In this document: positions 1 through 64,000 of the stretch, piece by piece
Numbering within the stretch: the stretch's first letter is position 1
How the letters are laid out: every line of letters starts with the position of its first letter
Source of the DNA: an uncultured Aquimarina sp.
GTDB taxonomy: Bacteria; Bacteroidota; Bacteroidia; Flavobacteriales; Flavobacteriaceae
Direction: 5' to 3'
Length of the DNA: 64,000 nt
Assembly (NCBI GenBank): GCA_947489685.1
Contig: CANLEM010000005.1
Span: 124,001-188,000, forward strand
Position numbers and translations under genes: made by a program
The notes under the pieces: generated by a model
The model's database searches: none
What the model saw: the letters and a program-made list of their open reading frames with translations, nothing else
Told to the model about the DNA's origin: nothing

Positions 1-5
1 CTGCA

Positions 6-1301
6 ATGCTTATTAAAGATGTTCATATTATTGATGTAAAAAGTGGTTCTGTTATAGAAAAACAAAACATAATAATTGATTCGGGGAAGATAAAACGTAT
101 TACCGATACCATTGTAAATCCTGAGGGTTATACTACCGTAATCAATGGTAACCGAAAATACATTATTCCTGGATTGGCCGAAATGCATGCCCATATTCCG
201 CAACCAACAACTTCTCAAAAACGGATAGAAGAAGTATTGTATCTATACCTTTCTAATGGTATCACCACTATAAGGGGGATGTTGGGTCACCCGTCACACC
301 TTATTTTAAGAGAAAAAGCTGAAAATGGTAAAATTCTAAGCCCTAGAATCTTTACATCCAGTCCTTCATTAAACGGAAACTCTATTAAAACTAAGGAAGA
401 AGCTATTGCAAAAGTTACTACTTATAAAAAAGAAGGGTATGATTTTTTAAAAATACACCCTGGAATAAAATTAGAAGTATTTAATCAGGTCGTAACGACT
501 GCAAATGAAGTAGGGATTCCTTTTTCGGGACATGTACCTGTAGATGTTGGAGTCCGTCATGCTCTTAAAAGTAAATATGCTTCTATTGATCATGTAGATG
601 GTTTTTTAGAAGGTCTGGTTCCAGCATCTGAAAATGTAAACCCCGCAGATAATGGTTTCTTTGGGTATAATTTTACTCCGCTAGCAGATGAATCCAAAAT
701 TGATGAATTGGTACAACTAGCAGCAGATAATAAAGTGTGGATCGTTCCAACTCAAAGTCTGTATGAACGATGGTTTGCTCCAATACCTGCGGATACATTG
801 TTGAAAGATCCTGAAATGAAATATATGCCTGCCTCTACATTAGAGAATTGGAAACAAAGAAAAGGGCAATATACAGAGGATAATCCTAACTTTAATGAAG
901 AGCAATGGACTCAATTTAACAAGATCCGAAGAAAATTGATCAAAGAACTACAAGATCATGGTCATGGTATGTTATTAGGATCCGATGCGCCTCAATTATT
1001 TAATGTACCAGGATTTTCAATCCATCATGAGATTGATGGTATGATCAAAACGGGGTCTACTCCTCTTCAAATATTACAATCCGGAACCATAAATCCTGCT
1101 ACTTTTTTTAATAAAGAAGAGGTTTTTGGGCAAGTTAAAGAAGGGTTAGATGCGGATTTAGTCATTTTAAATGCCAATCCCTTAGAGGATATTAAATCAT
1201 TACAACAAATTCATGGGGTTATGGTGAAAGGAATTTGGCAATCTAAAGAGATGATTGATACTAAACTAAAAGAAATAGCGAAAAACGCTGCAAATAACTA
1301 A
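6..1301 (+). CDS. Amidohydrolase family protein (imidazolonepropionase-like), possibly 5'-truncated
   Basis: Metal-dependent hydrolase of the amidohydrolase superfamily; the substrate cannot be read from sequence. The TIM-barrel metal site is visible: the HAH pair at residues 61-63 after a PGLAEM strand, later His residues in GHVP (about 176) and DHVDG (about 196), and the catalytic Asp in GSDAP (about 327). The C-terminal strand region (EGLDADLVILNANPLEDI) is the usual composite-domain ending. No signal peptide is visible, but only five bases precede the first ATG and the codon before it is also open, so the real start may lie outside the window and many Bacteroidota homologues are exported. 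It is followed 68 bases later by an exported S10 peptidase on the same strand. Confidence 0.85.
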   Translation: MLIKDVHIIDVKSGSVIEKQNIIIDSGKIKRITDTIVNPEGYTTVINGNRKYIIPGLAEMHAHIPQPTTSQKRIEEVLYLYLSNGITTIRGMLGHPSHLILREKAENGKILSPRIFTSSPSLNGNSIKTKEEAIAKVTTYKKEGYDFLKIHPGIKLEVFNQVVTTANEVGIPFSGHVPVDVGVRHALKSKYASIDHVDGFLEGLVPASENVNPADNGFFGYNFTPLADESKIDELVQLAADNKVWIVPTQSLYERWFAPIPADTLLKDPEMKYMPASTLENWKQRKGQYTEDNPNFNEEQWTQFNKIRRKLIKELQDHGHGMLLGSDAPQLFNVPGFSIHHEIDGMIKTGSTPLQILQSGTINPATFFNKEEVFGQVKEGLDADLVILNANPLEDIKSLQQIHGVMVKGIWQSKEMIDTKLKEIAKNAANN

Positions 1302-1369
1302 TTTTAATACCCGAAAACTCTATTTGTTTGACCATAGATTGAGTTCGCGTAGATTCTAAATAAAAACAG

Positions 1370-2863
1370 ATGAAAAACATTCTCTTCTTTCTGACCCTAC
1401 TATTTTGTGCTCATGTTAGTATAGCTCAAAAAGTAAAAGTTCCCATTGATACAACTATAGTCACAAATCATACGACTACTATTAAAGGGAAAACAATCCC
1501 TTATAAAGCAACAACTGGTTTTCAGCCTGTATGGGATGAAAATCGCATGCCCATTGCTTCTTTAAGTTATACCTATTATAAGCGTTCAGATATCAAGAAT
1601 GATCAAAACAGACCTTTATTGATATCTTTTAATGGTGGACCGGGATCTGCATCTGTATGGATGCATATTGCCTATACAGGACCTCGAATATTAAAAATAG
1701 ATGAAGAAGGTTTTCCTGTTCAGCCATATGGTATAAAGGCAAACCCCAACTCTGTTTTAGATGTTGCGGATATTGTTTTTGTCAATCCTGTTAACACTGG
1801 GTACTCGAGAATGATCCCGGGAAAAGACGGAAAAATGCCCGATAAAGAACTTTTTTTTGGCGTAAATGCTGATGTTACCTATCTGGCAGAATGGATCAAT
1901 ACTTTTGTGACTAGAAACAATAGATGGCGTTCTCCAAAATATTTGATAGGAGAAAGCTATGGTACAACGCGAGTTTCTGGATTGGCATTAGAATTACAAA
2001 ATCGCCAATGGATGTACCTAAATGGTGTTATATTGGTCTCTCCTACGCAAATAGGTTTTAAGTTCGCCGGTCCGGTAGAAGTTGCCAATAGATTGCCGTA
2101 TTTTGCTGCAGCCGCATGGTATCACAAAATGTTGCCCGCTGAGCTTCAAAACAAAGATTTATTAGAAGTACTTCCAGAAGTTGAGAACTATACGATTAAT
2201 GAATTATTACCTGCAATTGTAAAAAGCGGGTATCTTGATGATGCAAAAAAAGAAGAGGTTATTAATAAAATGGCCTATTATTCGGGATTATCCAAAAGAA
2301 CCATTCGTCAAAACAATCTCGAAGTGCCTAAAAGCTATTTTTGGAAAGATCTTTTAAGAGATCGTGAGGGTTATACCATTGGAAGGTTAGATTCTAGGTA
2401 TAAAGGAATGGATATCAAAGAATCGGGAGGTGAACCCGATTACAATAGCGAGTTAACAGCTTGGTTACATGCCTTTACACCTGCTATAAATTATTATTAC
2501 AGCCAGGAACTAGGTTTTAAAACAGATTTAAAATATAACATGTTCGGACCCGTACAACCTTGGGATCGTAGTAAAGATAACAATACTGGAGAAAATCTTA
2601 GAAAAGCAATGGCCATGAATGCAAATCTACACACCATGATACAATCAGGATATTATGATGGTGCCACGACATATTTTAATGCAAAATATGTAATGTGGCA
2701 ACTTAATGCTAACGGAAAACTAACCGATAGACTAAGTTTTAAAGGATATCGTAGTGGGCATATGATGTATTTAAGAAATGAAGATTTAATACAAGCCAAC
2801 GAAGACATAAGAACTTTTATAATTAAATCATCTACCCATATTAGTAAAGGGTCCAAATATTAA
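1370..2863 (+). CDS. S10 family serine carboxypeptidase-like peptidase, exported
   Basis: Alpha/beta-hydrolase-fold peptidase of family S10, expected to trim C-terminal residues of peptides in the periplasm. An N-terminal signal peptide of about 19 residues ends in a SIAQ site. Family marks are the NGGPGSAS oxyanion-hole segment near residue 88, the nucleophile in GESYG (Ser196), a likely Asp near 430 (YYDGATTY) and the catalytic His in SGHMMY (about 464). At 497 residues it has normal family length. It may be cotranscribed with the amidohydrolase upstream and the DUF3291 gene 18 bases downstream, which would make a small degradative cluster; the substrate is unknown. Confidence 0.9.
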   Translation: MKNILFFLTLLFCAHVSIAQKVKVPIDTTIVTNHTTTIKGKTIPYKATTGFQPVWDENRMPIASLSYTYYKRSDIKNDQNRPLLISFNGGPGSASVWMHIAYTGPRILKIDEEGFPVQPYGIKANPNSVLDVADIVFVNPVNTGYSRMIPGKDGKMPDKELFFGVNADVTYLAEWINTFVTRNNRWRSPKYLIGESYGTTRVSGLALELQNRQWMYLNGVILVSPTQIGFKFAGPVEVANRLPYFAAAAWYHKMLPAELQNKDLLEVLPEVENYTINELLPAIVKSGYLDDAKKEEVINKMAYYSGLSKRTIRQNNLEVPKSYFWKDLLRDREGYTIGRLDSRYKGMDIKESGGEPDYNSELTAWLHAFTPAINYYYSQELGFKTDLKYNMFGPVQPWDRSKDNNTGENLRKAMAMNANLHTMIQSGYYDGATTYFNAKYVMWQLNANGKLTDRLSFKGYRSGHMMYLRNEDLIQANEDIRTFIIKSSTHISKGSKY

Positions 2864-2881
2864 TCAAACAAATAAACTATT

Positions 2882-3346
2882 ATGCATCTAGCTCAGGTAA
2901 ATATTGCAGAAATGATAGCTCCTATAAACGATCCGGTTATGGCAGGATTTGTAAATAACCTTGATCGCATTAATGCATTAGCAGAAGAAAGTAATGGTTT
3001 TGTATGGCGATTAAAAGGAGATGAAGGTAATGCTACAGCCATTAGAGTATTTGAGTATGATTTTCTTATCATTAATATGTCTGTTTGGGAAGACATAGAT
3101 ACCTTGTTTGATTTTACTTACAAAACTGCTCATGTCGAAATCCTAAAACGCAAAAAAGAGTGGTTCCATCATATGAAAAATATGCATATGGCTTTCTGGT
3201 ATGTAGAAAATGGGCATCACCCTACCCCTCTGGAAGCTAAATTGAGGTTAGAGTATATTCGTAAGCATGGAGAGACACCTTATGCGTTTACATTTAAAAG
3301 TAGATTTTCGATTGAAGAATTAAAATCATATGAACCTAAAAGTTAA
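2882..3346 (+). CDS. DUF3291 domain-containing protein
   Basis: A 154-residue cytoplasmic protein without signal peptide or membrane segment. The start (MHLAQVNIAEM), the middle (SNGFVWRLKGDEGNA) and the segment WFHHMKNMHMAFWYV match the DUF3291 pattern, a ferredoxin-like fold related to antibiotic biosynthesis monooxygenases. Its biochemical role is not established in any species I know of. The gene follows the S10 peptidase by 18 bases and is probably read through from it, but nothing else links the two functionally. Confidence 0.8.
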   Translation: MHLAQVNIAEMIAPINDPVMAGFVNNLDRINALAEESNGFVWRLKGDEGNATAIRVFEYDFLIINMSVWEDIDTLFDFTYKTAHVEILKRKKEWFHHMKNMHMAFWYVENGHHPTPLEAKLRLEYIRKHGETPYAFTFKSRFSIEELKSYEPKS

Positions 3347-3360
3347 ACACTATTATATAT

Positions 3361-3951
3361 ATGTGCCCTTATTGCTGTAAAATACGATATTACATAACTC
3401 TTATAGGTATAATCCTAACCACGAACATATATGGGCAAACAAAGTTTGAACGAGAGTATCGCATCAAAGTAGAAAATGTTCCACAAGAAGCTAAAGATTT
3501 TACTGATCTCTGTTTCTTGAATCAAAAAATAAAATGGTATGCAGAAGAAAGTCATGAAGGAAATACAATTGAGGCAAAAACACTTTATCATAAGCATAAA
3601 TATAGTATCGAATTTACAACTAGTGGTGATATCCAGGATGTAGAAAAAGAAATAAAATTTGGTAATTTAAATCCTGAACATAAAAGCAAAATAATGTATA
3701 CGTTAGAAAAGCTTTTTAGTAAATACAAAATTATTAAAACTCAAATCCAATGGAAAGCTGATAATGATGTTTTGATTTCTCTTATTAAAGAGGGACATAC
3801 TAATAAACAATATTCTTTGCATTATGAGATCGTTCTCAAAGGAAAAAAGGAAAAAGGATATCGTATATATGAAGTATTATGTACTCCTAATGGGGAGATG
3901 ATTAAAATTCTAGAAATTGTACAACGAAATAGTGATAATATGCAATTCTAA
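3361..3951 (+). CDS. Exported protein of unknown function
   Basis: Not recognised. The first 26 residues form a hydrophobic signal (ITLIGIILTTNIYGQ) ending at a plausible cleavage site, preceded by an unusual Cys-rich start (MCPYCCK). The mature part of about 170 residues is Lys/Glu-rich with alternating charged and hydrophobic stretches (EIKFGNL, TQIQWKAD, SLHYEIVLKG), which suggests a beta-sheet periplasmic domain of PepSY-like size. It lies 14 bases after the DUF3291 gene and 29 bases before a DUF2490 barrel gene, so an envelope role beside that barrel is possible but unproven. Confidence 0.6.
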   Translation: MCPYCCKIRYYITLIGIILTTNIYGQTKFEREYRIKVENVPQEAKDFTDLCFLNQKIKWYAEESHEGNTIEAKTLYHKHKYSIEFTTSGDIQDVEKEIKFGNLNPEHKSKIMYTLEKLFSKYKIIKTQIQWKADNDVLISLIKEGHTNKQYSLHYEIVLKGKKEKGYRIYEVLCTPNGEMIKILEIVQRNSDNMQF

Positions 3952-3980
3952 GATTAAGGCCATCTTTTATTTCTATATGT

Positions 3981-4676
3981 ATGAAAAACATCTTTTTCAT
4001 TTTTTTCGTAATCCTTAGTTATTGCACAATACAAGCGCAAAGCGAATTCTCTTCAGGTTTATTACCAGGTATTAGGGTGTCAGCCAAAATATCAGATCAA
4101 TTCAAATGGATTAACAGTATACAATCCCGACAAATTTTTATAGATAATACTAAAGAAAAATCTCTTGATTACGAATATATACTTACCGATATTTCTTCTT
4201 TATTTTCTATTAAAGTAGGAGCTCACGGAATTTTTAATATAGGGTATTTGATACGTTTGCAAGATGGTACAGCAATTCATCGAAGTATTCAACAATATAA
4301 CCTGGTTCAAGATTTTGAAAGATTACGAATTGGGCATCGATTTGCCACAGATCAAACTTTTAATATCGCTATACCTCCCCAATATAGATTACGATACAAA
4401 ATATCACTAGAAAAACCATTGGCTGGAAATAAAGTTGATCCTAAAGAATTTTACTTAAAACTTGGTAATGAATACTTGGGTATCTACCAAAGTAATGAGG
4501 TGACATTAGAAATCAGAGTTCTTCCATTTATAGGATATGAAATTAATCATAAAAACAAAATAGAACTAGGAATAGATTATCGTTTAAGTGATTTTTTAGA
4601 TTCAGGGTCAGAAAACGACATGTGGCTAAGTATCAACTGGTTTTATGCTATTAGCATGAGAAGTAAGTCAAAATAA
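3981..4676 (+). CDS. DUF2490 family outer-membrane beta-barrel protein
   Basis: A 231-residue protein with a signal peptide (cleavage near IQAQ) followed by repeated amphipathic beta-strands. The RVSAKISDQFKWINSIQSRQ opening, the GHRFATDQTF segment and the terminal strand WLSINWFYAISM fit DUF2490, small barrels common in Bacteroidota whose transport or structural role is unknown. A second DUF2490 gene occurs in this window at 21591. The gene closes the cluster that starts with the exported peptidase; about 100 bases separate it from the pirin gene. Confidence 0.75.
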   Translation: MKNIFFIFFVILSYCTIQAQSEFSSGLLPGIRVSAKISDQFKWINSIQSRQIFIDNTKEKSLDYEYILTDISSLFSIKVGAHGIFNIGYLIRLQDGTAIHRSIQQYNLVQDFERLRIGHRFATDQTFNIAIPPQYRLRYKISLEKPLAGNKVDPKEFYLKLGNEYLGIYQSNEVTLEIRVLPFIGYEINHKNKIELGIDYRLSDFLDSGSENDMWLSINWFYAISMRSKSK

Positions 4677-4781
4677 AATTTATACGAGATCATAATTTAT
4701 ATAAGTTCATGTTATTAACTAGGTTTTAAGAGGGAAAGAAGAATTAAATCTATATTTTAGGTAAGTTTTATGTAATCAATT

Positions 4782-5792
4782 ATGGCAGCAATTATTAAAA
4801 TCAAACCTTTAGGTTTTCCTTGGGAAACCAGTGACCCTTTTCTTTTCTGTGCTTATCATGAGGACCATTACCCTAAGGGTAATCAAACTCTTGGACCGGC
4901 TGTTTCATTAGCAGGTCGTAATCTTGGGCAAGATTTTGTGCTTAAGGATGGATGGCGTATGTATCACGGCACTAAAGTTCCAGGATTTCCAGCACATCCG
5001 CATCGTGGTTTCGAAACTGTAACTATTGCTCAAAAAGGATTGGTAGATCACTCAGATTCATTGGGAGCTGCAGGTAGATTTGGGAATGGTGATGTACAAT
5101 GGATGACGGCCGGTAAAGGGGTACAACATTCAGAAATGTTCCCTTTGCTTCATGAGGATAAAGAAAATCCATTTTTGTTATTTCAAATATGGCTTAATCT
5201 TCCAAGAGATAAAAAAATGGTTCCTCCTCATTTCAAAATGTTATGGAGTGAAGAAATACCTAAAATATCCATTAAAGATGATCATGATAATATAACCGAA
5301 ATCACTTTAATAGCGGGCTCATTAGATCAACACAAAGCTTCTGCTCCTGCTCCAAACTCTTGGGCCAAAAATACAGACAATGAAGTTGCCATATGGACAA
5401 TAAAAATGGCCCCCAATGCTTCTTATTCTTTACCTACAGCTTCTGAAGGCATAAATAGATCTTTATATTTTTTTAAAGGCAAAGAGCTCTTTTCTGAGGG
5501 TTATACCGTACCCGTTAATCATGAAATCATTCTTAATGCTAATAAAGAAATAACAATTACAAACGGAGATACAGCATCGCATTTGTTATTACTACAAGGC
5601 AAACCTATCAATGAACCGGTAGTTAAACAAGGACCTTTTGTAATGAATACCCAAATGGAGATCAGAGAAGCAATCCATGAATATCAACAAACCGAATTTG
5701 GAGGGTGGCCTTGGCCAAGTTACGATCACGTTCATGATAAGTCAAAGGGCAGGTTTGCGCTCTATCCCGATGGAACCGAAATAACAAAGTAA
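4782..5792 (+). CDS. Pirin family protein
   Basis: Bicupin of the pirin family, 336 residues, cytoplasmic. The N-terminal cupin carries the metal-binding marks AHPHRGFET and GKGVQHSEM, giving the three His and one Glu that hold iron in pirins; some bacterial members are quercetin dioxygenases, others bind regulatory partners. The C-terminal cupin domain (about 200-300) is degenerate as usual. A tail of WPWPSYDHVHDKSKGRF is typical of the longer Bacteroidota group. The gene stands alone between a barrel gene and the hybrid kinase pair; activity cannot be told from sequence. Confidence 0.9.
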   Translation: MAAIIKIKPLGFPWETSDPFLFCAYHEDHYPKGNQTLGPAVSLAGRNLGQDFVLKDGWRMYHGTKVPGFPAHPHRGFETVTIAQKGLVDHSDSLGAAGRFGNGDVQWMTAGKGVQHSEMFPLLHEDKENPFLLFQIWLNLPRDKKMVPPHFKMLWSEEIPKISIKDDHDNITEITLIAGSLDQHKASAPAPNSWAKNTDNEVAIWTIKMAPNASYSLPTASEGINRSLYFFKGKELFSEGYTVPVNHEIILNANKEITITNGDTASHLLLLQGKPINEPVVKQGPFVMNTQMEIREAIHEYQQTEFGGWPWPSYDHVHDKSKGRFALYPDGTEITK

Positions 5793-5883
5793 ATTTTCAC
5801 AAAAAAATTATTCATATCTTTAAAAACAATGAAAGTTATTATTAGTTCCTTTCTCGCGTAGGAAAACTGTACCATAGCATCTA

Positions 5884-7935
5884 ATGAAAAAATCTTTTCT
5901 TTTGTCATTATTATTTCTGGGATTGTTATGGTCCTGTTCCAAAGAAAATATTCTTACCGAATCCGAACGTGAATGGCTAAAAGAAAATGATCATATTACT
6001 GTTGCTTTATTTCCTTATTATCCTCCCTATCAGTTTATAAATCACGATAATTCTATAGAAGGTATTTTTATAGAATATTTGGATTTAATTGAGGAAAAAA
6101 CTGAACATAAATTCAAACGAAAATATTACTCTAATTGGTCCATAGAGCTTCAGGAAGCAAAAGATAAAAAAGTAGACATCCTTTTTGAAATACAAGAAAC
6201 CAAGAATCGCAAGCAATACTTAACATTTTATTCCAAAACATTTGAATCCAAGCATGTAATTGTAAGTAGAAAAAATTCTTTTAAAGGAAGTAAAATTAAA
6301 GATCTTCAAAATGCACAAATTGTTGTTCCAAAGGATTATGCTATTACAGAAAACTTAAAGCGCCTATACCCTCAATTAAGTATCTATGAAGAAGTTAATG
6401 ACATAACCTGCTTACAAAAATTAAATGCGGGTCAATATGATGTGTTTATAGGCCCAAAAGCAGTAGTTAACTATTTAATAAAAAATAAGAACCTCTCCAA
6501 TTTAACTATTGATTCGGAAACCAATTTAACCTATAAACCAGGGATTGCCGTTGATAAGAATAATAAAATTTTAAACAGCATTATTAACAAAGCCATCAGC
6601 GACATTTCTACCACCGAAAATCAAAACATTATTGAACGTTGGTTATTTAAAGAAACTAAACCTTATTACAAAAATTCGAAGTTTATAATTCTTCTGGTTT
6701 TATCTGTATTGATACTTTTAATTATTTCAATAGGCATAAATTTTTATTTAGGCTTTATCGTAAAACAAAGAACAAAAGAGTTAAGAGGTGCCAAAGAAAG
6801 TTCTGAAAAAGATAATAATCTCAAATCTGCTTTTATTAACAATGTATCTCATGAAATTAGAAGCCCTATGAATGGAATCATTGGTTTTTCAAAACTTCTG
6901 GATGAACCCAAAATAACCCCCAAAGAAAAAAGAAAATATACCGATAACATTATTCAAAGTTGCAAGCAACTTATTACCAATATGGATAATATACTCGAAG
7001 TGTCAAAACTTCAAACAAAACAAGTATCTCTTAATCCAGAACCTACTGATTTATTTGATGTGTTTGCTACTATCCTATCTCTTTTTGAAAGGAAAGCTCA
7101 AAATAAGGGGATTGATCTTATCTTAAACAATACCATTGACAAAAATAAACGATTGGTCGTTATTGATAAATCTAAACTCATAAAAACTGTTGGAGGTATT
7201 CTTGAAAATTCTATAAAATTTACAGAAAAAGGCGCCATTCTCATTTCGGGGTCAATACAAAATTCATCATTAGTTGTTTCTGTTAGAGACTCGGGAATAG
7301 GTATCCCATCCAAAGATCAACGTATCTTATTTAAAAGTTTTGCAAAGTCAGAAAATCAAATTTCGAAAAAATACGGAGGATTAGGATTGGGGTTAACCAT
7401 TGCAAAAAAAAATACTGATTTAATGAACGGAGAATTATCTCTTTCTTCTATCGAAAATCAAGGCACAACATTTAGACTAGAGCTCCCCTATACTAAAATA
7501 AAGCAAACAAATAATAAAATAGTTTCTAATGAAATCCATATAAAAGAGCAATTAAAGGAACATATTATATTGATCGCTGAAGATGGCGATGTGAATTTTT
7601 TGTTTCTCAAAACAATCTTAACCAAAATAGAAGGATATAATTTTAGTATATATCGAGCCAAAAACGGTAAGGAAGCGGTATCCTTTTGTAAAGAACACAA
7701 AAACATTGATCTTGTCTTAATGGATATAAAAATGCCAGAAATGAATGGTTATCAAGCTACTGCACTTATTAAAGAAATAGAGCCAAAACTTCCGGTCATT
7801 GCGCAAACTGCTTACTCTACAAAAGAAGATATTCAAAATGCATATGCCGCCGGGTGTGATGACTTTATTTCTAAGCCTGTTGACCCTAAAATTCTTAAAC
7901 CTATATTACAAAAATACCTTGTAGCTAAATATTAA
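5884..7935 (+). CDS. Hybrid histidine kinase with solute-binding-protein sensor (first of tandem pair)
   Basis: A one-protein phosphorelay. The N-terminal lipobox-like signal ends at WSCSKEN, then a family 3 solute-binding domain (about 25-255) that would sense a small ligand in the periplasm, one transmembrane helix (about 263-290), a HisKA domain with His323 in VSHEIRSP, an HATPase domain with N box (ENSIKFTEKG), DSGIGIP and GLGLGLTIAKK, and a C-terminal receiver with Asp614 in LVLMDIKMP and conserved Lys in SKPVD. No DNA-binding output domain is attached. The next gene is a close paralogue of nearly the same length and layout, evidently a tandem duplication. A TATCTTTA -7-like element lies about 60 bases before the start. 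Confidence 0.92.
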   Translation: MKKSFLLSLLFLGLLWSCSKENILTESEREWLKENDHITVALFPYYPPYQFINHDNSIEGIFIEYLDLIEEKTEHKFKRKYYSNWSIELQEAKDKKVDILFEIQETKNRKQYLTFYSKTFESKHVIVSRKNSFKGSKIKDLQNAQIVVPKDYAITENLKRLYPQLSIYEEVNDITCLQKLNAGQYDVFIGPKAVVNYLIKNKNLSNLTIDSETNLTYKPGIAVDKNNKILNSIINKAISDISTTENQNIIERWLFKETKPYYKNSKFIILLVLSVLILLIISIGINFYLGFIVKQRTKELRGAKESSEKDNNLKSAFINNVSHEIRSPMNGIIGFSKLLDEPKITPKEKRKYTDNIIQSCKQLITNMDNILEVSKLQTKQVSLNPEPTDLFDVFATILSLFERKAQNKGIDLILNNTIDKNKRLVVIDKSKLIKTVGGILENSIKFTEKGAILISGSIQNSSLVVSVRDSGIGIPSKDQRILFKSFAKSENQISKKYGGLGLGLTIAKKNTDLMNGELSLSSIENQGTTFRLELPYTKIKQTNNKIVSNEIHIKEQLKEHIILIAEDGDVNFLFLKTILTKIEGYNFSIYRAKNGKEAVSFCKEHKNIDLVLMDIKMPEMNGYQATALIKEIEPKLPVIAQTAYSTKEDIQNAYAAGCDDFISKPVDPKILKPILQKYLVAKY

Positions 7936-8027
7936 ATACAAACCTGACTACCAGTCTACAATGCTAAAATATTTTGGGTTTATATTAGATTGTGTACGAT
8001 ATATTCATAAAATTAGAATCTCGTTTT

Positions 8028-8059
8028 TTTGAAAGTATAACTATTAAATAGTATCTTTA
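8028..8059 (+). promoter_or_regulatory. Putative Bacteroidota-type promoter of the second hybrid kinase
   Basis: TTTG at 8028-8031 and TATCTTTA at 8052-8059, separated by 20 bases, resemble the -33 TTTG / -7 TAnnTTTG promoter of this phylum (last base differs). It sits 42 bases before the start codon, so the second kinase gene can be transcribed independently of the first. Confidence 0.45.
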
Positions 8060-8101
8060 ATAGAGGAAGGGAAAAAGTAAGGAGTTAATTAATCTAAAAT
8101 T

Positions 8102-10171
8102 ATGTCCAAAACATTACGACTTACTTTTATCATTACGATATTATCTATTTGGTTTTTTTCTTGTTCAAAACCTTCATCTCCGCTTACTCAAGAAGAAAAA
8201 GAATGGCTTCGCAATAATGACAGCATATCTGTAGCTTTCTTCCCTTATTATGCCCCGTATCAATTTATTAATGACAATAATCAAATTGATGGAATACTCA
8301 TTGACTATATAAATCTTATAGAAGAAAAAATAGATCATAAATTTGAAAAGAGGTTATATGTTAACTGGGAAAGATTGTTAAATGATGCAAAAAATAATGA
8401 GGTTGATATTGTTTCAGAAATACAACAAACATCAGAACGAGATACATACTTAAATTTCTATGCACAACTTTTTAAATCAAGTCATACTATAGTTATCAGA
8501 AAAGACAATGATTTTGGGTCTAAAATTGAAAATTATTATGATAAAACAGTTACGGTCCCTAAAGACTATGCTATTCATGAAATACTCGAACAAAAAGAAA
8601 AAGGCCTGCGGATAGTAACAGAAATTGATGACCTCACCTGTTTAAAACAAGTAAGTAATGGTACATATGATGCATATATTGGCCCAAAAGCAGTAAGCAA
8701 CTATCTTATAAAAACCGAAAATCTGGACAATTTAAAGATTGTTGCAGAAACCAAGTATAACTATGCCCCGAGTATTGCGGTTCAAAAAAACAACAGCGTT
8801 TTAAACCAAATTATTGCCAAAATAGATAATAGCATTAGCGATAAAGAGAAAAAGGTAATTTTCGATAATTGGTTGTATCATGAAATAGTTCCATTTTATA
8901 AACAGGCAAATTTTTGGATTTTGCTTTCGGTAATTATTTTACTTTTCTTGATAGCCATACTGCTTCTAAATAAGTACCTTAAATATCTAATTAAACGTAA
9001 GACCAAAGAGCTTAAAATAGCCAAAGAAAATGCCGAAGAGAGTAACAAACTAAAAACAGCATTTATTCATAATATATCTCATGAAGTAAGAACTCCTATG
9101 AATGGGATTATTGGTTTTTCAGAACTACTTAATGATCCCGAAATTACTCCCGATAAGCAAAAAGAATACTCCAAAATTATTATCGACAGTAGTAATCAAC
9201 TCATTACTATTATTGACGATATCATCGAAATATCAAGATTGCAGACCAATCAAGTAAAATTACATTTAGAAGAAGTGAATTTTAATGAATTATTGCAATT
9301 ATTATTTTCTAAATTTCAGAGTAAAGCCATACTTAAAAATATAGCTATACATCTCGACAATAAACTCACCGATGAAGAAGGAACGATTCTTATGGATCGA
9401 TCAAAATTGAACAAAATTTTATCTAATTTAATCGATAATGCAATCAAGTTTACGAAAAAAGGGATCGTTGAGATTTCTACCCAAATCAAAGACGATTTTT
9501 TAGTAATAAGTATTCGAGATACAGGAATAGGTATCAAATCCGAGGATCAAGAAATTATATTTAGAAATTTTTCTCAATCCGAAAAAGAAGTCACCAAAAG
9601 TTATGATGGCCTAGGTCTTGGGTTATCCATTGCTCAAAAAAATGCTCAATTAATTAAAGGAGCTATTTCATTTACATCTACCCTTAACAAGGGATCTAAT
9701 TTTATCCTAACTGTGCCATATCATCCTATTTTTGACCCTAACAAAGACACTGCTATTGTGGCTTCTGAAAATTCTAAACAAAATCCTATTAAACAAGTTG
9801 TATTAATCGTCGAAGATGGGGATATCAATTTTCTATTCTTAAAAACGGTTTTATTAAAAATGACAGGATATAAATTTGTAATCCATCGTGCAGAAAATGG
9901 AAAACAAGCAGTCGATATTTGTGAAGACAATGAAAATATTGATTTAATTCTTATGGATATCAGGATGCCCGTAATGGATGGTTATACCGCTACAAAACGG
10001 ATTAAAAAAATCAGGCCAAAACTTCCAATAATTGCCCAAACGGCATATTCTACAGAAGAAGATATACAAAAAGCCTTGGATGCGGGTTGCGATGATTTTG
10101 TTTCAAAACCTGTAGATCGTAAAATATTAAGACCTATTATTGGTAAATATTTTTCTGTTTTTTCTAAATAA
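8102..10171 (+). CDS. Hybrid histidine kinase with solute-binding-protein sensor (second of tandem pair)
   Basis: Same architecture as the kinase upstream: lipobox-like signal (WFFSCSKP), family 3 solute-binding domain, one membrane helix near 275-297, HisKA with His327 in ISHEVRTP, HATPase with DNAIKFTKKG, DTGIGIK and GLGLGLSIAQK, and a receiver domain with Asp619 in LILMDIRMP. Long identical blocks (PYYAPYQFIN versus PYYPPYQFIN, SNYLIK, AQTAYST, AGCDDF) show recent duplication, while the sensor domains have diverged more than the kinase core, suggesting different ligands. Its stop codon overlaps the next start by one base, so it is translationally linked to the DUF1853 gene. Confidence 0.92.
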   Translation: MSKTLRLTFIITILSIWFFSCSKPSSPLTQEEKEWLRNNDSISVAFFPYYAPYQFINDNNQIDGILIDYINLIEEKIDHKFEKRLYVNWERLLNDAKNNEVDIVSEIQQTSERDTYLNFYAQLFKSSHTIVIRKDNDFGSKIENYYDKTVTVPKDYAIHEILEQKEKGLRIVTEIDDLTCLKQVSNGTYDAYIGPKAVSNYLIKTENLDNLKIVAETKYNYAPSIAVQKNNSVLNQIIAKIDNSISDKEKKVIFDNWLYHEIVPFYKQANFWILLSVIILLFLIAILLLNKYLKYLIKRKTKELKIAKENAEESNKLKTAFIHNISHEVRTPMNGIIGFSELLNDPEITPDKQKEYSKIIIDSSNQLITIIDDIIEISRLQTNQVKLHLEEVNFNELLQLLFSKFQSKAILKNIAIHLDNKLTDEEGTILMDRSKLNKILSNLIDNAIKFTKKGIVEISTQIKDDFLVISIRDTGIGIKSEDQEIIFRNFSQSEKEVTKSYDGLGLGLSIAQKNAQLIKGAISFTSTLNKGSNFILTVPYHPIFDPNKDTAIVASENSKQNPIKQVVLIVEDGDINFLFLKTVLLKMTGYKFVIHRAENGKQAVDICEDNENIDLILMDIRMPVMDGYTATKRIKKIRPKLPIIAQTAYSTEEDIQKALDAGCDDFVSKPVDRKILRPIIGKYFSVFSK

Positions 10172-10995
10172 TGCGGATCAAGGAACGGTATTTAGGGTTT
10201 TTAGCAAGTAAACCTTTATGGCAAGAAAAAAATAGTATTGGACTATCACAATTTTATTTTGACTCATATGCCGAGATTTCTTCTATCCCTGAAAATCTGA
10301 ATATTTATAATCCTACTAATGAAGTACTAGGCAAACGAATTGAATCTTTTTTTGAATATTATATTTCGCAATCAAATCGTTATACCTTAATAGGCAAAAA
10401 CATTCAAGTATTTAAGGAGAAAATTACCATTGGAGAACTGGATTTTCTAGTATTAGATACTATAAATGGAAAGCAAATTCATATAGAACTGGTTTATAAA
10501 TTTTATGTTTACGACCCCGAAATCAATGTTGAAATAGACAAGTGGATTGGACCCAATAGAAATGACAGTCTATCTCTAAAAATAGAAAAGCTAAAGACTA
10601 AACAATTTCCTCTACTCTTTAAACCAGAAACCAAATCCATTGTAGAAAATTTAAAAATTAATCTGGATACGATAGAGCAACAAGTTTGCTTTATGGGTCA
10701 TCTTTTCATTCCTCGATCTTTGCAAGGTCATAAAATCTCTATATTAAACAACCAATGTATTAATGGATTTTGGATAAAACCTAAAGAGTTTACCTTAAAA
10801 GCGTATGGGTCTTATTACTTTTATATTCCGCAAAAAAAAGATTGGATTGTAGATCCTAAATATTGTACAAATTGGTATTCATATAATGATATACAAGAAC
10901 CCATTCAAACAGCGATACATCAAAAAAAATCTGTACTGTTATGGATGAAAAGCAGTACAGATCATTTTGAACGTTTTTTTATAGTCTGGTGGTAA
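10171..10995 (+). CDS. DUF1853 family protein
   Basis: A 274-residue soluble protein. The core fits DUF1853: GELDFLVLD, HIELVYKFYVYDP and WIGPNRNDSLSLKIEKLK, an arrangement of Asp/Glu/Lys residues reminiscent of the PD-(D/E)xK nuclease fold (inference; no activity is established for the family). The start ATG shares its A with the stop codon of the hybrid kinase, so translational coupling is likely. The C-terminus is a Trp/Tyr-rich stretch (WYSYNDIQEP) ending FFIVWW. It is transcribed toward the AAA ATPase gene on the other strand, leaving only 21 bases between stops. Confidence 0.75.
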   Translation: MRIKERYLGFLASKPLWQEKNSIGLSQFYFDSYAEISSIPENLNIYNPTNEVLGKRIESFFEYYISQSNRYTLIGKNIQVFKEKITIGELDFLVLDTINGKQIHIELVYKFYVYDPEINVEIDKWIGPNRNDSLSLKIEKLKTKQFPLLFKPETKSIVENLKINLDTIEQQVCFMGHLFIPRSLQGHKISILNNQCINGFWIKPKEFTLKAYGSYYFYIPQKKDWIVDPKYCTNWYSYNDIQEPIQTAIHQKKSVLLWMKSSTDHFERFFIVWW

Positions 10996-11016
10996 TCACT
11001 GTAGTGTTTACACTAA

Positions 11017-12480
11017 TTATAGCTCACTAATATAGCTTCCGTAAAGGTCATTAAACCTAAACCCTTCGGATAATCTATATTTACTCAATTTTTTAAACTC
11101 TACCAATCCCCAAAGCAAGAATTCTTTCATAAAATAACTGTCATTTTTATCAATATCTGGTTGGTATTCTTTAATCAAATCCTGTAACGGAACTATGCTA
11201 TCTAATTTTGTTTTGTATGCTGCTTCTGATATATCATCCAACAATTCGAATCCACTTTCTTCAAAAAACCAATTTACCAATTCTTGATAGGGACTTTGCT
11301 CATTTTCCTTCTCCAATTTCTCAATTTTCGGAAAATAACTAGGGAATAATGTTTTAATGGCATCCACTAATAAAGAATTTGCCACAGAAGCCGCACCTTC
11401 CTGTTCTCCTTCGTATACCAATTCTACCTTTCCTGTAATTGAAGGAATAACTCCTGTAAAATCACTTAATCGCAATAGCGTTGTTTTATCTCCAGAAAAT
11501 AACGATCTATGTTCTGCTGTACTTAATAAATTCTCATAGGCAGTTATACTCATCCTAGCACTGATGCCGCTTTTATGATCAATAAATTCACTTTCTCTAG
11601 CCTGAAAGCTTATTTGTTCTAATAAATTTTTGGCGATATCGGGCACGTGTACCAGATCACTTTGTCTCGTATCTAATTTAGCTTCTTGCTGAGTGATAGT
11701 TTTGGCAATTTCTATAGTCTCTGGATAATGTGTTAAAATCTGAGAACCAATTCTATCTTTAAGCGGGGTCACTATACTTCCTCTATTTGTATAATCCTCT
11801 GGGTTAGCCGTAAATACAAACTGAATATCAAGAGGTAATCGTAACTTAAACCCTCTTATTTGGATATCTCCCTCTTGCAAAATATTAAACAACGCCACTT
11901 GTATTCTTGCTTGTAAATCGGGTAATTCATTAATAACAAAAATGCTTCGGTTTGCTCTTGGTATCATTCCAAAATGTATCACCCGGTCGTCTGCATAACT
12001 TAATTTAAGATTTGCAGCTTTTATAGGATCAACATCTCCAATAATATCGGCTACTGTAACATCGGGAGTTGCCAGTTTTTCGGCAAAACGATCAGATCTA
12101 TGCAACCAACTAATTGGAGTATCATCTCCTCTTTCTGCTATTAAACTTACCGCATATCTTGAGATAGGGCATAATGGATCATCATTAATTTCTGATCCTT
12201 CAACAATAGGAACCCATTCATCCAAAAGGTTAATCATTTGCCTGGCCAATCGAGTTTTTGCCTGCCCTCGTAATCCTAATAAATTAATATTATGCCTAGA
12301 AAGTATGGCCCTTTCTAATTCGGGAATTACTGTGTTTTCGTATCCATGAATACCTGTAAAAGTAGCTTCATTATTACTTATCTTTTTTATCAAATTATTT
12401 CTTAACTCATCTTTGATTGATGTAGTTGTATAGCCAGACTTTTTTAATTGTCCTAGTGTTTTTATATTTTCTATTTTCAT
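11017..12480 (-). CDS. MoxR/BchI-type AAA+ ATPase
   Basis: AAA+ ATPase related to magnesium chelatase subunit I and MoxR ATPases, 487 residues. Walker A is LGLRGQAKT (about 75-83), Walker B-like IFVINELPDL has Asn where most family members have Asp, sensor 1 is FVFTANPED, followed by an arginine-finger region (PLKDRIGSQIL). The longest frame would begin at a TTG 27 bases upstream; I chose the ATG giving MKIENIKTLGQLK, which is the natural N-terminus. The VWA gene lies directly upstream on the same strand, 52 bases away, the classic ATPase plus VWA adaptor pairing used to remodel or activate protein targets. The target is not known. Confidence 0.88.
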   Translation of the reverse strand: MKIENIKTLGQLKKSGYTTTSIKDELRNNLIKKISNNEATFTGIHGYENTVIPELERAILSRHNINLLGLRGQAKTRLARQMINLLDEWVPIVEGSEINDDPLCPISRYAVSLIAERGDDTPISWLHRSDRFAEKLATPDVTVADIIGDVDPIKAANLKLSYADDRVIHFGMIPRANRSIFVINELPDLQARIQVALFNILQEGDIQIRGFKLRLPLDIQFVFTANPEDYTNRGSIVTPLKDRIGSQILTHYPETIEIAKTITQQEAKLDTRQSDLVHVPDIAKNLLEQISFQARESEFIDHKSGISARMSITAYENLLSTAEHRSLFSGDKTTLLRLSDFTGVIPSITGKVELVYEGEQEGAASVANSLLVDAIKTLFPSYFPKIEKLEKENEQSPYQELVNWFFEESGFELLDDISEAAYKTKLDSIVPLQDLIKEYQPDIDKNDSYFMKEFLLWGLVEFKKLSKYRLSEGFRFNDLYGSYISEL

Positions 12481-12532
12481 TTTAAATTTTTCTCTATAAC
12501 GATTCAATGATAAACTTAACGTCTTAAGCTTA

Positions 12533-13663
12533 TTATCCTTTTATTCTTTTTTTTCTGTTGGTTTCATAATCTTCGAAAATCATTTCTCCCAGGCCTTTAA
12601 GTCCTGTATAAAATGCTTTTCCTTGATTGGCATAAGTAAACTCTCTTACAAATTGCATTAAATAAGGATCTTGCGCAATCATAAAAGTGGTAATTGGGAT
12701 ATGTAATTTTCGCGCTTGCTGTGCCATCATATAACATTTATTTACAATATGTCGGTCTAAACCATTGCTGTTTTTATAATATTGACCATCGGACATTCTC
12801 ATACAACTGGGTTTACCATCTGTAATCATAAATATTTGTTTATTGGTATTTCGTTTTCTTCGCAACATATCCATTGCCAATTGCAATCCTGCTACTGTAT
12901 TGGTATGGTATGGCCCCACCTGTAAATATGGTAAATCTTTTATGGCTATTGGCCATGCATCGTTGCCAAATACTAAAATATCCAAGGTATCTTTAGGGTA
13001 TCGAGTAGTAATCAATTCGGCCAGTGCCATGGCCACTTTTTTTGCTGGTGTAATGCGATCTTCGCCATATAGTATCATACTGTGGCTAATATCAATCATT
13101 AATACTGTACTCATTTGCGCCTTAAATTGCGTCTCTTCGACTATCAGGTCATCTTCGGTCAAATTAAGATCTCCTATACCATGATTAATTTGTGCATTTT
13201 TAAGGCTTTCGGTAATAGAAATTCGCTCTAGAGAATCTCCGTATTGATAATTCCGAAATTCGCCCGCATGTTCATCCCCTCGGCCAGTATAGTTTGTTCT
13301 ATGATTACCTGCCCCGCTGCGTTTCAGTTTTCCGAAAATCTGATCTAATGCTCTTTTTCGAATAGCCTGTTCTGTCTTTGCAGTAATGGCCATTTTACCT
13401 TTACCATCAGGATTTATTTCTTCGCGAATGTATCCTTTCTTTTTCAGGTCTTCAACAAAATCATCGAGCGTATATTCTTTGTCTGTTAACTGATACTCTT
13501 TATCTAACTCTTTCATCCAATCAAGAGCTTCATCAAGATCTCCTGATGTATGTGTTATAATTTCCTGAAAAATATCAAAAAGTTTATCGAATGGAGATTG
13601 TTCTGGGGCTTCATATTTTTTAAAAGTAAAACCTTTTTTAAATAATTTTCTTTTCTCTTCCAT
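12533..13663 (-). CDS. VWA domain-containing protein (partner of AAA+ ATPase)
   Basis: A 376-residue soluble protein. The N-terminal 140 residues are charged and helical (LDDFVEDLKKKGYI), followed by a basic linker and a von Willebrand A domain from about 180 with an intact MIDAS: DISHS, a Thr region near TNTVAGL and TDGKPS. It is related to the ChlD/CoxE type of VWA proteins. The adjacent ATPase gene is downstream on the same strand, so the two are probably cotranscribed and form a chaperone-like complex. A -33/-7-like promoter lies just upstream. Function is inferred from the pairing only. Confidence 0.88.
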   Translation of the reverse strand: MEEKRKLFKKGFTFKKYEAPEQSPFDKLFDIFQEIITHTSGDLDEALDWMKELDKEYQLTDKEYTLDDFVEDLKKKGYIREEINPDGKGKMAITAKTEQAIRKRALDQIFGKLKRSGAGNHRTNYTGRGDEHAGEFRNYQYGDSLERISITESLKNAQINHGIGDLNLTEDDLIVEETQFKAQMSTVLMIDISHSMILYGEDRITPAKKVAMALAELITTRYPKDTLDILVFGNDAWPIAIKDLPYLQVGPYHTNTVAGLQLAMDMLRRKRNTNKQIFMITDGKPSCMRMSDGQYYKNSNGLDRHIVNKCYMMAQQARKLHIPITTFMIAQDPYLMQFVREFTYANQGKAFYTGLKGLGEMIFEDYETNRKKRIKG

Positions 13664-13686
13664 TAGATAAAGTTAGCATATTTTGT

Positions 13687-13718
13687 AAAAGATAGATACT
13701 CTAATCGTACAGAAGCAA
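13687..13718 (-). promoter_or_regulatory. Putative promoter of the VWA-AAA operon
   Basis: On the minus strand TTG (plus-strand CAA at 13716-13718) is followed after 21 bases by TATCTTTT (plus-strand 13687-13694), close to the TAnnTTTG -7 consensus. The ATG follows after 23 bases. A back-to-back promoter for the M28 gene lies about 60-120 bases away on the other strand. Confidence 0.35.
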
Positions 13719-13776
13719 GGAGAATTAACATTTGTTTTGGAGTATTTGAAAAAGATAGACCTCTTATGCGAAGTAA

Positions 13777-13810
13777 TTTGTAAGCAAATGCCATACAATT
13801 ATTATCTTTG
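13777..13810 (+). promoter_or_regulatory. Putative Bacteroidota-type promoter of the M28 peptidase gene
   Basis: TTTG at 13777-13780 and a perfect TAnnTTTG element (TATCTTTG, 13803-13810) separated by 22 bases. The predicted start of transcription leaves a 5' leader of about 70 bases before the M28 start codon. Confidence 0.5.
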
Positions 13811-13889
13811 AGACAAAAGCATAGTTATATTGTGTTTTTTAATTCAATAGTAAATAGATCATATCACACACTTTATTTTAATATTCATC

Positions 13890-15362
13890 ATGAAAAAATC
13901 AATTCTACTTACACTTCTTTTTACGTTCACAGCATTTATTTATGCTCAAAATGATATCGAAAAAGTTAAATCTACAGTGTCCAAAAATGAAATAAAGGCT
14001 CATATATATTTTCTTGCTTCAGATGAGTTAAAAGGTAGGCAAACGGGTACTTCAGAAAATAAAATTGCAGCACAGTATTTGGCAAATATGTTGCGTAGTT
14101 ATGGAGTTAAACCTATACCAAATACGGATAGTTATCTTCAAACCGTAGAATTAAATAAAACTACCGGTGTTAGTAATGCATCTTTAAAAATTGGTAATTC
14201 TAGTTTTGATCAAATATTTACTCTTAACAAGATTAACGCGAACTACGATGATAAGGCAATTTTTGTGAATTATGGTTTAGAAGAAGATTATAAGAATGTA
14301 GATGTCAAGGGGAAATATGTTATTTGTATTATGGGTACCAAAGATGAAAAGGCAATTAGAGCCTCATTCTCTATGGCCAGAGAAAAAAGTGCTCTAGCCA
14401 AAGCAAAGGGTGCTCTTGGTATCATAGAAATCTGTAATGTTGATGATGCTACTCAGGCAAGATTGTCTCATTATATGAACGGTGATGGTATGTCTATCTC
14501 TAGTTCTAACGATTCTAAAAAGGATGATTTTGTGCATCTTTGGGTGAATGACCAAAATGAAGAAATAAACAAATTATTCTCAACACAAAAAGAATCCGAA
14601 ATTTCGCTTACTGTAGAAGGTATTGCTAAAAAAATCATTTATTCTCAAAACGTGGTAGGTGTTGTAGAAGGAACTGATCCAAAACTTAAAAATGAATATG
14701 TTATTTACTCTGCACATTATGATCATGTGGGTATTGGTAAACCGGTAGAAAATGATTCTATATATAATGGAGCTAGAGATAATGCAGTAGGTACTGTTAC
14801 TGTACTTTCTGCTGCCGAAAACATAGCCAAGTACCCAACTAAGCGTTCGGCGTTATTCATTCTTTTTACAGGCGAGGAAAAAGGCCTATTAGGCAGCAAA
14901 TGGTATGTAGAACATCCGGTTATTCCATTAGATCAAATGGTATATTGTTTTAATAGTGATAATGGTGGATATAATGACACCTCTCTTGCCACTATTATTG
15001 GTTTGGGTAGAACTACTGCAGAAAAAGATATTATCAATTCTGTATCCCAATTTGGGTTAAAAGCAATCGACGATCCAGCACCAGAGCAAGGTTTATTTGA
15101 TAGATCCGATAATGTAAATTTTGCTGCAAAAGGTATCCCTGCTCCTACATTTAGCATGGGGTTCTCTGCTTTTGATGAGCAAATTACTAAGTATTATCAT
15201 CAAGTTACTGATAATCCAAACACTTTGGACTATGACTATTTATTCAAGTTTTTCCAATCGTATGTTTTGGCTTGTAGAAGTATTGCAAATAATCCTGAAA
15301 CTCCTTTTTGGATCGAAGGTGACAAGTACTATGAGGCAGGAAAAAAGCTATACAAAAAATAA
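13890..15362 (+). CDS. M28 family zinc metallopeptidase, exported
   Basis: Aminopeptidase of family M28, 490 residues, with a signal peptide ending FIYAQ. The mature start KAHIYFLASDELKGRQTG is typical of Bacteroidota M28 enzymes. A PA-like insert precedes the catalytic domain (about 240-480), in which zinc ligands are visible: AHYDH (about 275), GARDNA, GEEKGLLGS with the catalytic Glu, FNSDNGGY and a late His in YYHQVTDN. It should release N-terminal residues from peptides in the periplasm. A beta-lactamase-like lipoprotein gene follows after 35 bases. Confidence 0.92.
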   Translation: MKKSILLTLLFTFTAFIYAQNDIEKVKSTVSKNEIKAHIYFLASDELKGRQTGTSENKIAAQYLANMLRSYGVKPIPNTDSYLQTVELNKTTGVSNASLKIGNSSFDQIFTLNKINANYDDKAIFVNYGLEEDYKNVDVKGKYVICIMGTKDEKAIRASFSMAREKSALAKAKGALGIIEICNVDDATQARLSHYMNGDGMSISSSNDSKKDDFVHLWVNDQNEEINKLFSTQKESEISLTVEGIAKKIIYSQNVVGVVEGTDPKLKNEYVIYSAHYDHVGIGKPVENDSIYNGARDNAVGTVTVLSAAENIAKYPTKRSALFILFTGEEKGLLGSKWYVEHPVIPLDQMVYCFNSDNGGYNDTSLATIIGLGRTTAEKDIINSVSQFGLKAIDDPAPEQGLFDRSDNVNFAAKGIPAPTFSMGFSAFDEQITKYYHQVTDNPNTLDYDYLFKFFQSYVLACRSIANNPETPFWIEGDKYYEAGKKLYKK

Positions 15363-15397
15363 TTTGTAGAGATCATTTTCATAAATAAAATACCGTA

Positions 15398-16534
15398 ATG
15401 AAAAATGTATGTTTTCTTTTTACTGTGCTTTTCTTTATGATATCCTGTACTCAAAAAACTCCTCTTGAAAAAGTCTTAACCTCGGATAGCAAAATTATTC
15501 AAAATGTCATACAAAATGCAGAGGATTATGAGGTACAAATCATATATAGTCAAATCAATAGGAATGAAAAAGGTATTCCCTCTTTTATAGATTATACATT
15601 TAATCTAGCCGAAGATGTATATTTCTATCCTGCAAGTTCTGTGAAATTTCCTATAGCGTTAATGAGCCTTCAAAAATTAAAGGAATTACAGAAAAAAGGA
15701 GTTCAAATTGATCGTAAAACGAGTTTTATAACAAAAAAAGATACGCTACACACTTCAATCGAAAAAGAAATTATTAAAATTTTTGCCGTAAGTAATAATC
15801 AAGCATATAATCGTCTTTTTGAATTTTTAGGTCAGGATTATATCAATCAAAATTTAGATTCTAAAAAATTGACTGGTAGGATTTCGCATAGGTTATCAGC
15901 ATTTCATTCTCATAATTTGACTACTCAATCCATATTATTTCACAAAAACAATGATACGCTCTACAAACAAGAAAGTATTGAAAATTCTCCTCAAGAAGAA
16001 TTATCTTTAAAAAAACTATTAAAAGGGCAAGGCTATATCTATAATTATGATTTGATTGAGCAGCCAAAAGATTTTTCTAAAAAAAATTACCTACCCTTAA
16101 GGTCTCTACATGAAATGATGAAACGAGTACAGTTTTCTGAGTTATATCAAATACCAGAAAGTTTTGACTTAAATGATAATGACCGGGAGTTTTTATTAAA
16201 CGCTATGCGCATGTTACCAAGAGAGGCTGGATATGCCAAAACGAAATACTATGATGGCTATGGTAAGTTTTTCATTTTCGGGGATCGCAAAGATGATATA
16301 CCTCAACATATAAAAATATACAATAAGGTAGGTTATGCCTATGGTTACATAACGGATTCTGCCTATATCCAGGATACAAAAAATGATATAGAATTTATAC
16401 TTTCTGCTACTATTCATGTAAATAAAAACGGTATTTATAATGATAATACTTATGAATATAATGAGATTGGCATTCCTTTTTTGGCAGAACTAGGAAGGCG
16501 AATTTATGCGTTAGAAAAAGGAAGAAAGAAGTAA
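15398..16534 (+). CDS. Class A beta-lactamase-like serine hydrolase, lipoprotein
   Basis: A 378-residue protein with a lipoprotein signal (FFMISCTQK). The penicillin-recognition fold is indicated by SSVK (Ser80, Lys83) as the SxxK motif, SNN near residue 131 as SxN, and KVG near 312 in place of the KTG triad. The order and spacing fit the beta-lactamase2 family, but sequence between motifs is far from known resistance enzymes, and Flavobacteriaceae carry many such hydrolases with unknown substrates. Resistance should not be assumed. It probably forms a transcription unit with the M28 peptidase. Confidence 0.8.
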   Translation: MKNVCFLFTVLFFMISCTQKTPLEKVLTSDSKIIQNVIQNAEDYEVQIIYSQINRNEKGIPSFIDYTFNLAEDVYFYPASSVKFPIALMSLQKLKELQKKGVQIDRKTSFITKKDTLHTSIEKEIIKIFAVSNNQAYNRLFEFLGQDYINQNLDSKKLTGRISHRLSAFHSHNLTTQSILFHKNNDTLYKQESIENSPQEELSLKKLLKGQGYIYNYDLIEQPKDFSKKNYLPLRSLHEMMKRVQFSELYQIPESFDLNDNDREFLLNAMRMLPREAGYAKTKYYDGYGKFFIFGDRKDDIPQHIKIYNKVGYAYGYITDSAYIQDTKNDIEFILSATIHVNKNGIYNDNTYEYNEIGIPFLAELGRRIYALEKGRKK

Positions 16535-16820
16535 AAAAGCAATCTTCATATTAAAAAATACAAGTATTTTTCACACTTTACCCTTTACAGATTTCATAAA
16601 ATTTGCGTGTATAAACCTCTGTATAATCCAAACTTTAAGAAATATTTCGTTTTTTTTAACAAAACAATATTACAAAAAGGTCATTTAAGCAGTAATTTTA
16701 CAATACCCCCTAGTTAGATAATTGTTAAAGCGGTATTACAAATACAATATGAATACAAACACATTTCGACAATAATTGCATAATGTGCTAGGCATAGTAT
16801 GTAATTTTAAATCATAGATT

Positions 16821-17174
16821 ATGAAAAAATACATACTACCCCTGCTTATATTTTCTTCTTTCTTTCTGTACCCAAATATTTTTATTACCCATCATACAAG
16901 TACTTCTATCGAGACAATTCAAAATCCTCGTGATCGTAAACTTTCACCTGAAGAAGTTCAAGAAAGGGGAATTGATTTACTTGCCAATGAAATTGTCGGA
17001 AATATTGATGCAATAGATCTGCGTAAAATGGCTAGATCAGCTATTTTTGAAACATCATATGGTTTTAGATGGAAAATGGTTAATCTACACACTGGTAAAG
17101 TAATTATTGTGAAGGTAGATAAAGACTTTAAGCTAATTTCGGCCAGAGATAAGAATAACTCTAAAGTTATGTAG
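16821..17174 (+). CDS. Small exported protein of unknown function
   Basis: Not recognised. 117 residues with an N-terminal hydrophobic segment (YILPLLIFSSFFLYP) that is a signal peptide or anchor, followed by a polar domain containing LSPEEVQERGIDLLANE and a C-terminal strand pair (GFRWKMVNLHTGKVIIVKVD). It stands alone after a 286-base AT-rich gap in which I see no promoter match or other gene, and converges on a small minus-strand gene with stop codons five bases apart. Confidence 0.6.
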   Translation: MKKYILPLLIFSSFFLYPNIFITHHTSTSIETIQNPRDRKLSPEEVQERGIDLLANEIVGNIDAIDLRKMARSAIFETSYGFRWKMVNLHTGKVIIVKVDKDFKLISARDKNNSKVM

Positions 17175-17178
17175 TTTT

Positions 17179-17421
17179 TTAATCTATTTTAGATAGGATT
17201 TCTTTTACATATTCATAATCTTCTTCATACTCCCAATAAATTATTCTATCATAAGCATATTTCATAAGGATAAATTTTTTGCTTACAGATAATATTCTAT
17301 CAACTGCTATTATTTTTCTTGAAGATTCCTTTACTTCTACTTCTTCAATTATTTCTTGATTTCTGGCATCAAAACCATGAACGATTGTATGATTCTTAAA
17401 AGTGAGTTCTATATACTTCAT
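17179..17421 (-). CDS. Small hypothetical protein
   Basis: Not recognised. An 80-residue acidic soluble protein (KYIELTFKNHTIVHGF, then IIEEVEVKES and EEDYEYVKEIL). The open frame could begin one codon earlier at a TTG; the ATG is preferred. It has no signal peptide. It is convergent with the exported small gene downstream of it, and its upstream side faces the metallo-hydrolase gene. Coding status rests on length and amino-acid composition only. Confidence 0.5.
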   Translation of the reverse strand: MKYIELTFKNHTIVHGFDARNQEIIEEVEVKESSRKIIAVDRILSVSKKFILMKYAYDRIIYWEYEEDYEYVKEILSKID

Positions 17422-17535
17422 CAATACCTTATTTTTATTTCAAATGTAGTGATTATTTGACCTTAACACCCCTTTAAGAGTTTGGTATTTACATTTTACT
17501 AACTTTAAGGCGCTATAAATTAATCATCAAAAAAA

Positions 17536-18309
17536 GTGTATCGAATAGTTTTAGTTATTACTACTTTTCTTTTTAGTGTTTCAGGTATTTCCCAAGAGAA
17601 TATTAGCATTACATATGTTGGTAATATGGGTGTCCATATTGTACATAAAAATTCATCTGTACTTATTGATGGTTTACATACAAAATATGGTGATGATTAT
17701 TTATTCCCAACTAAAGATTTGGTTCATAAAATCAACACTGTTCTTAAACCTGATGCTATCTTATTTACGCATCATCATGGTGATCATTTTAGTGCTCAAT
17801 TATCCGAAAACTACTTAAAATCGAATAAAAAAGCAGTTCTTTTTGGTGCCGATCAAATCACCAAAAACTTTTCGAATTATAAAGAACGTGTATATACGAT
17901 TTCAACAAAAGATTATACCAAACAAACTATCAGTATTGATAACTTTAATATTACTGGTGTAAAAATAAATCATGTCGGAAAAAGACATACCTCTGTACAA
18001 AACGTTGGGTACATCATTAATTTTGATGATGTAAAAATATTACATGTGGGTGATACCAATTGGTTAGAAGAAATCGATTTATTCGATCATTTGCAACTAA
18101 TCAATGAATCTATAGATATTGCCATTCTACCGTATTGGATGTTGTTGCATAAAAACACGACCGAATTACTCAAAAAACACATTAGTCCTAAGCATATAGT
18201 CGCTACTCATATTTCCCCAAAAATAAAACCTCAAGAATTAGTCGAGCTAAAAAGAAAATATCCTAACACTTATTTTCTTACCACTCTCGAAGAAAACATA
18301 CAATTATAA
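17536..18309 (+). CDS. MBL-fold metallo-hydrolase (UlaG-like), exported, GTG start
   Basis: Metallo-beta-lactamase-fold hydrolase of 257 residues. The metal site THHHGDH follows the second strand, with later ligands in GDTNW and ATHISP. The layout (ITYVGNMGVHIVHK at the start) resembles the UlaG/RomA-type group. A signal peptide (VLVITTFLFSVSGISQ) requires translation from the GTG: a TAA lies five codons upstream and there is no ATG between them. The gene is followed 19 bases later by the large BNR-repeat protein, so the two are probably one unit. The substrate is unknown. Confidence 0.82.
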   Translation: MYRIVLVITTFLFSVSGISQENISITYVGNMGVHIVHKNSSVLIDGLHTKYGDDYLFPTKDLVHKINTVLKPDAILFTHHHGDHFSAQLSENYLKSNKKAVLFGADQITKNFSNYKERVYTISTKDYTKQTISIDNFNITGVKINHVGKRHTSVQNVGYIINFDDVKILHVGDTNWLEEIDLFDHLQLINESIDIAILPYWMLLHKNTTELLKKHISPKHIVATHISPKIKPQELVELKRKYPNTYFLTTLEENIQL

Positions 18310-18328
18310 TTAACGCACATCTTATATA

Positions 18329-21300
18329 ATGAAACAATTACTTTTCTTATTCTTTATTAGTACAACACTTCTTACATCTGCCCAAGAATTTTCTATGGAT
18401 CTTATCCAAGATTTTACTCCACGTAACATTGGTCCAGGAGGAATGAGTGGGCGTGTAACATCTATAGATGTAGTAACTTCTAATCCCGATATAATCTATG
18501 CAGGAACTGCATCGGGAGGACTTTGGAAATCAGCGTCGGGAGGTATCAAATGGGAGCCTATATTTGATAATGAAGCAACAGCCTCTATTGGTGCCGTAAC
18601 TATACAACAATCCAACCCATCGGTACTTTGGGTAGGAACAGGAGAAGGAAATCCTCGAAATAGTCTTAATGGAGGCTATGGAGTATATAAGTCTTTGGAT
18701 GGAGGAAAAAACTGGAAACTTATGGGGCTCGAAAAAACTAGGCATATCCATAGAATAATAGTCGATCCTACCGACCCAAACACAGTATATGTTGCTGCCA
18801 TTGGCTCACCTTGGGGAGAGCATCCCGAGAGAGGAATTTACAAAACTTTAGATGGTGGCGTTACCTGGAGCAAAATACTATTTGCAAACAATAAAACCGG
18901 AGCTGCGGACCTAATTATGGATCCAAAAAATCCGAATAAATTGATAGCTGCATTATGGGAACATAAACGAGATCCTTGGTTTTTTAAATCTGGTGGTGAG
19001 GGCTCTGGGCTATATATTACACATGATGGAGGTAAAAGCTGGGAACAAAAAACCGATAAAGATGGACTTCCTAAAGGAGATTTAGGTAGAATAGGGTTAG
19101 CAATAGCTCCTAATAAGCCAAATATTATATATGCCTTAATTGAAGCTAAAAAAAATGCTTTATATAAATCTGAAGATGGTGGCTTTAATTGGGCAAAAAT
19201 AAATGATAAAGATGATATCGGTAACAGACCTTTTTATTACTCGGATATATATGTAGATCCAGAAAACGAAAATCGTATATATTCGATTTTTACTTACGTA
19301 AATGTTTCAGAAGATGGAGGGAAAAACTTCACTCAACTCATGCCTGCTTATGGTGTTGATAATGGTGTACATCCAGATCATCATGCATGGTGGATTCATC
19401 CAAATGATGGAAATTTTATGATTGATGGAAATGATGGAGGATTAAATATCACAAGAGATGGTGGTAAGACATGGCGATTTATAGGCAACCTACCTGTTGC
19501 TCAATTCTATCATATTAGCGTAGATAATGAATTTCCTTATAATGTATACGGAGGTATGCAAGATAACGGAAGCTGGAGAGGTCCTGCCTATGTATGGAAA
19601 GATCAAGGAATAAGAAATTCGTATTGGCAAGAAATTTCGTTCGGTGATGGATTTGATGTTGTACCCGATAAAGACGATTCAAGATTTGGTTGGTCTATGA
19701 GTCAACAAGGTTTTGTAGTACGGTATGACTCGAAAACGGGTAATAATTATATTGTACGCCCCATACATCCCGATCCTAAAGTAAAATTGCGCTTTAATTG
19801 GAATTCTGCTATTAATATGGATCCTTTTGATAATAGCACCCTTTATTTTGGAAGTCAATTTGTACACAAAAGCACTGATAAAGGATTAACATGGGATGTA
19901 ATTTCAAAAGATTTAACCTCTAACGACCCGAAAAAGCAAAAACAGTCCGAAAGTGGTGGATTAACTATGGATGCCACTGGTGCCGAAAATCATTGTACAA
20001 TCTTAGTAATAGAACCCTCCCCTATTGAGCAAAATATGCTTTGGATAGGTACAGATGATGGTCGCGTACATATAACTCAAAATGGTGGATCCAACTGGGT
20101 AGATGTTTCTAAAAATATAAAAGGTCTACCGCAAGGAAGTTGGATCGTACAAATCAAGGCTTCAAACAAGCAAAAAGGAGAAGCGCTATTGGTAGCTAAT
20201 GATTACAGAAGGTTTAACTATACCCCATACGTGTTTAGAACCAAAGATTATGGTAAGACTTGGAATAGAATTGTCGATAACAATGATGTAAAAAGCTATG
20301 CTCTTAGTATTGTTGAAGATCCTATTGAAAAGAATTTATTGTTCTTAGGTACTGATGATGGATTATATATTTCACTAAATGCAGGAAACACTTGGACAAA
20401 ATGGACCAAGGGGTTTCCTACAGTTTCTGTAAAAGACCTTGTTATTCAACCTAGAGAACATGATTTGGTAATTGGTACATTTGGTCGAGCCGCTTGGGTA
20501 CTAGATGATATCAGACCCTTAAGAGCATTAGCAAAAAATAAAAATGTACTTGCACAAAAACTACATCTTTTCGAACCCCCAATAGGATATCAGGCGACAT
20601 ATCAGCAACCCACAGGTACACGTTTTGGAGGTGATGCATTATACAGTGCCGAAAATCGAAAAGCTGGAGCCCATATTACTTATTACGTGCAGATAGATCA
20701 AAAACTAAAAGAAGAAATTGAAAAATCTAAAGAGAATGACGAAATAGATGGTGTAGAAGATGATAATGAAGAGAGAAAAGTAAAATGGGACTCTCTTAAA
20801 CTTAAGGTATATGATGGTGATCGTTTAATAAGAACAGTTAAGCATAAAGCTCCTGACTCTACTGGACTACATAAAATCGCATGGGCTATGGATGAAAAAG
20901 GAGTTGAAAACCCTTCAAGGAAAATTCAAAAACAAAACAATGAACCAGAAGGAGTAGCTGTAAAACCAGGAAAATATACGTTGATAATGGAATATGGAGA
21001 TCAAAAATCTCAAACCATGATCGAAATTAAATCTGACCCAAGACTTCAAGTCTCGCAAAAAAATATTGATGAAGTATATGATGCTTCCAAACGTATCGAA
21101 GGTATGAAACAAGCTGCGACCGATGCTGTTAAACAATTAGTAGAAAGCAAAGAAATAGCTTCAAAATATCAAAAAGAGTTTAAAAAACTAGATAAAAAGA
21201 AGTATAAAGATCAAATCAAATTGTCTAAAGAAATTTCTAAAAAAATTGATAATATTGTTGCGATTTACATTGGTAAAGAAGATAAACGTCAAGGTATAAC

Positions 21301-21541
21301 ACGTAATCCCGAGGTTAACGTAATACAACGTTTAAGAAGTTCGGAGTTCTATGTAGGTAGTCGCCAAAATGGCATAACCAATACCGAAACTGTGCTTCTA
21401 AAACAGGCTAAAGATGCTTTAAATGAAGCATTAAATAAAACTAATAGTTTTTTCGATAATGACTGGAAAGCTTATCGTAAACAAATAGAACAATTAGATA
21501 TATCATCATTTAAAACTACCGAACGTTTTAATCTAGAATAA
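18329..21541 (+). CDS. Large exported BNR/VPS10-type beta-propeller protein
   Basis: A 1070-residue secreted protein. After the signal peptide (TTLLTSAQ) come two sets of sialidase-type Asp-box repeats forming one or two propellers (about 30-730), for example YKSLDGGKNW, YKTLDGGVTW, YITHDGGKSW, YKSEDGGFNW and YISLNAGNTW. The C-terminal 300 residues hold a FlgD-like beta-sandwich (KIAWAMDEKGV) followed by a Lys/Glu-rich helical region. This family is common in Bacteroidota and is often named glycosyl hydrolase, but I see no catalytic evidence for glycosidase activity. No T9SS sorting domain is visible, so it may be periplasmic. Confidence 0.85.
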   Translation: MKQLLFLFFISTTLLTSAQEFSMDLIQDFTPRNIGPGGMSGRVTSIDVVTSNPDIIYAGTASGGLWKSASGGIKWEPIFDNEATASIGAVTIQQSNPSVLWVGTGEGNPRNSLNGGYGVYKSLDGGKNWKLMGLEKTRHIHRIIVDPTDPNTVYVAAIGSPWGEHPERGIYKTLDGGVTWSKILFANNKTGAADLIMDPKNPNKLIAALWEHKRDPWFFKSGGEGSGLYITHDGGKSWEQKTDKDGLPKGDLGRIGLAIAPNKPNIIYALIEAKKNALYKSEDGGFNWAKINDKDDIGNRPFYYSDIYVDPENENRIYSIFTYVNVSEDGGKNFTQLMPAYGVDNGVHPDHHAWWIHPNDGNFMIDGNDGGLNITRDGGKTWRFIGNLPVAQFYHISVDNEFPYNVYGGMQDNGSWRGPAYVWKDQGIRNSYWQEISFGDGFDVVPDKDDSRFGWSMSQQGFVVRYDSKTGNNYIVRPIHPDPKVKLRFNWNSAINMDPFDNSTLYFGSQFVHKSTDKGLTWDVISKDLTSNDPKKQKQSESGGLTMDATGAENHCTILVIEPSPIEQNMLWIGTDDGRVHITQNGGSNWVDVSKNIKGLPQGSWIVQIKASNKQKGEALLVANDYRRFNYTPYVFRTKDYGKTWNRIVDNNDVKSYALSIVEDPIEKNLLFLGTDDGLYISLNAGNTWTKWTKGFPTVSVKDLVIQPREHDLVIGTFGRAAWVLDDIRPLRALAKNKNVLAQKLHLFEPPIGYQATYQQPTGTRFGGDALYSAENRKAGAHITYYVQIDQKLKEEIEKSKENDEIDGVEDDNEERKVKWDSLKLKVYDGDRLIRTVKHKAPDSTGLHKIAWAMDEKGVENPSRKIQKQNNEPEGVAVKPGKYTLIMEYGDQKSQTMIEIKSDPRLQVSQKNIDEVYDASKRIEGMKQAATDAVKQLVESKEIASKYQKEFKKLDKKKYKDQIKLSKEISKKIDNIVAIYIGKEDKRQGITRNPEVNVIQRLRSSEFYVGSRQNGITNTETVLLKQAKDALNEALNKTNSFFDNDWKAYRKQIEQLDISSFKTTERFNLE

Positions 21542-21590
21542 TCAAAAGCATAAAGAAAATTTCGCAAATTATATTTAACTTTAATTACAT

Positions 21591-22277
21591 ATGTTACAGA
21601 AAAGATTTTTAGGGATATTTATTTTTTTAATGGTTATTAATGCTCACTCACAGGAAACCGGTGAGAATGAACTAGGTGCATGGTATATGTATTTTGGTAC
21701 CAATAGAATTACTGAAAAATTAAGTATTCATTCTGAAGCTCAATTTCGTTTTTATGAAACTGCCTCATCATTTAATCAATTACTTTTAAGAACGGGATTA
21801 AACTATCATATTAATGACAATGCGATTGCCACTTTAGGTTATGGATATATTAGTACCGACGGAACCTTTGAAGATGTTCCCAACGAAGAAAACACTAATG
21901 AACATCGAATATTTGAACAGTTTATTTTAAAGAATACAGTAGGCAAATTTAAGTTCGAGCATCGTTACCGTCTTGAGCAAAGGTTTATTAGCTCGCCGGT
22001 TGATGATTTTACTGAGCATCGTGCTCGTTACCGTTTGCAACTAACATATCCTATTAATGACAAATGGTTCTTAAATGCTTATGATGAAGTGTTTATCAAC
22101 TTACAAGAGCCTATTTTTGGCCAAAATAGATTGTATGGCGCAATAGGATATAACGTACATAGTAATTTTAGTATCCAATTGGGGTATCTTAAAAATCATT
22201 TTACAGGAATCAATTTTGACAGGCTGCAGTTAGGAGTAATTTATAATACCGACTTTAGAAAAAAAGAAAGTAAATGA
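21591..22277 (+). CDS. DUF2490 family outer-membrane beta-barrel protein
   Basis: A 228-residue protein with a signal peptide (MVINAHSQ) and a barrel made of alternating aromatic strands (AWYMYFGTNRIT, EAQFRFYE, FEHRYRLEQRF, RYRLQLTYPI). It belongs to the DUF2490 family like the gene at 3981, but the two share only general pattern. It follows the BNR protein by 49 bases and its stop codon overlaps the isochorismatase-family start (ATGA), so the two downstream genes are translationally coupled. Confidence 0.8.
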   Translation: MLQKRFLGIFIFLMVINAHSQETGENELGAWYMYFGTNRITEKLSIHSEAQFRFYETASSFNQLLLRTGLNYHINDNAIATLGYGYISTDGTFEDVPNEENTNEHRIFEQFILKNTVGKFKFEHRYRLEQRFISSPVDDFTEHRARYRLQLTYPINDKWFLNAYDEVFINLQEPIFGQNRLYGAIGYNVHSNFSIQLGYLKNHFTGINFDRLQLGVIYNTDFRKKESK

Positions 22278-22852
22278 TGTCAATTACAAAAGAAAACAAG
22301 CCTGCCCTACTGCTTATAGATATTCAAAAAGGTTTTGACGATATAAAATACTGGGGTGGTGAACGCAATAACCCTGATGCCGAAAAAAATATGGAAATCA
22401 TTCTGAATTTATGGCGAAAGAATGAACTTCCCGTTTTTCATATCAAACATTGTTCAACAAATCCTATTTCTCCTTTATCGAAAAAAAATCCTGGAAATGA
22501 TTTTCAGGATTTTAATACCCCTTTGGTTAATGAGCCTATTATTGAAAAGGAAGTGAATAGTGCATTTATAGGTACAGATCTCCAACAGCAATTAAACGAT
22601 CATAAAATCGACACCCTTGTTATTGTAGGCCTTACCACGGACCACTGTGTATCAACAACTACAAGAATGGCAGGTAATTTTGGTTTTAAAACATATCTTA
22701 TAGAAGATGCTGTTGCTACTTTTAATAAAGTTGGTGCCAATGGCCAAGAGTATAGCGCTCAATTAATTCATGATACTGCAATAGCCAGTTTAAAAGATGA
22801 ATTTGCCACTATTATCTCTACCGATATAATCGTTGATTTGATATCTAAATAA
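22274..22852 (+). CDS. Cysteine hydrolase, isochorismatase family
   Basis: A 192-residue cytoplasmic hydrolase. The family triad can be seen: Asp in LLIDIQKGF, Lys in EKEVNSAF and Cys in TTDHCVSTT. This group includes nicotinamidases and N-carbamoyl amidases; the specific amide or ester substrate is not determined by the sequence. Two ATGs lie in tandem (22274 and 22277), overlapping the DUF2490 stop by four or one bases. A hairpin followed by Ts just after the stop probably ends this transcript. Confidence 0.88.
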   Translation: MMSITKENKPALLLIDIQKGFDDIKYWGGERNNPDAEKNMEIILNLWRKNELPVFHIKHCSTNPISPLSKKNPGNDFQDFNTPLVNEPIIEKEVNSAFIGTDLQQQLNDHKIDTLVIVGLTTDHCVSTTTRMAGNFGFKTYLIEDAVATFNKVGANGQEYSAQLIHDTAIASLKDEFATIISTDIIVDLISK

Positions 22853-22862
22853 GATATATGCT

Positions 22863-22888
22863 AATACGCCTGATTAAGGTATTTTTTT
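22863..22888 (+). terminator. Probable intrinsic terminator after the isochorismatase gene
   Basis: AATACgCCT pairs with AGGTATT around a GATTA loop (one bulged base), followed by a run of T. It overlaps the end of the convergent AraC-type gene, whose stop lies inside the hairpin. Confidence 0.5.
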
Positions 22889-23977
22889 GACATATGCTAT
22901 CGGAGTCATCGAAGTATATTTTTTAAAAGCTCTATAAAAACTAGTCTTGCTACTAAAACCACACTCTTGACCAATTGCTTGTACAGACAGTCTTTCTATT
23001 GCTCCAGAACGTAACATCTCTTTGGCCTTACAAATTCGGTGTTGGTTTACTAATTCGTAAAAACTAGAATTCATTTTTTCATTTAGAACCTGGGAGATAT
23101 GATGCGATGGCACATTAATACTATTTGCCATGTCTGCAATCTTTAAATCAGGGTCCAAATATTTAGTATCCTCTTTAAAAAAATCATGTATTTGTTTTTG
23201 AATATGTTCCGATTGGTCTTCGGATAATGGGGAGGTCTTATATTTTTTACCTTCCAAAACGGGTAGGACTTGTTTTATATCTACAATCCAGTACCCAAGT
23301 AAAAGTATTGTAATTGACATCAATCCTGCCAAAATAATCTCTGTAGTTATTGCAGAAGCTCCCGCAAATAAAAACCCTGTTTGTACTACTATTTCGGCAA
23401 AAGATAAAACGATTAATAATACACTAAATCGTTTTAATAAAATACTATTCTTCTTATCCCTTTTTTGTATAAAAACAAATGCAACAATACTGTATATCAA
23501 TAGCAAAATTAAGTGTAAACTCGCTTGTAACCAGTCTGAAAAAGCAACTGGACCATTAGGTAAAATTTCGTAGTAGTATGAAATAATTTCCTGCTTTTGT
23601 TCTATACTATGAAAATATCTCGGTAAAAATAAGACTAGCATTACTGCAAATGGTAAAGTGTGTAACCAATCAATCTTCTTAAATGTATGAGAAATGTCTC
23701 CATAACTGCGTACAAAAAAATAAAAGCAAGGGCCTACCAGAAATAATAAAGGATACCCTATCCCCAATAAATTAGGCCATTGTTTGATCAGTTGTGTAGT
23801 AAATAAAAGATATGTAAATAAATGTTGTAGTAATCCTAATAGCGCTATAGCCAAAAAAAATCTAGATCGATATAGAGAAGTACTTTTTAATACGATCAAA
23901 ATAACGAAACACCCTATTAAAATTATCCCTCCTAACAAAAAGGTAATTACAAAAGAAAAAGACTCTACACTGTTCAT
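22874..23977 (-). CDS. AraC-family transcriptional regulator with N-terminal membrane domain
   Basis: A 367-residue regulator with about seven predicted membrane helices in the first 230 residues and an AraC/XylS DNA-binding domain at the C-terminus (ISQVLNEKMNSSFYELVN to FYRAFKKYTSMTPIAYV), with both helix-turn-helix units present. Membrane-bound AraC proteins of this type are frequent in Flavobacteriia and are thought to sense membrane or external signals directly. It is divergent from the SRPBCC gene pair at 24125, which makes that pair the natural candidate target; this is inferred from position only. Confidence 0.88.
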   Translation of the reverse strand: MNSVESFSFVITFLLGGIILIGCFVILIVLKSTSLYRSRFFLAIALLGLLQHLFTYLLFTTQLIKQWPNLLGIGYPLLFLVGPCFYFFVRSYGDISHTFKKIDWLHTLPFAVMLVLFLPRYFHSIEQKQEIISYYYEILPNGPVAFSDWLQASLHLILLLIYSIVAFVFIQKRDKKNSILLKRFSVLLIVLSFAEIVVQTGFLFAGASAITTEIILAGLMSITILLLGYWIVDIKQVLPVLEGKKYKTSPLSEDQSEHIQKQIHDFFKEDTKYLDPDLKIADMANSINVPSHHISQVLNEKMNSSFYELVNQHRICKAKEMLRSGAIERLSVQAIGQECGFSSKTSFYRAFKKYTSMTPIAYVKKIP

Positions 23978-24124
23978 AGGATAAAAATAGTACTACTTAA
24001 TTAAATGAGGAACCCAATCAAATAAGAATATATGTAAAAAGAGTATCAATTAATTAAGGACACCCTATTAACAGGGGATTCGGTTATTTTCTTAGGTACT
24101 TTTATGTCATAAAAACATACAATT

Positions 24125-24700
24125 ATGATACGAAAAATTTTAAAATTTCTGGCGCTATTCTTAGTATTAGATATTGTGCTTTTGTTAACCTATGGGTTCA
24201 TACAATATCCAAAGGCCAAAGGAGAACAACATTTTGTTGCGGAGCGAATTATTCATGCTCCCAAAGATCAAGTTTGGGAAATTATAGCCGATGTGGGCAA
24301 TTATCACAAAGTCACCGCTTCAAACATACATCATGTAGTAGTTATCGAGGGACAAGGTTTAGGTATGAAACGTGTATGTAGCGCTCCCGATGGTAGTAGT
24401 TGGGAAGAAACCTGTACAGTGTGGAATCCCGGTAAAGAATTTCAGTTCAGGGTACACACCGAAAAAGAAGATTACCCTTTTCCTTTAAAATCATTATCCG
24501 GTTCTTGGAAAGTAGAAACAGTAAGTCCGATTCAGACAAGATTGGTATTAGACTTTACGTATGAGTTTAAAAGCCCTTTTTTAAGTGGATATTTTCTCTC
24601 TATGGGCATGAAACAGGCCAAAAAAGATACCGAATACCTATTGGATAATTGGCAACAGTTAGCCGAAAACAATAACCAAATTTCAAAATCAACATTATGA
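24125..24700 (+). CDS. SRPBCC (START/polyketide-cyclase-like) family protein
   Basis: A 191-residue protein with an N-terminal membrane helix (FLALFLVLDIVLLLTYGF) followed by a helix-grip SRPBCC domain (AERIIHAPKDQVWEIIADVGNY through the C-terminal helix AKKDTEYLLDNWQQL). Such domains bind hydrophobic ligands. The stop overlaps the next start by four bases (ATGA), so the two genes are coupled. It is divergently arranged with the membrane AraC regulator, which may control it. Confidence 0.82.
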   Translation: MIRKILKFLALFLVLDIVLLLTYGFIQYPKAKGEQHFVAERIIHAPKDQVWEIIADVGNYHKVTASNIHHVVVIEGQGLGMKRVCSAPDGSSWEETCTVWNPGKEFQFRVHTEKEDYPFPLKSLSGSWKVETVSPIQTRLVLDFTYEFKSPFLSGYFLSMGMKQAKKDTEYLLDNWQQLAENNNQISKSTL

Positions 24701-25227
24701 GAACAATTATAACCACTATTTCTGTTATTTTTTTCATTAATCTCTCTATTGCTCAACAAGAAGTACCGGAGTGGTTTACCCAAAACATGGAAAAATCTAT
24801 CGGTACATGGATTACCAATAACGATGTCTATAAAAACCAAAATGAACCATTTGATCAATACGAAATGGAATGGGTATGGGGCGTTGGAAAACAAAGTATA
24901 ACTGGAAAACTATATGGTATTATTGCCGGTAAAAGACAAGGTTTGTTTTGGGAATTTAGACAATACTGGGATGTAAAAAAACATCAAGCTATGGTCGTAC
25001 AATATGGCGGTGATGGAACTATCGGGATTGGAGCAATGATCATGAAAAAGGGTCAAGTATTTGAGCTAACCCAAGCGTTCGTTTCTACAAAAGGAGAGAC
25101 AACTATCCATGGCCATCGATCTACTTTTGAAAAAAGTAAACTAATTACTACTTCTTATAATATATCTGAGAAGGGTAAGTGGAAAAAAGATCGGACGTAC
25201 GAATGGAACAATATTCAAAAACCATAG
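24697..25227 (+). CDS. Exported protein of unknown function, coupled to SRPBCC gene
   Basis: Not firmly recognised. A 176-residue protein with a signal peptide (VIFFINLSIAQ) and a mature domain of likely beta-barrel or lipocalin-like strands: GTWITNNDVY, EMEWVWGVGKQ, GLFWEFRQYWD, MVVQYGGDGT and TIHGHRSTFE. The alternating Trp/Tyr pattern suggests ligand binding, and similar proteins are annotated only as hypothetical. It shares ATGA with the SRPBCC gene, so the two products may act together. A strong hairpin follows the stop. Confidence 0.65.
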   Translation: MRTIITTISVIFFINLSIAQQEVPEWFTQNMEKSIGTWITNNDVYKNQNEPFDQYEMEWVWGVGKQSITGKLYGIIAGKRQGLFWEFRQYWDVKKHQAMVVQYGGDGTIGIGAMIMKKGQVFELTQAFVSTKGETTIHGHRSTFEKSKLITTSYNISEKGKWKKDRTYEWNNIQKP

Positions 25228-25243
25228 ACAATAAACTCATATA

Positions 25244-25273
25244 TGCAGGCTTGTACCAGGATACAAGCCTGCA
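25244..25273. terminator. Perfect 12-bp hairpin between convergent genes
   Basis: TGCAGGCTTGTA pairs exactly with TACAAGCCTGCA around a CCAGGA loop. It lies between two convergent stop codons. There is no T-run on either side, so it may be a 3'-end stabiliser or processing signal rather than a classic intrinsic terminator. Confidence 0.5.
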
Positions 25274-25294
25274 CAATACGATACATATAACCAA

Positions 25295-26317
25295 TTAATT
25301 ATGTGTTCGAAGCCATTTAAAAATATGTTCGGTTTCATAATTAATACTATGGCCTTCATTTACAAGTCGATACTCAAAATGCTCCCTTTCTTTTAATTTT
25401 TCTATCACTTGTATGGCATGAGAAACTGGTACAACCTTATCATTTTTACCATGAATTAACAACAGATGGTTAGGATAATTTTCGATAAAATGTATAGGCG
25501 AACTTTTAATCATTTTTGCTCTGATCTCTTTAAGCGGTACCTTTTTACTTAAAAATTGATATTTATATTGTTTCCGATATCGGTTGTACATTGTTTCTGA
25601 AAAAAAATCTGTTGGAGCGGCCATTGATATAACAGCATTAATATTATTATCCCGTATACCCATCAATAAAGCTACCGTTCCTCCTCTGCTAGCACCACCT
25701 ACCACCACTCGTTTTTTATCAATTCCTTTAAATTCTGTTTTTGCTACTTCTAATAAGCGTAAGGCATCATCTGTAGCTCCATCAAATGCATCTCCAAAAA
25801 AACCATCTGAGCAATATCGCCTACCATTTGCAACTAATGCTTGACCTCGATAAGAAGGAATAATAATGAAGTAATCCTGTAATCTTTTATATAGAGGCCC
25901 AAAATTTTGAATATCTACTACTGGATTAGATTGATCTAAGCCATTTGCCCAAAGTAATGCTGGATAACTCCTGGAAGCGTCATAATTCCTAGGTAATATT
26001 ACTGCTCCATAATGTTTAGCCTCATCTGTAAAATGTCGTATTACCACCAATACTCGTTCATAATAATACGCACTCTTGTTTACTATCATATAGTAATCAC
26101 TTTGGGGAGAAAAGTCATTCCAAGAATTTGTAATATTTAATAGTTCAATGCTATCTGCTGGTGCATAAATCTTGTTTAAAGATATTTTATCATTGATATT
26201 TATGGTTTTGTATGATATTCTATTTGTACACTCGCAAACACTATTTCGATAAAACAAAATCAGCGTGAGTAACAACAGACCACAAACTCCAAAAATTATC
26301 TTAGTTCTAGTTTTCAA
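25295..26317 (-). CDS. Alpha/beta hydrolase (prolyl oligopeptidase-like), membrane-anchored, TTG start
   Basis: A 340-residue serine hydrolase with an N-terminal hydrophobic segment (IIFGVCGLLLLTLILFY) that is a signal anchor. The catalytic triad is visible: Ser in GGASRGG, Asp in HGKNDKVVP and His in NEGHSI, in the peptidase S9 arrangement. The start must be the TTG: the frame is closed upstream by a stop six codons away, and the first internal Met is at residue 77, which would delete the anchor. The substrate is unknown. It ends 22 bases from the hairpin that follows the convergent gene. Confidence 0.8.
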   Translation of the reverse strand: MKTRTKIIFGVCGLLLLTLILFYRNSVCECTNRISYKTININDKISLNKIYAPADSIELLNITNSWNDFSPQSDYYMIVNKSAYYYERVLVVIRHFTDEAKHYGAVILPRNYDASRSYPALLWANGLDQSNPVVDIQNFGPLYKRLQDYFIIIPSYRGQALVANGRRYCSDGFFGDAFDGATDDALRLLEVAKTEFKGIDKKRVVVGGASRGGTVALLMGIRDNNINAVISMAAPTDFFSETMYNRYRKQYKYQFLSKKVPLKEIRAKMIKSSPIHFIENYPNHLLLIHGKNDKVVPVSHAIQVIEKLKEREHFEYRLVNEGHSINYETEHIFKWLRTHN

Positions 26318-26491
26318 AACGGTAAAATATTTCTACCCTTAAAATTACTATTTCTATTCATTAAATATGAAATTTTTAAAAAAAGACCACATAAATTGTG
26401 TAATACAAAAACAACTCAGTTTAACATATTTTTAATACTTGTATCGTTTATTTTAGAATAAAAAATTCGACATTACTAAAAAATCAAACTC

Positions 26492-27706
26492 ATGAGTTTA
26501 TCCAAAGTAACCTTTACTAATGCCGAAGGGCAAATCTTATCTGGGAGATTAGAACTTCCTGCTGATCAACATCCACATAATTATGTGCTATTTGCTCATT
26601 GTTTTACATGTAATAAAAATCTAGGTGCGGTAAGAAATATAAGTCGAGGACTCACCTCTCAAGGATTTGCAGTATTACGATTTGATTTTACTGGTCTTGG
26701 AGAAAGCGAAGGTGATTTTGCCGACACAAATTTTTCTGGTAATGTTGAAGATCTTATTGCCGCCGCCAATTTTTTAAAAAAAGAATACGAAGCTCCCACA
26801 TTAATTATCGGGCATTCGTTAGGCGGTGCTGCTTCAATTTTTGCTGCGGCAGAGATTGATTCTATTAAAGCAGTTGCGACTGTTGGAGCTCCTTCGAATC
26901 CAAAACACGTAAAGCATCTATTAAGAAGTGGATTGGATGAAATTGAAGCTAATGGTAAAGCAGTAGTAAACTTAAGTGGTAGAGATTTTACTATAAAAAA
27001 ACAATTTATAGATGATTTAGAAACTAAATCATTGCCAGAGGTAGCTAAAAATCTTAATAAAGCAATTTTGGTAATGCATTCTCCCCAGGATACAACGGTA
27101 AGCATAGTTAATGCCGAAGAGATTTATCATGCCGCTAAGCATCCAAAAAGTTTTGTTACGTTGGATGGAGCAGATCATTTATTAATGAAAAAAGAAGACT
27201 CTATATACGTAGGTAAAGTTATAGCGGGATGGTCATCACGGTATATCGATATTCCTGAGGTACAAAAAATAAATAGCAAACATCATGTGGTTGCTAGTTT
27301 AGGTAATGCCGAAGGCTACACCACTCAAATGAAAGTCGGGAATCATTATATGCTTGCCGATGAACCCGAAAGTGTTGGAGGTAATGATTTTGGTCCCTCG
27401 CCTTATGAATTTGTATCTGCTGGTTTATCTTCTTGCACAGCTATGACCGTAAAGATGTATGTAGCCAGAAAAGGTTGGGATCTTCAGCATATAGAGGTAC
27501 ATACCAGTTATAGCAAAACTCATGCGGTAGATTGTGAAAACTGTGAAGATCCTACCGCTAAGATTGATACTTTTGAAAGAGAAATTAAATTAGAAGGGAA
27601 TTTGGACGAAAAACAAATCGCCAGAATATTACAAATAGCAGATAAATGTCCTGTACATAAAACATTACATAGTGAGACGCAGGTAATCACAAAATTGATT
27701 AGTTAG
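26492..27706 (+). CDS. Bifunctional alpha/beta hydrolase - OsmC fusion protein
   Basis: A 404-residue two-domain protein. Residues 1-255 are an alpha/beta hydrolase with nucleophile GHSLGG near residue 110, Asp in HSPQDTTV and His in DGADHLL. Residues 265-404 are an OsmC/Ohr domain with the peroxidatic-type Cys in SSCTAMTVKM and the second Cys in KCPVHKTL. This fusion is a known family in many bacteria; the OsmC part points to hydroperoxide reduction and the hydrolase part to release of an ester or thioester substrate. It has its own transcription unit, closed by a clear terminator. Confidence 0.92.
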   Translation: MSLSKVTFTNAEGQILSGRLELPADQHPHNYVLFAHCFTCNKNLGAVRNISRGLTSQGFAVLRFDFTGLGESEGDFADTNFSGNVEDLIAAANFLKKEYEAPTLIIGHSLGGAASIFAAAEIDSIKAVATVGAPSNPKHVKHLLRSGLDEIEANGKAVVNLSGRDFTIKKQFIDDLETKSLPEVAKNLNKAILVMHSPQDTTVSIVNAEEIYHAAKHPKSFVTLDGADHLLMKKEDSIYVGKVIAGWSSRYIDIPEVQKINSKHHVVASLGNAEGYTTQMKVGNHYMLADEPESVGGNDFGPSPYEFVSAGLSSCTAMTVKMYVARKGWDLQHIEVHTSYSKTHAVDCENCEDPTAKIDTFEREIKLEGNLDEKQIARILQIADKCPVHKTLHSETQVITKLIS

Positions 27707-27747
27707 TCTATAAAAAACTCATGATCAACATATTTACCTAAGGAATT

Positions 27748-27780
27748 AAGCACAAGTTTTATGAACTTGTGCTTTTTTAA
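27748..27780 (+). terminator. Strong intrinsic terminator after the hydrolase-OsmC gene
   Basis: AAGCACAAGTT pairs perfectly with AACTTGTGCTT (27764-27774) around a TTATG loop, followed by a T-run. The loop contains the ATG of a longer open frame of the next gene, showing that frame is not the real start. Confidence 0.85.
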
Positions 27781-27820
27781 TACATTTATATACTACAATA
27801 GAAATTCAAAACAAATCTAT

Positions 27821-28192
27821 ATGAAATTAGGTGCATTTTCAGTTAGCCTTAGTGTCAAAGACATTGTGGCTTCAAAAGAATTTTATGAAACACTTGGGTT
27901 TAACGTTTTTGCAGGCGACATTGAAAAAAACTACCTCATCATGAAAAATGAAGACTCATTAATAGGGCTTTTTCAAGGTATGTTCGAAAATAACATTTTA
28001 ACTTTTAATCCGGGATGGGATCAAAGTGCCAATCCTCTTGAAACCTATGACGATGTAAGGGTTATACAGCAAAAACTTAAAGAAAAAAAGATTGTGCTAC
28101 AAAACGAAGCTGATGAAAATAGTACTGGGCCCGCAAGTATGGTGGTTCTCGATCCCGACGGCAATGCTATCCTAATTGATCAACATGTATAA
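27821..28192 (+). CDS. VOC family protein (glyoxalase/bleomycin-resistance fold)
   Basis: A 123-residue protein of the vicinal oxygen chelate fold: the beginning LGAFSVSLSVKDIVASKEFYETLGF and the end PASMVVLDPDGNAILIDQHV are the paired beta-alpha-beta-beta units of the family. Members bind metals or sequester small molecules; the specific reaction is unknown. The start is the ATG 60 bases downstream of the longest frame, because the upstream ATG lies in the terminator loop. It is a single-gene unit with about 100 bases before the next gene. Confidence 0.85.
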   Translation: MKLGAFSVSLSVKDIVASKEFYETLGFNVFAGDIEKNYLIMKNEDSLIGLFQGMFENNILTFNPGWDQSANPLETYDDVRVIQQKLKEKKIVLQNEADENSTGPASMVVLDPDGNAILIDQHV

Positions 28193-28254
28193 TTTGTTTT
28201 TAAAATAAAAGAAGGACCTCTCTAGACAACCATTTAAGAAAAACTCGCGTCTAT

Positions 28255-28268
28255 TATAGTATACTATA
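28255..28268. promoter_or_regulatory. 14-bp palindrome upstream of the 28296 gene
   Basis: TATAGTATACTATA is an exact palindrome 28 bases before the start codon. It may be an operator, or simply a by-product of AT-rich sequence. Confidence 0.2.
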
Positions 28269-28295
28269 TACAATACGAACCGAAAATCTTAGGTT

Positions 28296-28721
28296 ATGAC
28301 AGAGATTAAAAAAAAAACTATAGCGAGTAATATCTTATGTATCTCGGGTAGTACTCTATTGCTTATCATGGCATTATTTCATGGTAGTGGTTTTGCATAT
28401 GTTAGCGAAGCCATTATTAGTTCAAATGCCGAAGAATTTCTTAAAGATATAGTGCCTATTTTATTTGCACATCCTTCTATTCATCTTATTAGCTTATCAG
28501 CTTTTGGTATTTTGATCATTTTCTTAGATCATCATTACAAAAAAATTTCAACTCTTCTTTCAGTAATTATTATGATCGATGCGGGGCTAGCATTTTATTT
28601 AGGAGGAATTATTCCTGGGGCTCTATTGACTATTGCTGCTGCTTGTTTTATTCTTGTAAGTCTTGAGGTAATAAAAAGAAAGGAAAAAGTATCAAAAAAG
28701 AATTTTCCTTTCTCTAACTAA
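28296..28721 (+). CDS. Small integral membrane protein of unknown function
   Basis: Not recognised. 141 residues with four likely membrane helices (ISGSTLLLIMALFHGSG, HPSIHLISLSAFGILIIFL, ISTLLSVIIMIDAGLAFYL and a last one ending LVSLEVI), with a Lys-rich C-terminus. His residues near the first and third helices are the only polar features within the membrane part. It is a single gene closed by a bidirectional-looking hairpin, with no functional hint from neighbours. Confidence 0.6.
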   Translation: MTEIKKKTIASNILCISGSTLLLIMALFHGSGFAYVSEAIISSNAEEFLKDIVPILFAHPSIHLISLSAFGILIIFLDHHYKKISTLLSVIIMIDAGLAFYLGGIIPGALLTIAAACFILVSLEVIKRKEKVSKKNFPFSN

Positions 28722-28727
28722 AAAAAA

Positions 28728-28753
28728 CCGTCAATTTTAAATAAAATTCACGG
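28728..28753. terminator. Probable bidirectional terminator between convergent genes
   Basis: CCGTCAATTTTA pairs with TAAAATTCACGG, with one mismatch and a two-base gap. It is flanked by A-rich sequence on the left and T-rich sequence on the right, suiting both the membrane gene (plus) and the phosphoesterase gene (minus). Confidence 0.6.
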
Positions 28754-28799
28754 CTTTTCTTGAAGATATATTTTCGAGATTTATTTATACTCTTGCGGT

Positions 28800-31079
28800 T
28801 TATTTTTTAATTAACCTCATTGTCTTAATTATAGTATCGTTATCATCTCTAATAGAAAGTAAATATATTCCCGCATTATTTATCTTAGGGGTTATCGTAA
28901 AAATTTGATTTTTAGAATTTGTAGAAATACTTTCTTTATACATTATTTTTCCTGCGATGTTATAAATAGTAAGCGCATACGTTTGTCCTTCAATAAACGA
29001 ACTATTTGAAATACTAATTTTATCTGTAAATGGATTTGGGTGTATCCTAGCATCCTTATCTGATCCTGAATATACTGGTGGGGTAGAAAATTTTACAGTA
29101 GCCGAACTATTTCTTGTAACATCACAAGAATCAATAAACTGCCATCCTCCAGAGGTTCTTTCAAATAAATTACCTTGATATGTTACCTTATCACCAACGG
29201 CATAACTTACACCACTCTGCCAAGCTGCAATTCCGTTACAAATACTAACTGGTTGTGGCGTACTACTTGTCGTATAATTTATGACTATTCTTGCTGCCTT
29301 ACTTGATCCACCTTCATACGAATCGGCCACTCTCTTAGCTGATGTATCTGTTAAGCTTCTTCCTTTTCCGCGGATAATAAAGCTTATATTATTTCCAGAT
29401 ACCCAATTGCTTTTATTCACCAAACTTTGCACCATGTTTTTAAGATCTGGAGAACGTTGAGCATTTCCACTTTGGTTGCTTGACCATGAGTTTGGTGTCC
29501 AGATTATTTTACTAGACAAGGTACTTCTATTCGATACCTTATTTGAATTCGAAAAAGCTGGAGAGTTACTACTGTCGTGTAATGCTATTTCTAACTCTGC
29601 ATCCGTACTATTACTTTCGTCTGCAGTAAACTGAAGGTATGCATTAGTAATTGTAGCATTTTTAGGAACACCTACACCTCTAAAACGCAAGCCAATTACC
29701 TGGTATCCCGAATTACTATAACTATCATATACCAACTCTAGGTCACTACTATTAGTATATAAATCTCCATTCTCTCGTTCTTCAACATCATCATTTCCTG
29801 AAGAAATTGCGACATCAACTGTACCACTATCTGGGTCTGGATCTACCACAGTACCTTTATTAATCGTAACAACGCTTCCGTTAGAAGGATTCCAGATATC
29901 TAAATTATTAGGAATACTAAAAACATTAGTATTAGAAACAGACCCTACTTGAGAGGCGTTATCTACTCTAATGGTTCTTGTTTCAATTTTATCTTCATCT
30001 ACAAAAATCCATTTAAACTGATTAAATCTTGCCGAATTACGCGTCCAATTTTTATTATCGTTATTAGAACGTAATGGAGCTCCCCAACAACCTTCACCAG
30101 CATATACGGTACCGTTTTGGTCATCTCTTATAAAACCTTCGTCACTACCCGATCCTGTAGATGGGCGCACTGGCCATGTTGTTTTTACAGTATGTGCATC
30201 ACATTCTACCACCAATTTTACTCCCTTGTCATAAAACAATTGAGCCCAATTGTTATACTGGTTATTCCCTTCAGATTTTGAAGAAACATGTGGTCGCATT
30301 GGCTTGTGATATTGAGCCATTTTCCATATTGTATTGGCATTTGCATTTAGATCATTTCTTAACCATGTTGTTTGATTTCCAGAAATAGAAATTTCGGTAT
30401 TTAAAGTATAAGTTCTTATCAAGTTATTACCAAAAGTTAGTGCATAATATACACTAGATGATGGTACATCAAAAAGATGATAAATACTATTATTACTATC
30501 TTCATGATTACCCCTTGTAGCAACAATCGGAAACATTCTGTTATCACTGGCAATTGTTAATTGCCAATCATTAAACCAATCTCTCCATTCTCCATTACTA
30601 TCACCATTAGTCATATCCCCTCCAAACAAAACAGCGTGGGGTTTTAGTTTAGCCACCAAACGATTTGCATTTTGTCTTGGTGTTCTGTTATTTCTAGAGT
30701 CTCCGCCAGCAATAAAAGATAACCTGCTATTATCTGCCGGTGCCGTTTTAAACCAAAACCGTTCACTAGTTCCCTGACTATCTCTTATCACAAAGTAATA
30801 TGCCGTATTTGGCGTTAATCCAGTGAGTCGAGCAAAATTATTATTCATACCCTTATAAGAAACAGTACGATCTGGAGTTTTTGAATTGGGATAGTTATTA
30901 TAATTAGTTCCAAAATCTGTTGTTCCATAATACACCCTCGGGTTACTTCCAGATGTTTGGTCCCATCCAATTACAATAGATGTTGCGGGGTTGTCTCGCA
31001 ATGTTAATCGATATTTACCATTGGATGAATACAGATTAATTGATAGCAATGAGATTACTATTACAAGAATTCTTTTCAT
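28800..31079 (-). CDS. Modular secreted metallophosphoesterase with carbohydrate-binding and T9SS sorting domains
   Basis: A 759-residue T9SS cargo. Domains in order: signal peptide; a fibronectin-III-like, purple-acid-phosphatase-like N domain (about 20-110); a calcineurin-like phosphoesterase (about 118-370) with AGGDSRNN, GGDMTNGD, RGNHED, YHKPM and DAHTV; a DNRLRE-type beta-sandwich (about 425-615) with LQFTADESN and RGKGRS; a CBM5/12-like module with AWQSGVSYAVGDKVTYQGN; and a C-terminal sorting domain beginning near IHPNPFTDKISI. The ATG after the TTG of the longest frame is taken as the start. It should release phosphate from an extracellular substrate while bound to a polysaccharide, possibly chitin-like. 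Confidence 0.88.
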   Translation of the reverse strand: MKRILVIVISLLSINLYSSNGKYRLTLRDNPATSIVIGWDQTSGSNPRVYYGTTDFGTNYNNYPNSKTPDRTVSYKGMNNNFARLTGLTPNTAYYFVIRDSQGTSERFWFKTAPADNSRLSFIAGGDSRNNRTPRQNANRLVAKLKPHAVLFGGDMTNGDSNGEWRDWFNDWQLTIASDNRMFPIVATRGNHEDSNNSIYHLFDVPSSSVYYALTFGNNLIRTYTLNTEISISGNQTTWLRNDLNANANTIWKMAQYHKPMRPHVSSKSEGNNQYNNWAQLFYDKGVKLVVECDAHTVKTTWPVRPSTGSGSDEGFIRDDQNGTVYAGEGCWGAPLRSNNDNKNWTRNSARFNQFKWIFVDEDKIETRTIRVDNASQVGSVSNTNVFSIPNNLDIWNPSNGSVVTINKGTVVDPDPDSGTVDVAISSGNDDVEERENGDLYTNSSDLELVYDSYSNSGYQVIGLRFRGVGVPKNATITNAYLQFTADESNSTDAELEIALHDSSNSPAFSNSNKVSNRSTLSSKIIWTPNSWSSNQSGNAQRSPDLKNMVQSLVNKSNWVSGNNISFIIRGKGRSLTDTSAKRVADSYEGGSSKAARIVINYTTSSTPQPVSICNGIAAWQSGVSYAVGDKVTYQGNLFERTSGGWQFIDSCDVTRNSSATVKFSTPPVYSGSDKDARIHPNPFTDKISISNSSFIEGQTYALTIYNIAGKIMYKESISTNSKNQIFTITPKINNAGIYLLSIRDDNDTIIKTMRLIKK

Positions 31080-31325
31080 TTTGTGCAAATTAAAAGGTTA
31101 ATGTTTATATTAAGTTGGTGCTTTATTATAATTTTATTCAATATCAACAACATGTGCCATTGATTATATTACTTTAACAGGTTCAAAAGATTTTAATTGT
31201 ACAATTACATATTTAATGTTATAAAATTAATTCTACTGATGCATTAAAATTGACTTTAAAAGGAATATTAACCTAAAATTAAATCGGGTAACAAAAGCTT
31301 TTCTAAAACATAACAATGATTTCAA

Positions 31326-31355
31326 TTGTCTTTAACGCGAATAGAATTTACTTTG
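31326..31355 (+). promoter_or_regulatory. Putative promoter of the 31360 gene, immediately before its start
   Basis: TTG at 31326-31328 and TTACTTTG at 31348-31355, with 19 bases between, match the Bacteroidota -33/-7 pattern except at one position. The -7 element ends four bases before the ATG, so transcription would start at or near the start codon (leaderless mRNA). Confidence 0.35.
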
Positions 31356-31359
31356 TATT

Positions 31360-32211
31360 ATGAAAAAATCAAAAGCGCAATTACTTCTTAAAATTTCTGT
31401 TTTTTTAATTTTTATTGGGCGAGCATGGCAACATCTATTTTGGGATGCTCCATACCGCTCTTTTTTTTGGGATGAAGCTTTACTAAAGCCTGTAATAGAA
31501 GGAATATTTAACACCACCTGGAAAGATTATGTTACCAGTAACACCGCCGATACTACAATCCAAAATATCATTCGGTGTAATGGTGTATTATATACAATCA
31601 CCGCTTTTACTGTTTTGTTCATCAAAGAAAAAATTAAAATTTGGCAAAGACTCCCCATACTGATCGGAGGTATAAGTCTCATTATCCTTTCTATATTAAT
31701 GACCAAAGAAAAATTCTATCATGTCGCTCAGTTTTTTGAACATAGTATCCAATTTGGACTACCGTTTGTTTTAATATATAGTTATCAAAAACCTATAAAC
31801 CCAAAACGCTTATTAACTTTTTTAAAAATACTTATCGCCGTTACTTTTTTCTCTCATGGTTTATATGCTTTTGGTTTTTATCCAGTACCTGGGAAATTTG
31901 TGGATATGGTTATTCAAATTTTCGGATGTTCTGAATCTATTGCAATTACATTCTTATATATCGCAGGTATTATAGATTTTATATTAGCAGTCCTTATTTT
32001 TATTCCCAAACTTGCAAAATATGCTCTATGGTATGCCGTAGTTTGGGGACTACTTACTGCTTTTGCCAGAATCGTTGCTAATTTTTATATAGATTTTCCT
32101 TTACAATCTATTCACCAAAATTTTCATGAAGTGTTATATCGATTACCGCATGGTTTAACTCCTTTGGCGCTATTATATTTCCTCAATCTACACCGTAGTA
32201 AAACTTCGTAA
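31360..32211 (+). CDS. Integral membrane protein of unknown function
   Basis: Not recognised. A 283-residue protein with about seven or eight membrane helices (ISVFLIFIGRAWQHLFW, VLYTITAFTVLFIKEK, ILIGGISLIILSILM, IAVTFFSHGLYAFGFYPV, FLYIAGIIDFILAVLIFIP, YAVVWGLLTAFARIVANF). Conserved-looking His residues near helix ends (AWQHLFW, HVAQFFEHSIQ, FSHGLYAFG) hint at a metal or heme site, but this is speculation. A single-gene unit bounded by a promoter-like element and a strong hairpin. Confidence 0.65.
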   Translation: MKKSKAQLLLKISVFLIFIGRAWQHLFWDAPYRSFFWDEALLKPVIEGIFNTTWKDYVTSNTADTTIQNIIRCNGVLYTITAFTVLFIKEKIKIWQRLPILIGGISLIILSILMTKEKFYHVAQFFEHSIQFGLPFVLIYSYQKPINPKRLLTFLKILIAVTFFSHGLYAFGFYPVPGKFVDMVIQIFGCSESIAITFLYIAGIIDFILAVLIFIPKLAKYALWYAVVWGLLTAFARIVANFYIDFPLQSIHQNFHEVLYRLPHGLTPLALLYFLNLHRSKTS

Positions 32212-32217
32212 AACTAA

Positions 32218-32243
32218 AAAAGGCCGTCTTACGACGACCTTTT
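32218..32243. terminator. Bidirectional terminator, perfect on the minus strand through a G-U pair
   Basis: AAAAGGCCGTC pairs with GACGACCTTTT around a four-base loop. On the plus strand one A-C mismatch remains; on the minus strand the same position is a G-U pair, so the hairpin is stronger for the M36 peptidase transcript. Both sides carry A/T tails. Confidence 0.8.
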
Positions 32244-32268
32244 AGTATTAATTCTCTCAACAAATCAA

Positions 32269-35200
32269 TTAGTTAATAATAAATTGTTCCACAGTTTTAA
32301 TCTGCGAATTTTGAATTTGAAGCATATACATGCCCGATCTCAAGAAATCCACATTGATAGAACCATTACTATTAAGCTTTCCTTTTCCAACTACTTGTCC
32401 CATTAAGTTAATAATAGAATAAGAAGTACCGGAAATATCTTTACGAGGCATAAGTACCTGCAATAAGTTTCCTCTTTTTAACGGGTTCGGTGCTATTCTA
32501 ATTGTAGAGAAAGCATCCTCATCTTCTGTACCTAGTAACGCTGTTGTAGGTCCAAAGTCTGCCGCTACAGCTGCAGAAGAACCACAAGAACCTTCATAGA
32601 TTTTCACATTAGAGAAGGTAGAGTTATTACCCGAACCAGCATCATTATCATTGATAAACACAAGTCTATCCATGCTACCTGTATAGAAATTACCTACTGG
32701 GATAACATATGTAGTTGTACCACCAGAATAGTTATCAAAATTAGTAACTCCATAATTTTGAGTACCATGAACCTTGAAATATCTAGAAGATGTCAAACTG
32801 TTATCATTTTCGAATCCAACTGCATGAATTTCTCCCTGCGATGTGCTGCTAAAATCGAATTCTATAACTGTACTTGCTGTTACATTATAATTTAATGCAA
32901 TGTACTTCCAAGTATTATTTGTTAAAGCTAACGAAGCTCCTCCACTTCCTACAGAGAAATCACCTGCAGAATCTTGATTAGAGAATCCTATAATTTGGAA
33001 ATCATTGAAGTTTAATGAGTCACAAGTTGGATCTGGTCCACCTGTACCATCTTGAATGCTTACAGCATCGATAGTTACATCACCTTGCCAGCTAGTACCA
33101 GTAACAGTATTAAATCGTAGTTGAACACTTGCTTCTCCTGCATATGCAGAAAGATCAATATCAGCAGCATTCCAGTTGCTTCCTTGAGCTCCTGTTCTAC
33201 TAAATACGCTAGTCCAGTTTCCTGTATTATCTGTTCTTGCTTCAACGGTTAAGTTTCCGATTGCATTACCTACCATATGATATTGGAATGTAAGGCTAGG
33301 AGATGTTAATCCGCTAAAGTTTAAACAAGGTGAATTTAAGATTGCTCTTTTATTAGGATATCCTGTTCCGTTTCCTGAAGCTTCTACATAAAGGTAAGTA
33401 TTACCATCTATAGCACTGCTTGGTCCTGTTCCATTAGAAGGTGTTCCTCCAGAATCTCTAGTCCAATCTAAATCATCTCCTGTTGTAGCGTTTGACCACT
33501 CTCCAAGATTAACTTCAAAACTTTCACTGAATGGGAAAGAAGCCACATCTCCAGAACAGTTTCCTGTTCCTGGTCCTGGTCCTGGGTTATCACAAGGATT
33601 TACAAAAGAAACCGTTTGATCTGTTTGACCATTAGATCCTCCATTATTATTTTCGTTAGCACCTTCTCCAACACCACGTTCTGCAAATGCTTTCCAGATA
33701 AGACAATTGTATTGTCCTCCATATAGATCTTGATCAGCTTGTAAGATACCGTCACGACCAGAAACAAATCCTGGATTATTTGCTGTGTTTTTCAATCCTT
33801 CTACAACAAGAGCCATAGCAATATTGTTCCCACCTGTTCCATTATAAAAATCTGCATCAAAACCTTCTTGATCGATTAATGCCCATGTCATATCCCAAAG
33901 AATGGTTGCAAAAGCATACCCAACTCCATGAGGTCTTGCTAATCCACCTATATCTGCATAATCCGTATCATTAATAGATCTGTTAGTAGAGTAACGTGTT
34001 GGTCTAATACCAGCCCCATCAGTCGCTTGGCCAAGAACATAAGCTCCTACACCTCTACCATCGGTACCTACATCTCCAGCTCTCATAGAAAGCATTAATC
34101 CAAAATAGTCTGACCATCCTTCACCCATTTGCTCAGATCCACCAAGTACATTTGATGATGGTCCTCCTACTAAACGAGTAGAGATACCATGACCATATTC
34201 GTGTACAATAATTACATTATCAAAAGATCCATCTCTTCCTGGATTAGTTCTATTCCATAAGAACATCTGCATTCTTGGATTACTACCGTCACCTGGTGTT
34301 GCAAAATTAGCGTTATTAGTACCACTACCATCTTGAGCATCTGCATTTACCGAATCACTTCCTGCACCTCCTTTACCATAATTATTTTCCTGGAAGTTTC
34401 CACTAGCTTCATCAAAACCATATTGGTAGAACACATCGTGTATAATATTGTTCCAATAAAATAAATTAGTAATAGAAGCACTTAAATAATTGCTTGGCGC
34501 TTGATTTAAGTTAACTGGAAAATCGAAATCCAAACCAGAACCTCCATCAGGAGAAAAACCAGTTCCGTTATTACCATTACTATCATCTTGTGCTCTTACA
34601 TTATTACCTCGAGTAGTTGTAAACTCAGCACCGGCAACACCATTGGTATCGTGCCATCCAAAAGGAGATGCCGTAGCATTTGCAGGATCAGTAACGATAG
34701 AACGCCCTCCATGAATTGGACTCTCTACTGGCATTGGGTAAACATTGTAAGAATCAGGAGCTAAAGCTGCAGATTCTGATTTTGTAAGAGGCCCCACTTT
34801 TTTAGCATCAAAAAGTACTGATTCGCTATGCCCGTGATTTTTATGATCTGGTGTATCAAAACTACAGCTAATTACATTATCCGTTTCATAAATCACAGTA
34901 TTGGTTTCTGCATCAACATCACTTACCCACCAGTGTTGCGCATCTTGTTGATAAATACTTACGTTCCAAGAAAGTCTTAATTGACCTTTATATAATCTGT
35001 ATACCTGTTGTACTGTAATTGGCTCATCGTAAGCAGTCACACCAGAATTCTTATAAACCAACACATCTCCGAGTTTAGACTTACCTACTGTTCTAGAAAG
35101 GTTTTTGGCAGCAGCTAATTTATGCTTACTCAATACCGTTCTAATTGCCATTTCTGGTGTAATAGAAGCTTTAACCGAAGATACTTTGGTTTTTAATTCG

Positions 35201-35502
35201 GTAATAAATTGATCTATTGTATACGTTACCAGACCATTTTCTACAGATAGCTTATAACTACCATCCATAATCGGGATGTTGTTATACATTTGCCTTACAT
35301 AAACGTGAGTAAGACCTTTTTTCAACGATGGAACTTCGTCTGTGATTTTCCACCCTGAGTAATCGTTAATCGTGTTTGCGGATTTCGAAGAAACTGATAC
35401 CGCATCGCTTAAATGATTTTGGACTACACTATTGAAGTCCTGTGCAAAAGTTGTTTGCCCTATTAGAAAAAATAGAATGACAAACGAGTAGACTTTTTTC
35501 AT
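32269..35502 (-). CDS. M36 (fungalysin-type) metalloprotease with MAM domain and T9SS sorting domain
   Basis: A 1077-residue secreted zinc protease. After the signal peptide (IGQTTFAQ) comes an FTP/PepSY-type propeptide (about 25-200), then the M36 catalytic domain with zinc motif HEYGHGIS near residue 432 and the downstream Glu in GEGWSDYFGL. Behind it lie a MAM-like sandwich (about 650-800, FSESFEVNLGEWSN to DVTIDAVSI), another beta domain (SSRYFKVHGTQNYG) and a C-terminal T9SS domain (RIAPNPLKRG). Fungalysins are endoproteases activated by self-removal of the propeptide. The ATG 39 bases into the longest frame starts the signal peptide and is chosen. A TAATTTTG -7-like element lies 28 bases upstream on this strand. 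Confidence 0.93.
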   Translation of the reverse strand: MKKVYSFVILFFLIGQTTFAQDFNSVVQNHLSDAVSVSSKSANTINDYSGWKITDEVPSLKKGLTHVYVRQMYNNIPIMDGSYKLSVENGLVTYTIDQFITELKTKVSSVKASITPEMAIRTVLSKHKLAAAKNLSRTVGKSKLGDVLVYKNSGVTAYDEPITVQQVYRLYKGQLRLSWNVSIYQQDAQHWWVSDVDAETNTVIYETDNVISCSFDTPDHKNHGHSESVLFDAKKVGPLTKSESAALAPDSYNVYPMPVESPIHGGRSIVTDPANATASPFGWHDTNGVAGAEFTTTRGNNVRAQDDSNGNNGTGFSPDGGSGLDFDFPVNLNQAPSNYLSASITNLFYWNNIIHDVFYQYGFDEASGNFQENNYGKGGAGSDSVNADAQDGSGTNNANFATPGDGSNPRMQMFLWNRTNPGRDGSFDNVIIVHEYGHGISTRLVGGPSSNVLGGSEQMGEGWSDYFGLMLSMRAGDVGTDGRGVGAYVLGQATDGAGIRPTRYSTNRSINDTDYADIGGLARPHGVGYAFATILWDMTWALIDQEGFDADFYNGTGGNNIAMALVVEGLKNTANNPGFVSGRDGILQADQDLYGGQYNCLIWKAFAERGVGEGANENNNGGSNGQTDQTVSFVNPCDNPGPGPGTGNCSGDVASFPFSESFEVNLGEWSNATTGDDLDWTRDSGGTPSNGTGPSSAIDGNTYLYVEASGNGTGYPNKRAILNSPCLNFSGLTSPSLTFQYHMVGNAIGNLTVEARTDNTGNWTSVFSRTGAQGSNWNAADIDLSAYAGEASVQLRFNTVTGTSWQGDVTIDAVSIQDGTGGPDPTCDSLNFNDFQIIGFSNQDSAGDFSVGSGGASLALTNNTWKYIALNYNVTASTVIEFDFSSTSQGEIHAVGFENDNSLTSSRYFKVHGTQNYGVTNFDNYSGGTTTYVIPVGNFYTGSMDRLVFINDNDAGSGNNSTFSNVKIYEGSCGSSAAVAADFGPTTALLGTEDEDAFSTIRIAPNPLKRGNLLQVLMPRKDISGTSYSIINLMGQVVGKGKLNSNGSINVDFLRSGMYMLQIQNSQIKTVEQFIIN

Positions 35503-35912
35503 AAAAATAAGTTTTGAGTTTGTGTCTAGCAAAATTAACAAATTTTAAAGGTTTTATTGCGTTCATCTAGAAACACATGCTAAATTATCATAAATTAACA
35601 TTTATACTGGTCTTCTTTCAATACATATGTTAAATAGGTATTTCTAAAATCTATAAAGCCGGTAGGCATTATAGATACTGAGTTGAATAAAAATGGATAT
35701 CTTGTTCGTACATAAATCATTAACTTATGAAAAATAAAAATACCGTTTTGGCATTACGGTTAAAGTGTCGATATTTTTTTAATTTTTTTTTATAATTCGT
35801 TAATTTGAGTCAAAAAAGATCAATTTTGATTAACAAAAGCCTCAAAACCCTAAACAAGATATTCTTGGTTTAGATATCCTTTTCATCTTCTAATTACTAA
35901 ATAATCAACAAA
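35503..35912. other. 410-base divergent intergenic region
   Basis: This gap separates the minus-strand M36 gene from the plus-strand DUF1905 gene and must hold both promoters. TAATTTTG on the minus strand (35530-35537) fits a -7 element for the protease. It also holds a 26-base motif at 35741-35766 (TACCGT ... ACGGT) resembling one upstream of the NADH dehydrogenase gene, and an imperfect inverted repeat at 35850-35873 (CTAAACAAGAT / ATTCTTGGTTTAG) in the leader of the downstream gene. I see no coding frame. Confidence 0.5.
35741..35766 (+). promoter_or_regulatory. Motif shared with 48626-48651, candidate regulator site
   Basis: Contains TGGCATTACGGTTAAAG with a short ACCGT/ACGGT inverted repeat around TTTTGGCATT. 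The similar segment at 48626 reads TGGCAATTACGGTTTAAC. Both lie in long non-coding gaps 170-200 bases before genes. Confidence 0.3.
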
Positions 35913-36395
35913 ATGAAGAGTTTAACTTTTGAAACCTCACTTAATTCTAACCACAGTATAGTTGTTCCTGAACATATTGCTCAACATTTTATTAGACAAG
36001 GACATAAACGTGTCATAACCAAGATTACGTTTAAAAACAAAGCTGTAAATTTTCATGCAGCCTTACAGAAATATCATAACAAATATCATATTACCTTTAA
36101 TAAGGCAAATCAAAAGAGTATTGCTATTTTTCCTTCGGATTACTTCAACGTTGAATTATTTGAAGATACTTCAAAATATGGTGTAGAAATGCCCGAAGAA
36201 TTTGAAGCTGTTTTACAAAGTGACCCAATTGGTTCTGATATTTTTGAATCCCTTACAGATGGAAAAAAACGTAGTTTGATCTACTATATTTTAAAAATAA
36301 AAACCTCTCAAACTCGAATAGATCGTTCTATATTAATTGTCAATAACTTAAAACTTGGGATTAGGGATCAAAAAGAATTAGTACAAAAAAGATGA
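35913..36395 (+). CDS. YdeI/OmdA-family protein with DUF1905-like domain
   Basis: A 160-residue cytoplasmic protein. The N-terminal half (LTFETSLNSNHSIVVPEHIA to KYHITFNKANQ) has the DUF1905 small beta-barrel pattern, and the C-terminal half (EEFEAVLQSDP, FESLTDGKKRSLIYYILKIK) is the helical bacteriocin-protection (YdeI/OmdA) segment. The family has been linked to survival under antimicrobial peptide or envelope stress in enterobacteria, but the mechanism is unclear. The last part is truncated compared with full-length members. It forms its own unit upstream of the SOD gene. Confidence 0.7.
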   Translation: MKSLTFETSLNSNHSIVVPEHIAQHFIRQGHKRVITKITFKNKAVNFHAALQKYHNKYHITFNKANQKSIAIFPSDYFNVELFEDTSKYGVEMPEEFEAVLQSDPIGSDIFESLTDGKKRSLIYYILKIKTSQTRIDRSILIVNNLKLGIRDQKELVQKR

Positions 36396-36468
36396 AATGT
36401 TATTTTTATGACACATAAATCAATGCATAGTTTTAAATAAAAGGCTTACAAGATTTCATACTTAATTT

Positions 36469-36499
36469 TTTGCCATAAACTAAAACTACGTTATCTTAC
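36469..36499 (+). promoter_or_regulatory. Putative promoter of the SOD gene
   Basis: TTTG at 36469-36472 and TATCTTAC at 36492-36499 with 19 bases between; the second element matches the TAnnTTTG consensus at four of six fixed positions. It lies 33 bases before the start codon. Confidence 0.35.
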
Positions 36500-36531
36500 G
36501 TCTGCAAACGAAAAACACAAATCCTAAAATC

Positions 36532-37122
36532 ATGAAAACGCTACAATTGATAGTTCTTACTATTATATCTATTACCATTTTTAGTTGTAAAGGAGAGAAA
36601 AAAGAATCTACAGATCAGGAAAATAATACTGAAACCACTGAGACAACTTCTAAGAAGGAAAAAAATATTGCGCAGACAATAACATTTTCTTTAGAATCAA
36701 AAAGTGATAGTAATGTTTCTGGTAAGGTAACTTTTATGGAATCCGAAGGTCTAGTAAATATGACAGCTGAATTAACGGGACTTACCGAAGGCGAACATGC
36801 AATACATATACACGAAAAGGCAGATTGTTCATCTCCTGATGGTAAATCTACCGGAGGGCATTGGAACCCTACTATGGAACCTCATGGAAAGTGGGGAGCA
36901 AAAGAAGGGTATCATAAAGGAGATATTGGCAATTTTAAGGCTGATGCTAATGGAAACGGCAGTATCAATTTTGCTACTACAGATTGGTGTATCGGTTGTG
37001 ATGATGATAAAAAAAATATTCTTGGTAAAGCGATTATTGTGCATCAAGGGATTGATGACTTTACTTCTCAACCTTCAGGTGCTGCGGGCAGCCGTGTGAG
37101 TTGTGGAGGTATTATCCAATAA
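36532..37122 (+). CDS. sodC: Cu/Zn superoxide dismutase family lipoprotein
   Basis: A 196-residue envelope lipoprotein (lipobox ISITIFSCKG), followed by a Thr/Glu-rich linker and the SOD beta-barrel (about 45-196). The copper and zinc site is visible: HIHEKADC with two His, GGHWNPTMEPHG, GYHKGDIGNF with the bridging Asp, and a late His in IIVHQGIDDF, plus the signature GAAGSRVSCGG and a conserved disulfide Cys pair. It should disproportionate superoxide at the cell surface or in the periplasm. An ECF sigma/anti-sigma pair starts 46 bases downstream, which may link it to an oxidative-stress regulon. Confidence 0.92.
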   Translation: MKTLQLIVLTIISITIFSCKGEKKESTDQENNTETTETTSKKEKNIAQTITFSLESKSDSNVSGKVTFMESEGLVNMTAELTGLTEGEHAIHIHEKADCSSPDGKSTGGHWNPTMEPHGKWGAKEGYHKGDIGNFKADANGNGSINFATTDWCIGCDDDKKNILGKAIIVHQGIDDFTSQPSGAAGSRVSCGGIIQ

Positions 37123-37168
37123 TCCAAACATTAATAAATTCTGCTCTTCTTGTAGATCATTACTCTAA

Positions 37169-37699
37169 ATGCAACCTACCGAATTAATCATAGCGCTACA
37201 GAACAAAAATCAAGCTGCTTTAAAACGCATCTATGATATGTACTCGGCTAATGTATATGGTATTGTATTTAATATTCTTAAGGACGAAACGCTATCCGAA
37301 GAAGTTGTACAGGATGTATTTGTTAAAATATGGAATAACTCTAGCTCTTATTCTGAAAAAAAAGGGCGGTTTTTTACCTGGATACTTAATATTGCACGTA
37401 ATGCTGCAATCGATAAAACGAGATCTAAAAATTTTAAGAACTCTTCGCAAAACCTTACTGTTGATTATTTCGTAGATATATTAGAAGACAAAACTAATTT
37501 TTCTAGTAAAATAGATAGTATAGGGATTAAAAAGTATATAGAAACTTTAGAACCATTGTGTAAAAAGGTAATTGATCTTTTGTTTTTTAAAGGTTTTACA
37601 CAAAAAGAAACCTCTGAAGAATTAGACATCCCTTTGGGAACGGTGAAAACAAGGAATAGAATTTGTATTGATAAACTAAAGCAAGTTTTAGAAATATAA
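37169..37699 (+). CDS. ECF-type RNA polymerase sigma factor
   Basis: A 176-residue sigma-70 family factor. Region 2 (YGIVFNILKDETLSEEVVQD and VKIWNNSSSY, then GRFFTWILNIARNAAID) and region 4 (LFFKGFTQKETSEELD and LGTVKTRNRICIDKL) are both intact. It lacks regions 1 and 3 as expected of an ECF factor. An RskA-type anti-sigma factor follows six bases after the stop, and the SOD lipoprotein gene lies upstream on the same strand. Such pairs are released by envelope stress, so SOD may belong to the regulon, which is inferred from position alone. Confidence 0.92.
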   Translation: MQPTELIIALQNKNQAALKRIYDMYSANVYGIVFNILKDETLSEEVVQDVFVKIWNNSSSYSEKKGRFFTWILNIARNAAIDKTRSKNFKNSSQNLTVDYFVDILEDKTNFSSKIDSIGIKKYIETLEPLCKKVIDLLFFKGFTQKETSEELDIPLGTVKTRNRICIDKLKQVLEI

Positions 37700-37705
37700 G
37701 TAAGA

Positions 37706-38500
37706 ATGGATATTAAAGCATACATAGCGTCCGGTATTTTAGAACTTTATGTTTATGGTTCTCTTTCTGAAAAAGAGAATGCTGAAGTATATCAAGTATT
37801 ACAAAAATATCCCGAAGCTATTGCAGAAGTAGAACGTATCGAACAATCTCTACAACAATTGTCGGGAGCATTAGCACCAGAACAGAGCGATCATCTTTTT
37901 TCTAAAATTGAAAGTAAAATATCCCTAGAGAATAGTACAGTAATTCCTATTGGTCAAAAACGTAATAATTGGACTACTTATATTGGTTGGGCGGCCTCTG
38001 TTGCATTGTTAATTGGCTTATTTAGCCAAGTAAATAAGAATAGAGTACTACGTGATAAAATAGTTAAAAATCAAATAGAACAACAATTACTTGAAGGAAA
38101 AATTAATGTTGCCGAAGAAGACTTATCGAATACAAAAGCGATATTAAGTGTTTTAAGAAATAAGGATATTCTTCAAGTCCCATTACAACCGCAACAAGTG
38201 GATCCAAATGCTTATGCGGCAGTGTACTGGGATAAAGAAAATGAAAAAGCATATATCGATGTGGCCGGGTTGCCAACACCTCCACCGGGGAAAGTATACC
38301 AAGTCTGGTCATTAAAACTAAACCCTCTTACCCCTACTAGTTTAGGTACTTTGGATACATTTACTGAAAACGATACTAAAATCTTTTCTCTGGCCAATCC
38401 AAACGATTCTGAAGCTTTTGGAATTACTCTTGAGCCGGAAGGAGGAAGTGCCTCCCCAACTTTAGAAATGCTTTATACTCTAGGTACGGTAACATCATAA
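37706..38500 (+). CDS. RskA-type anti-sigma factor
   Basis: A 264-residue membrane protein. The N-terminal cytoplasmic part (AYIASGILELYVYGSLSEKE) is a zinc-less anti-sigma domain, a single membrane helix sits near 90-107 (YIGWAASVALLIGLFSQV), a coiled-coil spacer follows (QIEQQLLEGKINVAEEDL), and the periplasmic C-terminus is the RskA domain (YAAVYWDKENEKAYIDVAG, VYQVWSLKLNP, FGITLEPEGGS). It would hold the adjacent ECF sigma at the membrane until a signal causes proteolysis. A strong terminator ends the unit. Confidence 0.9.
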   Translation: MDIKAYIASGILELYVYGSLSEKENAEVYQVLQKYPEAIAEVERIEQSLQQLSGALAPEQSDHLFSKIESKISLENSTVIPIGQKRNNWTTYIGWAASVALLIGLFSQVNKNRVLRDKIVKNQIEQQLLEGKINVAEEDLSNTKAILSVLRNKDILQVPLQPQQVDPNAYAAVYWDKENEKAYIDVAGLPTPPPGKVYQVWSLKLNPLTPTSLGTLDTFTENDTKIFSLANPNDSEAFGITLEPEGGSASPTLEMLYTLGTVTS

Positions 38501-38506
38501 AAAAAT

Positions 38507-38538
38507 AAAGGAGCTAAGAAATAAATCTTAGCTCCTTT
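38507..38538. terminator. Strong terminator after the anti-sigma gene
   Basis: A 13-bp perfect stem (AAAGGAGCTAAGA / TCTTAGCTCCTTT) around an AATAAA loop, with A-rich sequence before and T-rich sequence after. It lies between convergent genes and can serve both. Confidence 0.88.
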
Positions 38539-38562
38539 AATATTTTTAAAACTAATTATTAA

Positions 38563-39717
38563 TTAGTTTGTCTCTGTAATTTGTGCACCACTGTTCATAT
38601 AGATATTTGCTCCTGCAAGTCTATCTATTTCGAAACTAAAAGTAGTAGTAGGCGTATCGAATTGCTGAGAAAAGTTATTTGGTGTATTAAATCTACCTGT
38701 TCCATAACTAAAGCTTAATTCACACATTTCATAACCTGCTTCTACTTGATACTCTATTTTTAATTTTGTATCACTTGCTGCAGAAACATTAATGTGTCCT
38801 ACTTCTGTACTACCAGAAATATCACATCCATTAACATTGGTAATAAGCTCTATGTTTACACCAGCATCTCCGCGACTATTGATAAATGTATATGCCAAGA
38901 ATGTATTGAATACATCATTCTCGCAGAAACCACATTCTTCATGAAAACCATAAGCTTGTACGCACTCGGCTTTACATTTTTGTGTGCAATACTCAAAAGA
39001 TCTTACCCAATCCTGATAGTAGTAACATCCTGAATAACCAGAATAGCTATATTTTTGAGTACGGTTTTTATTGTATGCAAAAGCAGAATAGAAACAATTA
39101 CTCTTTTTATCGAAAATCTTAGAATAGGCAACAATTTCGAAACAATCTAAATTTATAGAAGATAAAGGAATAACATAAGTAGCTTTTTTAGATCCACCGT
39201 AGTAATAAGGAAATGCCTTATAATTGAATTTACGAAGGTTAGGAAAACCATTAGAGTAAAAAGGTATTTGTCCTTTTTCTCCAATATAAAGGTATACTTT
39301 TTTCATATACCTAGATTTATTAGCTCTAAAGGTTAGGTATAGGTTTTCGTCATCATTAGACACCTCTACTCTACCAACTCTTTTCTTACGAGAACCAACC
39401 AATAAAGGCATAACTTTAGTTTCTCCACAAGCACGAGCTTTTACATCATCCGAAGATAAGTCTGAAGGTTTTAATAAAGTGTAATCATAATTCCAGTATG
39501 TTTTCCCTTCAAATTCTTCCGGAGCATTTTCTTCTTCGGTTTCTCCACCTTCGGCCTTTGATAATCCCATCGAACCATCATTTTCAACAAAATCAGATTC
39601 TTCGATCACCTGTAATGGATCAACAGTAAGTTCATTTTCTTCATCTTTACTACAAGAAGCAAAAACTAATAATAGTGCAATAAATGAATAGCGTAATAAT
39701 AAGTAATGTTTTTTCAT
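38563..39717 (-). CDS. Surface lipoprotein with central Cys-rich segment, unknown function
   Basis: Not recognised. A 384-residue lipoprotein (lipobox LLLVFASCSKDEE, with acidic residues after the Cys as in Bacteroidota surface lipoproteins). An acidic Glu/Gly-rich linker (about 30-75) leads to a beta-rich region (DDENLYLTFRANKS, FYSNGFPNLRKFNY) and then a Cys cluster: CYYYQDW, EYCTQKCKAECVQAYG and HEECGFCEN. The C-terminus is another beta domain (LKIEYQVEAGYEM). The paired Cys suggest disulfides or a metal site. It is a single-gene unit on the minus strand, with a terminator shared with the anti-sigma unit. Confidence 0.7.
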   Translation of the reverse strand: MKKHYLLLRYSFIALLLVFASCSKDEENELTVDPLQVIEESDFVENDGSMGLSKAEGGETEEENAPEEFEGKTYWNYDYTLLKPSDLSSDDVKARACGETKVMPLLVGSRKKRVGRVEVSNDDENLYLTFRANKSRYMKKVYLYIGEKGQIPFYSNGFPNLRKFNYKAFPYYYGGSKKATYVIPLSSINLDCFEIVAYSKIFDKKSNCFYSAFAYNKNRTQKYSYSGYSGCYYYQDWVRSFEYCTQKCKAECVQAYGFHEECGFCENDVFNTFLAYTFINSRGDAGVNIELITNVNGCDISGSTEVGHINVSAASDTKLKIEYQVEAGYEMCELSFSYGTGRFNTPNNFSQQFDTPTTTFSFEIDRLAGANIYMNSGAQITETN

Positions 39718-39874
39718 ATTTATGAATGGTTATAGTTGATAATTTTCTCCCTAAGTCCCCAAAATTATAAAAAACAATGATCTAAAAATATTTATATGTT
39801 CAAAAAACGACGTAAGTTAAATATACTCGACTATCTTCATATTTAAGCTAAAATTGGTTGGTTTTTGTAAGACA

Positions 39875-39912
39875 AAAAAAGCCTGTCTGCGCCCCAGCAA
39901 ACAAGCTTTTTT
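39875..39912 (-). terminator. Strong terminator ending the DUF4331-TPR-barrel operon
   Basis: On the minus strand a 16-bp stem (with two G-U pairs) closes a UGGGGC loop and ends in a T-run. It lies 28 bases after the stop of the barrel gene; on the plus strand the same arms have two A-C mismatches, so it is directional. Confidence 0.85.
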
Positions 39913-39939
39913 AAACATCAAAAAAAACAAAAATCAATC

Positions 39940-40974
39940 TTAAAAATTATATGTGAGCGATGCTCCGAAAAAGAGCGCATCGTCTGGCACAAAATAATTT
40001 CCTTCTTTAGTTTCAAAACCATTGGTTAATCTCAAAGCTGTCGCGAACTCTGGTTCATACCAAGAATCATTTAATAAATTTTGTATTCCTATTTCAAAAG
40101 AAAAATTAGGTACTTCGTAGGTAATACCAATATCACCAACCAAACTACTTTTACGTATACTGTTTTGATATGCATACCTATATCCTACGTTACCCGAAAT
40201 ATTATTTGAAAAAATTACTTCTAAGTATCCTTCATTACTCAACTCTAAACTTTTGGACACACTGTTTTGGTTTTGAGCATACGCAAAGTTTGAATTTAGC
40301 ATCAGATTATCGCTAATCATATATTGTGTTTCGATATCCAACCCCAGTCTTTGGTTAAGATCTTCTGTATTAATAATTCCTTCGTCATCTACATAAACAA
40401 AACCTCTATCTATATTAAAGATCCATAAGGAAGTTAATAGTGAAAATCTAGAATTTGGTTTCCATGTCATGCCCATATCCAATCCATAAGCATTAGCTCT
40501 CTCTCCTTTATTATTAGCGTTTAATGATAAACGATCTTTAGTACTAAACCCAACTCCCAAATTCAGAAAAAATTGAAATTCGGAGTTCAAACTATAAGCA
40601 TTTTTTAACCTCAGAATTTCAACATTCTTAGATTGCAATTGTTCAATATCATCTCCTAGGTATTGAATTTGGTGTAAGAGAAAATGAGCGTTGAACTTCC
40701 AATTATTTTTCTCAAAAACCTTATAAAAAGATCCAGAAACGTTTGTATCCTGGTCCAACAAAATTGGTTTATTTTCACTCCCATTATCTACTACTACCAT
40801 TTCTGGGTAATACGAATAGGTGTAAATATTTCCTTCAATAGGACTTTTTTTCTGTTCAAACCATTGTTGCGAAATAGAAGTACTTACTTCATATTCTTTT
40901 TCAAGAAATTGTGCGTTGATCAACCCACTGCACAATAACAGTATACACACGGATAAGGATCTCATAGAAAACAT
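39940..40974 (-). CDS. TonB-receptor-like outer-membrane barrel lacking a plug domain
   Basis: A 344-residue outer-membrane protein. A signal peptide (VCILLLCSGLINAQ) is followed directly by barrel strands that look like the C-terminal half of a TonB-dependent receptor: ENNWKFNAHFLLHQI, NEFQFFLNLGVGFS-type strands, RFSLLTSLWIF, GNVGYRYAYQ, FSFEIGIQNLLNDSWY, and the terminal DALFFGASLTYNF. There is no TonB box and no plug domain. The open frame begins 48 bases upstream inside the TPR gene; I use the ATG just after that gene's stop. It is the last gene of the operon with the DUF4331 pair. It could be a degenerate receptor or a real small porin. Confidence 0.75.
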   Translation of the reverse strand: MFSMRSLSVCILLLCSGLINAQFLEKEYEVSTSISQQWFEQKKSPIEGNIYTYSYYPEMVVVDNGSENKPILLDQDTNVSGSFYKVFEKNNWKFNAHFLLHQIQYLGDDIEQLQSKNVEILRLKNAYSLNSEFQFFLNLGVGFSTKDRLSLNANNKGERANAYGLDMGMTWKPNSRFSLLTSLWIFNIDRGFVYVDDEGIINTEDLNQRLGLDIETQYMISDNLMLNSNFAYAQNQNSVSKSLELSNEGYLEVIFSNNISGNVGYRYAYQNSIRKSSLVGDIGITYEVPNFSFEIGIQNLLNDSWYEPEFATALRLTNGFETKEGNYFVPDDALFFGASLTYNF

Positions 40975-40984
40975 TTTTTTATGT

Positions 40985-42274
40985 TTATAGGTTTTGAATT
41001 TCTTGGTAAGTAATTGGCCCAAGTTCGTAAGCGCTTTCTAATAACTCTTCTTTTAAATTCGATACTTTTTGGCCTAATTTATTTGACTTAAATATCTGTG
41101 CTATGTGTAAATTTGCTGTGGGTTCAAAAGTTTGATCCACTACATAGGTATTAGCAATATGTAAAGCTTCTTTATACGCCCCTTTTAAGTTTAAAATATA
41201 TGCTTTAAGATCATATGACTGTGGTGTTGGCCTATTATCAATTTCTTTTTGTGCAAGCTGTAATGCTTTATCATATTCTTGGTATTCTTCAGCTAGTAAT
41301 AATGCATTATGTACATTATACATTTCACCATATCTTTGATCTTTTACAGCATTGAGATAGTCCTCAATATTCTTCTTTTTTTCTTTTTTGTTATTTTGAA
41401 ATTCTACTATTTCTGCTTTTAACAAAAAGTAATCTGGACTTCGATACGTTCTTAAAACCTTATTGATAATCTTTAAGGCTTCCTCAGAATTCTTGTCATA
41501 TGAATACGCAATCCATGCGATTCCCTTTTTTGCATATGCATTAGAAGGGTCTAATTCTAGCGCCTTCAAATAATGCTTATACGAATCCTGAATTCTTCCT
41601 GCATGCCCATAATAATCAGCAAGGTTGGTATACGACCATAGCATTAATCCAACCTTTTTACTTTGTTCTGCTATTATTTTCGCCTTTTCCATATTGCGTA
41701 TCGTAGCATCCAGATTACCTTTGTAATCATTCCATTTTGCCAATCGAATTAAAAAATTATAATCGTTCTGATCAGCAATTTCGGTAAGATATTCTTGTGC
41801 TTTTTGGTATTCTCCTAGTTCCATAGAGACATCAAACAACACCATTTTTGAGCTGGCATTAGGATTTAAGACATAAGCACCAAATGCAACATTTTTGGCT
41901 TCTTTAAATCGGTGTTGTGAAATATAATTTTGAGCTAGTGCCAAAAGGTATCCTTCCTTTTTGATCGCTGCTACATCGACAGATTTGGCAAGTAATTGTT
42001 CTGCCAGTTTTAAATTTGTAATATCTCCATTTATACGAAACAACGACGCATAAACTTGTGCTGCGTTAGCCATTGCCATAATCTGAAGACTATCTTCTTT
42101 TATTTTTTTATTCCAAAATTGTAATCTTAATTTAGAATTTTGCAGAGAGGTGCTCTCCTTACTATTCAGATATACATTATAGTCTTTTGGGTTGATGATA
42201 GTACTCTTTTTGGTATCGCATGAAGTAATGATCAATCCAATCATTAAAACATATATTAGGTTTTTGATTTTCAT
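40985..42274 (-). CDS. TPR-repeat lipoprotein
   Basis: A 429-residue lipoprotein (lipobox MIGLIITSCDTKK) composed of tetratricopeptide repeats along almost its whole length: NAAQVYASLFRINGD, ALAQNYISQHRFKEAKNVA, AGRIQDSYKHYLKALELDPS, NAYAKKGIAWIAYSYDKNSEEAL, ALQLAQKEIDN and NLKGAYKEALHIANT. TPR superhelices bind proteins, so it is probably a scaffold at the membrane. It lies ten bases before the barrel gene and 124 bases after the second DUF4331 gene on the same strand. A long hairpin separates it from the DUF4331 genes. Confidence 0.85.
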   Translation of the reverse strand: MKIKNLIYVLMIGLIITSCDTKKSTIINPKDYNVYLNSKESTSLQNSKLRLQFWNKKIKEDSLQIMAMANAAQVYASLFRINGDITNLKLAEQLLAKSVDVAAIKKEGYLLALAQNYISQHRFKEAKNVAFGAYVLNPNASSKMVLFDVSMELGEYQKAQEYLTEIADQNDYNFLIRLAKWNDYKGNLDATIRNMEKAKIIAEQSKKVGLMLWSYTNLADYYGHAGRIQDSYKHYLKALELDPSNAYAKKGIAWIAYSYDKNSEEALKIINKVLRTYRSPDYFLLKAEIVEFQNNKKEKKKNIEDYLNAVKDQRYGEMYNVHNALLLAEEYQEYDKALQLAQKEIDNRPTPQSYDLKAYILNLKGAYKEALHIANTYVVDQTFEPTANLHIAQIFKSNKLGQKVSNLKEELLESAYELGPITYQEIQNL

Positions 42275-42314
42275 CTGTTTGTTTTTTTGATTTTATTCTT
42301 AATTTTTTATAGAA

Positions 42315-42360
42315 CTTGTTGAAGTTTTTTGATGATAAAAATCACCTCAACTTCAACAAG
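42315..42360 (-). other. Long hairpin inside the DUF4331-TPR operon
   Basis: CTTGTTGAAGTT and AACTTCAACAAG are exact complements separated by 22 bases, within which TGAT/ATCA can pair further. No T-run follows on the minus strand, so it is more likely a stability or processing element that sets the ratio of the genes before and after it. Confidence 0.5.
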
Positions 42361-42398
42361 CTTAGATTAAATATTGGTTATCGGTAATATCAATACAT

Positions 42399-43007
42399 TT
42401 AGTTATGTGGTACTTCTAAATAAGGAAATATAGCAAGTGGAGTTTCTCCGGCACTACTTACTCCATCTGTTACTAGAATCGGTAAATCAGGGGTGCCATC
42501 ATTATCCAGGTCTTGGCCATTAAATCGATCACCGTTTTCACCACCAAATACTAGTATTAAAGAAATATCAATCACATCATCCGTTAACGTTCTACCGGTT
42601 AGCACATTGGTACCATCAAAATAAGTCGTAGGTGCATTAGGAGCGACTTGTAATACATCTGATGCCAATATGGTTGTTAATGTAGTTGCATCTAATCCTA
42701 AAATATTGGTTTCGTAGGTAGCTCCAAAAGCATCATGCAATGCCACCGCTTGGTTTAAAAATAGAGGTTGAAATACTGCTCCTTGCTCTGAAGGAATAGT
42801 AACATTAAAATTATTCTTAATCTCTGAAGTTCCACTTAGCACAGTATTAATACCTGGCCGTCCCATTTGGTCTTGTTGTGCAAAAGTTCCTGAAAAATCT
42901 ATAGAAAGTACTACTGGTCCTACTCCTTCGTCATCATTATTACAGCTTACAAGTCCTATTGCGAGAAATAAAGATGCTACTATATGTTTTATATTATTAA
43001 ATTTCAT
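42399..43007 (-). CDS. DUF4331-family lipoprotein (C-terminal-half type)
   Basis: A 202-residue lipoprotein (lipobox LFLAIGLVSCNND). The segments DQMGRPGINTVLSG and NVLTGRTLTDDVIDISL match the second half of longer DUF4331 proteins. The family is often found near regulators and TPR proteins, function unknown. It starts 26 bases after the stop of the adjacent DUF4331 gene, so this pair looks like a split two-gene version of a single-chain protein; both carry secretion signals and could meet at the membrane. There is no frame interruption at the junction. Confidence 0.75.
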   Translation of the reverse strand: MKFNNIKHIVASLFLAIGLVSCNNDDEGVGPVVLSIDFSGTFAQQDQMGRPGINTVLSGTSEIKNNFNVTIPSEQGAVFQPLFLNQAVALHDAFGATYETNILGLDATTLTTILASDVLQVAPNAPTTYFDGTNVLTGRTLTDDVIDISLILVFGGENGDRFNGQDLDNDGTPDLPILVTDGVSSAGETPLAIFPYLEVPHN

Positions 43008-43032
43008 AATGTCTCTTTTTGAAAGTTTTTAA

Positions 43033-43716
43033 TTATTGTTTTCCTTTTGCTTCTACCCAAGCATTAAATACTTCTACTCCCGTTCCTGCAGGATGGCTAA
43101 ATGTTCCTCCTAAGAAAGAATTAGGAACTTCTATCACTATTGAAAGTACATTTGTACCGTCAAAGTCATCATTACCCGGATTATTAAACCCGTTGGGAGC
43201 CATTCCTCCTATTACCGCATTAAACTGACTGAAATCAAAAAAGAATGGATCTTCTCTTAATCCAGCGAAATATGAAATCCCATTAGAAGATGAAGTAATC
43301 GCCTCTGATCCTGTACTAATTTCTACCTGACCTAAGTATTGTGCATCTTCATTAATAACACTATTTAACCCCGTTTGAGAAGGTTCATATGGCCCAAAAA
43401 AATACATGATACCATTTCGAGGTATAGCTTGAATAATTAGATCTTCTACCAGATCACCATCATTATCAATATTAACCTCGACTAATACATTTTCGTCAAA
43501 AGTTGCAGAATCTCCAGCCGGTGCCAAAGAACTCTGCACATTGGCCACAAAAACTGTATTGTCTTGATTTGCTCCCTCAAAAGCATAAAAATCTGTTATA
43601 TCCGCCGTAGTACCCATAACAGCAGGTGCATCTAAATGATCAGCTGCCATTAGCACGGCTCCTATAGAGAGGAGCCCTCCGATAATAAATAAATTTGTTT
43701 TTTTAATACTGTACAT
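43033..43716 (-). CDS. DUF4331-family exported protein (N-terminal-half type)
   Basis: A 227-residue protein with a hydrophobic signal (LFIIGGLLSIGAVLMAADH). The mature start DHLDAPAVMGTTADITDFYAF is the hallmark of DUF4331 (DH.DAP...DI.DFYAF), and IVIEVPNSFLG is the conserved middle. It is the first gene of the minus-strand operon that continues with the second DUF4331 half, the TPR lipoprotein and the barrel. DUF4331 proteins are secreted; their role is not established. Confidence 0.8.
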   Translation of the reverse strand: MYSIKKTNLFIIGGLLSIGAVLMAADHLDAPAVMGTTADITDFYAFEGANQDNTVFVANVQSSLAPAGDSATFDENVLVEVNIDNDGDLVEDLIIQAIPRNGIMYFFGPYEPSQTGLNSVINEDAQYLGQVEISTGSEAITSSSNGISYFAGLREDPFFFDFSQFNAVIGGMAPNGFNNPGNDDFDGTNVLSIVIEVPNSFLGGTFSHPAGTGVEVFNAWVEAKGKQ

Positions 43717-43851
43717 TTTTTTAATTTTAAAAGTTTACACCCATACATACGAGGCTAATCTTATGACGGTTTTCTTTGATTTGTTAAAAAAATGTTAAAC
43801 AATATCATCAACTTGATAACTTATACGTTACCTTATAGAAAAAAATAAAAC

Positions 43852-43859
43852 TAACTTTG
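43852..43859 (+). promoter_or_regulatory. -7 element of the LETM1-related gene
   Basis: TAACTTTG fits TAnnTTTG exactly, 17 bases before the start codon. No clear -33 element at the expected distance. Confidence 0.35.
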
Positions 43860-43876
43860 TACTAAACCTATAATCA

Positions 43877-45061
43877 ATGAACCCTTCAACTTCTGGTTGG
43901 ATAGAAAAGTTTCTTCGGGATTTGGATACTAACCCTAGTCTATTGCAATTATCTATGGATGACTTGTATTTCGACTTAAGGAGAATAGGATTTATTTATG
44001 GTACTTCTGTAGATACTATCATTTCGAGTGATTCGGATATCACGTATTCTGAGGAAGAAAAGACAAAAATCAATTTGCTTACAGGTTTGGTTATTACCTA
44101 TTATGATACCATAGAAAATGCCAATAAAACAGATTGTATTGACGCTTTGTTGCAGTATTATGGTTTTTTGGATACCAAAAAATCCTTTTTTTCTTTTTCG
44201 AATGTACTTGCTTCTAATAAAACAGAAAAGTTAGAAAAAATCATTCACACCCGAATCCAAACGAATGAGTCTATTTTTAAGAAAAACTTTAGTCATCTAC
44301 TAACTAATGCCTTATTATTTATAGATATACTAGCATTTGATTATTACCTCATACACGATAAGAATCCTTTTGAGTATGCTGCAAAATTGGAAGAAACATT
44401 AACAAACACTGTCTTTTTAGCTTTAAATTCTAAAGAAGAACAAGATGATTATGATCAACTTTTGGTAAAATTGTTTGCTTCATCTGTGAGATATACCAAT
44501 ATCTCAACAGAAGAAGAAGCCAGTTTTGATTATATCGAATTTGATAGTTATACTGATGAGATTGAAAAAAGATATATTTTGGATCTTACCAGTCTAGCAG
44601 TTTGGAACGATGAAAAATTAGATCAGGGAGAACAAATATTTATGTCGGCTCTTGGAGCAGAACTAGAGTTACAAAATGATATTGTTATAGAATCTATAGA
44701 TCTTGTTCAAAAGTTCATTAACGAGCATAAAGAAAATATTGCCTTTTTTAATTACTCACACCCTGCTTTACATTTTTACCAGCAAACTTCAAGAACGGTT
44801 AGCGTATTAGTACTAAGAAATAAGAAACGCTTGATCAAAGAAATTACCGAAAGTAAAGAGCTTATGATATTATTAGGTCAATCTGCGGTAAGAGACTTAT
44901 CTAAAGACGAAAAGCAACAGGTAAAACAACAATTATTAGATATTTGTAAAACAATACCATCACTTGCTATTTTTATTCTACCCGGAGGAAGCTTGCTTCT
45001 ACCACTACTGATAAAATTTATTCCGCAATTGCTACCCTCTGCCTTTAACGAAAATAAATAA
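43877..45061 (+). CDS. LETM1-related (biofilm-associated) protein
   Basis: A 394-residue protein, mostly helical, with the C-terminal signature DLSKDEKQQVKQQLLDICK followed by PSLAIFILPGGSLLLPLLIK and FIPQLLPSAF, which corresponds to the LETM1-like motif seen in Bacteroidota proteins annotated as LETM1-related biofilm-associated. LETM1 itself is a mitochondrial inner-membrane protein of ion homeostasis; for the bacterial group the role is inferred only. Here one short hydrophobic hairpin near the end is the only membrane candidate. It is a single-gene unit convergent with the ECF pair. Confidence 0.75.
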   Translation: MNPSTSGWIEKFLRDLDTNPSLLQLSMDDLYFDLRRIGFIYGTSVDTIISSDSDITYSEEEKTKINLLTGLVITYYDTIENANKTDCIDALLQYYGFLDTKKSFFSFSNVLASNKTEKLEKIIHTRIQTNESIFKKNFSHLLTNALLFIDILAFDYYLIHDKNPFEYAAKLEETLTNTVFLALNSKEEQDDYDQLLVKLFASSVRYTNISTEEEASFDYIEFDSYTDEIEKRYILDLTSLAVWNDEKLDQGEQIFMSALGAELELQNDIVIESIDLVQKFINEHKENIAFFNYSHPALHFYQQTSRTVSVLVLRNKKRLIKEITESKELMILLGQSAVRDLSKDEKQQVKQQLLDICKTIPSLAIFILPGGSLLLPLLIKFIPQLLPSAFNENK

Positions 45062-45066
45062 GTGTT

Positions 45067-45699
45067 TTATACTTCTAACTTTTCTAGTTCGCCATAATTT
45101 CTTTTCAATCTACGAGTTAGAATCCCATAAATTAATCTATAGAATAACGCTACAATTCCCACAAAGAATAACCCAGATACAATAGCCGAAATGACAAAAA
45201 CTTTAACCGGAATGGTTTCTAAATCGCTTTGTTCCTGGTAAAACGTTGTAAAAGAAGCCAAATATATGACTAAGGAGAACACAGACATTGCAAAAAAACA
45301 AATATTAAACCACACATAGTATTTAACTGTTTTTCTGGTATTAATAATATTCTTCATCAATATTTTTGCCGAATCTGTAGTTTGTATTTTTTTGTAATTG
45401 AGATAGAATCTAACAATAAAAAATACTATAACTGAATAATAAAAAATTGTATACGGTATAATTACATTATTATCTATACCGTGTTTTTCAATTGCTTCTT
45501 CTCCTGCAAAGCCGTTTACTCTAAAAATGATCTCCAATAGTATCCAAAAAGAGAACTCTAGTAAACTTATAATAAATATCCACTTTACCATTGATGAAGA
45601 TTTTTTCAAAATCATCCGGTAAATTTCGTCGTACGATAGCTTTGGAAGCCCCTCATTTTGCTTCTTCCAATCTTGCTTTAATAATTCTAATTCATCCAT
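45067..45699 (-). CDS. Four-helix membrane protein, probable regulator of the adjacent ECF sigma
   Basis: A 210-residue protein. The cytoplasmic N-terminus (ELLKQDWKKQNEGLPKLSYD) precedes about four membrane helices (WIFIISLLEFSFWILLE, IPYTIFYYSVIVFFIVRFYL, VWFNICFFAMSVFSLVIYL, VFVISAIVSGLFFVGIVALF), with a charged C-terminus. This layout is repeatedly found next to an ECF sigma in Flavobacteriaceae, so an anti-sigma role is plausible, but the sequence does not resemble RskA or FecR. The gene lies six bases after the sigma gene stop on the same strand. Confidence 0.75.
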   Translation of the reverse strand: MDELELLKQDWKKQNEGLPKLSYDEIYRMILKKSSSMVKWIFIISLLEFSFWILLEIIFRVNGFAGEEAIEKHGIDNNVIIPYTIFYYSVIVFFIVRFYLNYKKIQTTDSAKILMKNIINTRKTVKYYVWFNICFFAMSVFSLVIYLASFTTFYQEQSDLETIPVKVFVISAIVSGLFFVGIVALFYRLIYGILTRRLKRNYGELEKLEV

Positions 45700-45705
45700 A
45701 TGAGG

Positions 45706-46200
45706 TTAGGGATTTAATATTTTTTTTAATTTCGTTTTAACTCGATTCATCTTCACTCTTGCATTTACTTCGCTTATACCCATAGTATCCGCTATTTCTC
45801 TATAAGATTTGTCTTCGAGATATAAAAAAACTAATGCTTTTTCGATATCGTTTAATTGTTTTACAGCAGTATACATCAATTTAAGTTGTTGCTCTACCTC
45901 ATCATCATACTCCTCTGCCTTTATCCTAAAATTTATAGTATCAAGATCCGCCGTCTTGATACTTCTTTTAGATTTTCGGTATAGTGTAATAGCTGTATTT
46001 AAAGCCACTCTATACATCCAGGTACTAAACTTAGCATCCCCTCTAAACTTGGGATACGCTTTCCAAAGTTGAATAGTTATTTCCTGAAACAAATCATTAT
46101 GAGAATCCTGATCACTTGTATAAATACGACACACCTTGTGCACAATATTCTGATTTTGTTCAAGATTCGTTACAAAACTATGTTCTAATTCTTTATTCAC
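45706..46200 (-). CDS. ECF-type sigma factor, GTG start
   Basis: A 164-residue sigma-70 family factor. Region 2 is HNDLFQEITIQLWKAYPKF and STWMYRVALNTAITLYRK; region 4 is LVFLYLEDKSYREIADTMG with NARVKMNRVKTKLKK. The start codon must be the GTG: a stop lies three codons further upstream, no ATG intervenes, and the expected N-terminus (NKELEHSFVTNLEQ) follows. The membrane gene that probably regulates it is six bases downstream. It is divergent from the BLUF photoreceptor gene across a 167-base region. Confidence 0.88.
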   Translation of the reverse strand: MNKELEHSFVTNLEQNQNIVHKVCRIYTSDQDSHNDLFQEITIQLWKAYPKFRGDAKFSTWMYRVALNTAITLYRKSKRSIKTADLDTINFRIKAEEYDDEVEQQLKLMYTAVKQLNDIEKALVFLYLEDKSYREIADTMGISEVNARVKMNRVKTKLKKILNP

Positions 46201-46301
46201 TTCGGTCGGTTACATCTTATAGGTAGTCAAGAAAGCATTTCTGTTACAATCTTGCAAAAAAGTTTTAAGAGTTTCTTTTAAATCTACTGAAAATTAACCT
46301 G

Positions 46302-46331
46302 TTGTAGCAGAACATTTATTTTTTATATTTG
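46302..46331 (+). promoter_or_regulatory. Putative promoter of the BLUF gene
   Basis: TTG at 46302-46304 and a perfect TAnnTTTG (TATATTTG, 46324-46331) with 19 bases between; the start codon lies 36 bases downstream. The same gap must carry the promoter of the divergent sigma gene. Confidence 0.55.
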
Positions 46332-46367
46332 AATATAATTTTATGTACCCCTCATTTCTGAAACGAT

Positions 46368-46775
46368 ATGTTAAAGTTTATTATTTACGCAAGTAAAATT
46401 TCTATTACCTTATCTAATAAAGAACTTAATGATCTGATTACGGAAGCAAGACATAGCAATAAAACCTATAAAATCACTGGTATTTTATTGCGCATAGATG
46501 ATATGTTCTTACAATACATAGAAGGGCCAGAGAAAGACATTGATATACTTTATCAAAAAATTGAAAAAGACAAAAGACATACTTCTATACAACTATTGGA
46601 TATGGGAGAAATACAATCAAGAAATTATGAAGATTGGGAAATGCTTTTAAAAAAAACTACAGCAAAAGAGATCAATCAAATATTGAAAAACGATCAAATT
46701 GATTTAAAAAACCTAACTCCAACCAATTTTAATTCTAATACAGCTAGATTAATTCTTGATAGTTTAGTAGCCTAA
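46368..46775 (+). CDS. Single-domain BLUF blue-light photoreceptor
   Basis: A 135-residue protein consisting of a BLUF domain (about 1-95) and a short helical tail. The FAD-binding residues are all present with the spacing of AppA: Tyr7, Asn31, Gln49, and Trp90/Met92 near the end. Blue light rearranges the Tyr-Gln network in this fold. There is no EAL, GGDEF or other output domain, so it should act by protein-protein contact. Its neighbours are an ECF sigma/membrane pair (divergent) and an orphan LytTR regulator; a partner is not identifiable from sequence. Confidence 0.92.
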   Translation: MLKFIIYASKISITLSNKELNDLITEARHSNKTYKITGILLRIDDMFLQYIEGPEKDIDILYQKIEKDKRHTSIQLLDMGEIQSRNYEDWEMLLKKTTAKEINQILKNDQIDLKNLTPTNFNSNTARLILDSLVA

Positions 46776-47113
46776 TTATAAAAGATTATGCAGCCTATAT
46801 AATTTTCATTTTATTTATAATTTATTCTTTAAGTAAATATCTCATTATCATTTTATAACAATACCATTTTATATTTATTTAATCATGATAAATTATAAAT
46901 CGCGCTTTTTTTCTTACATTTAATTGTTTGCTAAGGACTAATCAAATTGGTATTAATGAGTATCGCCCCTCGTTCTGATGAATTCATACATACTCTTCAG
47001 CATTAATACTAGAACAACTTTTTTGGGCCAATGCAAAGATTCGAACACATTGTTATAGCTTCTCTATTAAAGAGATAAATGCATTTTTATGTAATTATTA
47101 AACCTAACAAAAA
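46776..47113. other. 338-base intergenic region with a structured element
   Basis: Very AT-rich. At 46950-47009 the segment GTATTAATGAGTAT is complementary to ATACT...CATTAATAC, giving a 9-bp outer stem, a 5-bp inner stem with a six-base bulge on one side and a large loop, followed by a T-run near 47019. It may be an RNA leader, a weak terminator, or a regulator site before the LytTR gene. No coding frame of note on either strand. Confidence 0.35.
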
Positions 47114-47848
47114 ATGAAATGTTTTCTGATAGGGAGCGATAACGATTTACTTGAAAAGATTGAAGTTTTTTTAAAAGCCAATTTCTTTTACATAACGGTT
47201 TGCGAAAGATTTGATTCTTATGCTGAAGCCGAAAAAATGCTCCAAAAAACAAAACCAGATTTGGCTATCGTTGATATCACTTTAGATATAGATCAAACGA
47301 CTGGTTTTCTTAAGCTAATAAAAAAATACGCTACCGATAATTTATTAATTTTCCCAAAAGATCAGCATATTATTGACATTTTTAAGCAAAAGAGTGTTTC
47401 GCACCTTATTAAACCAATAGATTATACCGAGTTACGGTTTTGTATTAATACGCTCTACATTAATAGATCTAAAGAAATAGAATTACAGAAAATTTTAACC
47501 AGAATACGTAATACAGCTCCGAAGAAAAGAATTGCTATAGCACAGGAAAAACAAATACAAATGATTCCTATACAGGATATTTTATATATAGAAGCCGATA
47601 TAAATTATTGTCAGATTTACATTTTAGATAAAAAATCCATGTGTGTATCAAAAACCTTAAAAAGTTTTGAGCAACAATTAATTAATAACAAAGAATTTTA
47701 TCGAATACATCAATCGTATCTCATTAATTTGAATTATATCAATACAATTATTAAAACAAAACTTCCTCAAGTTTTAATGACCAATGGGGATATACTTACT
47801 GTCTCCAGGTCTAAAAAAACAGAGTTTTTGAGATTAATATTAGAATAA
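47114..47848 (+). CDS. LytTR-family response regulator, orphan
   Basis: A 244-residue regulator. The receiver domain (1-120) has its acidic pocket at SDND, phospho-acceptor Asp54 in LAIVDITLD and Lys in SHLIKPID. The LytTR DNA-binding domain (about 150-244) is typical: KQIQMIPIQDILYIEAD, CVSKTLKSFEQQL, YRIHQSYLINLNYI and LTVSRSKKTEFL. No histidine kinase lies beside it. It may be controlled by an unlinked kinase. A hairpin with a short T-run follows its stop. Confidence 0.88.
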   Translation: MKCFLIGSDNDLLEKIEVFLKANFFYITVCERFDSYAEAEKMLQKTKPDLAIVDITLDIDQTTGFLKLIKKYATDNLLIFPKDQHIIDIFKQKSVSHLIKPIDYTELRFCINTLYINRSKEIELQKILTRIRNTAPKKRIAIAQEKQIQMIPIQDILYIEADINYCQIYILDKKSMCVSKTLKSFEQQLINNKEFYRIHQSYLINLNYINTIIKTKLPQVLMTNGDILTVSRSKKTEFLRLILE

Positions 47849-47853
47849 AAAGG

Positions 47854-47880
47854 AAACCATTGTCTAAATGACAATGGTTT
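47854..47880 (+). terminator. Probable terminator after the LytTR gene
   Basis: AAACCATTGTC pairs perfectly with GACAATGGTTT around a TAAAT loop; only a short T stretch follows. Confidence 0.6.
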
Positions 47881-48022
47881 TACTACCCCTAATTGAACTC
47901 AAAATAAATCACACAATAGTTGCACTCATCGCTATTAACCCTAATAATAGCTTTTCTAATAAAACATCTACAACCATATATTGTATTGACTCTTAAATTT
48001 ATATTCCAATTTTAATTATATG

Positions 48023-48118
48023 TTAGTTCAATACTATATACACTACTGAAAGTGATAGCATTACAAGAAATATCACATACCCATCCATCTTTTTCATGAT
48101 TATTTTTTTCATGATCAT
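48023..48118 (-). CDS. Possible 31-residue membrane peptide
   Basis: Reading the minus strand from an ATG just downstream of a terminator hairpin gives a frame of 31 codons: a basic start with several Met (KKIIMKKMDGY) followed by one hydrophobic helix (VIFLVMLSLSVVYIVLN) and stop. Four in-frame ATGs make the true start uncertain (48118, 48112, 48097, 48088). Its shape fits a single-pass membrane microprotein. I know of no match; a chance frame in AT-rich DNA cannot be excluded. Confidence 0.35.
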   Translation of the reverse strand: MIMKKIIMKKMDGYVIFLVMLSLSVVYIVLN

Positions 48119-48139
48119 CCTGTATTAGTTAGTTTTGAT

Positions 48140-48178
48140 ATTATAAAAGCCGATACATTTGGCATCAGCTTTTATAAT
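48140..48178 (-). terminator. Hairpin between the two small minus-strand genes
   Basis: ATTATAAAAGC pairs with GCTTTTATAAT, with further pairing possible inside. It lies directly after the stop of the 56-residue exported gene and just before the small membrane ORF. Confidence 0.6.
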
Positions 48179-48186
48179 AGATTACT

Positions 48187-48357
48187 TTATTTTTTTGTAT
48201 CGATTACCGTAATGTCAGTAGCATGATCTACTATATATGCATCTTTTTCGATATTTAGTTCTGACTGTATATCAGTCGCTGCTAGAAAATCAGCTTCATG
48301 CGCAGTTAGTGCCGAAGCAATAATAAAAATCAATAATAAAATGTAACTTTTTTTCAT
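48187..48357 (-). CDS. Small exported protein of unknown function
   Basis: Not recognised. A 56-residue protein with a signal peptide (ILLLIFIIASALTAHEA) and a short acidic mature part (IQSELNIEKDAYIVDHATD). The longest frame starts 111 bases earlier, but that extension has no sensible composition and the inner ATG gives a classical signal peptide. The closing hairpin immediately after its stop supports a real transcript ending there. Confidence 0.5.
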   Translation of the reverse strand: MKKSYILLLIFIIASALTAHEADFLAATDIQSELNIEKDAYIVDHATDITVIDTKK

Positions 48358-48625
48358 AATAAAATATTTTAGGTTTAACAAGTTTTTAGATTTGGGCTTA
48401 ATCCCAATTTCATTATGACGAAGTAAAAAAGAGCATTTAAATTCTATTTTTGGGGCCGTGGTAAACACGTTAAGAATTCGTTAACACTAAATTGGGGATT
48501 AATACCTTTTTAACAAAAAATTAATTATTATTTAGTTCTTTTTGTAAATTATTTAAGTATTTCTAATTATTATGTAGTTGTTTTTGCGTTTCTAAAATAT
48601 TTGCAAATATTTACAAACCACAACA

Positions 48626-48651
48626 TTAACGTATGGCAATTACGGTTTAAC
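48626..48651 (+). promoter_or_regulatory. Motif shared with 35741-35766, candidate regulator site
   Basis: TTAACGTATGGCAATTACGG, continued by TTTAAC; the outer arms TTAACGTA and TTACGGTTTAA form an imperfect inverted repeat. It lies about 185 bases upstream of the NADH dehydrogenase gene. Confidence 0.3.
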
Positions 48652-48806
48652 CATAGTTTTTTATGTGTTATAATTTCCAATCTTCAATATTTTTCAAAAA
48701 ATTACACAAAAAAGTTACTCGAAAACCACATCTTTTTATGCTCTAATTATTATTTATACGCATTAAATGATTCTTAAAAAAAGAGAAATCTATCATCTCA
48801 AGAGTT

Positions 48807-48814
48807 TATATTTG
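48807..48814 (+). promoter_or_regulatory. -7 element of the NADH dehydrogenase gene
   Basis: TATATTTG fits TAnnTTTG exactly, 20 bases before the start codon; no convincing -33 element at the expected spacing. Confidence 0.4.
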
Positions 48815-48834
48815 TATAATAATTAGAATACAAT

Positions 48835-50130
48835 ATGAACATCCCTTTCAGTAATTTACCACGATTAGTTATCATCGGTGGTGGTTTTGCAGGAGTTGCC
48901 CTAGCAAGAAAAATATTAAAAGAAGATCTCCAAGTAGTTTTATTAGACCGTCATAATTATCATACATTTCAACCATTATTATATCAAGTCTCAACTTCTT
49001 CGTTAGAACCCGATTCTATAGCATATCCTTTACGAAAAATTGTGAAAAAGGCGAAGAATACTTTTTTTAGAATGGCAGAAGTTACTTCTATTGATACTTC
49101 TATTAAAAAAGTGCATACCAATATTGGTACCGTTTCTTATGATTATTTGGTTATTGCTACAGGAGCAAGAACAAACTTTTTTGGGAACACAACCATAGAA
49201 CACAATGCTATGCGCATGAAAAACCTACCGCAAGCGTTAAATTTACGTAGTTTAATGCTCGAAAATCTTGAACAAGCGGTTATAACAACCGATCACGAGA
49301 AAAGAAAAGAGCTGTTAAGCTTTGTCTTGGCTGGTGCCGGTCCTACCGGAGTTGAGTTGGCTGGAGGAATAGCAGAACTAAAATTAAATGTTTTACCCAG
49401 AGATTATCCCGATATGGATTTTAGTGAGATGGAAATTCACTTGATCGAAGGAGCTCCTAGAGTGCTACCTCCTATGAGTGAACATGCCTCGGAAAAAGCC
49501 AGCAAATTTTTACGAAAACTAGGAGTACACATTCATCTCAATACTCAGGTTAAAAACTATGATAACAATATAGTAACCACAAATACCGATTTAACAATAA
49601 AAACAGCAACCTTTATCTGGTCTGCAGGTGTTACAGGAGCACCCATATCAGGTATCAATGCTTCTTCATTAATTCCCAGAGCAAATCGTTATAAAGTAAA
49701 TCAATATAATCAGATAGAAGGCTATGAAAATGTTTTTGCCATAGGAGATATTTCGGTAATGGAAACAGAAATATACCCCAAAGGACACCCAATGGTTGCA
49801 CAACCTGCTATACAACAGGGTAAACATCTGGCAAAAAACCTAAAACGCCATCTTAAAGGCAAACCCATGATTCCTTTTCGATATTTGGATAAGGGATCAA
49901 TGGCCACGATTGGTAGAAATAAAGCCGTAGTAGATATCGGAAAATTTAAATTTGGTGGTTTCTTTGCCTGGTTTGTCTGGATGTTTATACACCTATGGTT
50001 TTTGGTAGGTTTTAGAAATCGTTTTGTTACTTTTTTTAATTGGACATACAATTATATCAACTATGACAAAGCTGCTCGCTTAATCGTACGGCCATTTAAG
50101 AATAAAGATGACACAAGAAAAAAAGTTTAG
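48835..50130 (+). CDS. Type II NADH:quinone oxidoreductase (NDH-2)
   Basis: A 431-residue flavoprotein that passes electrons from NADH to quinone without proton pumping. The FAD-binding site is VIIGGGFAGVALARK at the N-terminus, the NADH-binding Rossmann fold is LAGAGPTGVELAGGIAELK near 165, and the second FAD contact is YENVFAIGDISV. The quinone-pocket region has AQPAIQQGKHLAKN, and the C-terminus is an aromatic membrane-binding stretch (FFAWFVWMFIHLWFLVGF). Length and motif order are normal for the family. It is a single-gene unit. Confidence 0.93.
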   Translation: MNIPFSNLPRLVIIGGGFAGVALARKILKEDLQVVLLDRHNYHTFQPLLYQVSTSSLEPDSIAYPLRKIVKKAKNTFFRMAEVTSIDTSIKKVHTNIGTVSYDYLVIATGARTNFFGNTTIEHNAMRMKNLPQALNLRSLMLENLEQAVITTDHEKRKELLSFVLAGAGPTGVELAGGIAELKLNVLPRDYPDMDFSEMEIHLIEGAPRVLPPMSEHASEKASKFLRKLGVHIHLNTQVKNYDNNIVTTNTDLTIKTATFIWSAGVTGAPISGINASSLIPRANRYKVNQYNQIEGYENVFAIGDISVMETEIYPKGHPMVAQPAIQQGKHLAKNLKRHLKGKPMIPFRYLDKGSMATIGRNKAVVDIGKFKFGGFFAWFVWMFIHLWFLVGFRNRFVTFFNWTYNYINYDKAARLIVRPFKNKDDTRKKV

Positions 50131-50246
50131 TACTATAATCAAAATTTACATTACATCATCTAATTTCTACAATTGGGTAGAATACAATTCTATTTTCTCC
50201 AAACATCATAGACTTTTGACTCATCAATCAACAAACATATATAAAG

Positions 50247-52400
50247 ATGAGATCAATACTAACCCTAATTTTTCTTTCTGTTCTATTTTCTGCACATGCC
50301 CAAACCAACATTACGGGAATAGTAACAGATCCATCAGGAATTCCAATTCAGGGAGCGAATATATATCTAGAGGGAACCTATGATGGCGCCTCATCTGATG
50401 AGCATGGCTCTTTCTCTTTTACATCTTCAGAAACCGGGCAACAAAACCTGGTGATCTCATTTTTATCCTTTGAGACTTACAGCTTAATGCAAGATGTTTC
50501 CTTAATGGCAGATTTAAAAATAGTATTAAAAGAAGATGTAAATTCATTAGATAGTGTAATTTTAAATGCAGGAACATTCTCTGCTGGTGATAATAGCAAG
50601 GCTTCTGTTTTGACTCCTTTAGATATTGTAACTACGGCCGGTGCGGATGGAGATTTTATTGGTGCTTTGCAGACATTACCTGGTACATCTAATAATGAAG
50701 AGGACGGAAGGCTTTTTGTTCGAGGTGGGGATGCTAATGAAACTAATATTTATATAGATGGTTTAAGAGTTTTTCAGCCTTTTGCAGCAACAACCGCCAA
50801 CCTCCCGACCAGAGGTAGATTTTCTTCTTTTCTCTTTAAAGGAACCAATTTTTCTACTGGTGGATACTCTGCAGAATATGGTGATGCGTTATCCAGTGTT
50901 CTACAACTTAATACAATCGACGAACCGGACCAGGAAAAAACCGAGCTTCAATTTATTAATGTTGGATTAGGGGGTGGAAACACTCAAAAATGGGGTAAAA
51001 ATTCTTTAAGCGTAAATGCATTTTATGTCAACCTAAAACCATATCAAGAAATCATTTCACAGCGTGTAGAGTGGATTAAACCCTACGAATCCTTATCAGG
51101 AGAAGCCGTTTACCGTCATAAATTTAACAATGGACTTTTAAAAGTCTATGGAGGGCTTAGCTACGCCAATTTTCAATTTATTCAGGAAGATATTAATGTA
51201 CCCGAAGGAGTAAATTTTGGTTTAAAAAATCGAAACTTATATTTTAATACATCATACAAAGGCACTCTAGGTAATGATTGGAACATAGCCACAGGTATTA
51301 GTTATGCAAATGATTATAATAACATTGACATTATAGATACAGGCATAACTGATCACGAAAATAACTTTCATGCTAAACTAAAACTACGAAAAAGATTTAG
51401 TAATAGAGTTAAGTTGAATTTTGGCGCTGAACAATTTATAAATACTTTTTCTGAAAAGGTAGAAGGTTCATCTTTTGAAACATTTAGAACAAATTATGAC
51501 AATAACAGTACTGCTGTATTTACAGAGGCTAATGTTTTCTTCAGTAAAAAACTTGCTATGCAATTGGGAGTTAGAGGAGTGCACAACAACTTATTAGATT
51601 ATACTAAGGTGTCACCGCGAGCCTCTTTGGCTTATAAAACTACGTCCAAATCTCAAATATCATTGGCATATGGAGATTTTTATCAGGCTCCTCAACAAAA
51701 CGTGCTCAAATTTGATTCTGATTTGGATCCAGAAAAATCATCTCATTATATAGTAAACTATCTCTATCAAAATAATGGTCGAACATTTAGAGCCGAAGGG
51801 TATTATAAATCTTATAAAAGCTTAATCAAATTCGATACAGAAATTCCAGAGTTTGATAGTGTATATAGTAATAATGGAGATGGGTACGCAACAGGAGTCG
51901 ATGTGTTTTGGAGAGACAATAAGTCCATAAAAAACCTTGAATACTGGCTTAGTTACTCTTATCTAGATACCGAACGAGATTTCAGGAACTATCCAAATAG
52001 AGCCGCCCCTAATTTTGCAGCAGAACACAACTTATCGTTGGTGACCAAATACTGGATCAGTGATTGGAAATCATTATTAAGCACAACTTATAATTTTGCC
52101 TCAGGAAGACCATATAACGATCCGAATGAAAGTGTCTTTCAAAACCAAAAAACGAGAACATTTAATTCTCTCAATTTTAGTTGGGCTTATTTAATTAGTC
52201 AACAAAAGATTCTGTATTTCTCTGTTTCAAATGTACTAGGTTTTGATAATGTTTTTAATTATCAGTATGCCAATAATCCAGATCCTTCGGGCAATTTTGC
52301 CAGAAGACCAATTAGACCAAATGCAGATCGATTCTTTATCGTTGGTTTCTTCTGGACGATTAGTGATGACAAAAATGACAATCAATTGGATAATCTATAA
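50247..52400 (+). CDS. TonB-dependent receptor with carboxypeptidase-like N-terminal domain
   Basis: A 717-residue outer-membrane receptor. The signal peptide (LSVLFSAHAQ) precedes a carboxypeptidase-regulatory-like domain (about 20-105, TNITGIVTDPSGIPIQGANI), then a plug domain (GALQTLPGTSN, RLFVRGGDANETNIYIDG, SAEYGDALSS) and a barrel of about 500 residues ending RFFIVGFFWTISDD and a short Asp/Asn tail. There is no SusD partner, so it is more likely an iron, vitamin or peptide importer than a glycan one. It heads a co-directional series ending in a LytTR regulator. Confidence 0.92.
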   Translation: MRSILTLIFLSVLFSAHAQTNITGIVTDPSGIPIQGANIYLEGTYDGASSDEHGSFSFTSSETGQQNLVISFLSFETYSLMQDVSLMADLKIVLKEDVNSLDSVILNAGTFSAGDNSKASVLTPLDIVTTAGADGDFIGALQTLPGTSNNEEDGRLFVRGGDANETNIYIDGLRVFQPFAATTANLPTRGRFSSFLFKGTNFSTGGYSAEYGDALSSVLQLNTIDEPDQEKTELQFINVGLGGGNTQKWGKNSLSVNAFYVNLKPYQEIISQRVEWIKPYESLSGEAVYRHKFNNGLLKVYGGLSYANFQFIQEDINVPEGVNFGLKNRNLYFNTSYKGTLGNDWNIATGISYANDYNNIDIIDTGITDHENNFHAKLKLRKRFSNRVKLNFGAEQFINTFSEKVEGSSFETFRTNYDNNSTAVFTEANVFFSKKLAMQLGVRGVHNNLLDYTKVSPRASLAYKTTSKSQISLAYGDFYQAPQQNVLKFDSDLDPEKSSHYIVNYLYQNNGRTFRAEGYYKSYKSLIKFDTEIPEFDSVYSNNGDGYATGVDVFWRDNKSIKNLEYWLSYSYLDTERDFRNYPNRAAPNFAAEHNLSLVTKYWISDWKSLLSTTYNFASGRPYNDPNESVFQNQKTRTFNSLNFSWAYLISQQKILYFSVSNVLGFDNVFNYQYANNPDPSGNFARRPIRPNADRFFIVGFFWTISDDKNDNQLDNL

Positions 52401-52432
52401 AAATCAATTATAAATTTTAAAAGCAAGAACAC

Positions 52433-52858
52433 ATGAAAACTAAACATTACATTTTAGTGGCACTTACATTATTTGTGACACTAACCAGCACAGCTCAAAG
52501 CAATAGTCAAAATATTGAGATTACAATCAGTAACGTAAAAACTGCAGAAGGAACAATTATGATTGGTCTTTATAATACAGAAAATAGTTTTTTGAACAAG
52601 CCCTACAAATCAATATCAATTAAAGCCAAAAAAGGTGTTTTGAAGGCATTTTTAAAAAATATCCCAGCAGGAGAATATGCTATTTCATTATATCATGATA
52701 AGAACGGAAATAATGAATTAGATACTAACTTTTTTGGAATCCCCAAAGAACCTTACGGAACCAGCAATAATGCAAAGGGACGTTTTGGCCCTCCAAAATG
52801 GGTAGATGCCAAATTTTCTGTTTCTGAAAAAACAGTAGTTCAATCTATAGCTCTTTGA
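52433..52858 (+). CDS. DUF2141 domain-containing exported protein
   Basis: A 141-residue protein with a signal peptide (LFVTLTSTAQ) and the DUF2141 pattern: IEITISNVKTAEGTIMIGLY, the central GEYAISLYHDKNGNNELDTN and GIPKEPYGTSNNAKG. The family is a secreted beta-sandwich of unknown role, often placed after TonB receptors in Flavobacteriaceae, which is also the case here (32 bases after the receptor stop). Confidence 0.85.
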   Translation: MKTKHYILVALTLFVTLTSTAQSNSQNIEITISNVKTAEGTIMIGLYNTENSFLNKPYKSISIKAKKGVLKAFLKNIPAGEYAISLYHDKNGNNELDTNFFGIPKEPYGTSNNAKGRFGPPKWVDAKFSVSEKTVVQSIAL

Positions 52859-52956
52859 TACAATTTATCCTTAAAAAACTACACTTCGGTATTATTTAAT
52901 TTCCAATTTGTGCAGAACTGAGGATCTTTATACTATAATCAAAAACATACACAACT

Positions 52957-53580
52957 ATGAGAACATTAACGATACTACTTACATTTTTTGTAATGAATAC
53001 TATTTGCGCGCAAAACGGCTATGAAAAAGGAATGAAAAAAGCTTTTGAGTTATGGGAAACCAAAAAACAAGATGAAGCTATCAATCTTTTTGAACGTATC
53101 GCCAAAGCCGAAAAAGAAAACTGGTTACCATATTATTATGCCGCTCAAGTACATATCATTACAACTTTTGGAATAAAGGATGCCGAAGAAATTGAATCCC
53201 GATTAAAAAAAGCTCAAGATTTTTTGAATGAAGCCAAAACGTTTTCAAAAGAAAATGCCGAAATTTTAATTATGGAGGCAATGCTAAATACCGCATATGT
53301 TGCTTATAAACCTTCGGTATATGGACCTACACTTTCTGGCAAGGTTGAAGAATTATATAGAACAGCAAAAACATATGAACCAGAAAATCCTAGAGCTACT
53401 TTATACCACGCCGAATGGAAAATGGGCGGAGCAAAATTCTGGGGTAAAGATCCAAAGGCCTTTTGTCCCGAGGTAGAAAAAGCTATCTTGTACTTTGAAA
53501 AACAACCAGAAAATAAGATGCCATTTTATCCAAAATGGGGTATGAATCAAGTAAAAAGGATTCAACAAAATTGTAAGTAA
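52957..53580 (+). CDS. Exported TPR-like protein of unknown function
   Basis: A 207-residue protein with a signal peptide (FFVMNTICAQ) and helical repeats of TPR type: GMKKAFELWETKKQDEAINL, WLPYYYAAQVHIIT, RLKKAQDFLNEAKTF and VEELYRTAKTYEPENPRATL. Two conserved-looking aromatic segments close it (GAKFWGKDPKAFCPEV, FYPKWGMNQ). It lies 19 bases before the LytS kinase gene; a periplasmic helper role for the receptor or the kinase cluster is inferred only from position. Confidence 0.75.
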   Translation: MRTLTILLTFFVMNTICAQNGYEKGMKKAFELWETKKQDEAINLFERIAKAEKENWLPYYYAAQVHIITTFGIKDAEEIESRLKKAQDFLNEAKTFSKENAEILIMEAMLNTAYVAYKPSVYGPTLSGKVEELYRTAKTYEPENPRATLYHAEWKMGGAKFWGKDPKAFCPEVEKAILYFEKQPENKMPFYPKWGMNQVKRIQQNCK

Positions 53581-53599
53581 TAAAGTAAGATCCATACAC

Positions 53600-54967
53600 A
53601 TGAAAGACGGAGGTATTCTAAAAATAGCGAAAATCAGTTTCATCATTGCAATTGTCATAGAGGTAATTGACGTTCTATTCAATTTGGATACCCCCATGAC
53701 CTGGAAAGGCGAATTAGAAGATACCATTGTACACTTTGCTTTTGCTTTTCCTTTGGCTGCGGTAAATTCTTATTTCTTTAGATTTTTAGGAATATTATAT
53801 ACCTGGGAAAAACAACCACAGAAAAGATTATGGTTTGGAGCGATAGGATCCATTATTTTAACCATGATTACTTTAGCACTAATACGTACCGTACTAGTTG
53901 TAGGTTATTATGGCAAGCCTCTAAAGGAATTCATACAGCAGGAAAGGCTAAGCTATTATATGGTAGGCTTTATTATAACACTAATATTTACGTTGTTTTT
54001 TCATGCATTCTATTTTTATAAAGAGCTTCAGAAACAAAAAATTACGGAGCAAAAAATAATTGCAGGAACAGCTTCGGCAAAATTTGCAGCCTTAAAAAAT
54101 CAATTAGATCCTCATTTCCTATTTAACAGTTTAAATGTACTAACGTCTTTGATTGAAGAAAACCCCAAAATGGCTCAGAAGTTTACAACTTCGCTTTCTA
54201 AAGTATATCGATATGTTTTAGAGCAAAAAGATAAGGAGTTAGTTACTGTAGATGAAGAATTAAACTTTGCAAGAACATATATGACCCTGGTACAGTTACG
54301 CTTTGAAGATAGTATCATATTTGATATTCCTGAAAGGGCTTCAAACCCTGAGGCTCGTGTAGTACCATTATCATTACAAATCTTGTTAGAAAACACCATA
54401 AAACACAATATAGTAATGTCCTCAAAACCTTTGCATATTAAAATCTATGAAAAAAATGGATTTCTAATTGTAGAGAATAACCTACAACCTAAAGAAGTAA
54501 TTAAACAAAGTAGTGGTGTTGGATTAGGAAATGTGCAACAGAGATATGCTTTATTAACCAAAAGAAAATTCTCGGTATACAAAACAGAGCATGCATTCAT
54601 TGCAGAGCTTCCCATATTAACCAAAAAAATAAAATTCGCAGACATGCAAGCAATACAAACATTAGACAATATAGAACATACCAAAAATCTAAAATATAAA
54701 CGTGCAAAAGAACAGGTTAAGAGAATTAAAGAATTCTATGGTAACCTTGCCTCTTATTGTATTGTAATTCCATTTTTAGCTTTTATAAATTATAAAACAA
54801 CCGGGTTCGATTTGCCTTGGGTTATCTTTCCAATTGCAGGATGGGGAATTGGTCTAACATTTCATTATATGGAAGCTTTTGATCATCATTTAATATTTGG
54901 TAAAGGATGGGAGAAAAGAAAAATAAAAAAATACATGGACGCATCAAAAAGAAAACATTATGATTGA
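53600..54967 (+). CDS. LytS-type sensor histidine kinase with a fused C-terminal 2TM domain
   Basis: A 455-residue kinase. Four N-terminal membrane helices (about 8-30, 38-60, 78-102, 112-142) are followed by a His_kinase domain with His172 in LDPHFLFNSLN, an HATPase with LLENTIKHN and SSGVGLGNVQQRY, and then, after a Lys-rich linker, a 2TM domain (about 365-455) with RAKEQVKRIKEFYGNL, WGIGLTFHY and WEKRKIKKYMDA. The fused domain resembles the separate 2TM protein at 55955 more than the other three. The stop overlaps the first 2TM gene by eight bases. It should phosphorylate the LytTR regulator encoded at the end of the cluster. Confidence 0.9.
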   Translation: MKDGGILKIAKISFIIAIVIEVIDVLFNLDTPMTWKGELEDTIVHFAFAFPLAAVNSYFFRFLGILYTWEKQPQKRLWFGAIGSIILTMITLALIRTVLVVGYYGKPLKEFIQQERLSYYMVGFIITLIFTLFFHAFYFYKELQKQKITEQKIIAGTASAKFAALKNQLDPHFLFNSLNVLTSLIEENPKMAQKFTTSLSKVYRYVLEQKDKELVTVDEELNFARTYMTLVQLRFEDSIIFDIPERASNPEARVVPLSLQILLENTIKHNIVMSSKPLHIKIYEKNGFLIVENNLQPKEVIKQSSGVGLGNVQQRYALLTKRKFSVYKTEHAFIAELPILTKKIKFADMQAIQTLDNIEHTKNLKYKRAKEQVKRIKEFYGNLASYCIVIPFLAFINYKTTGFDLPWVIFPIAGWGIGLTFHYMEAFDHHLIFGKGWEKRKIKKYMDASKRKHYD

Positions 54968-55286
54968 TTTTAGTAATGAACAGGCCTATAAACAAGCAAA
55001 ACTAAGGCTAAAAGAAGAAAGAGCTTTTTATGTACATGTCGGAGTATATGTTGTTACTAATATAGCTTTGATAATATTCTTTTTGACATCAAAGCAGTAT
55101 CTGGATAACTGGTCCTTTTGGTGGCTTAGTTCACTTAGACCTTTCTTATGGGGCATAGGTGTAGTAATTCATGGTCTTTGGACGTATAGAAGAAATATCA
55201 AGTGGTTAAAATATACTATATATAATAAACAATGGGAGGAGCGTAAGATTAGAGAGTTTATGAATGATGACGATTTGGAACTTTAA
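54960..55286 (+). CDS. 2TM domain protein 1
   Basis: A 108-residue protein consisting of a 2TM domain: charged N-terminus (AYKQAKLRLKEERAFYVHV), two membrane helices (VYVVTNIALIIFFL, SLRPFLWGIGVVIHGLW) and the conserved C-terminal WEERKIREFM. The start overlaps the kinase stop by eight bases, so its translation is linked to that gene. This domain is repeatedly associated with LytS/LytTR systems in Bacteroidota; its molecular role is not known. Confidence 0.88.
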   Translation: MIDFSNEQAYKQAKLRLKEERAFYVHVGVYVVTNIALIIFFLTSKQYLDNWSFWWLSSLRPFLWGIGVVIHGLWTYRRNIKWLKYTIYNKQWEERKIREFMNDDDLEL

Positions 55287-55297
55287 AAATTGCTACA

Positions 55298-55597
55298 ATG
55301 GAAAATTTCGAACAACAACGATATGAAAAAGCGAAGAAACGGGTAGAAAATGAAAAAGGGTTTTATGGGCATTTAATGGTTTACCTAGTCATTAACATTA
55401 TACTACTTCTAATTAATGCAGATATCTTGGATAATGGCATATCCTCTTTACTACGATGGGAGTTATATATTACTCCTGTACTCTGGGGAATTGGCCTATT
55501 TGCTCATGGAATGTCTGTATTTGGTAAACGAATATTTTTTAATAAAGAATGGGAGCAACGAAAGATTAAAGAACTTATGGATAAGGACGATTTCTAA
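55298..55597 (+). CDS. 2TM domain protein 2
   Basis: A 99-residue 2TM protein with RYEKAKKRVENEKGFYGHL, helix 1 VYLVINIILLLINA, helix 2 TPVLWGIGLFAHGM, and WEQRKIKELM at the end. It is closest to the third 2TM protein (both carry KRVENEKGFY and a helix-1 N residue), indicating recent duplication within the array. It lies 11 bases after the first 2TM gene. Confidence 0.88.
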   Translation: MENFEQQRYEKAKKRVENEKGFYGHLMVYLVINIILLLINADILDNGISSLLRWELYITPVLWGIGLFAHGMSVFGKRIFFNKEWEQRKIKELMDKDDF

Positions 55598-55615
55598 AAA
55601 ATTAAACACATTATA

Positions 55616-55942
55616 ATGAACAATATTAAACAACAAAACATATATAATGATGCAAAAAAAAGAGTAGAAAATGAAAAGGGTTTCTATGCTCACTTGACTG
55701 TATATATTATTTTAAATATTGCCATATTAATTTTTAAACAGAAAATCCTAGTATTCATTAATGCAGATCAAAGCGATAAAGAATTTATCGAATTTTGGTG
55801 GCTCGGTAATATATTGACTCCGATCTTATGGGGTATTGGATTGTTGTTTCACTGGTTATGGGCATTTAAAAAAACATTTTTATTTAGTGATAAATGGGAG
55901 AAGAAAAAAATACAGAAAATTTTAGACGAAGAAGAACTTTAA
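55616..55942 (+). CDS. 2TM domain protein 3
   Basis: A 108-residue 2TM protein: IYNDAKKRVENEKGFYAHL, helix 1 VYIILNIAILIFKQ, insert with an Asp/Glu-rich loop, helix 2 TPILWGIGLLFHWLWAF, and WEKKKIQKILDEEE. It differs from the second mainly by the longer loop. It lies 18 bases after the previous gene and 12 before the next. Confidence 0.88.
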   Translation: MNNIKQQNIYNDAKKRVENEKGFYAHLTVYIILNIAILIFKQKILVFINADQSDKEFIEFWWLGNILTPILWGIGLLFHWLWAFKKTFLFSDKWEKKKIQKILDEEEL

Positions 55943-55954
55943 AAAATAACCATC

Positions 55955-56263
55955 ATGAAAAATTTTGAAGAACAAAAAAGGTACGAACGTGCCAAAGATC
56001 GCGTTGAAGAACTAAAAAAATTCTATAATAACTTAGTATCATATATCATTGTAATAGGGTTTCTTGCCGGGTTAAATTATTACCAGAACGAATGGAGATA
56101 TGCATGGTTTTTATGGGCAGCCTTTGGTTGGGGTATCGGCATCGCTTTTCATGCTGCCAAAGCTTATAGAATAAACCCCATATTTGATAAAGATTGGGAA
56201 GAGCGTAAGATCAGAAAATACATGGAAGAAGATGATGATGACCAAAAACAATTATGGGAGTAA
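55955..56263 (+). CDS. 2TM domain protein 4, closest to the kinase-fused domain
   Basis: A 102-residue 2TM protein: RYERAKDRVEELKKFYNNL, helix 1 YIIVIGFLAGLNYY, helix 2 FGWGIGIAFHAAKAY, ending WEERKIRKYMEEDDDD. Its FYNNLVSYIIVIGFLAGLN segment matches FYGNLASYCIVIPFLAFIN of the kinase C-terminus, so it and the fused domain form one subfamily while the other three form another. Confidence 0.88.
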   Translation: MKNFEEQKRYERAKDRVEELKKFYNNLVSYIIVIGFLAGLNYYQNEWRYAWFLWAAFGWGIGIAFHAAKAYRINPIFDKDWEERKIRKYMEEDDDDQKQLWE

Positions 56264-56302
56264 ATCGCAAACAAATGTCAACGCTGTAAAATACTATCAA
56301 CA

Positions 56303-56773
56303 ATGATTCATAGTACAATAGGTTTGATTCATACCATTTTTGCAGTTATTTCATTAATTACAGGAACATATGTGATTTTAACCACAAAAGGTAATAGATT
56401 GCATGTAAACGTAGGTTACATTTATGTTGTTTCGATGTTAATTATGAATTTAACAGGTTTCGGGATATATCATCTTTTTGGAGGTTTCGGGATTTTTCAT
56501 GTTATGATTTTCATAAGTCTCTTTGCCCTATGCGGTGGAATGTATCCTGTTTTGTATAGAAAAAAAGTGAAAAATTGGTATATCCAGCATTTAAGAGTAA
56601 TGAGCTGGAGTATCGTCGGCCTATACGCAGCTTTTGTATCCGAAATGGCAGCTCGAATTATCCCAGAGTCCTATGGTATATGGTTTCTGGGGATCGGAAC
56701 CGCAGTAGTTTGTATGACAGGATCTATTTTGATTAAACGAAAAATAAAAAAAGTACAAAACTTAAAGATATAG
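56303..56773 (+). CDS. DUF2306 family membrane protein
   Basis: A 156-residue membrane protein with four predicted helices (IGLIHTIFAVISLITGTYVI, VVSMLIMNLTGFGIYHLF, VMIFISLFALCGGMYPVLY, GIGTAVVCMTGSILI) and conserved His residues (GLIHTIF, LHVNVGYIYV, IQHLRVMSWSIVGLYAA) as in DUF2306. The family is uncharacterised. It lies between the 2TM array and the LytTR gene, seven bases before the latter, so it belongs to the same transcript and may be a component of the sensing system. Confidence 0.8.
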   Translation: MIHSTIGLIHTIFAVISLITGTYVILTTKGNRLHVNVGYIYVVSMLIMNLTGFGIYHLFGGFGIFHVMIFISLFALCGGMYPVLYRKKVKNWYIQHLRVMSWSIVGLYAAFVSEMAARIIPESYGIWFLGIGTAVVCMTGSILIKRKIKKVQNLKI

Positions 56774-56780
56774 TTAAATT

Positions 56781-57536
56781 ATGAATGTTATTATTATTGA
56801 AGATGAGAAACCGGCCGCTAGACGGTTAAACAGAATGCTAAACGATCTTGGCATCGAGGTAAACATTATGTTACATTCTGTACAAGAATCTATTGAATGG
56901 TTTAGCAATAACAAACATCCGGATCTTATCTTTTTGGACATTCAGTTAAGTGATGGATTATCGTTTGAGATATTCGATACCATTACCATAAAAAGTTCTA
57001 TCATATTTACTACGGCCTATGATGAGTATGCTCTTAAGGCTTTTAAATTAAATAGTATTGATTACCTTTTAAAACCTATAGATGATGAAGAATTAGAAGC
57101 CGCCATTACCAAATACAAAGAGCAGGTTCCTGCAAAGAAACAAATCCAAATAGACTTTGATGATATTAAAAAGTTACTTGTCAACCCTATGGATCGAACC
57201 TATAAAAAACGATTCACTACCAAAGTTGGGCAGCACCTCAAAATATTCGCGGTCGAAGATATAGAATGTTTCTATTCAGAAAACAAAGGGACGTATTTAC
57301 ACACTACCGATAATAGAAATTACTTAATTGATACTACCTTAGAATCTTTAGAAGATGAATTAAATCCGCAGCAGTTTTTCAGGGTTAGCCGAAAGTTTTA
57401 TGTAAACATCAATGCAATTAAAGACATTATATCCTATACCAATTCAAGACTGCAAGTAAAATTAAATCATTTCACCGAGCAAGAAATTATCGTGGCACGA
57501 GAACGGGTAAAAGATTTTAAGGAATGGTTAGAATAA
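56781..57536 (+). CDS. LytTR-family response regulator, partner of the 2TM kinase
   Basis: A 251-residue regulator. The receiver domain has IIIEDEKPAARR, the phospho-acceptor in LIFLDIQLSDGLSF, TTAYDEYALKAF and LLKPID. The LytTR domain starts near 140 (RFTTKVGQHLKIFAVED) and contains FFRVSRKFYVNINAIKDI and VARERVKDFKEWLE. As the last gene of the LytS/2TM run it is the natural target of the kinase at the beginning of it, and probably autoregulates the cluster. A hairpin follows its stop. Confidence 0.92.
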   Translation: MNVIIIEDEKPAARRLNRMLNDLGIEVNIMLHSVQESIEWFSNNKHPDLIFLDIQLSDGLSFEIFDTITIKSSIIFTTAYDEYALKAFKLNSIDYLLKPIDDEELEAAITKYKEQVPAKKQIQIDFDDIKKLLVNPMDRTYKKRFTTKVGQHLKIFAVEDIECFYSENKGTYLHTTDNRNYLIDTTLESLEDELNPQQFFRVSRKFYVNINAIKDIISYTNSRLQVKLNHFTEQEIIVARERVKDFKEWLE

Positions 57537-57594
57537 AATTTTTATGCGCTTCAACAGAAGTATTTTCAGACTGAAGATTTATGTATTCAAAACA

Positions 57595-57624
57595 ATGCCA
57601 GGAGTACAAAACGACTCCTGGCAT
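57595..57624. terminator. Perfect 11-bp hairpin between convergent genes
   Basis: ATGCCAGGAGT pairs exactly with ACTCCTGGCAT around an eight-base loop. On the minus strand a GTTTTG stretch follows, so it suits the lactonase-like gene as well; on the plus strand the tail is A-rich, as in a weak terminator. Confidence 0.6.
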
Positions 57625-57664
57625 CAAAAGGAAAAGCAATGTGTAAAAAAAACACTCCTTTGAT

Positions 57665-59035
57665 TTAAATTGCCACTATACCTTGTGTATTTGTATCCGG
57701 AAGGTTACCTGACTCTTCTCCAATAAACTCTAAAGAAGCGCCATTTACTCTATATATTCCGATAGTACCATCTAATCCATATAATTGGTATAAAAACTGT
57801 CCATCATCACTGATCCACATATCAATCCAACCTTCTGTACGGGCAAAGGCTTCTGGGCCATTATCCGCTCCGCCGGTTCCTGTTCCCGAAGCGGCTGTTT
57901 GATTTATAAGCTCTACAGCTCCGTTATTAAAACTGAAAGATGCTAGACCTGCTTCAATTGCATTTGACACAAAAAATGTATTACCATCTGCCGTAAAATC
58001 CAACCAACAAGCTGTTCTTCCTGTATTATTTTCTCCCGATCTTACATCCAAAGTTATCGGGCTTAAACTACCATCTCCTTGAATTTGCCATGTAGACACC
58101 GAACCATCTTGTAAAGCCGGAAAAGCTGGAGGTGTACCATCTGGTTGAAACTCTCTGGCTTCTGTTACCACTACATAATTACTACCAACAATTTGGAAAC
58201 CTATGGCAGATGGCAAGTTTCGTCCTTCGGTATTACCTCTCAAAGTAGATGTTGCTCCGCTTACTTGATTTGCTGATAATGTACCGTCTGCATTTACCGA
58301 GTACACTACCAATTCATCTTCACTACCAGATGCCAAAGCGGCCGCTCCAGAATTAATAGAAGCTACTACCAGCCAATTACCATCAGGAGAAAACTGTACA
58401 GCAGATGGTCTATTAGATAAATTTCTTGTAGAACCGGCGATAGGAGATAAAGACCCATCTTCTAATAACCAAAAACCGGTTACTGTACCCTGATGTTCTG
58501 GTTCTCCTCCTGCCAAAAATTCTTGACGAGTAATATTAGACACATAGACAATCCCTTTTATCCCATCTGCATTGCGGGCGGAGTATGCGATACTATTTGG
58601 TCCTACAGCGCCTGTGGGTTGTGATGAACCCGCAATTTCTAAAGAAAAATCATCTAATATATTAAATGAAGTAATTGTATTACTACCTGCATTTACTGCT
58701 AGTAAATTTTCGTTATCATCTGTTTTTGTAAGAGCGTATGCAGAGATTAATGGATCTAAACCTTCTCCTCCATCATAATCTCCTCCATTTCCTCCAGTAA
58801 GGATTGGACCTATTGGGGTCAAGGTACCATCATCTCTTCTTCCGTATGCGATGATCGTATTAGGTCCCTGTATATTTGTACCAGTTACTTGTCCATCTCC
58901 ATTTGTCATAGCATATACGGCGCCAACAAAATTAGTGGGTTCTTCTCCTGGTAATGTATCATCATCATCGCTACAGGATGTATATATTAGGGCCACGGCC
59001 AAAAGCGCAAATACGTTGAATTTTAAATTTTTCAT
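57665..59035 (-). CDS. Lactonase-like beta-propeller lipoprotein
   Basis: A 456-residue lipoprotein (lipobox VALIYTSCSDDDD with acidic residues after the Cys, as in surface-exposed lipoproteins). The remainder is a seven-bladed propeller of the YVTN/lactonase type: ENLLAVNAGSNTITSFNIL, RPSAVQFSPDGNWLVVASI, DELVVYSVNADGTL, GNTFFVSNAIEAGLASFSF and GQFLYQLYGLDGTIGIYRV. A lactonase activity is not proven; such folds also serve as binding platforms. It is a single-gene unit whose upstream 413-base gap holds a 14-bp palindrome. Confidence 0.8.
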   Translation of the reverse strand: MKNLKFNVFALLAVALIYTSCSDDDDTLPGEEPTNFVGAVYAMTNGDGQVTGTNIQGPNTIIAYGRRDDGTLTPIGPILTGGNGGDYDGGEGLDPLISAYALTKTDDNENLLAVNAGSNTITSFNILDDFSLEIAGSSQPTGAVGPNSIAYSARNADGIKGIVYVSNITRQEFLAGGEPEHQGTVTGFWLLEDGSLSPIAGSTRNLSNRPSAVQFSPDGNWLVVASINSGAAALASGSEDELVVYSVNADGTLSANQVSGATSTLRGNTEGRNLPSAIGFQIVGSNYVVVTEAREFQPDGTPPAFPALQDGSVSTWQIQGDGSLSPITLDVRSGENNTGRTACWLDFTADGNTFFVSNAIEAGLASFSFNNGAVELINQTAASGTGTGGADNGPEAFARTEGWIDMWISDDGQFLYQLYGLDGTIGIYRVNGASLEFIGEESGNLPDTNTQGIVAI

Positions 59036-59448
59036 CTTTTTTGAGTTTTATAAATTAATGTTAACCTAGTATCTTTAGCATTAAGCTCATAAGACACCTT
59101 ACACATTTTATAAATTCGGCCGAATTGTGTGAGGATCAAGAAAAATAGTGTGTTGCCATTTATTTTTCTCGACTACCAGTTGGTACGGAAGTAGTTTTTC
59201 AACTTACAGAAGAAAAAATATGTTTTTATTAAGATGAACATTAAAAAATCAGAGCAAAAACAACATAAACCCCTGTAAAACAAATATTTAAATCCAATAT
59301 CAAGAATCAAAACGGAGATAAATCCAAGTGGATATCACTATTGTTTTATAAAAAGATTAACATAACGATAAGATAACTATAACAGCTCTAGTGTAAGGTT
59401 AATGTTAGATACCTAACAAAAAAGAGAGTCCTTAGAACTAATGATATA
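59036..59448. other. 413-base non-coding region with a perfect 14-bp palindrome
   Basis: AATTCGGCCGAATT (59114-59127) is an exact palindrome with a GC centre, about 80 bases upstream of the propeller lipoprotein gene on the minus strand, a possible operator. The rest is AT-rich with only one 14-codon frame. No RNA gene is evident. Confidence 0.4.
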
Positions 59449-60252
59449 CTAGTATTCCCAGCGTCTTTTTTTGTTTAACTCTTCTTCTGCTTCTAATTCT
59501 TCTTGTGGTATAACTTTAAGAAAAGATTGATGTTGTTCTATAGCATATTCTAGTTTAGCTACGATATCATCTATCGAATCATTTTCGTAATCAATATCCA
59601 AAGGTTCTTTAACAACCATTGATTGTAATATTCCTCTTTTTTTGATACGTATCCCCTTTTTATCAAAAGATCTTCTAAATCCATCAATAACAATAGGAAT
59701 AACTATAGGCTTGTACTGTCTGATAATATGTGCAGTTCCTTTTCTAATAGGTTTAAAAGGTTTTGTAGTTCCTTGCGGAAAAGTAATTACCCAACCATCT
59801 TCTAGGGCTCTTTTTATATTGGTTATATCGCTCATTTTTACCTGGCGATTAACATCCTTACCTTTTTCTCTCCAGGTACGCTCTACGGTAATAGCTCCAG
59901 CATATGCCAAGATTCTAGCCAGTAAACCAGCTCTCATAGTTTCTTTTGCCGCAACATAGTACAGATTAAGCTTGGGTTTCCATAAATAGCCTATATTTTT
60001 TATAGAATCTGTACGGCCACTTAAACTGGCATTAAAAACATGAAACATCGCTACTACATCCGCAAAATAAGTTTGATGATTTGATACAAAAAGTACATTA
60101 TTATCAGGAAGGTCTTTGAAGATCTCACTTCCTTCTATTTGTAGTTCATTAAAACCTCGATAACGCCTATGAGTCATGGCTCCCATAATACGAATAAGCC
60201 AGGTTTTTAAAAACAATATATGACCAAATGGATTTCTTTTAAATAATCCCAT
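59449..60252 (-). CDS. PlsC-like lysophospholipid acyltransferase with altered motifs
   Basis: A 267-residue acyltransferase of the 1-acylglycerol-3-phosphate type. Motif I is SNHQTYFAD, in which His and Asp are five residues apart instead of four, and motif III is FPQGTTKPF with Gln where FPEGT is usual; motif IV is VIPIVIDGFRR. The same changes are in my recollection shared by Flavobacteriia homologues, so they may define a subgroup rather than damage. It probably transfers fatty acyl groups to a lysolipid at the inner membrane. It is followed by the propeller gene after a long gap and preceded by the CoA pyrophosphatase, 42 bases away. Confidence 0.82.
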   Translation of the reverse strand: MGLFKRNPFGHILFLKTWLIRIMGAMTHRRYRGFNELQIEGSEIFKDLPDNNVLFVSNHQTYFADVVAMFHVFNASLSGRTDSIKNIGYLWKPKLNLYYVAAKETMRAGLLARILAYAGAITVERTWREKGKDVNRQVKMSDITNIKRALEDGWVITFPQGTTKPFKPIRKGTAHIIRQYKPIVIPIVIDGFRRSFDKKGIRIKKRGILQSMVVKEPLDIDYENDSIDDIVAKLEYAIEQHQSFLKVIPQEELEAEEELNKKRRWEY

Positions 60253-60294
60253 ATGTAGAAAACAGGTTGTATTTAGCTTGCCAAAGATACAAAA

Positions 60295-60939
60295 TCATAA
60301 TTCCATAGAGGTCTTTAAAAACATTTTAAGCTCACTTAACATCATTGCAGTTGCACCCCAAACAGTGTAACCATTTAATTTAAAGGAAGGTACTTCAATA
60401 TTTTCTGCATAAGAAGTGGATAACTTCTGCAAAACTATATTGTCATCATTAAGTAAATCATCCAATGCAACTTCTATTACTTCGGCTACTTCTTCTTCTT
60501 GAAGTACAAATTTGGGTCTACTATCGGTATAACCAAAAAAAGGATGTACCCAAAAATTTGAAGGTGGTATATACACCTTTGTCAGTGTTTTTAGAACTTC
60601 TACAGTTTTAGTATGCACTCCTACTTCTTCATAGGTTTCTCTAAGAGCAGTCTCAATATAATCCCGATCGTAGGTTTCTACTTTGCCTCCTGGTAATGCT
60701 ATTTGTCCGGAATGCACTCCTTCATATTGAGGTCTTAAAATTAAAACAATATGTGTAACACTTTCTTTTGGATAAAAAAGCATCATTACTGCAGCATTTC
60801 TCGGGTTTCTTTCTTCTATTTTTAAACGATTAAGCTCTTTTACACGAATCTCTGGAGCCATAATAAAATGCGAAGAGTCTCCCGGTACTGACATTTTCTT
60901 TATTTTTGGAATTAATTTTTTAAATGTTTCAAATGTCAT
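60295..60939 (-). CDS. NUDIX CoA pyrophosphatase (NudL-like)
   Basis: A 214-residue NUDIX hydrolase predicted to cut CoA or acyl-CoA to 4'-phosphopantetheine and adenosine 3',5'-bisphosphate. The CoA-specific signature VLILRPQYEGVHSGQIALPGG precedes the NUDIX box GGKVETYDRDYIETALRETY followed by EEVG. Length is normal for the family. It is upstream of the acyltransferase gene on the same strand, which fits a lipid or acyl-CoA housekeeping unit. Its start codon overlaps the divergent cyclophilin gene. Confidence 0.9.
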   Translation of the reverse strand: MTFETFKKLIPKIKKMSVPGDSSHFIMAPEIRVKELNRLKIEERNPRNAAVMMLFYPKESVTHIVLILRPQYEGVHSGQIALPGGKVETYDRDYIETALRETYEEVGVHTKTVEVLKTLTKVYIPPSNFWVHPFFGYTDSRPKFVLQEEEVAEVIEVALDDLLNDDNIVLQKLSTSYAENIEVPSFKLNGYTVWGATAMMLSELKMFLKTSMEL

Positions 60940-61673
60940 TTACCAGATCTATTTTAGTCTTTTGCTTTTGTTTTTTCTTATTCTCTAATTGTGAAGATAC
61001 ACATTCTAAAAAAAATAAAGAGAATGTTTTAAAAACAGCTTCAGATAAAAAAGAAGATATCTCGAATACTCCATCCCCAAAAAAGGATAGTAAAAAAACC
61101 GAAAAAGCTGATGAAAAGGAACCCTTTAAACTTACTAATGAAAACTTAATAGAGTTTATGGTAAATTATGGAAAAGAAAACCCTGAAACACTTGTGGGTA
61201 TAAAGACAAGCTACGGCGATATCCATATCAGACTATACAAAGAAACTCCTATACACAGAGCCAATTTTATCTATTTGGTAAAACAAAAATATTTTGACGA
61301 GACATTTTTCTACCGTGTTGCTAAAGGTTTTGTAATCCAGGGAGGTAATAGTGATCGACAAGAAATGGCTACAAGGCGTTTTCAAATTGGCGAATACTCG
61401 ATTCCGCAAGAACAAATAAAAGGCTTAAAGCATGTTCGTGGAGCAGTAGCTTTATCAAAACAATGGGTTAATAATCCATCCAATCGTTCTACTCCATACG
61501 AGTTTTTTATAGTTCTTGCCAAAAAAGGAGCGCACCATTTGGATGGTGAACATACCATTTTTGGTAAAGTTGTAAAAGGCATGAATGTAGCCGATAAAAT
61601 ATCACAAGTTCCTGTAGATGGTAGTGAATGGCCCAAAGAAAATATATTTATTAAGGCCGAAGTAATTAAATAA
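60924..61673 (+). CDS. Cyclophilin-type peptidylprolyl isomerase, lipoprotein
   Basis: A 249-residue protein (or 246 from the second ATG at 60933). Lipobox LFSNCEDTHS, then a Lys/Glu-rich linker to about residue 75, then the cyclophilin domain: GDIHIRLYKETPIHRANFIY, FYRVAKGFVIQGGNSD, RGAVALSKQ, YEFFIVLAKKGAHHLDGEHT and FGKVVKGMNVADKI. It should fold exported proteins at the inner or outer membrane. Its 5' end overlaps the 5' end of the CoA pyrophosphatase gene on the other strand by 16 bases from the first ATG, or seven from the second, so their promoters must lie within each other's coding sequence. Confidence 0.88.
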   Translation: MFQMSFTRSILVFCFCFFLFSNCEDTHSKKNKENVLKTASDKKEDISNTPSPKKDSKKTEKADEKEPFKLTNENLIEFMVNYGKENPETLVGIKTSYGDIHIRLYKETPIHRANFIYLVKQKYFDETFFYRVAKGFVIQGGNSDRQEMATRRFQIGEYSIPQEQIKGLKHVRGAVALSKQWVNNPSNRSTPYEFFIVLAKKGAHHLDGEHTIFGKVVKGMNVADKISQVPVDGSEWPKENIFIKAEVIK

Positions 61674-61704
61674 TCAATAATTACATCAATAAATTTTTAA
61701 TCAA

Positions 61705-61730
61705 AAAAAGCGGACCGAAGTCCGCCTTTT
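61705..61730. terminator. Bidirectional terminator, UUCG tetraloop on the minus strand
   Basis: Arms GCGGAC (61710-61715) and GTCCGC (61720-61725) flank CGAA on the plus strand; on the minus strand the loop reads UUCG, closed by C-G, with an added G-U pair, A4 before and a long T-run after. It terminates the RiPP precursor transcript (minus) and also the cyclophilin transcript (plus). Confidence 0.85.
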
Positions 61731-61734
61731 AGGT

Positions 61735-61896
61735 TTAACAAGGTGAAGCAATAGTTTCACATTGACAGGTGTTTCTAGTACCCACGTACCATTTTACACG
61801 TTCCTTATATTCGCCCATTGGATGTGCCAATCCTCCTCTTAATTGTGCTACTGCTTTTTTACTTAGTTCTAATTTTTTAAGATTGTTTTTTTTCAT
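61735..61896 (-). CDS. RiPP precursor peptide (class I lanthipeptide-like), orphan
   Basis: A 53-residue peptide too short for normal gene calling. The leader is KKNNLKKLELSKKAVAQLRG, ending in Gly21-Gly22; its LKKLxLxKxxVAxL pattern is the leader type of Bacteroidota class I lanthipeptides and rSAM-modified RiPPs. The 31-residue core ends TCQCETIASPC, with three Cys (44, 46, 53) and nearby Thr/Ser (40, 43, 48, 51) suitable for lanthionine rings or thioether/disulfide links. A Gly-Gly processing peptidase-transporter would remove the leader. No LanB, LanC, radical-SAM or transporter gene occurs in the window. It has its own strong terminator and 150 bases of upstream space. Which modification class it belongs to is open. 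Confidence 0.75.
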   Translation of the reverse strand: MKKNNLKKLELSKKAVAQLRGGLAHPMGEYKERVKWYVGTRNTCQCETIASPC

Positions 61897-62048
61897 GATA
61901 TGAAAATTTTATGATTTATATTATCATATCAATAAGGAAAGAAAAGTGTTACCCTATAAAATGAAAATTATTAAGAAAAAGTGTTTATCCATGTCGTAAA
62001 TCAATTATTAACACCTCATTATCAATGAATTAAATTTTATTTAAATAA

Positions 62049-62771
62049 TTATTGTTGAGTATAATAATTGTAATCTTTAAGGACAGTATCGATAAATTGA
62101 CGATCATAGAGTTCTGATTTGACTTCCAAAACCTCTTCGACCTTATCTCTAAGAGCAGTTAATGTTTTAAAATCATTAGATTTTTTTGCAATGATATAGG
62201 TCTCTTTTATTAACCTAACATCTTTATCCGATAATTTGGTAACGTTCATGAATTTTGGTTGATAATCTTCTGTCAGATCTTCCAAAATAGTATGCGAGAT
62301 TTTCACTTTCTGCTTATTGGATATAACTACCGTTCCCGCAGCAGCATCTCCTAACCGTTGCCGTTTTTCAGAAAATAAAATAGTCAAAATACCTACCGAA
62401 GCCAGAAAAATCCATATATCAACCAATCGCAACATCCATCTTACCATATAATTACTCCAATGTGCTGGTAATCCATCAATACGTACAACTCGTATTTTTA
62501 GGATCATTTTACCGACTGTTCTACCATTAAAAATGATATGCATAATGAGAGAATAGAACATAACGGGTAACAATAATAAAGACTGTATCCCAAAAACCGT
62601 CCAATTATCCTTAAAAGCAATACCAACAAGTGATGTGATAAAATTAACGATAAATAAGTATAGCCAGAATATGGCAAAATCTATTAGTGCTGCTAACATT
62701 CTTTCTCCTATACTAACTGTTTTATAGTCTAGGTTAACATTTTGTGTTGTGTTGATTGCTAAATTTGCCAT
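62049..62771 (-). CDS. RDD family membrane protein
   Basis: A 240-residue protein of the RDD family. The start of the domain (TVSIGERMLAALIDFAIFWL) carries the Arg and Asp residues of the name, followed by three or four membrane helices and the basic segment VGKMILKIRVVRIDGLPAHW. The C-terminal 90 residues are a soluble helical tail (KVEEVLEVKSELYDRQFID). The SpoIIM-like gene is divergent with 39 bases between, a conserved neighbourhood in Flavobacteriia that usually also includes a MoxR ATPase and DUF58 gene beyond the right end of this window. Confidence 0.87.
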   Translation of the reverse strand: MANLAINTTQNVNLDYKTVSIGERMLAALIDFAIFWLYLFIVNFITSLVGIAFKDNWTVFGIQSLLLLPVMFYSLIMHIIFNGRTVGKMILKIRVVRIDGLPAHWSNYMVRWMLRLVDIWIFLASVGILTILFSEKRQRLGDAAAGTVVISNKQKVKISHTILEDLTEDYQPKFMNVTKLSDKDVRLIKETYIIAKKSNDFKTLTALRDKVEEVLEVKSELYDRQFIDTVLKDYNYYTQQ

Positions 62772-62810
62772 TTACGAGTAAGTCATTATCTTTAACCAAA
62801 AAATTGATAG

Positions 62811-63770
62811 ATGCGGGAAGCAGCTTTTGTGAAGCAAAATAAAGAAAAATGGATCGCTTTTGAAAAAGCAATTAGCCAAAATTTAAAAATAAGCCCTGAT
62901 AAGTTAGCCGATTACTATATTCATTTGACCAATGATTTGTCGTATGCACAAACATACTATCCAGATAGTAAGACGTTATTATACCTTAATTCTTTAGCTT
63001 CTCAAGCTCATCAAAAAATCTATATTAACAAAAAAGAAAATAAGAATAGAGTCGTCAATTTTTGGAAAACAGAATTTCCTTTATTCTTTTACCAACACCA
63101 GAAAACTCTATTATACGCCTTCTTAATTTTTGGTACTGCCTGTTGCATTGGTATTATTTCGGCTTTAAATGATGCTTCTTTTCTTAGGCTGATTTTGGGA
63201 GACGAATACGTAAACGAAACTCTTAATAATATTGAGAAAGGAGATCCTACGGGAATCTATAAAAGTGGTAGCATGGTTGGCTCTTTCTTAGGCATCACCA
63301 TTAATAACATTAGAGTAGCCTTTTTGGCTTATGCCTTTGGCGTCATTACATCTGTAGGAACGGGTTACATATTATTTAGTAACGGTATTATGCTGGGTGC
63401 TTTTATGACCTTTTTCTATACAAAAGGGGTATTGTTTGAAGCTTCGAAATCAGTATGGCTTCACGGAACTATAGAAATATCGGTTATTGTTATTGCAGGT
63501 TGTGCAGGATTGGTTATGGGAAACAGTATTTTATTTCCCACAACATATTCTAGAAGGGTTTCCTTTATGAAAGGTGCCAAAGGTGGTTTAAAAATAGTGG
63601 TTAGTACCATCCCCTTTTTTATTATTGCTGGTTTTATAGAAGGATTTATAACCCGATATTCTAATATGCCCACGTGGCTGGCCATGTCAATTATTTTTGG
63701 CTCATTAGCCTTAATTTTATTTTATTACATCATCTACCCCATAATTTTAAACAAAGCCTATGATCGATAA
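62811..63770 (+). CDS. Stage II sporulation protein M-like (SpoIIM) membrane protein
   Basis: A 319-residue membrane protein of the SpoIIM family. The N-terminus is a soluble helical region (AFVKQNKEKWIAFEKAIS) and at least five membrane helices follow (LLYAFLIFGTACCIGIISAL, NIRVAFLAYAFGVITSVGTG, ILFSNGIMLGAFMTFFY, ISVIVIAGCAGLVMGNSI, IIFGSLALILFYYIIYP). The segment WLHGTIEISVI is the family signature. The host does not sporulate as far as can be judged; in Bacteroidota the family accompanies RDD/MoxR/DUF58 genes. The next gene overlaps its stop by 11 bases. Confidence 0.88.
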   Translation: MREAAFVKQNKEKWIAFEKAISQNLKISPDKLADYYIHLTNDLSYAQTYYPDSKTLLYLNSLASQAHQKIYINKKENKNRVVNFWKTEFPLFFYQHQKTLLYAFLIFGTACCIGIISALNDASFLRLILGDEYVNETLNNIEKGDPTGIYKSGSMVGSFLGITINNIRVAFLAYAFGVITSVGTGYILFSNGIMLGAFMTFFYTKGVLFEASKSVWLHGTIEISVIVIAGCAGLVMGNSILFPTTYSRRVSFMKGAKGGLKIVVSTIPFFIIAGFIEGFITRYSNMPTWLAMSIIFGSLALILFYYIIYPIILNKAYDR

Positions 63771-64000
63771 ATACATAGAACTTAAACAAATTAGAGACCT
63801 AGGAGAGATTATTTCTACCTATTTTGATTTTTTTAAGCAAAACCTTAAAAGCTTTACGAATATATTTATAAGCTATAACGGTATCTTTATATTACTTTTA
63901 TTAGGCTGCAGTTATCTTATGGTGACAGGTTTTATTGGTGCATTTGGCTCAGAAAGCGGTTTCGAAGGCACTCCTGATATTGATTCAAGCTTTTTAATTG
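63760..64000 (+). CDS. Start of a membrane protein gene, cut by the window end
   Basis: An ATG inside the 3' end of the SpoIIM-like gene opens a frame that remains open to the end of the window (80 codons). It encodes KYIELKQIRDLGEIISTYFD, then FFKQNLKSFTNIFISY and a hydrophobic helix (IFILLLLGCSYLMVTGFIGAF). The 11-base overlap and this kind of N-terminus fit the uncharacterised membrane protein normally found after SpoIIM in this conserved cluster. Partial. Confidence 0.65.
   Translation, partial: MIDKYIELKQIRDLGEIISTYFDFFKQNLKSFTNIFISYNGIFILLLLGCSYLMVTGFIGAFGSESGFEGTPDIDSSFLI

Follow-up and report, generated by a model that had tools for sequence, protein, structure and literature searches.

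A conserved stand-alone lanthipeptide-type precursor gene in Aquimarina and its candidate maturation in trans

Introduction

Class I lanthipeptide precursors (LanAs) of Bacteroidetes carry a leader with the motif LxLxKx5L and a closing Gly-Gly, and their LanB enzymes may be split, both features being described in the available part of PMC7268733. In class II, the prochlorosins are modified by one promiscuous enzyme, ProcM (available part of PMC10783134). The genus Aquimarina is presented as rich in biosynthetic clusters, RiPPs included, in the accessible portion of PMC10734526.

The gene characterized here lies in a window of 64,000 nucleotides (G000:C5:124001-188000), which is the whole stretch of DNA analysed, from an Aquimarina genome (G000) of 4.7 Mb in 74 contigs. 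It shares with the class I precursors of Bacteroidetes (NF038153) the leader motif, the Gly-Gly and a Thr/Cys core, in a genome that likewise holds a split LanB, LanC and C39 transporters. However, it is a single gene at a fixed chromosomal site, unlinked to LanB and LanC, its core is more conserved than its leader, and it scores below the NF038153 cut-off. Prochlorosin cores vary greatly, and their leader is of the Nif11 type; the likeness to them is in the many precursors per modifying enzyme, whereas their enzyme is of class II and here the leader is of the Gly-Gly type and the core hardly varies. Rings D and E of nisin are formed from a Thr followed by a Thr-Cys-x-Cys arrangement, and our core has the same arrangement except that its two Thr are one residue further apart; homology is not claimed. 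A search by title or abstract start in a partial literature collection found no paper on this peptide. The kind of precursor is already known, and the interesting part is a solitary conserved gene far from the enzymes.

Results and Discussion

The peptide gene and the constraint on its core

The frame at 61735-61896 (minus strand) translates to a leader, MKKNNLKKLELSKKAVAQLRGG (residues 1-22), followed by a core, LAHPMGEYKERVKWYVGTRNTCQCETIASPC (residues 23-53). The original prediction, made from the letters of the window, had described a 53-codon frame with a Lys/Leu-rich leader and a Cys/Thr-rich end, and both descriptions are borne out: the leader ends at Gly21-Gly22, and the last 14 residues (TRNTCQCETIASPC; codons 61738-61779, minus strand) hold three Cys, three Thr and one Ser.

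Of the 66 genomes of the genus, 22 (the window genome counted) have the gene in a protein search that covered 188 genomes; three weak partial matches lie beyond the genus (E 0.025-0.086). A named collection added one orthologue, L051; its 11 matching loci comprise nine titled Aquimarina, one Bacteroidia MAG and one doubtful Tectomicrobia entry, the last rejected as an orthologue and regarded as a chance match, only 19 residues being covered. Profile A1, which combines L051 with 18 of the 22 orthologues (L014-L017 omitted, their protein being identical to that of L013), was run over 395 genomes of the order, a sample of a larger group, and returned the gene itself and a single weak, partial match at E 0.0026. 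A second alignment, A2, contains 19 of the 22 orthologues (L015, L017 and L018 omitted). A single open frame is kept in all 22 orthologues, which together with their presence in a third of the genus genomes and a dN/dS well below 1 places the frame beyond chance and confirms 61735-61896 as a real gene.

Concerning the two halves of the peptide, dN/dS over 21 of the 22 orthologues (L026 has another length and was omitted) is 0.18 for the leader, 0.046 for the core and 0.034 for the last 14 codons, at a high synonymous divergence (pS 0.53-0.71 by region). The mean pairwise difference is 0.101 in the core vs 0.353 in the leader (permutation p 0.0002, codons taken as independent). Judged by these codon comparisons, the core is under strong purifying selection, tighter than that on the leader. 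This order of conservation, core above leader, is the unusual point of this gene; in bacteriocin precursor families it is usually the core that is less conserved. Within it Thr40, Thr43, Thr48, Cys44, Cys46 and Cys53 are invariant in 21/21 full-length orthologues and Ser51 is variable, an invariance of Thr and Cys that is not specific, since most of the core is invariant. In the leader, L9 and L11 do not vary among 19 aligned orthologues. Of the conservation on which the original prediction had staked itself, frame, Gly-Gly (22/22) and Cys stand, with the exception of the single orthologue L026, which ends in CFCEF and has lost the last Thr and the last Cys.

The leader

Two kinds of leader mark class I lanthipeptides, FxLD or, in Bacteroidetes, LxLxKx5L with Gly-Gly, and the window copy has the second. 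Among the 248 ORFs of 35-100 aa in the window the LxLxKx5L...GG pattern occurs once, in this peptide, and shuffling the peptide produces it in 21 of 200,000 cases. The strict motif is present in 12 of the 22 orthologues, the window copy included, and a relaxed form with L or V in the last place in 21. The model NF038153 'class I lanthipeptide' (lant_leader_L1a) gives the window copy 12.6 bits, under its cut-off of 22; one of seven other orthologues scanned singly exceeds it (L009, 23.3 bits), and 15 of 19 are matched at E<=10.

In a profile search with 35 leaders taken from LanB stretches, the window copy comes out first among the 248 window ORFs (E 4.6e-5, the next ORF at 0.22); the choice of leaders, 35 distinct ones starting with MKK out of 95 frames, favours such a match. 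A second profile, made from 21 leaders of G000 loci without LanB, matches equally well (E 2.3e-5). With a subset of 20 leaders from the LanB stretches the match to the window copy is worse (E 0.0054), although L021 is matched well (1.6e-7). As these scores go, the leader does not discriminate between maturation routes. Motif and profile matches do support what was first proposed, namely a RiPP precursor with a lanthipeptide-type leader. Out of 37 comparisons of cores, one gives a likeness to the LanB-cluster core GSHNTFCECE at p 0.008, which is not significant after correction. Searches with the peptide yielded only irrelevant matches, two among solved structures (E 3 or worse) and one in Pfam (E 0.048).

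Maturation enzymes in the window, the genome and the genus

The absence of a maturation enzyme in the 64 kb, already stated in the original prediction, was borne out by tblastn with the LanB, the LanB-C, the LanC and one C39 transporter of G000 as queries (best E 0.25 in the window, and 0.057 in the 15 kb surrounding the gene, which extend some 9 kb past it). Genome-wide there is one LanB, on contig C1, and three LanC, on C1, C1 and C2; none is on C5, the contig of the window, so that neither genome, window nor the 9 kb past the gene places a LanB or LanC in a cluster with it. The split LanB (746 + 298 aa) is accompanied on C1 by two LanC and eight precursor-like frames, and the third LanC lies beside a precursor on C2. 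Six C39 matches were obtained, four of them with positions (C1 twice, C3 and C4). The search of the remaining genome that had been proposed therefore finds LanB, LanC and C39 elsewhere, and the suggested modification by unlinked enzymes holds up as far as gene content can tell.

All 22 carriers of the peptide gene have LanB, LanC and C39, vs 28, 25 and 36, respectively, of the 44 non-carriers. Having both LanB and LanC is associated with carriage (Fisher p 4.8e-5 for 66 genomes and 8.8e-4 for the 58 that are >=90% complete, kinship ignored). Yet of 16 non-carriers inside the two carrier clades of the isomerase + nudix tree, 15, read by hand, have both enzymes as well, which indicates that the co-occurrence is largely of clade level; it leaves the prediction unviolated and says nothing more.

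The LanB stretches, fetched for all 22 carriers, show that the enzyme type varies, 13 carriers having at least 65% identity to the G000 LanB and nine only <=53%; the LanB tree covers 41 of 71 LanB matches. Eight carriers lack a match to the G000 LanC (E<=1e-10) in their 20-kb LanB stretch, yet each has a LanC elsewhere. The one-contig genome G019, for example, has LanB at 476 kb and LanC at 4,155 kb, and a second, divergent LanB that adjoins a LanC at 5.33 Mb.

Within G000, the C2 LanC and its adjacent precursor (G000:C2:731603-733126; L202:9604-11127), with DUF805b upstream, have no LanB in the 20-kb stretch. An island on C3 (G000:C3:761234-776966; L059, L060) holds 15 Gly-Gly precursor-like frames and a C39 transporter, with no LanB or LanC there and no LanC on the whole contig. 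The syntenic places of five relatives (L203, L204, L207, L208 and L209; flanking proteins 65-92% identical), loci that were fetched because they hold a LanC, do carry one, and one C3 core is nearly identical to the core beside the LanC of G026. Given the C2 LanC without LanB and the C3 island without the LanC present at its relatives' syntenic place, the unlinked use of lanthipeptide enzymes looks normal here. Two more stand-alone precursor-like frames occur in the genome, on C3 (L063:7611-7763) and on C5 (L062:8892-9041), the latter near a gene that is integrase-like by eye. In another genome, a second LanC copy (L113; G015:C15:22580-23703) is interrupted by stops and lies next to an intact LanC.

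The same gene content allows a reading without LanB or LanC, in which a C39 transporter would cleave and secrete an unmodified or disulfide-bonded double-glycine peptide that is then oxidised extracellularly. The six C39 matches, and C39 in all carriers, would provide for it, as would a C39 transporter on C3 that has a thioredoxin-like partner amid Cys-rich precursors, similar gene sets at two C1 places (by eye), and the match of the window copy to the profile made from leaders of LanB-free loci. Nevertheless, three Cys are odd for closed disulfides, the LanC at the C3 island's syntenic place in five relatives (chosen for having it) points the other way, and the leader motif is the one published for class I LanAs in the available part of PMC7268733. 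We hold this explanation possible, on the unlikely side.

Upstream element and hairpin

The 58 or so bases before the start codon (61897-61954, minus strand) contain a conserved element, GGTAACA, a spacer and TGATAT-N5-TATAAATCAT, which reaches the start codon. All three blocks are present in 22/22 orthologues with TGATAT and TATAAATCAT always five bases apart, and the search pattern is exact in the loci of 18 of the 22 carriers. In the whole genome it matches once, at the peptide gene; a backward-read control also matches once, so that uniqueness is at chance level. What supports the element is its conservation, on which ground it is a probable promoter or operator.

A structured 5' RNA is not supported by the folding models: the alignment consensus folds at -0.17 kcal/mol with compensatory pairs absent, though on the other side the window's own upstream strand reaches -10.2 kcal/mol, somewhat more stable than its shuffles (z -1.9, 8/200 equally good). 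Rfam gave no family at gathering score over 61650-62100 (11 sub-threshold matches, E<=5). Model R1, run over 54 loci, is significant only for the window gene and its orthologue L051 (next best E 0.06). A regulon shared between the window gene and LanB-cluster precursors was considered and rejected: DUF805b RNA (RF02914) stands above gathering score directly upstream of four such precursors (G000:C1:265108-270004; L057, L058), with none at E<=5 at the window gene. In the genome this RNA has 18 matches, 13 above gathering score (150 of 3638 candidates scored), and a related sequence pattern precedes a small frame 27/27 times across the 51 sources scanned.

Downstream, at about 61703-61730 (minus strand), the predicted terminator-like hairpin on the peptide's strand was confirmed in its UUCG loop, its T run and its fold of -16.4 kcal/mol (z -3.8, 1/200 shuffles equally good). 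By its position between convergent genes it may be common to the peptide gene and the neighbouring isomerase gene, and it is no proof of the transcription that the original prediction read from it.

Genomic setting and gene history

This neighbour (60924-61673, plus strand), which we take to be peptidyl-prolyl isomerase-like, adjoins the peptide gene in 22/22 carriers. Upstream, on the same strand as the peptide gene, lies a presumably RDD-like membrane protein gene (62049-62771, minus strand), with a homologue inside the 3-kb locus in 18 of the 22. Where its homologues in other carriers were seen, three have 81-97% identity and the others 38-43%, and the gene beyond it shows the same split (the two genes span window 62049-63770); this division in both genes suggests that genes beside the peptide gene have been replaced in carriers.

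In 30 non-carriers, read for 900 bases past the isomerase gene, both the peptide frame and the upstream element are absent (in L143 a GGTAACA stands by itself 815 bases away). Relic searches of these loci gave short blastn matches in 6/30 (best 52 bases, 75%, opposite strand) and tblastn matches in 3/30 (E 0.17 or worse), thus no convincing relic by sequence similarity. A tree of isomerase + nudix, made with the 22 carriers and 30 of the 44 non-carriers (eight omitted as <90% complete, six without a fetched locus), has carriers interspersed with non-carriers; mixed groups are supported for L150/L019 (100) and L023/L153/L151/L022 (99), several other nodes being weak. Since the peptide subtypes track this tree, by eye, repeated loss of an ancestral gene appears likelier than repeated gain. 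A mobile element was also considered and rejected: plasmid and phage searches gave no match, and neither of two pattern matches in viral contigs was confirmed.

The one fixed genomic site, a core more conserved than the leader and an upstream element that does not resemble the DUF805b RNA found at several LanB-cluster precursors would also suit a small protein kept in or on the cell, with a leader-like start inherited from a precursor and now unused. We consider this rather improbable: the Gly-Gly is unchanged in every orthologue, neither L9 nor L11 varies among 19 aligned sequences, and AlphaFold predicts no fold with confidence (mean pLDDT 51.9). The alternative offered in the original prediction, modification of a TIGR04149-type peptide by a radical-SAM enzyme, is very improbable. 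TIGR04149 matches 7/19 orthologues weakly (E<=10, the lowest E being 0.15), and the scores seen stay under the cut-off of 25 (window copy 9.3, L011 11.8). The SPASM radical-SAM maturase model TIGR04085 has a match in 15 of the 22 carriers and none at E<=0.001 in seven, G000 included, which argues against an obligatory partner of SPASM type. For SPASM and carriage Fisher p is 0.43 for 66 and 0.78 for 58 genomes, kinship ignored.

A precursor matured in trans

We favour the reading that the gene stands alone and encodes a precursor of class I lanthipeptide type that is matured in trans, to which, weighing motif, constraint and gene content, we give a probability of about 0.55. The unassigned class that had been left as an option is then not needed. 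In this scheme the unlinked split LanB on C1 would dehydrate Thr40, Thr43 and Thr48 of the core, one of the three LanC-like cyclases would close the methyllanthionines, and a C39-peptidase ABC transporter would cleave after Gly22 and export a 31-residue product. As the simplest match, we infer that Thr40/43/48 would pair with Cys44/46/53; three invariant Thr and three invariant Cys beside a variable Ser51 suit such rings, and in L026 the last Thr and the last Cys are lost together, which fits one ring.

The constraint on the core, tighter than on the leader, suggests a fixed target or signalling role, and not a fast-evolving bacteriocin. More tentatively, and with rather long odds, the product could be a near-invariant lanthipeptide specific to the genus, a fixed signal or structural product with its own promoter, matured in trans by the LanB and LanC that each strain keeps for its diversifying precursors.

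Cluster-based mining locates lanthipeptides via their enzymes, hence a conserved precursor without a linked enzyme would be easily overlooked. If matured in trans, the present gene would add a class I case with a Gly-Gly leader to the class II prochlorosins. A core held by selection would imply a defined target or role, and may offer a tractable entry to lanthipeptide function in marine Bacteroidota.
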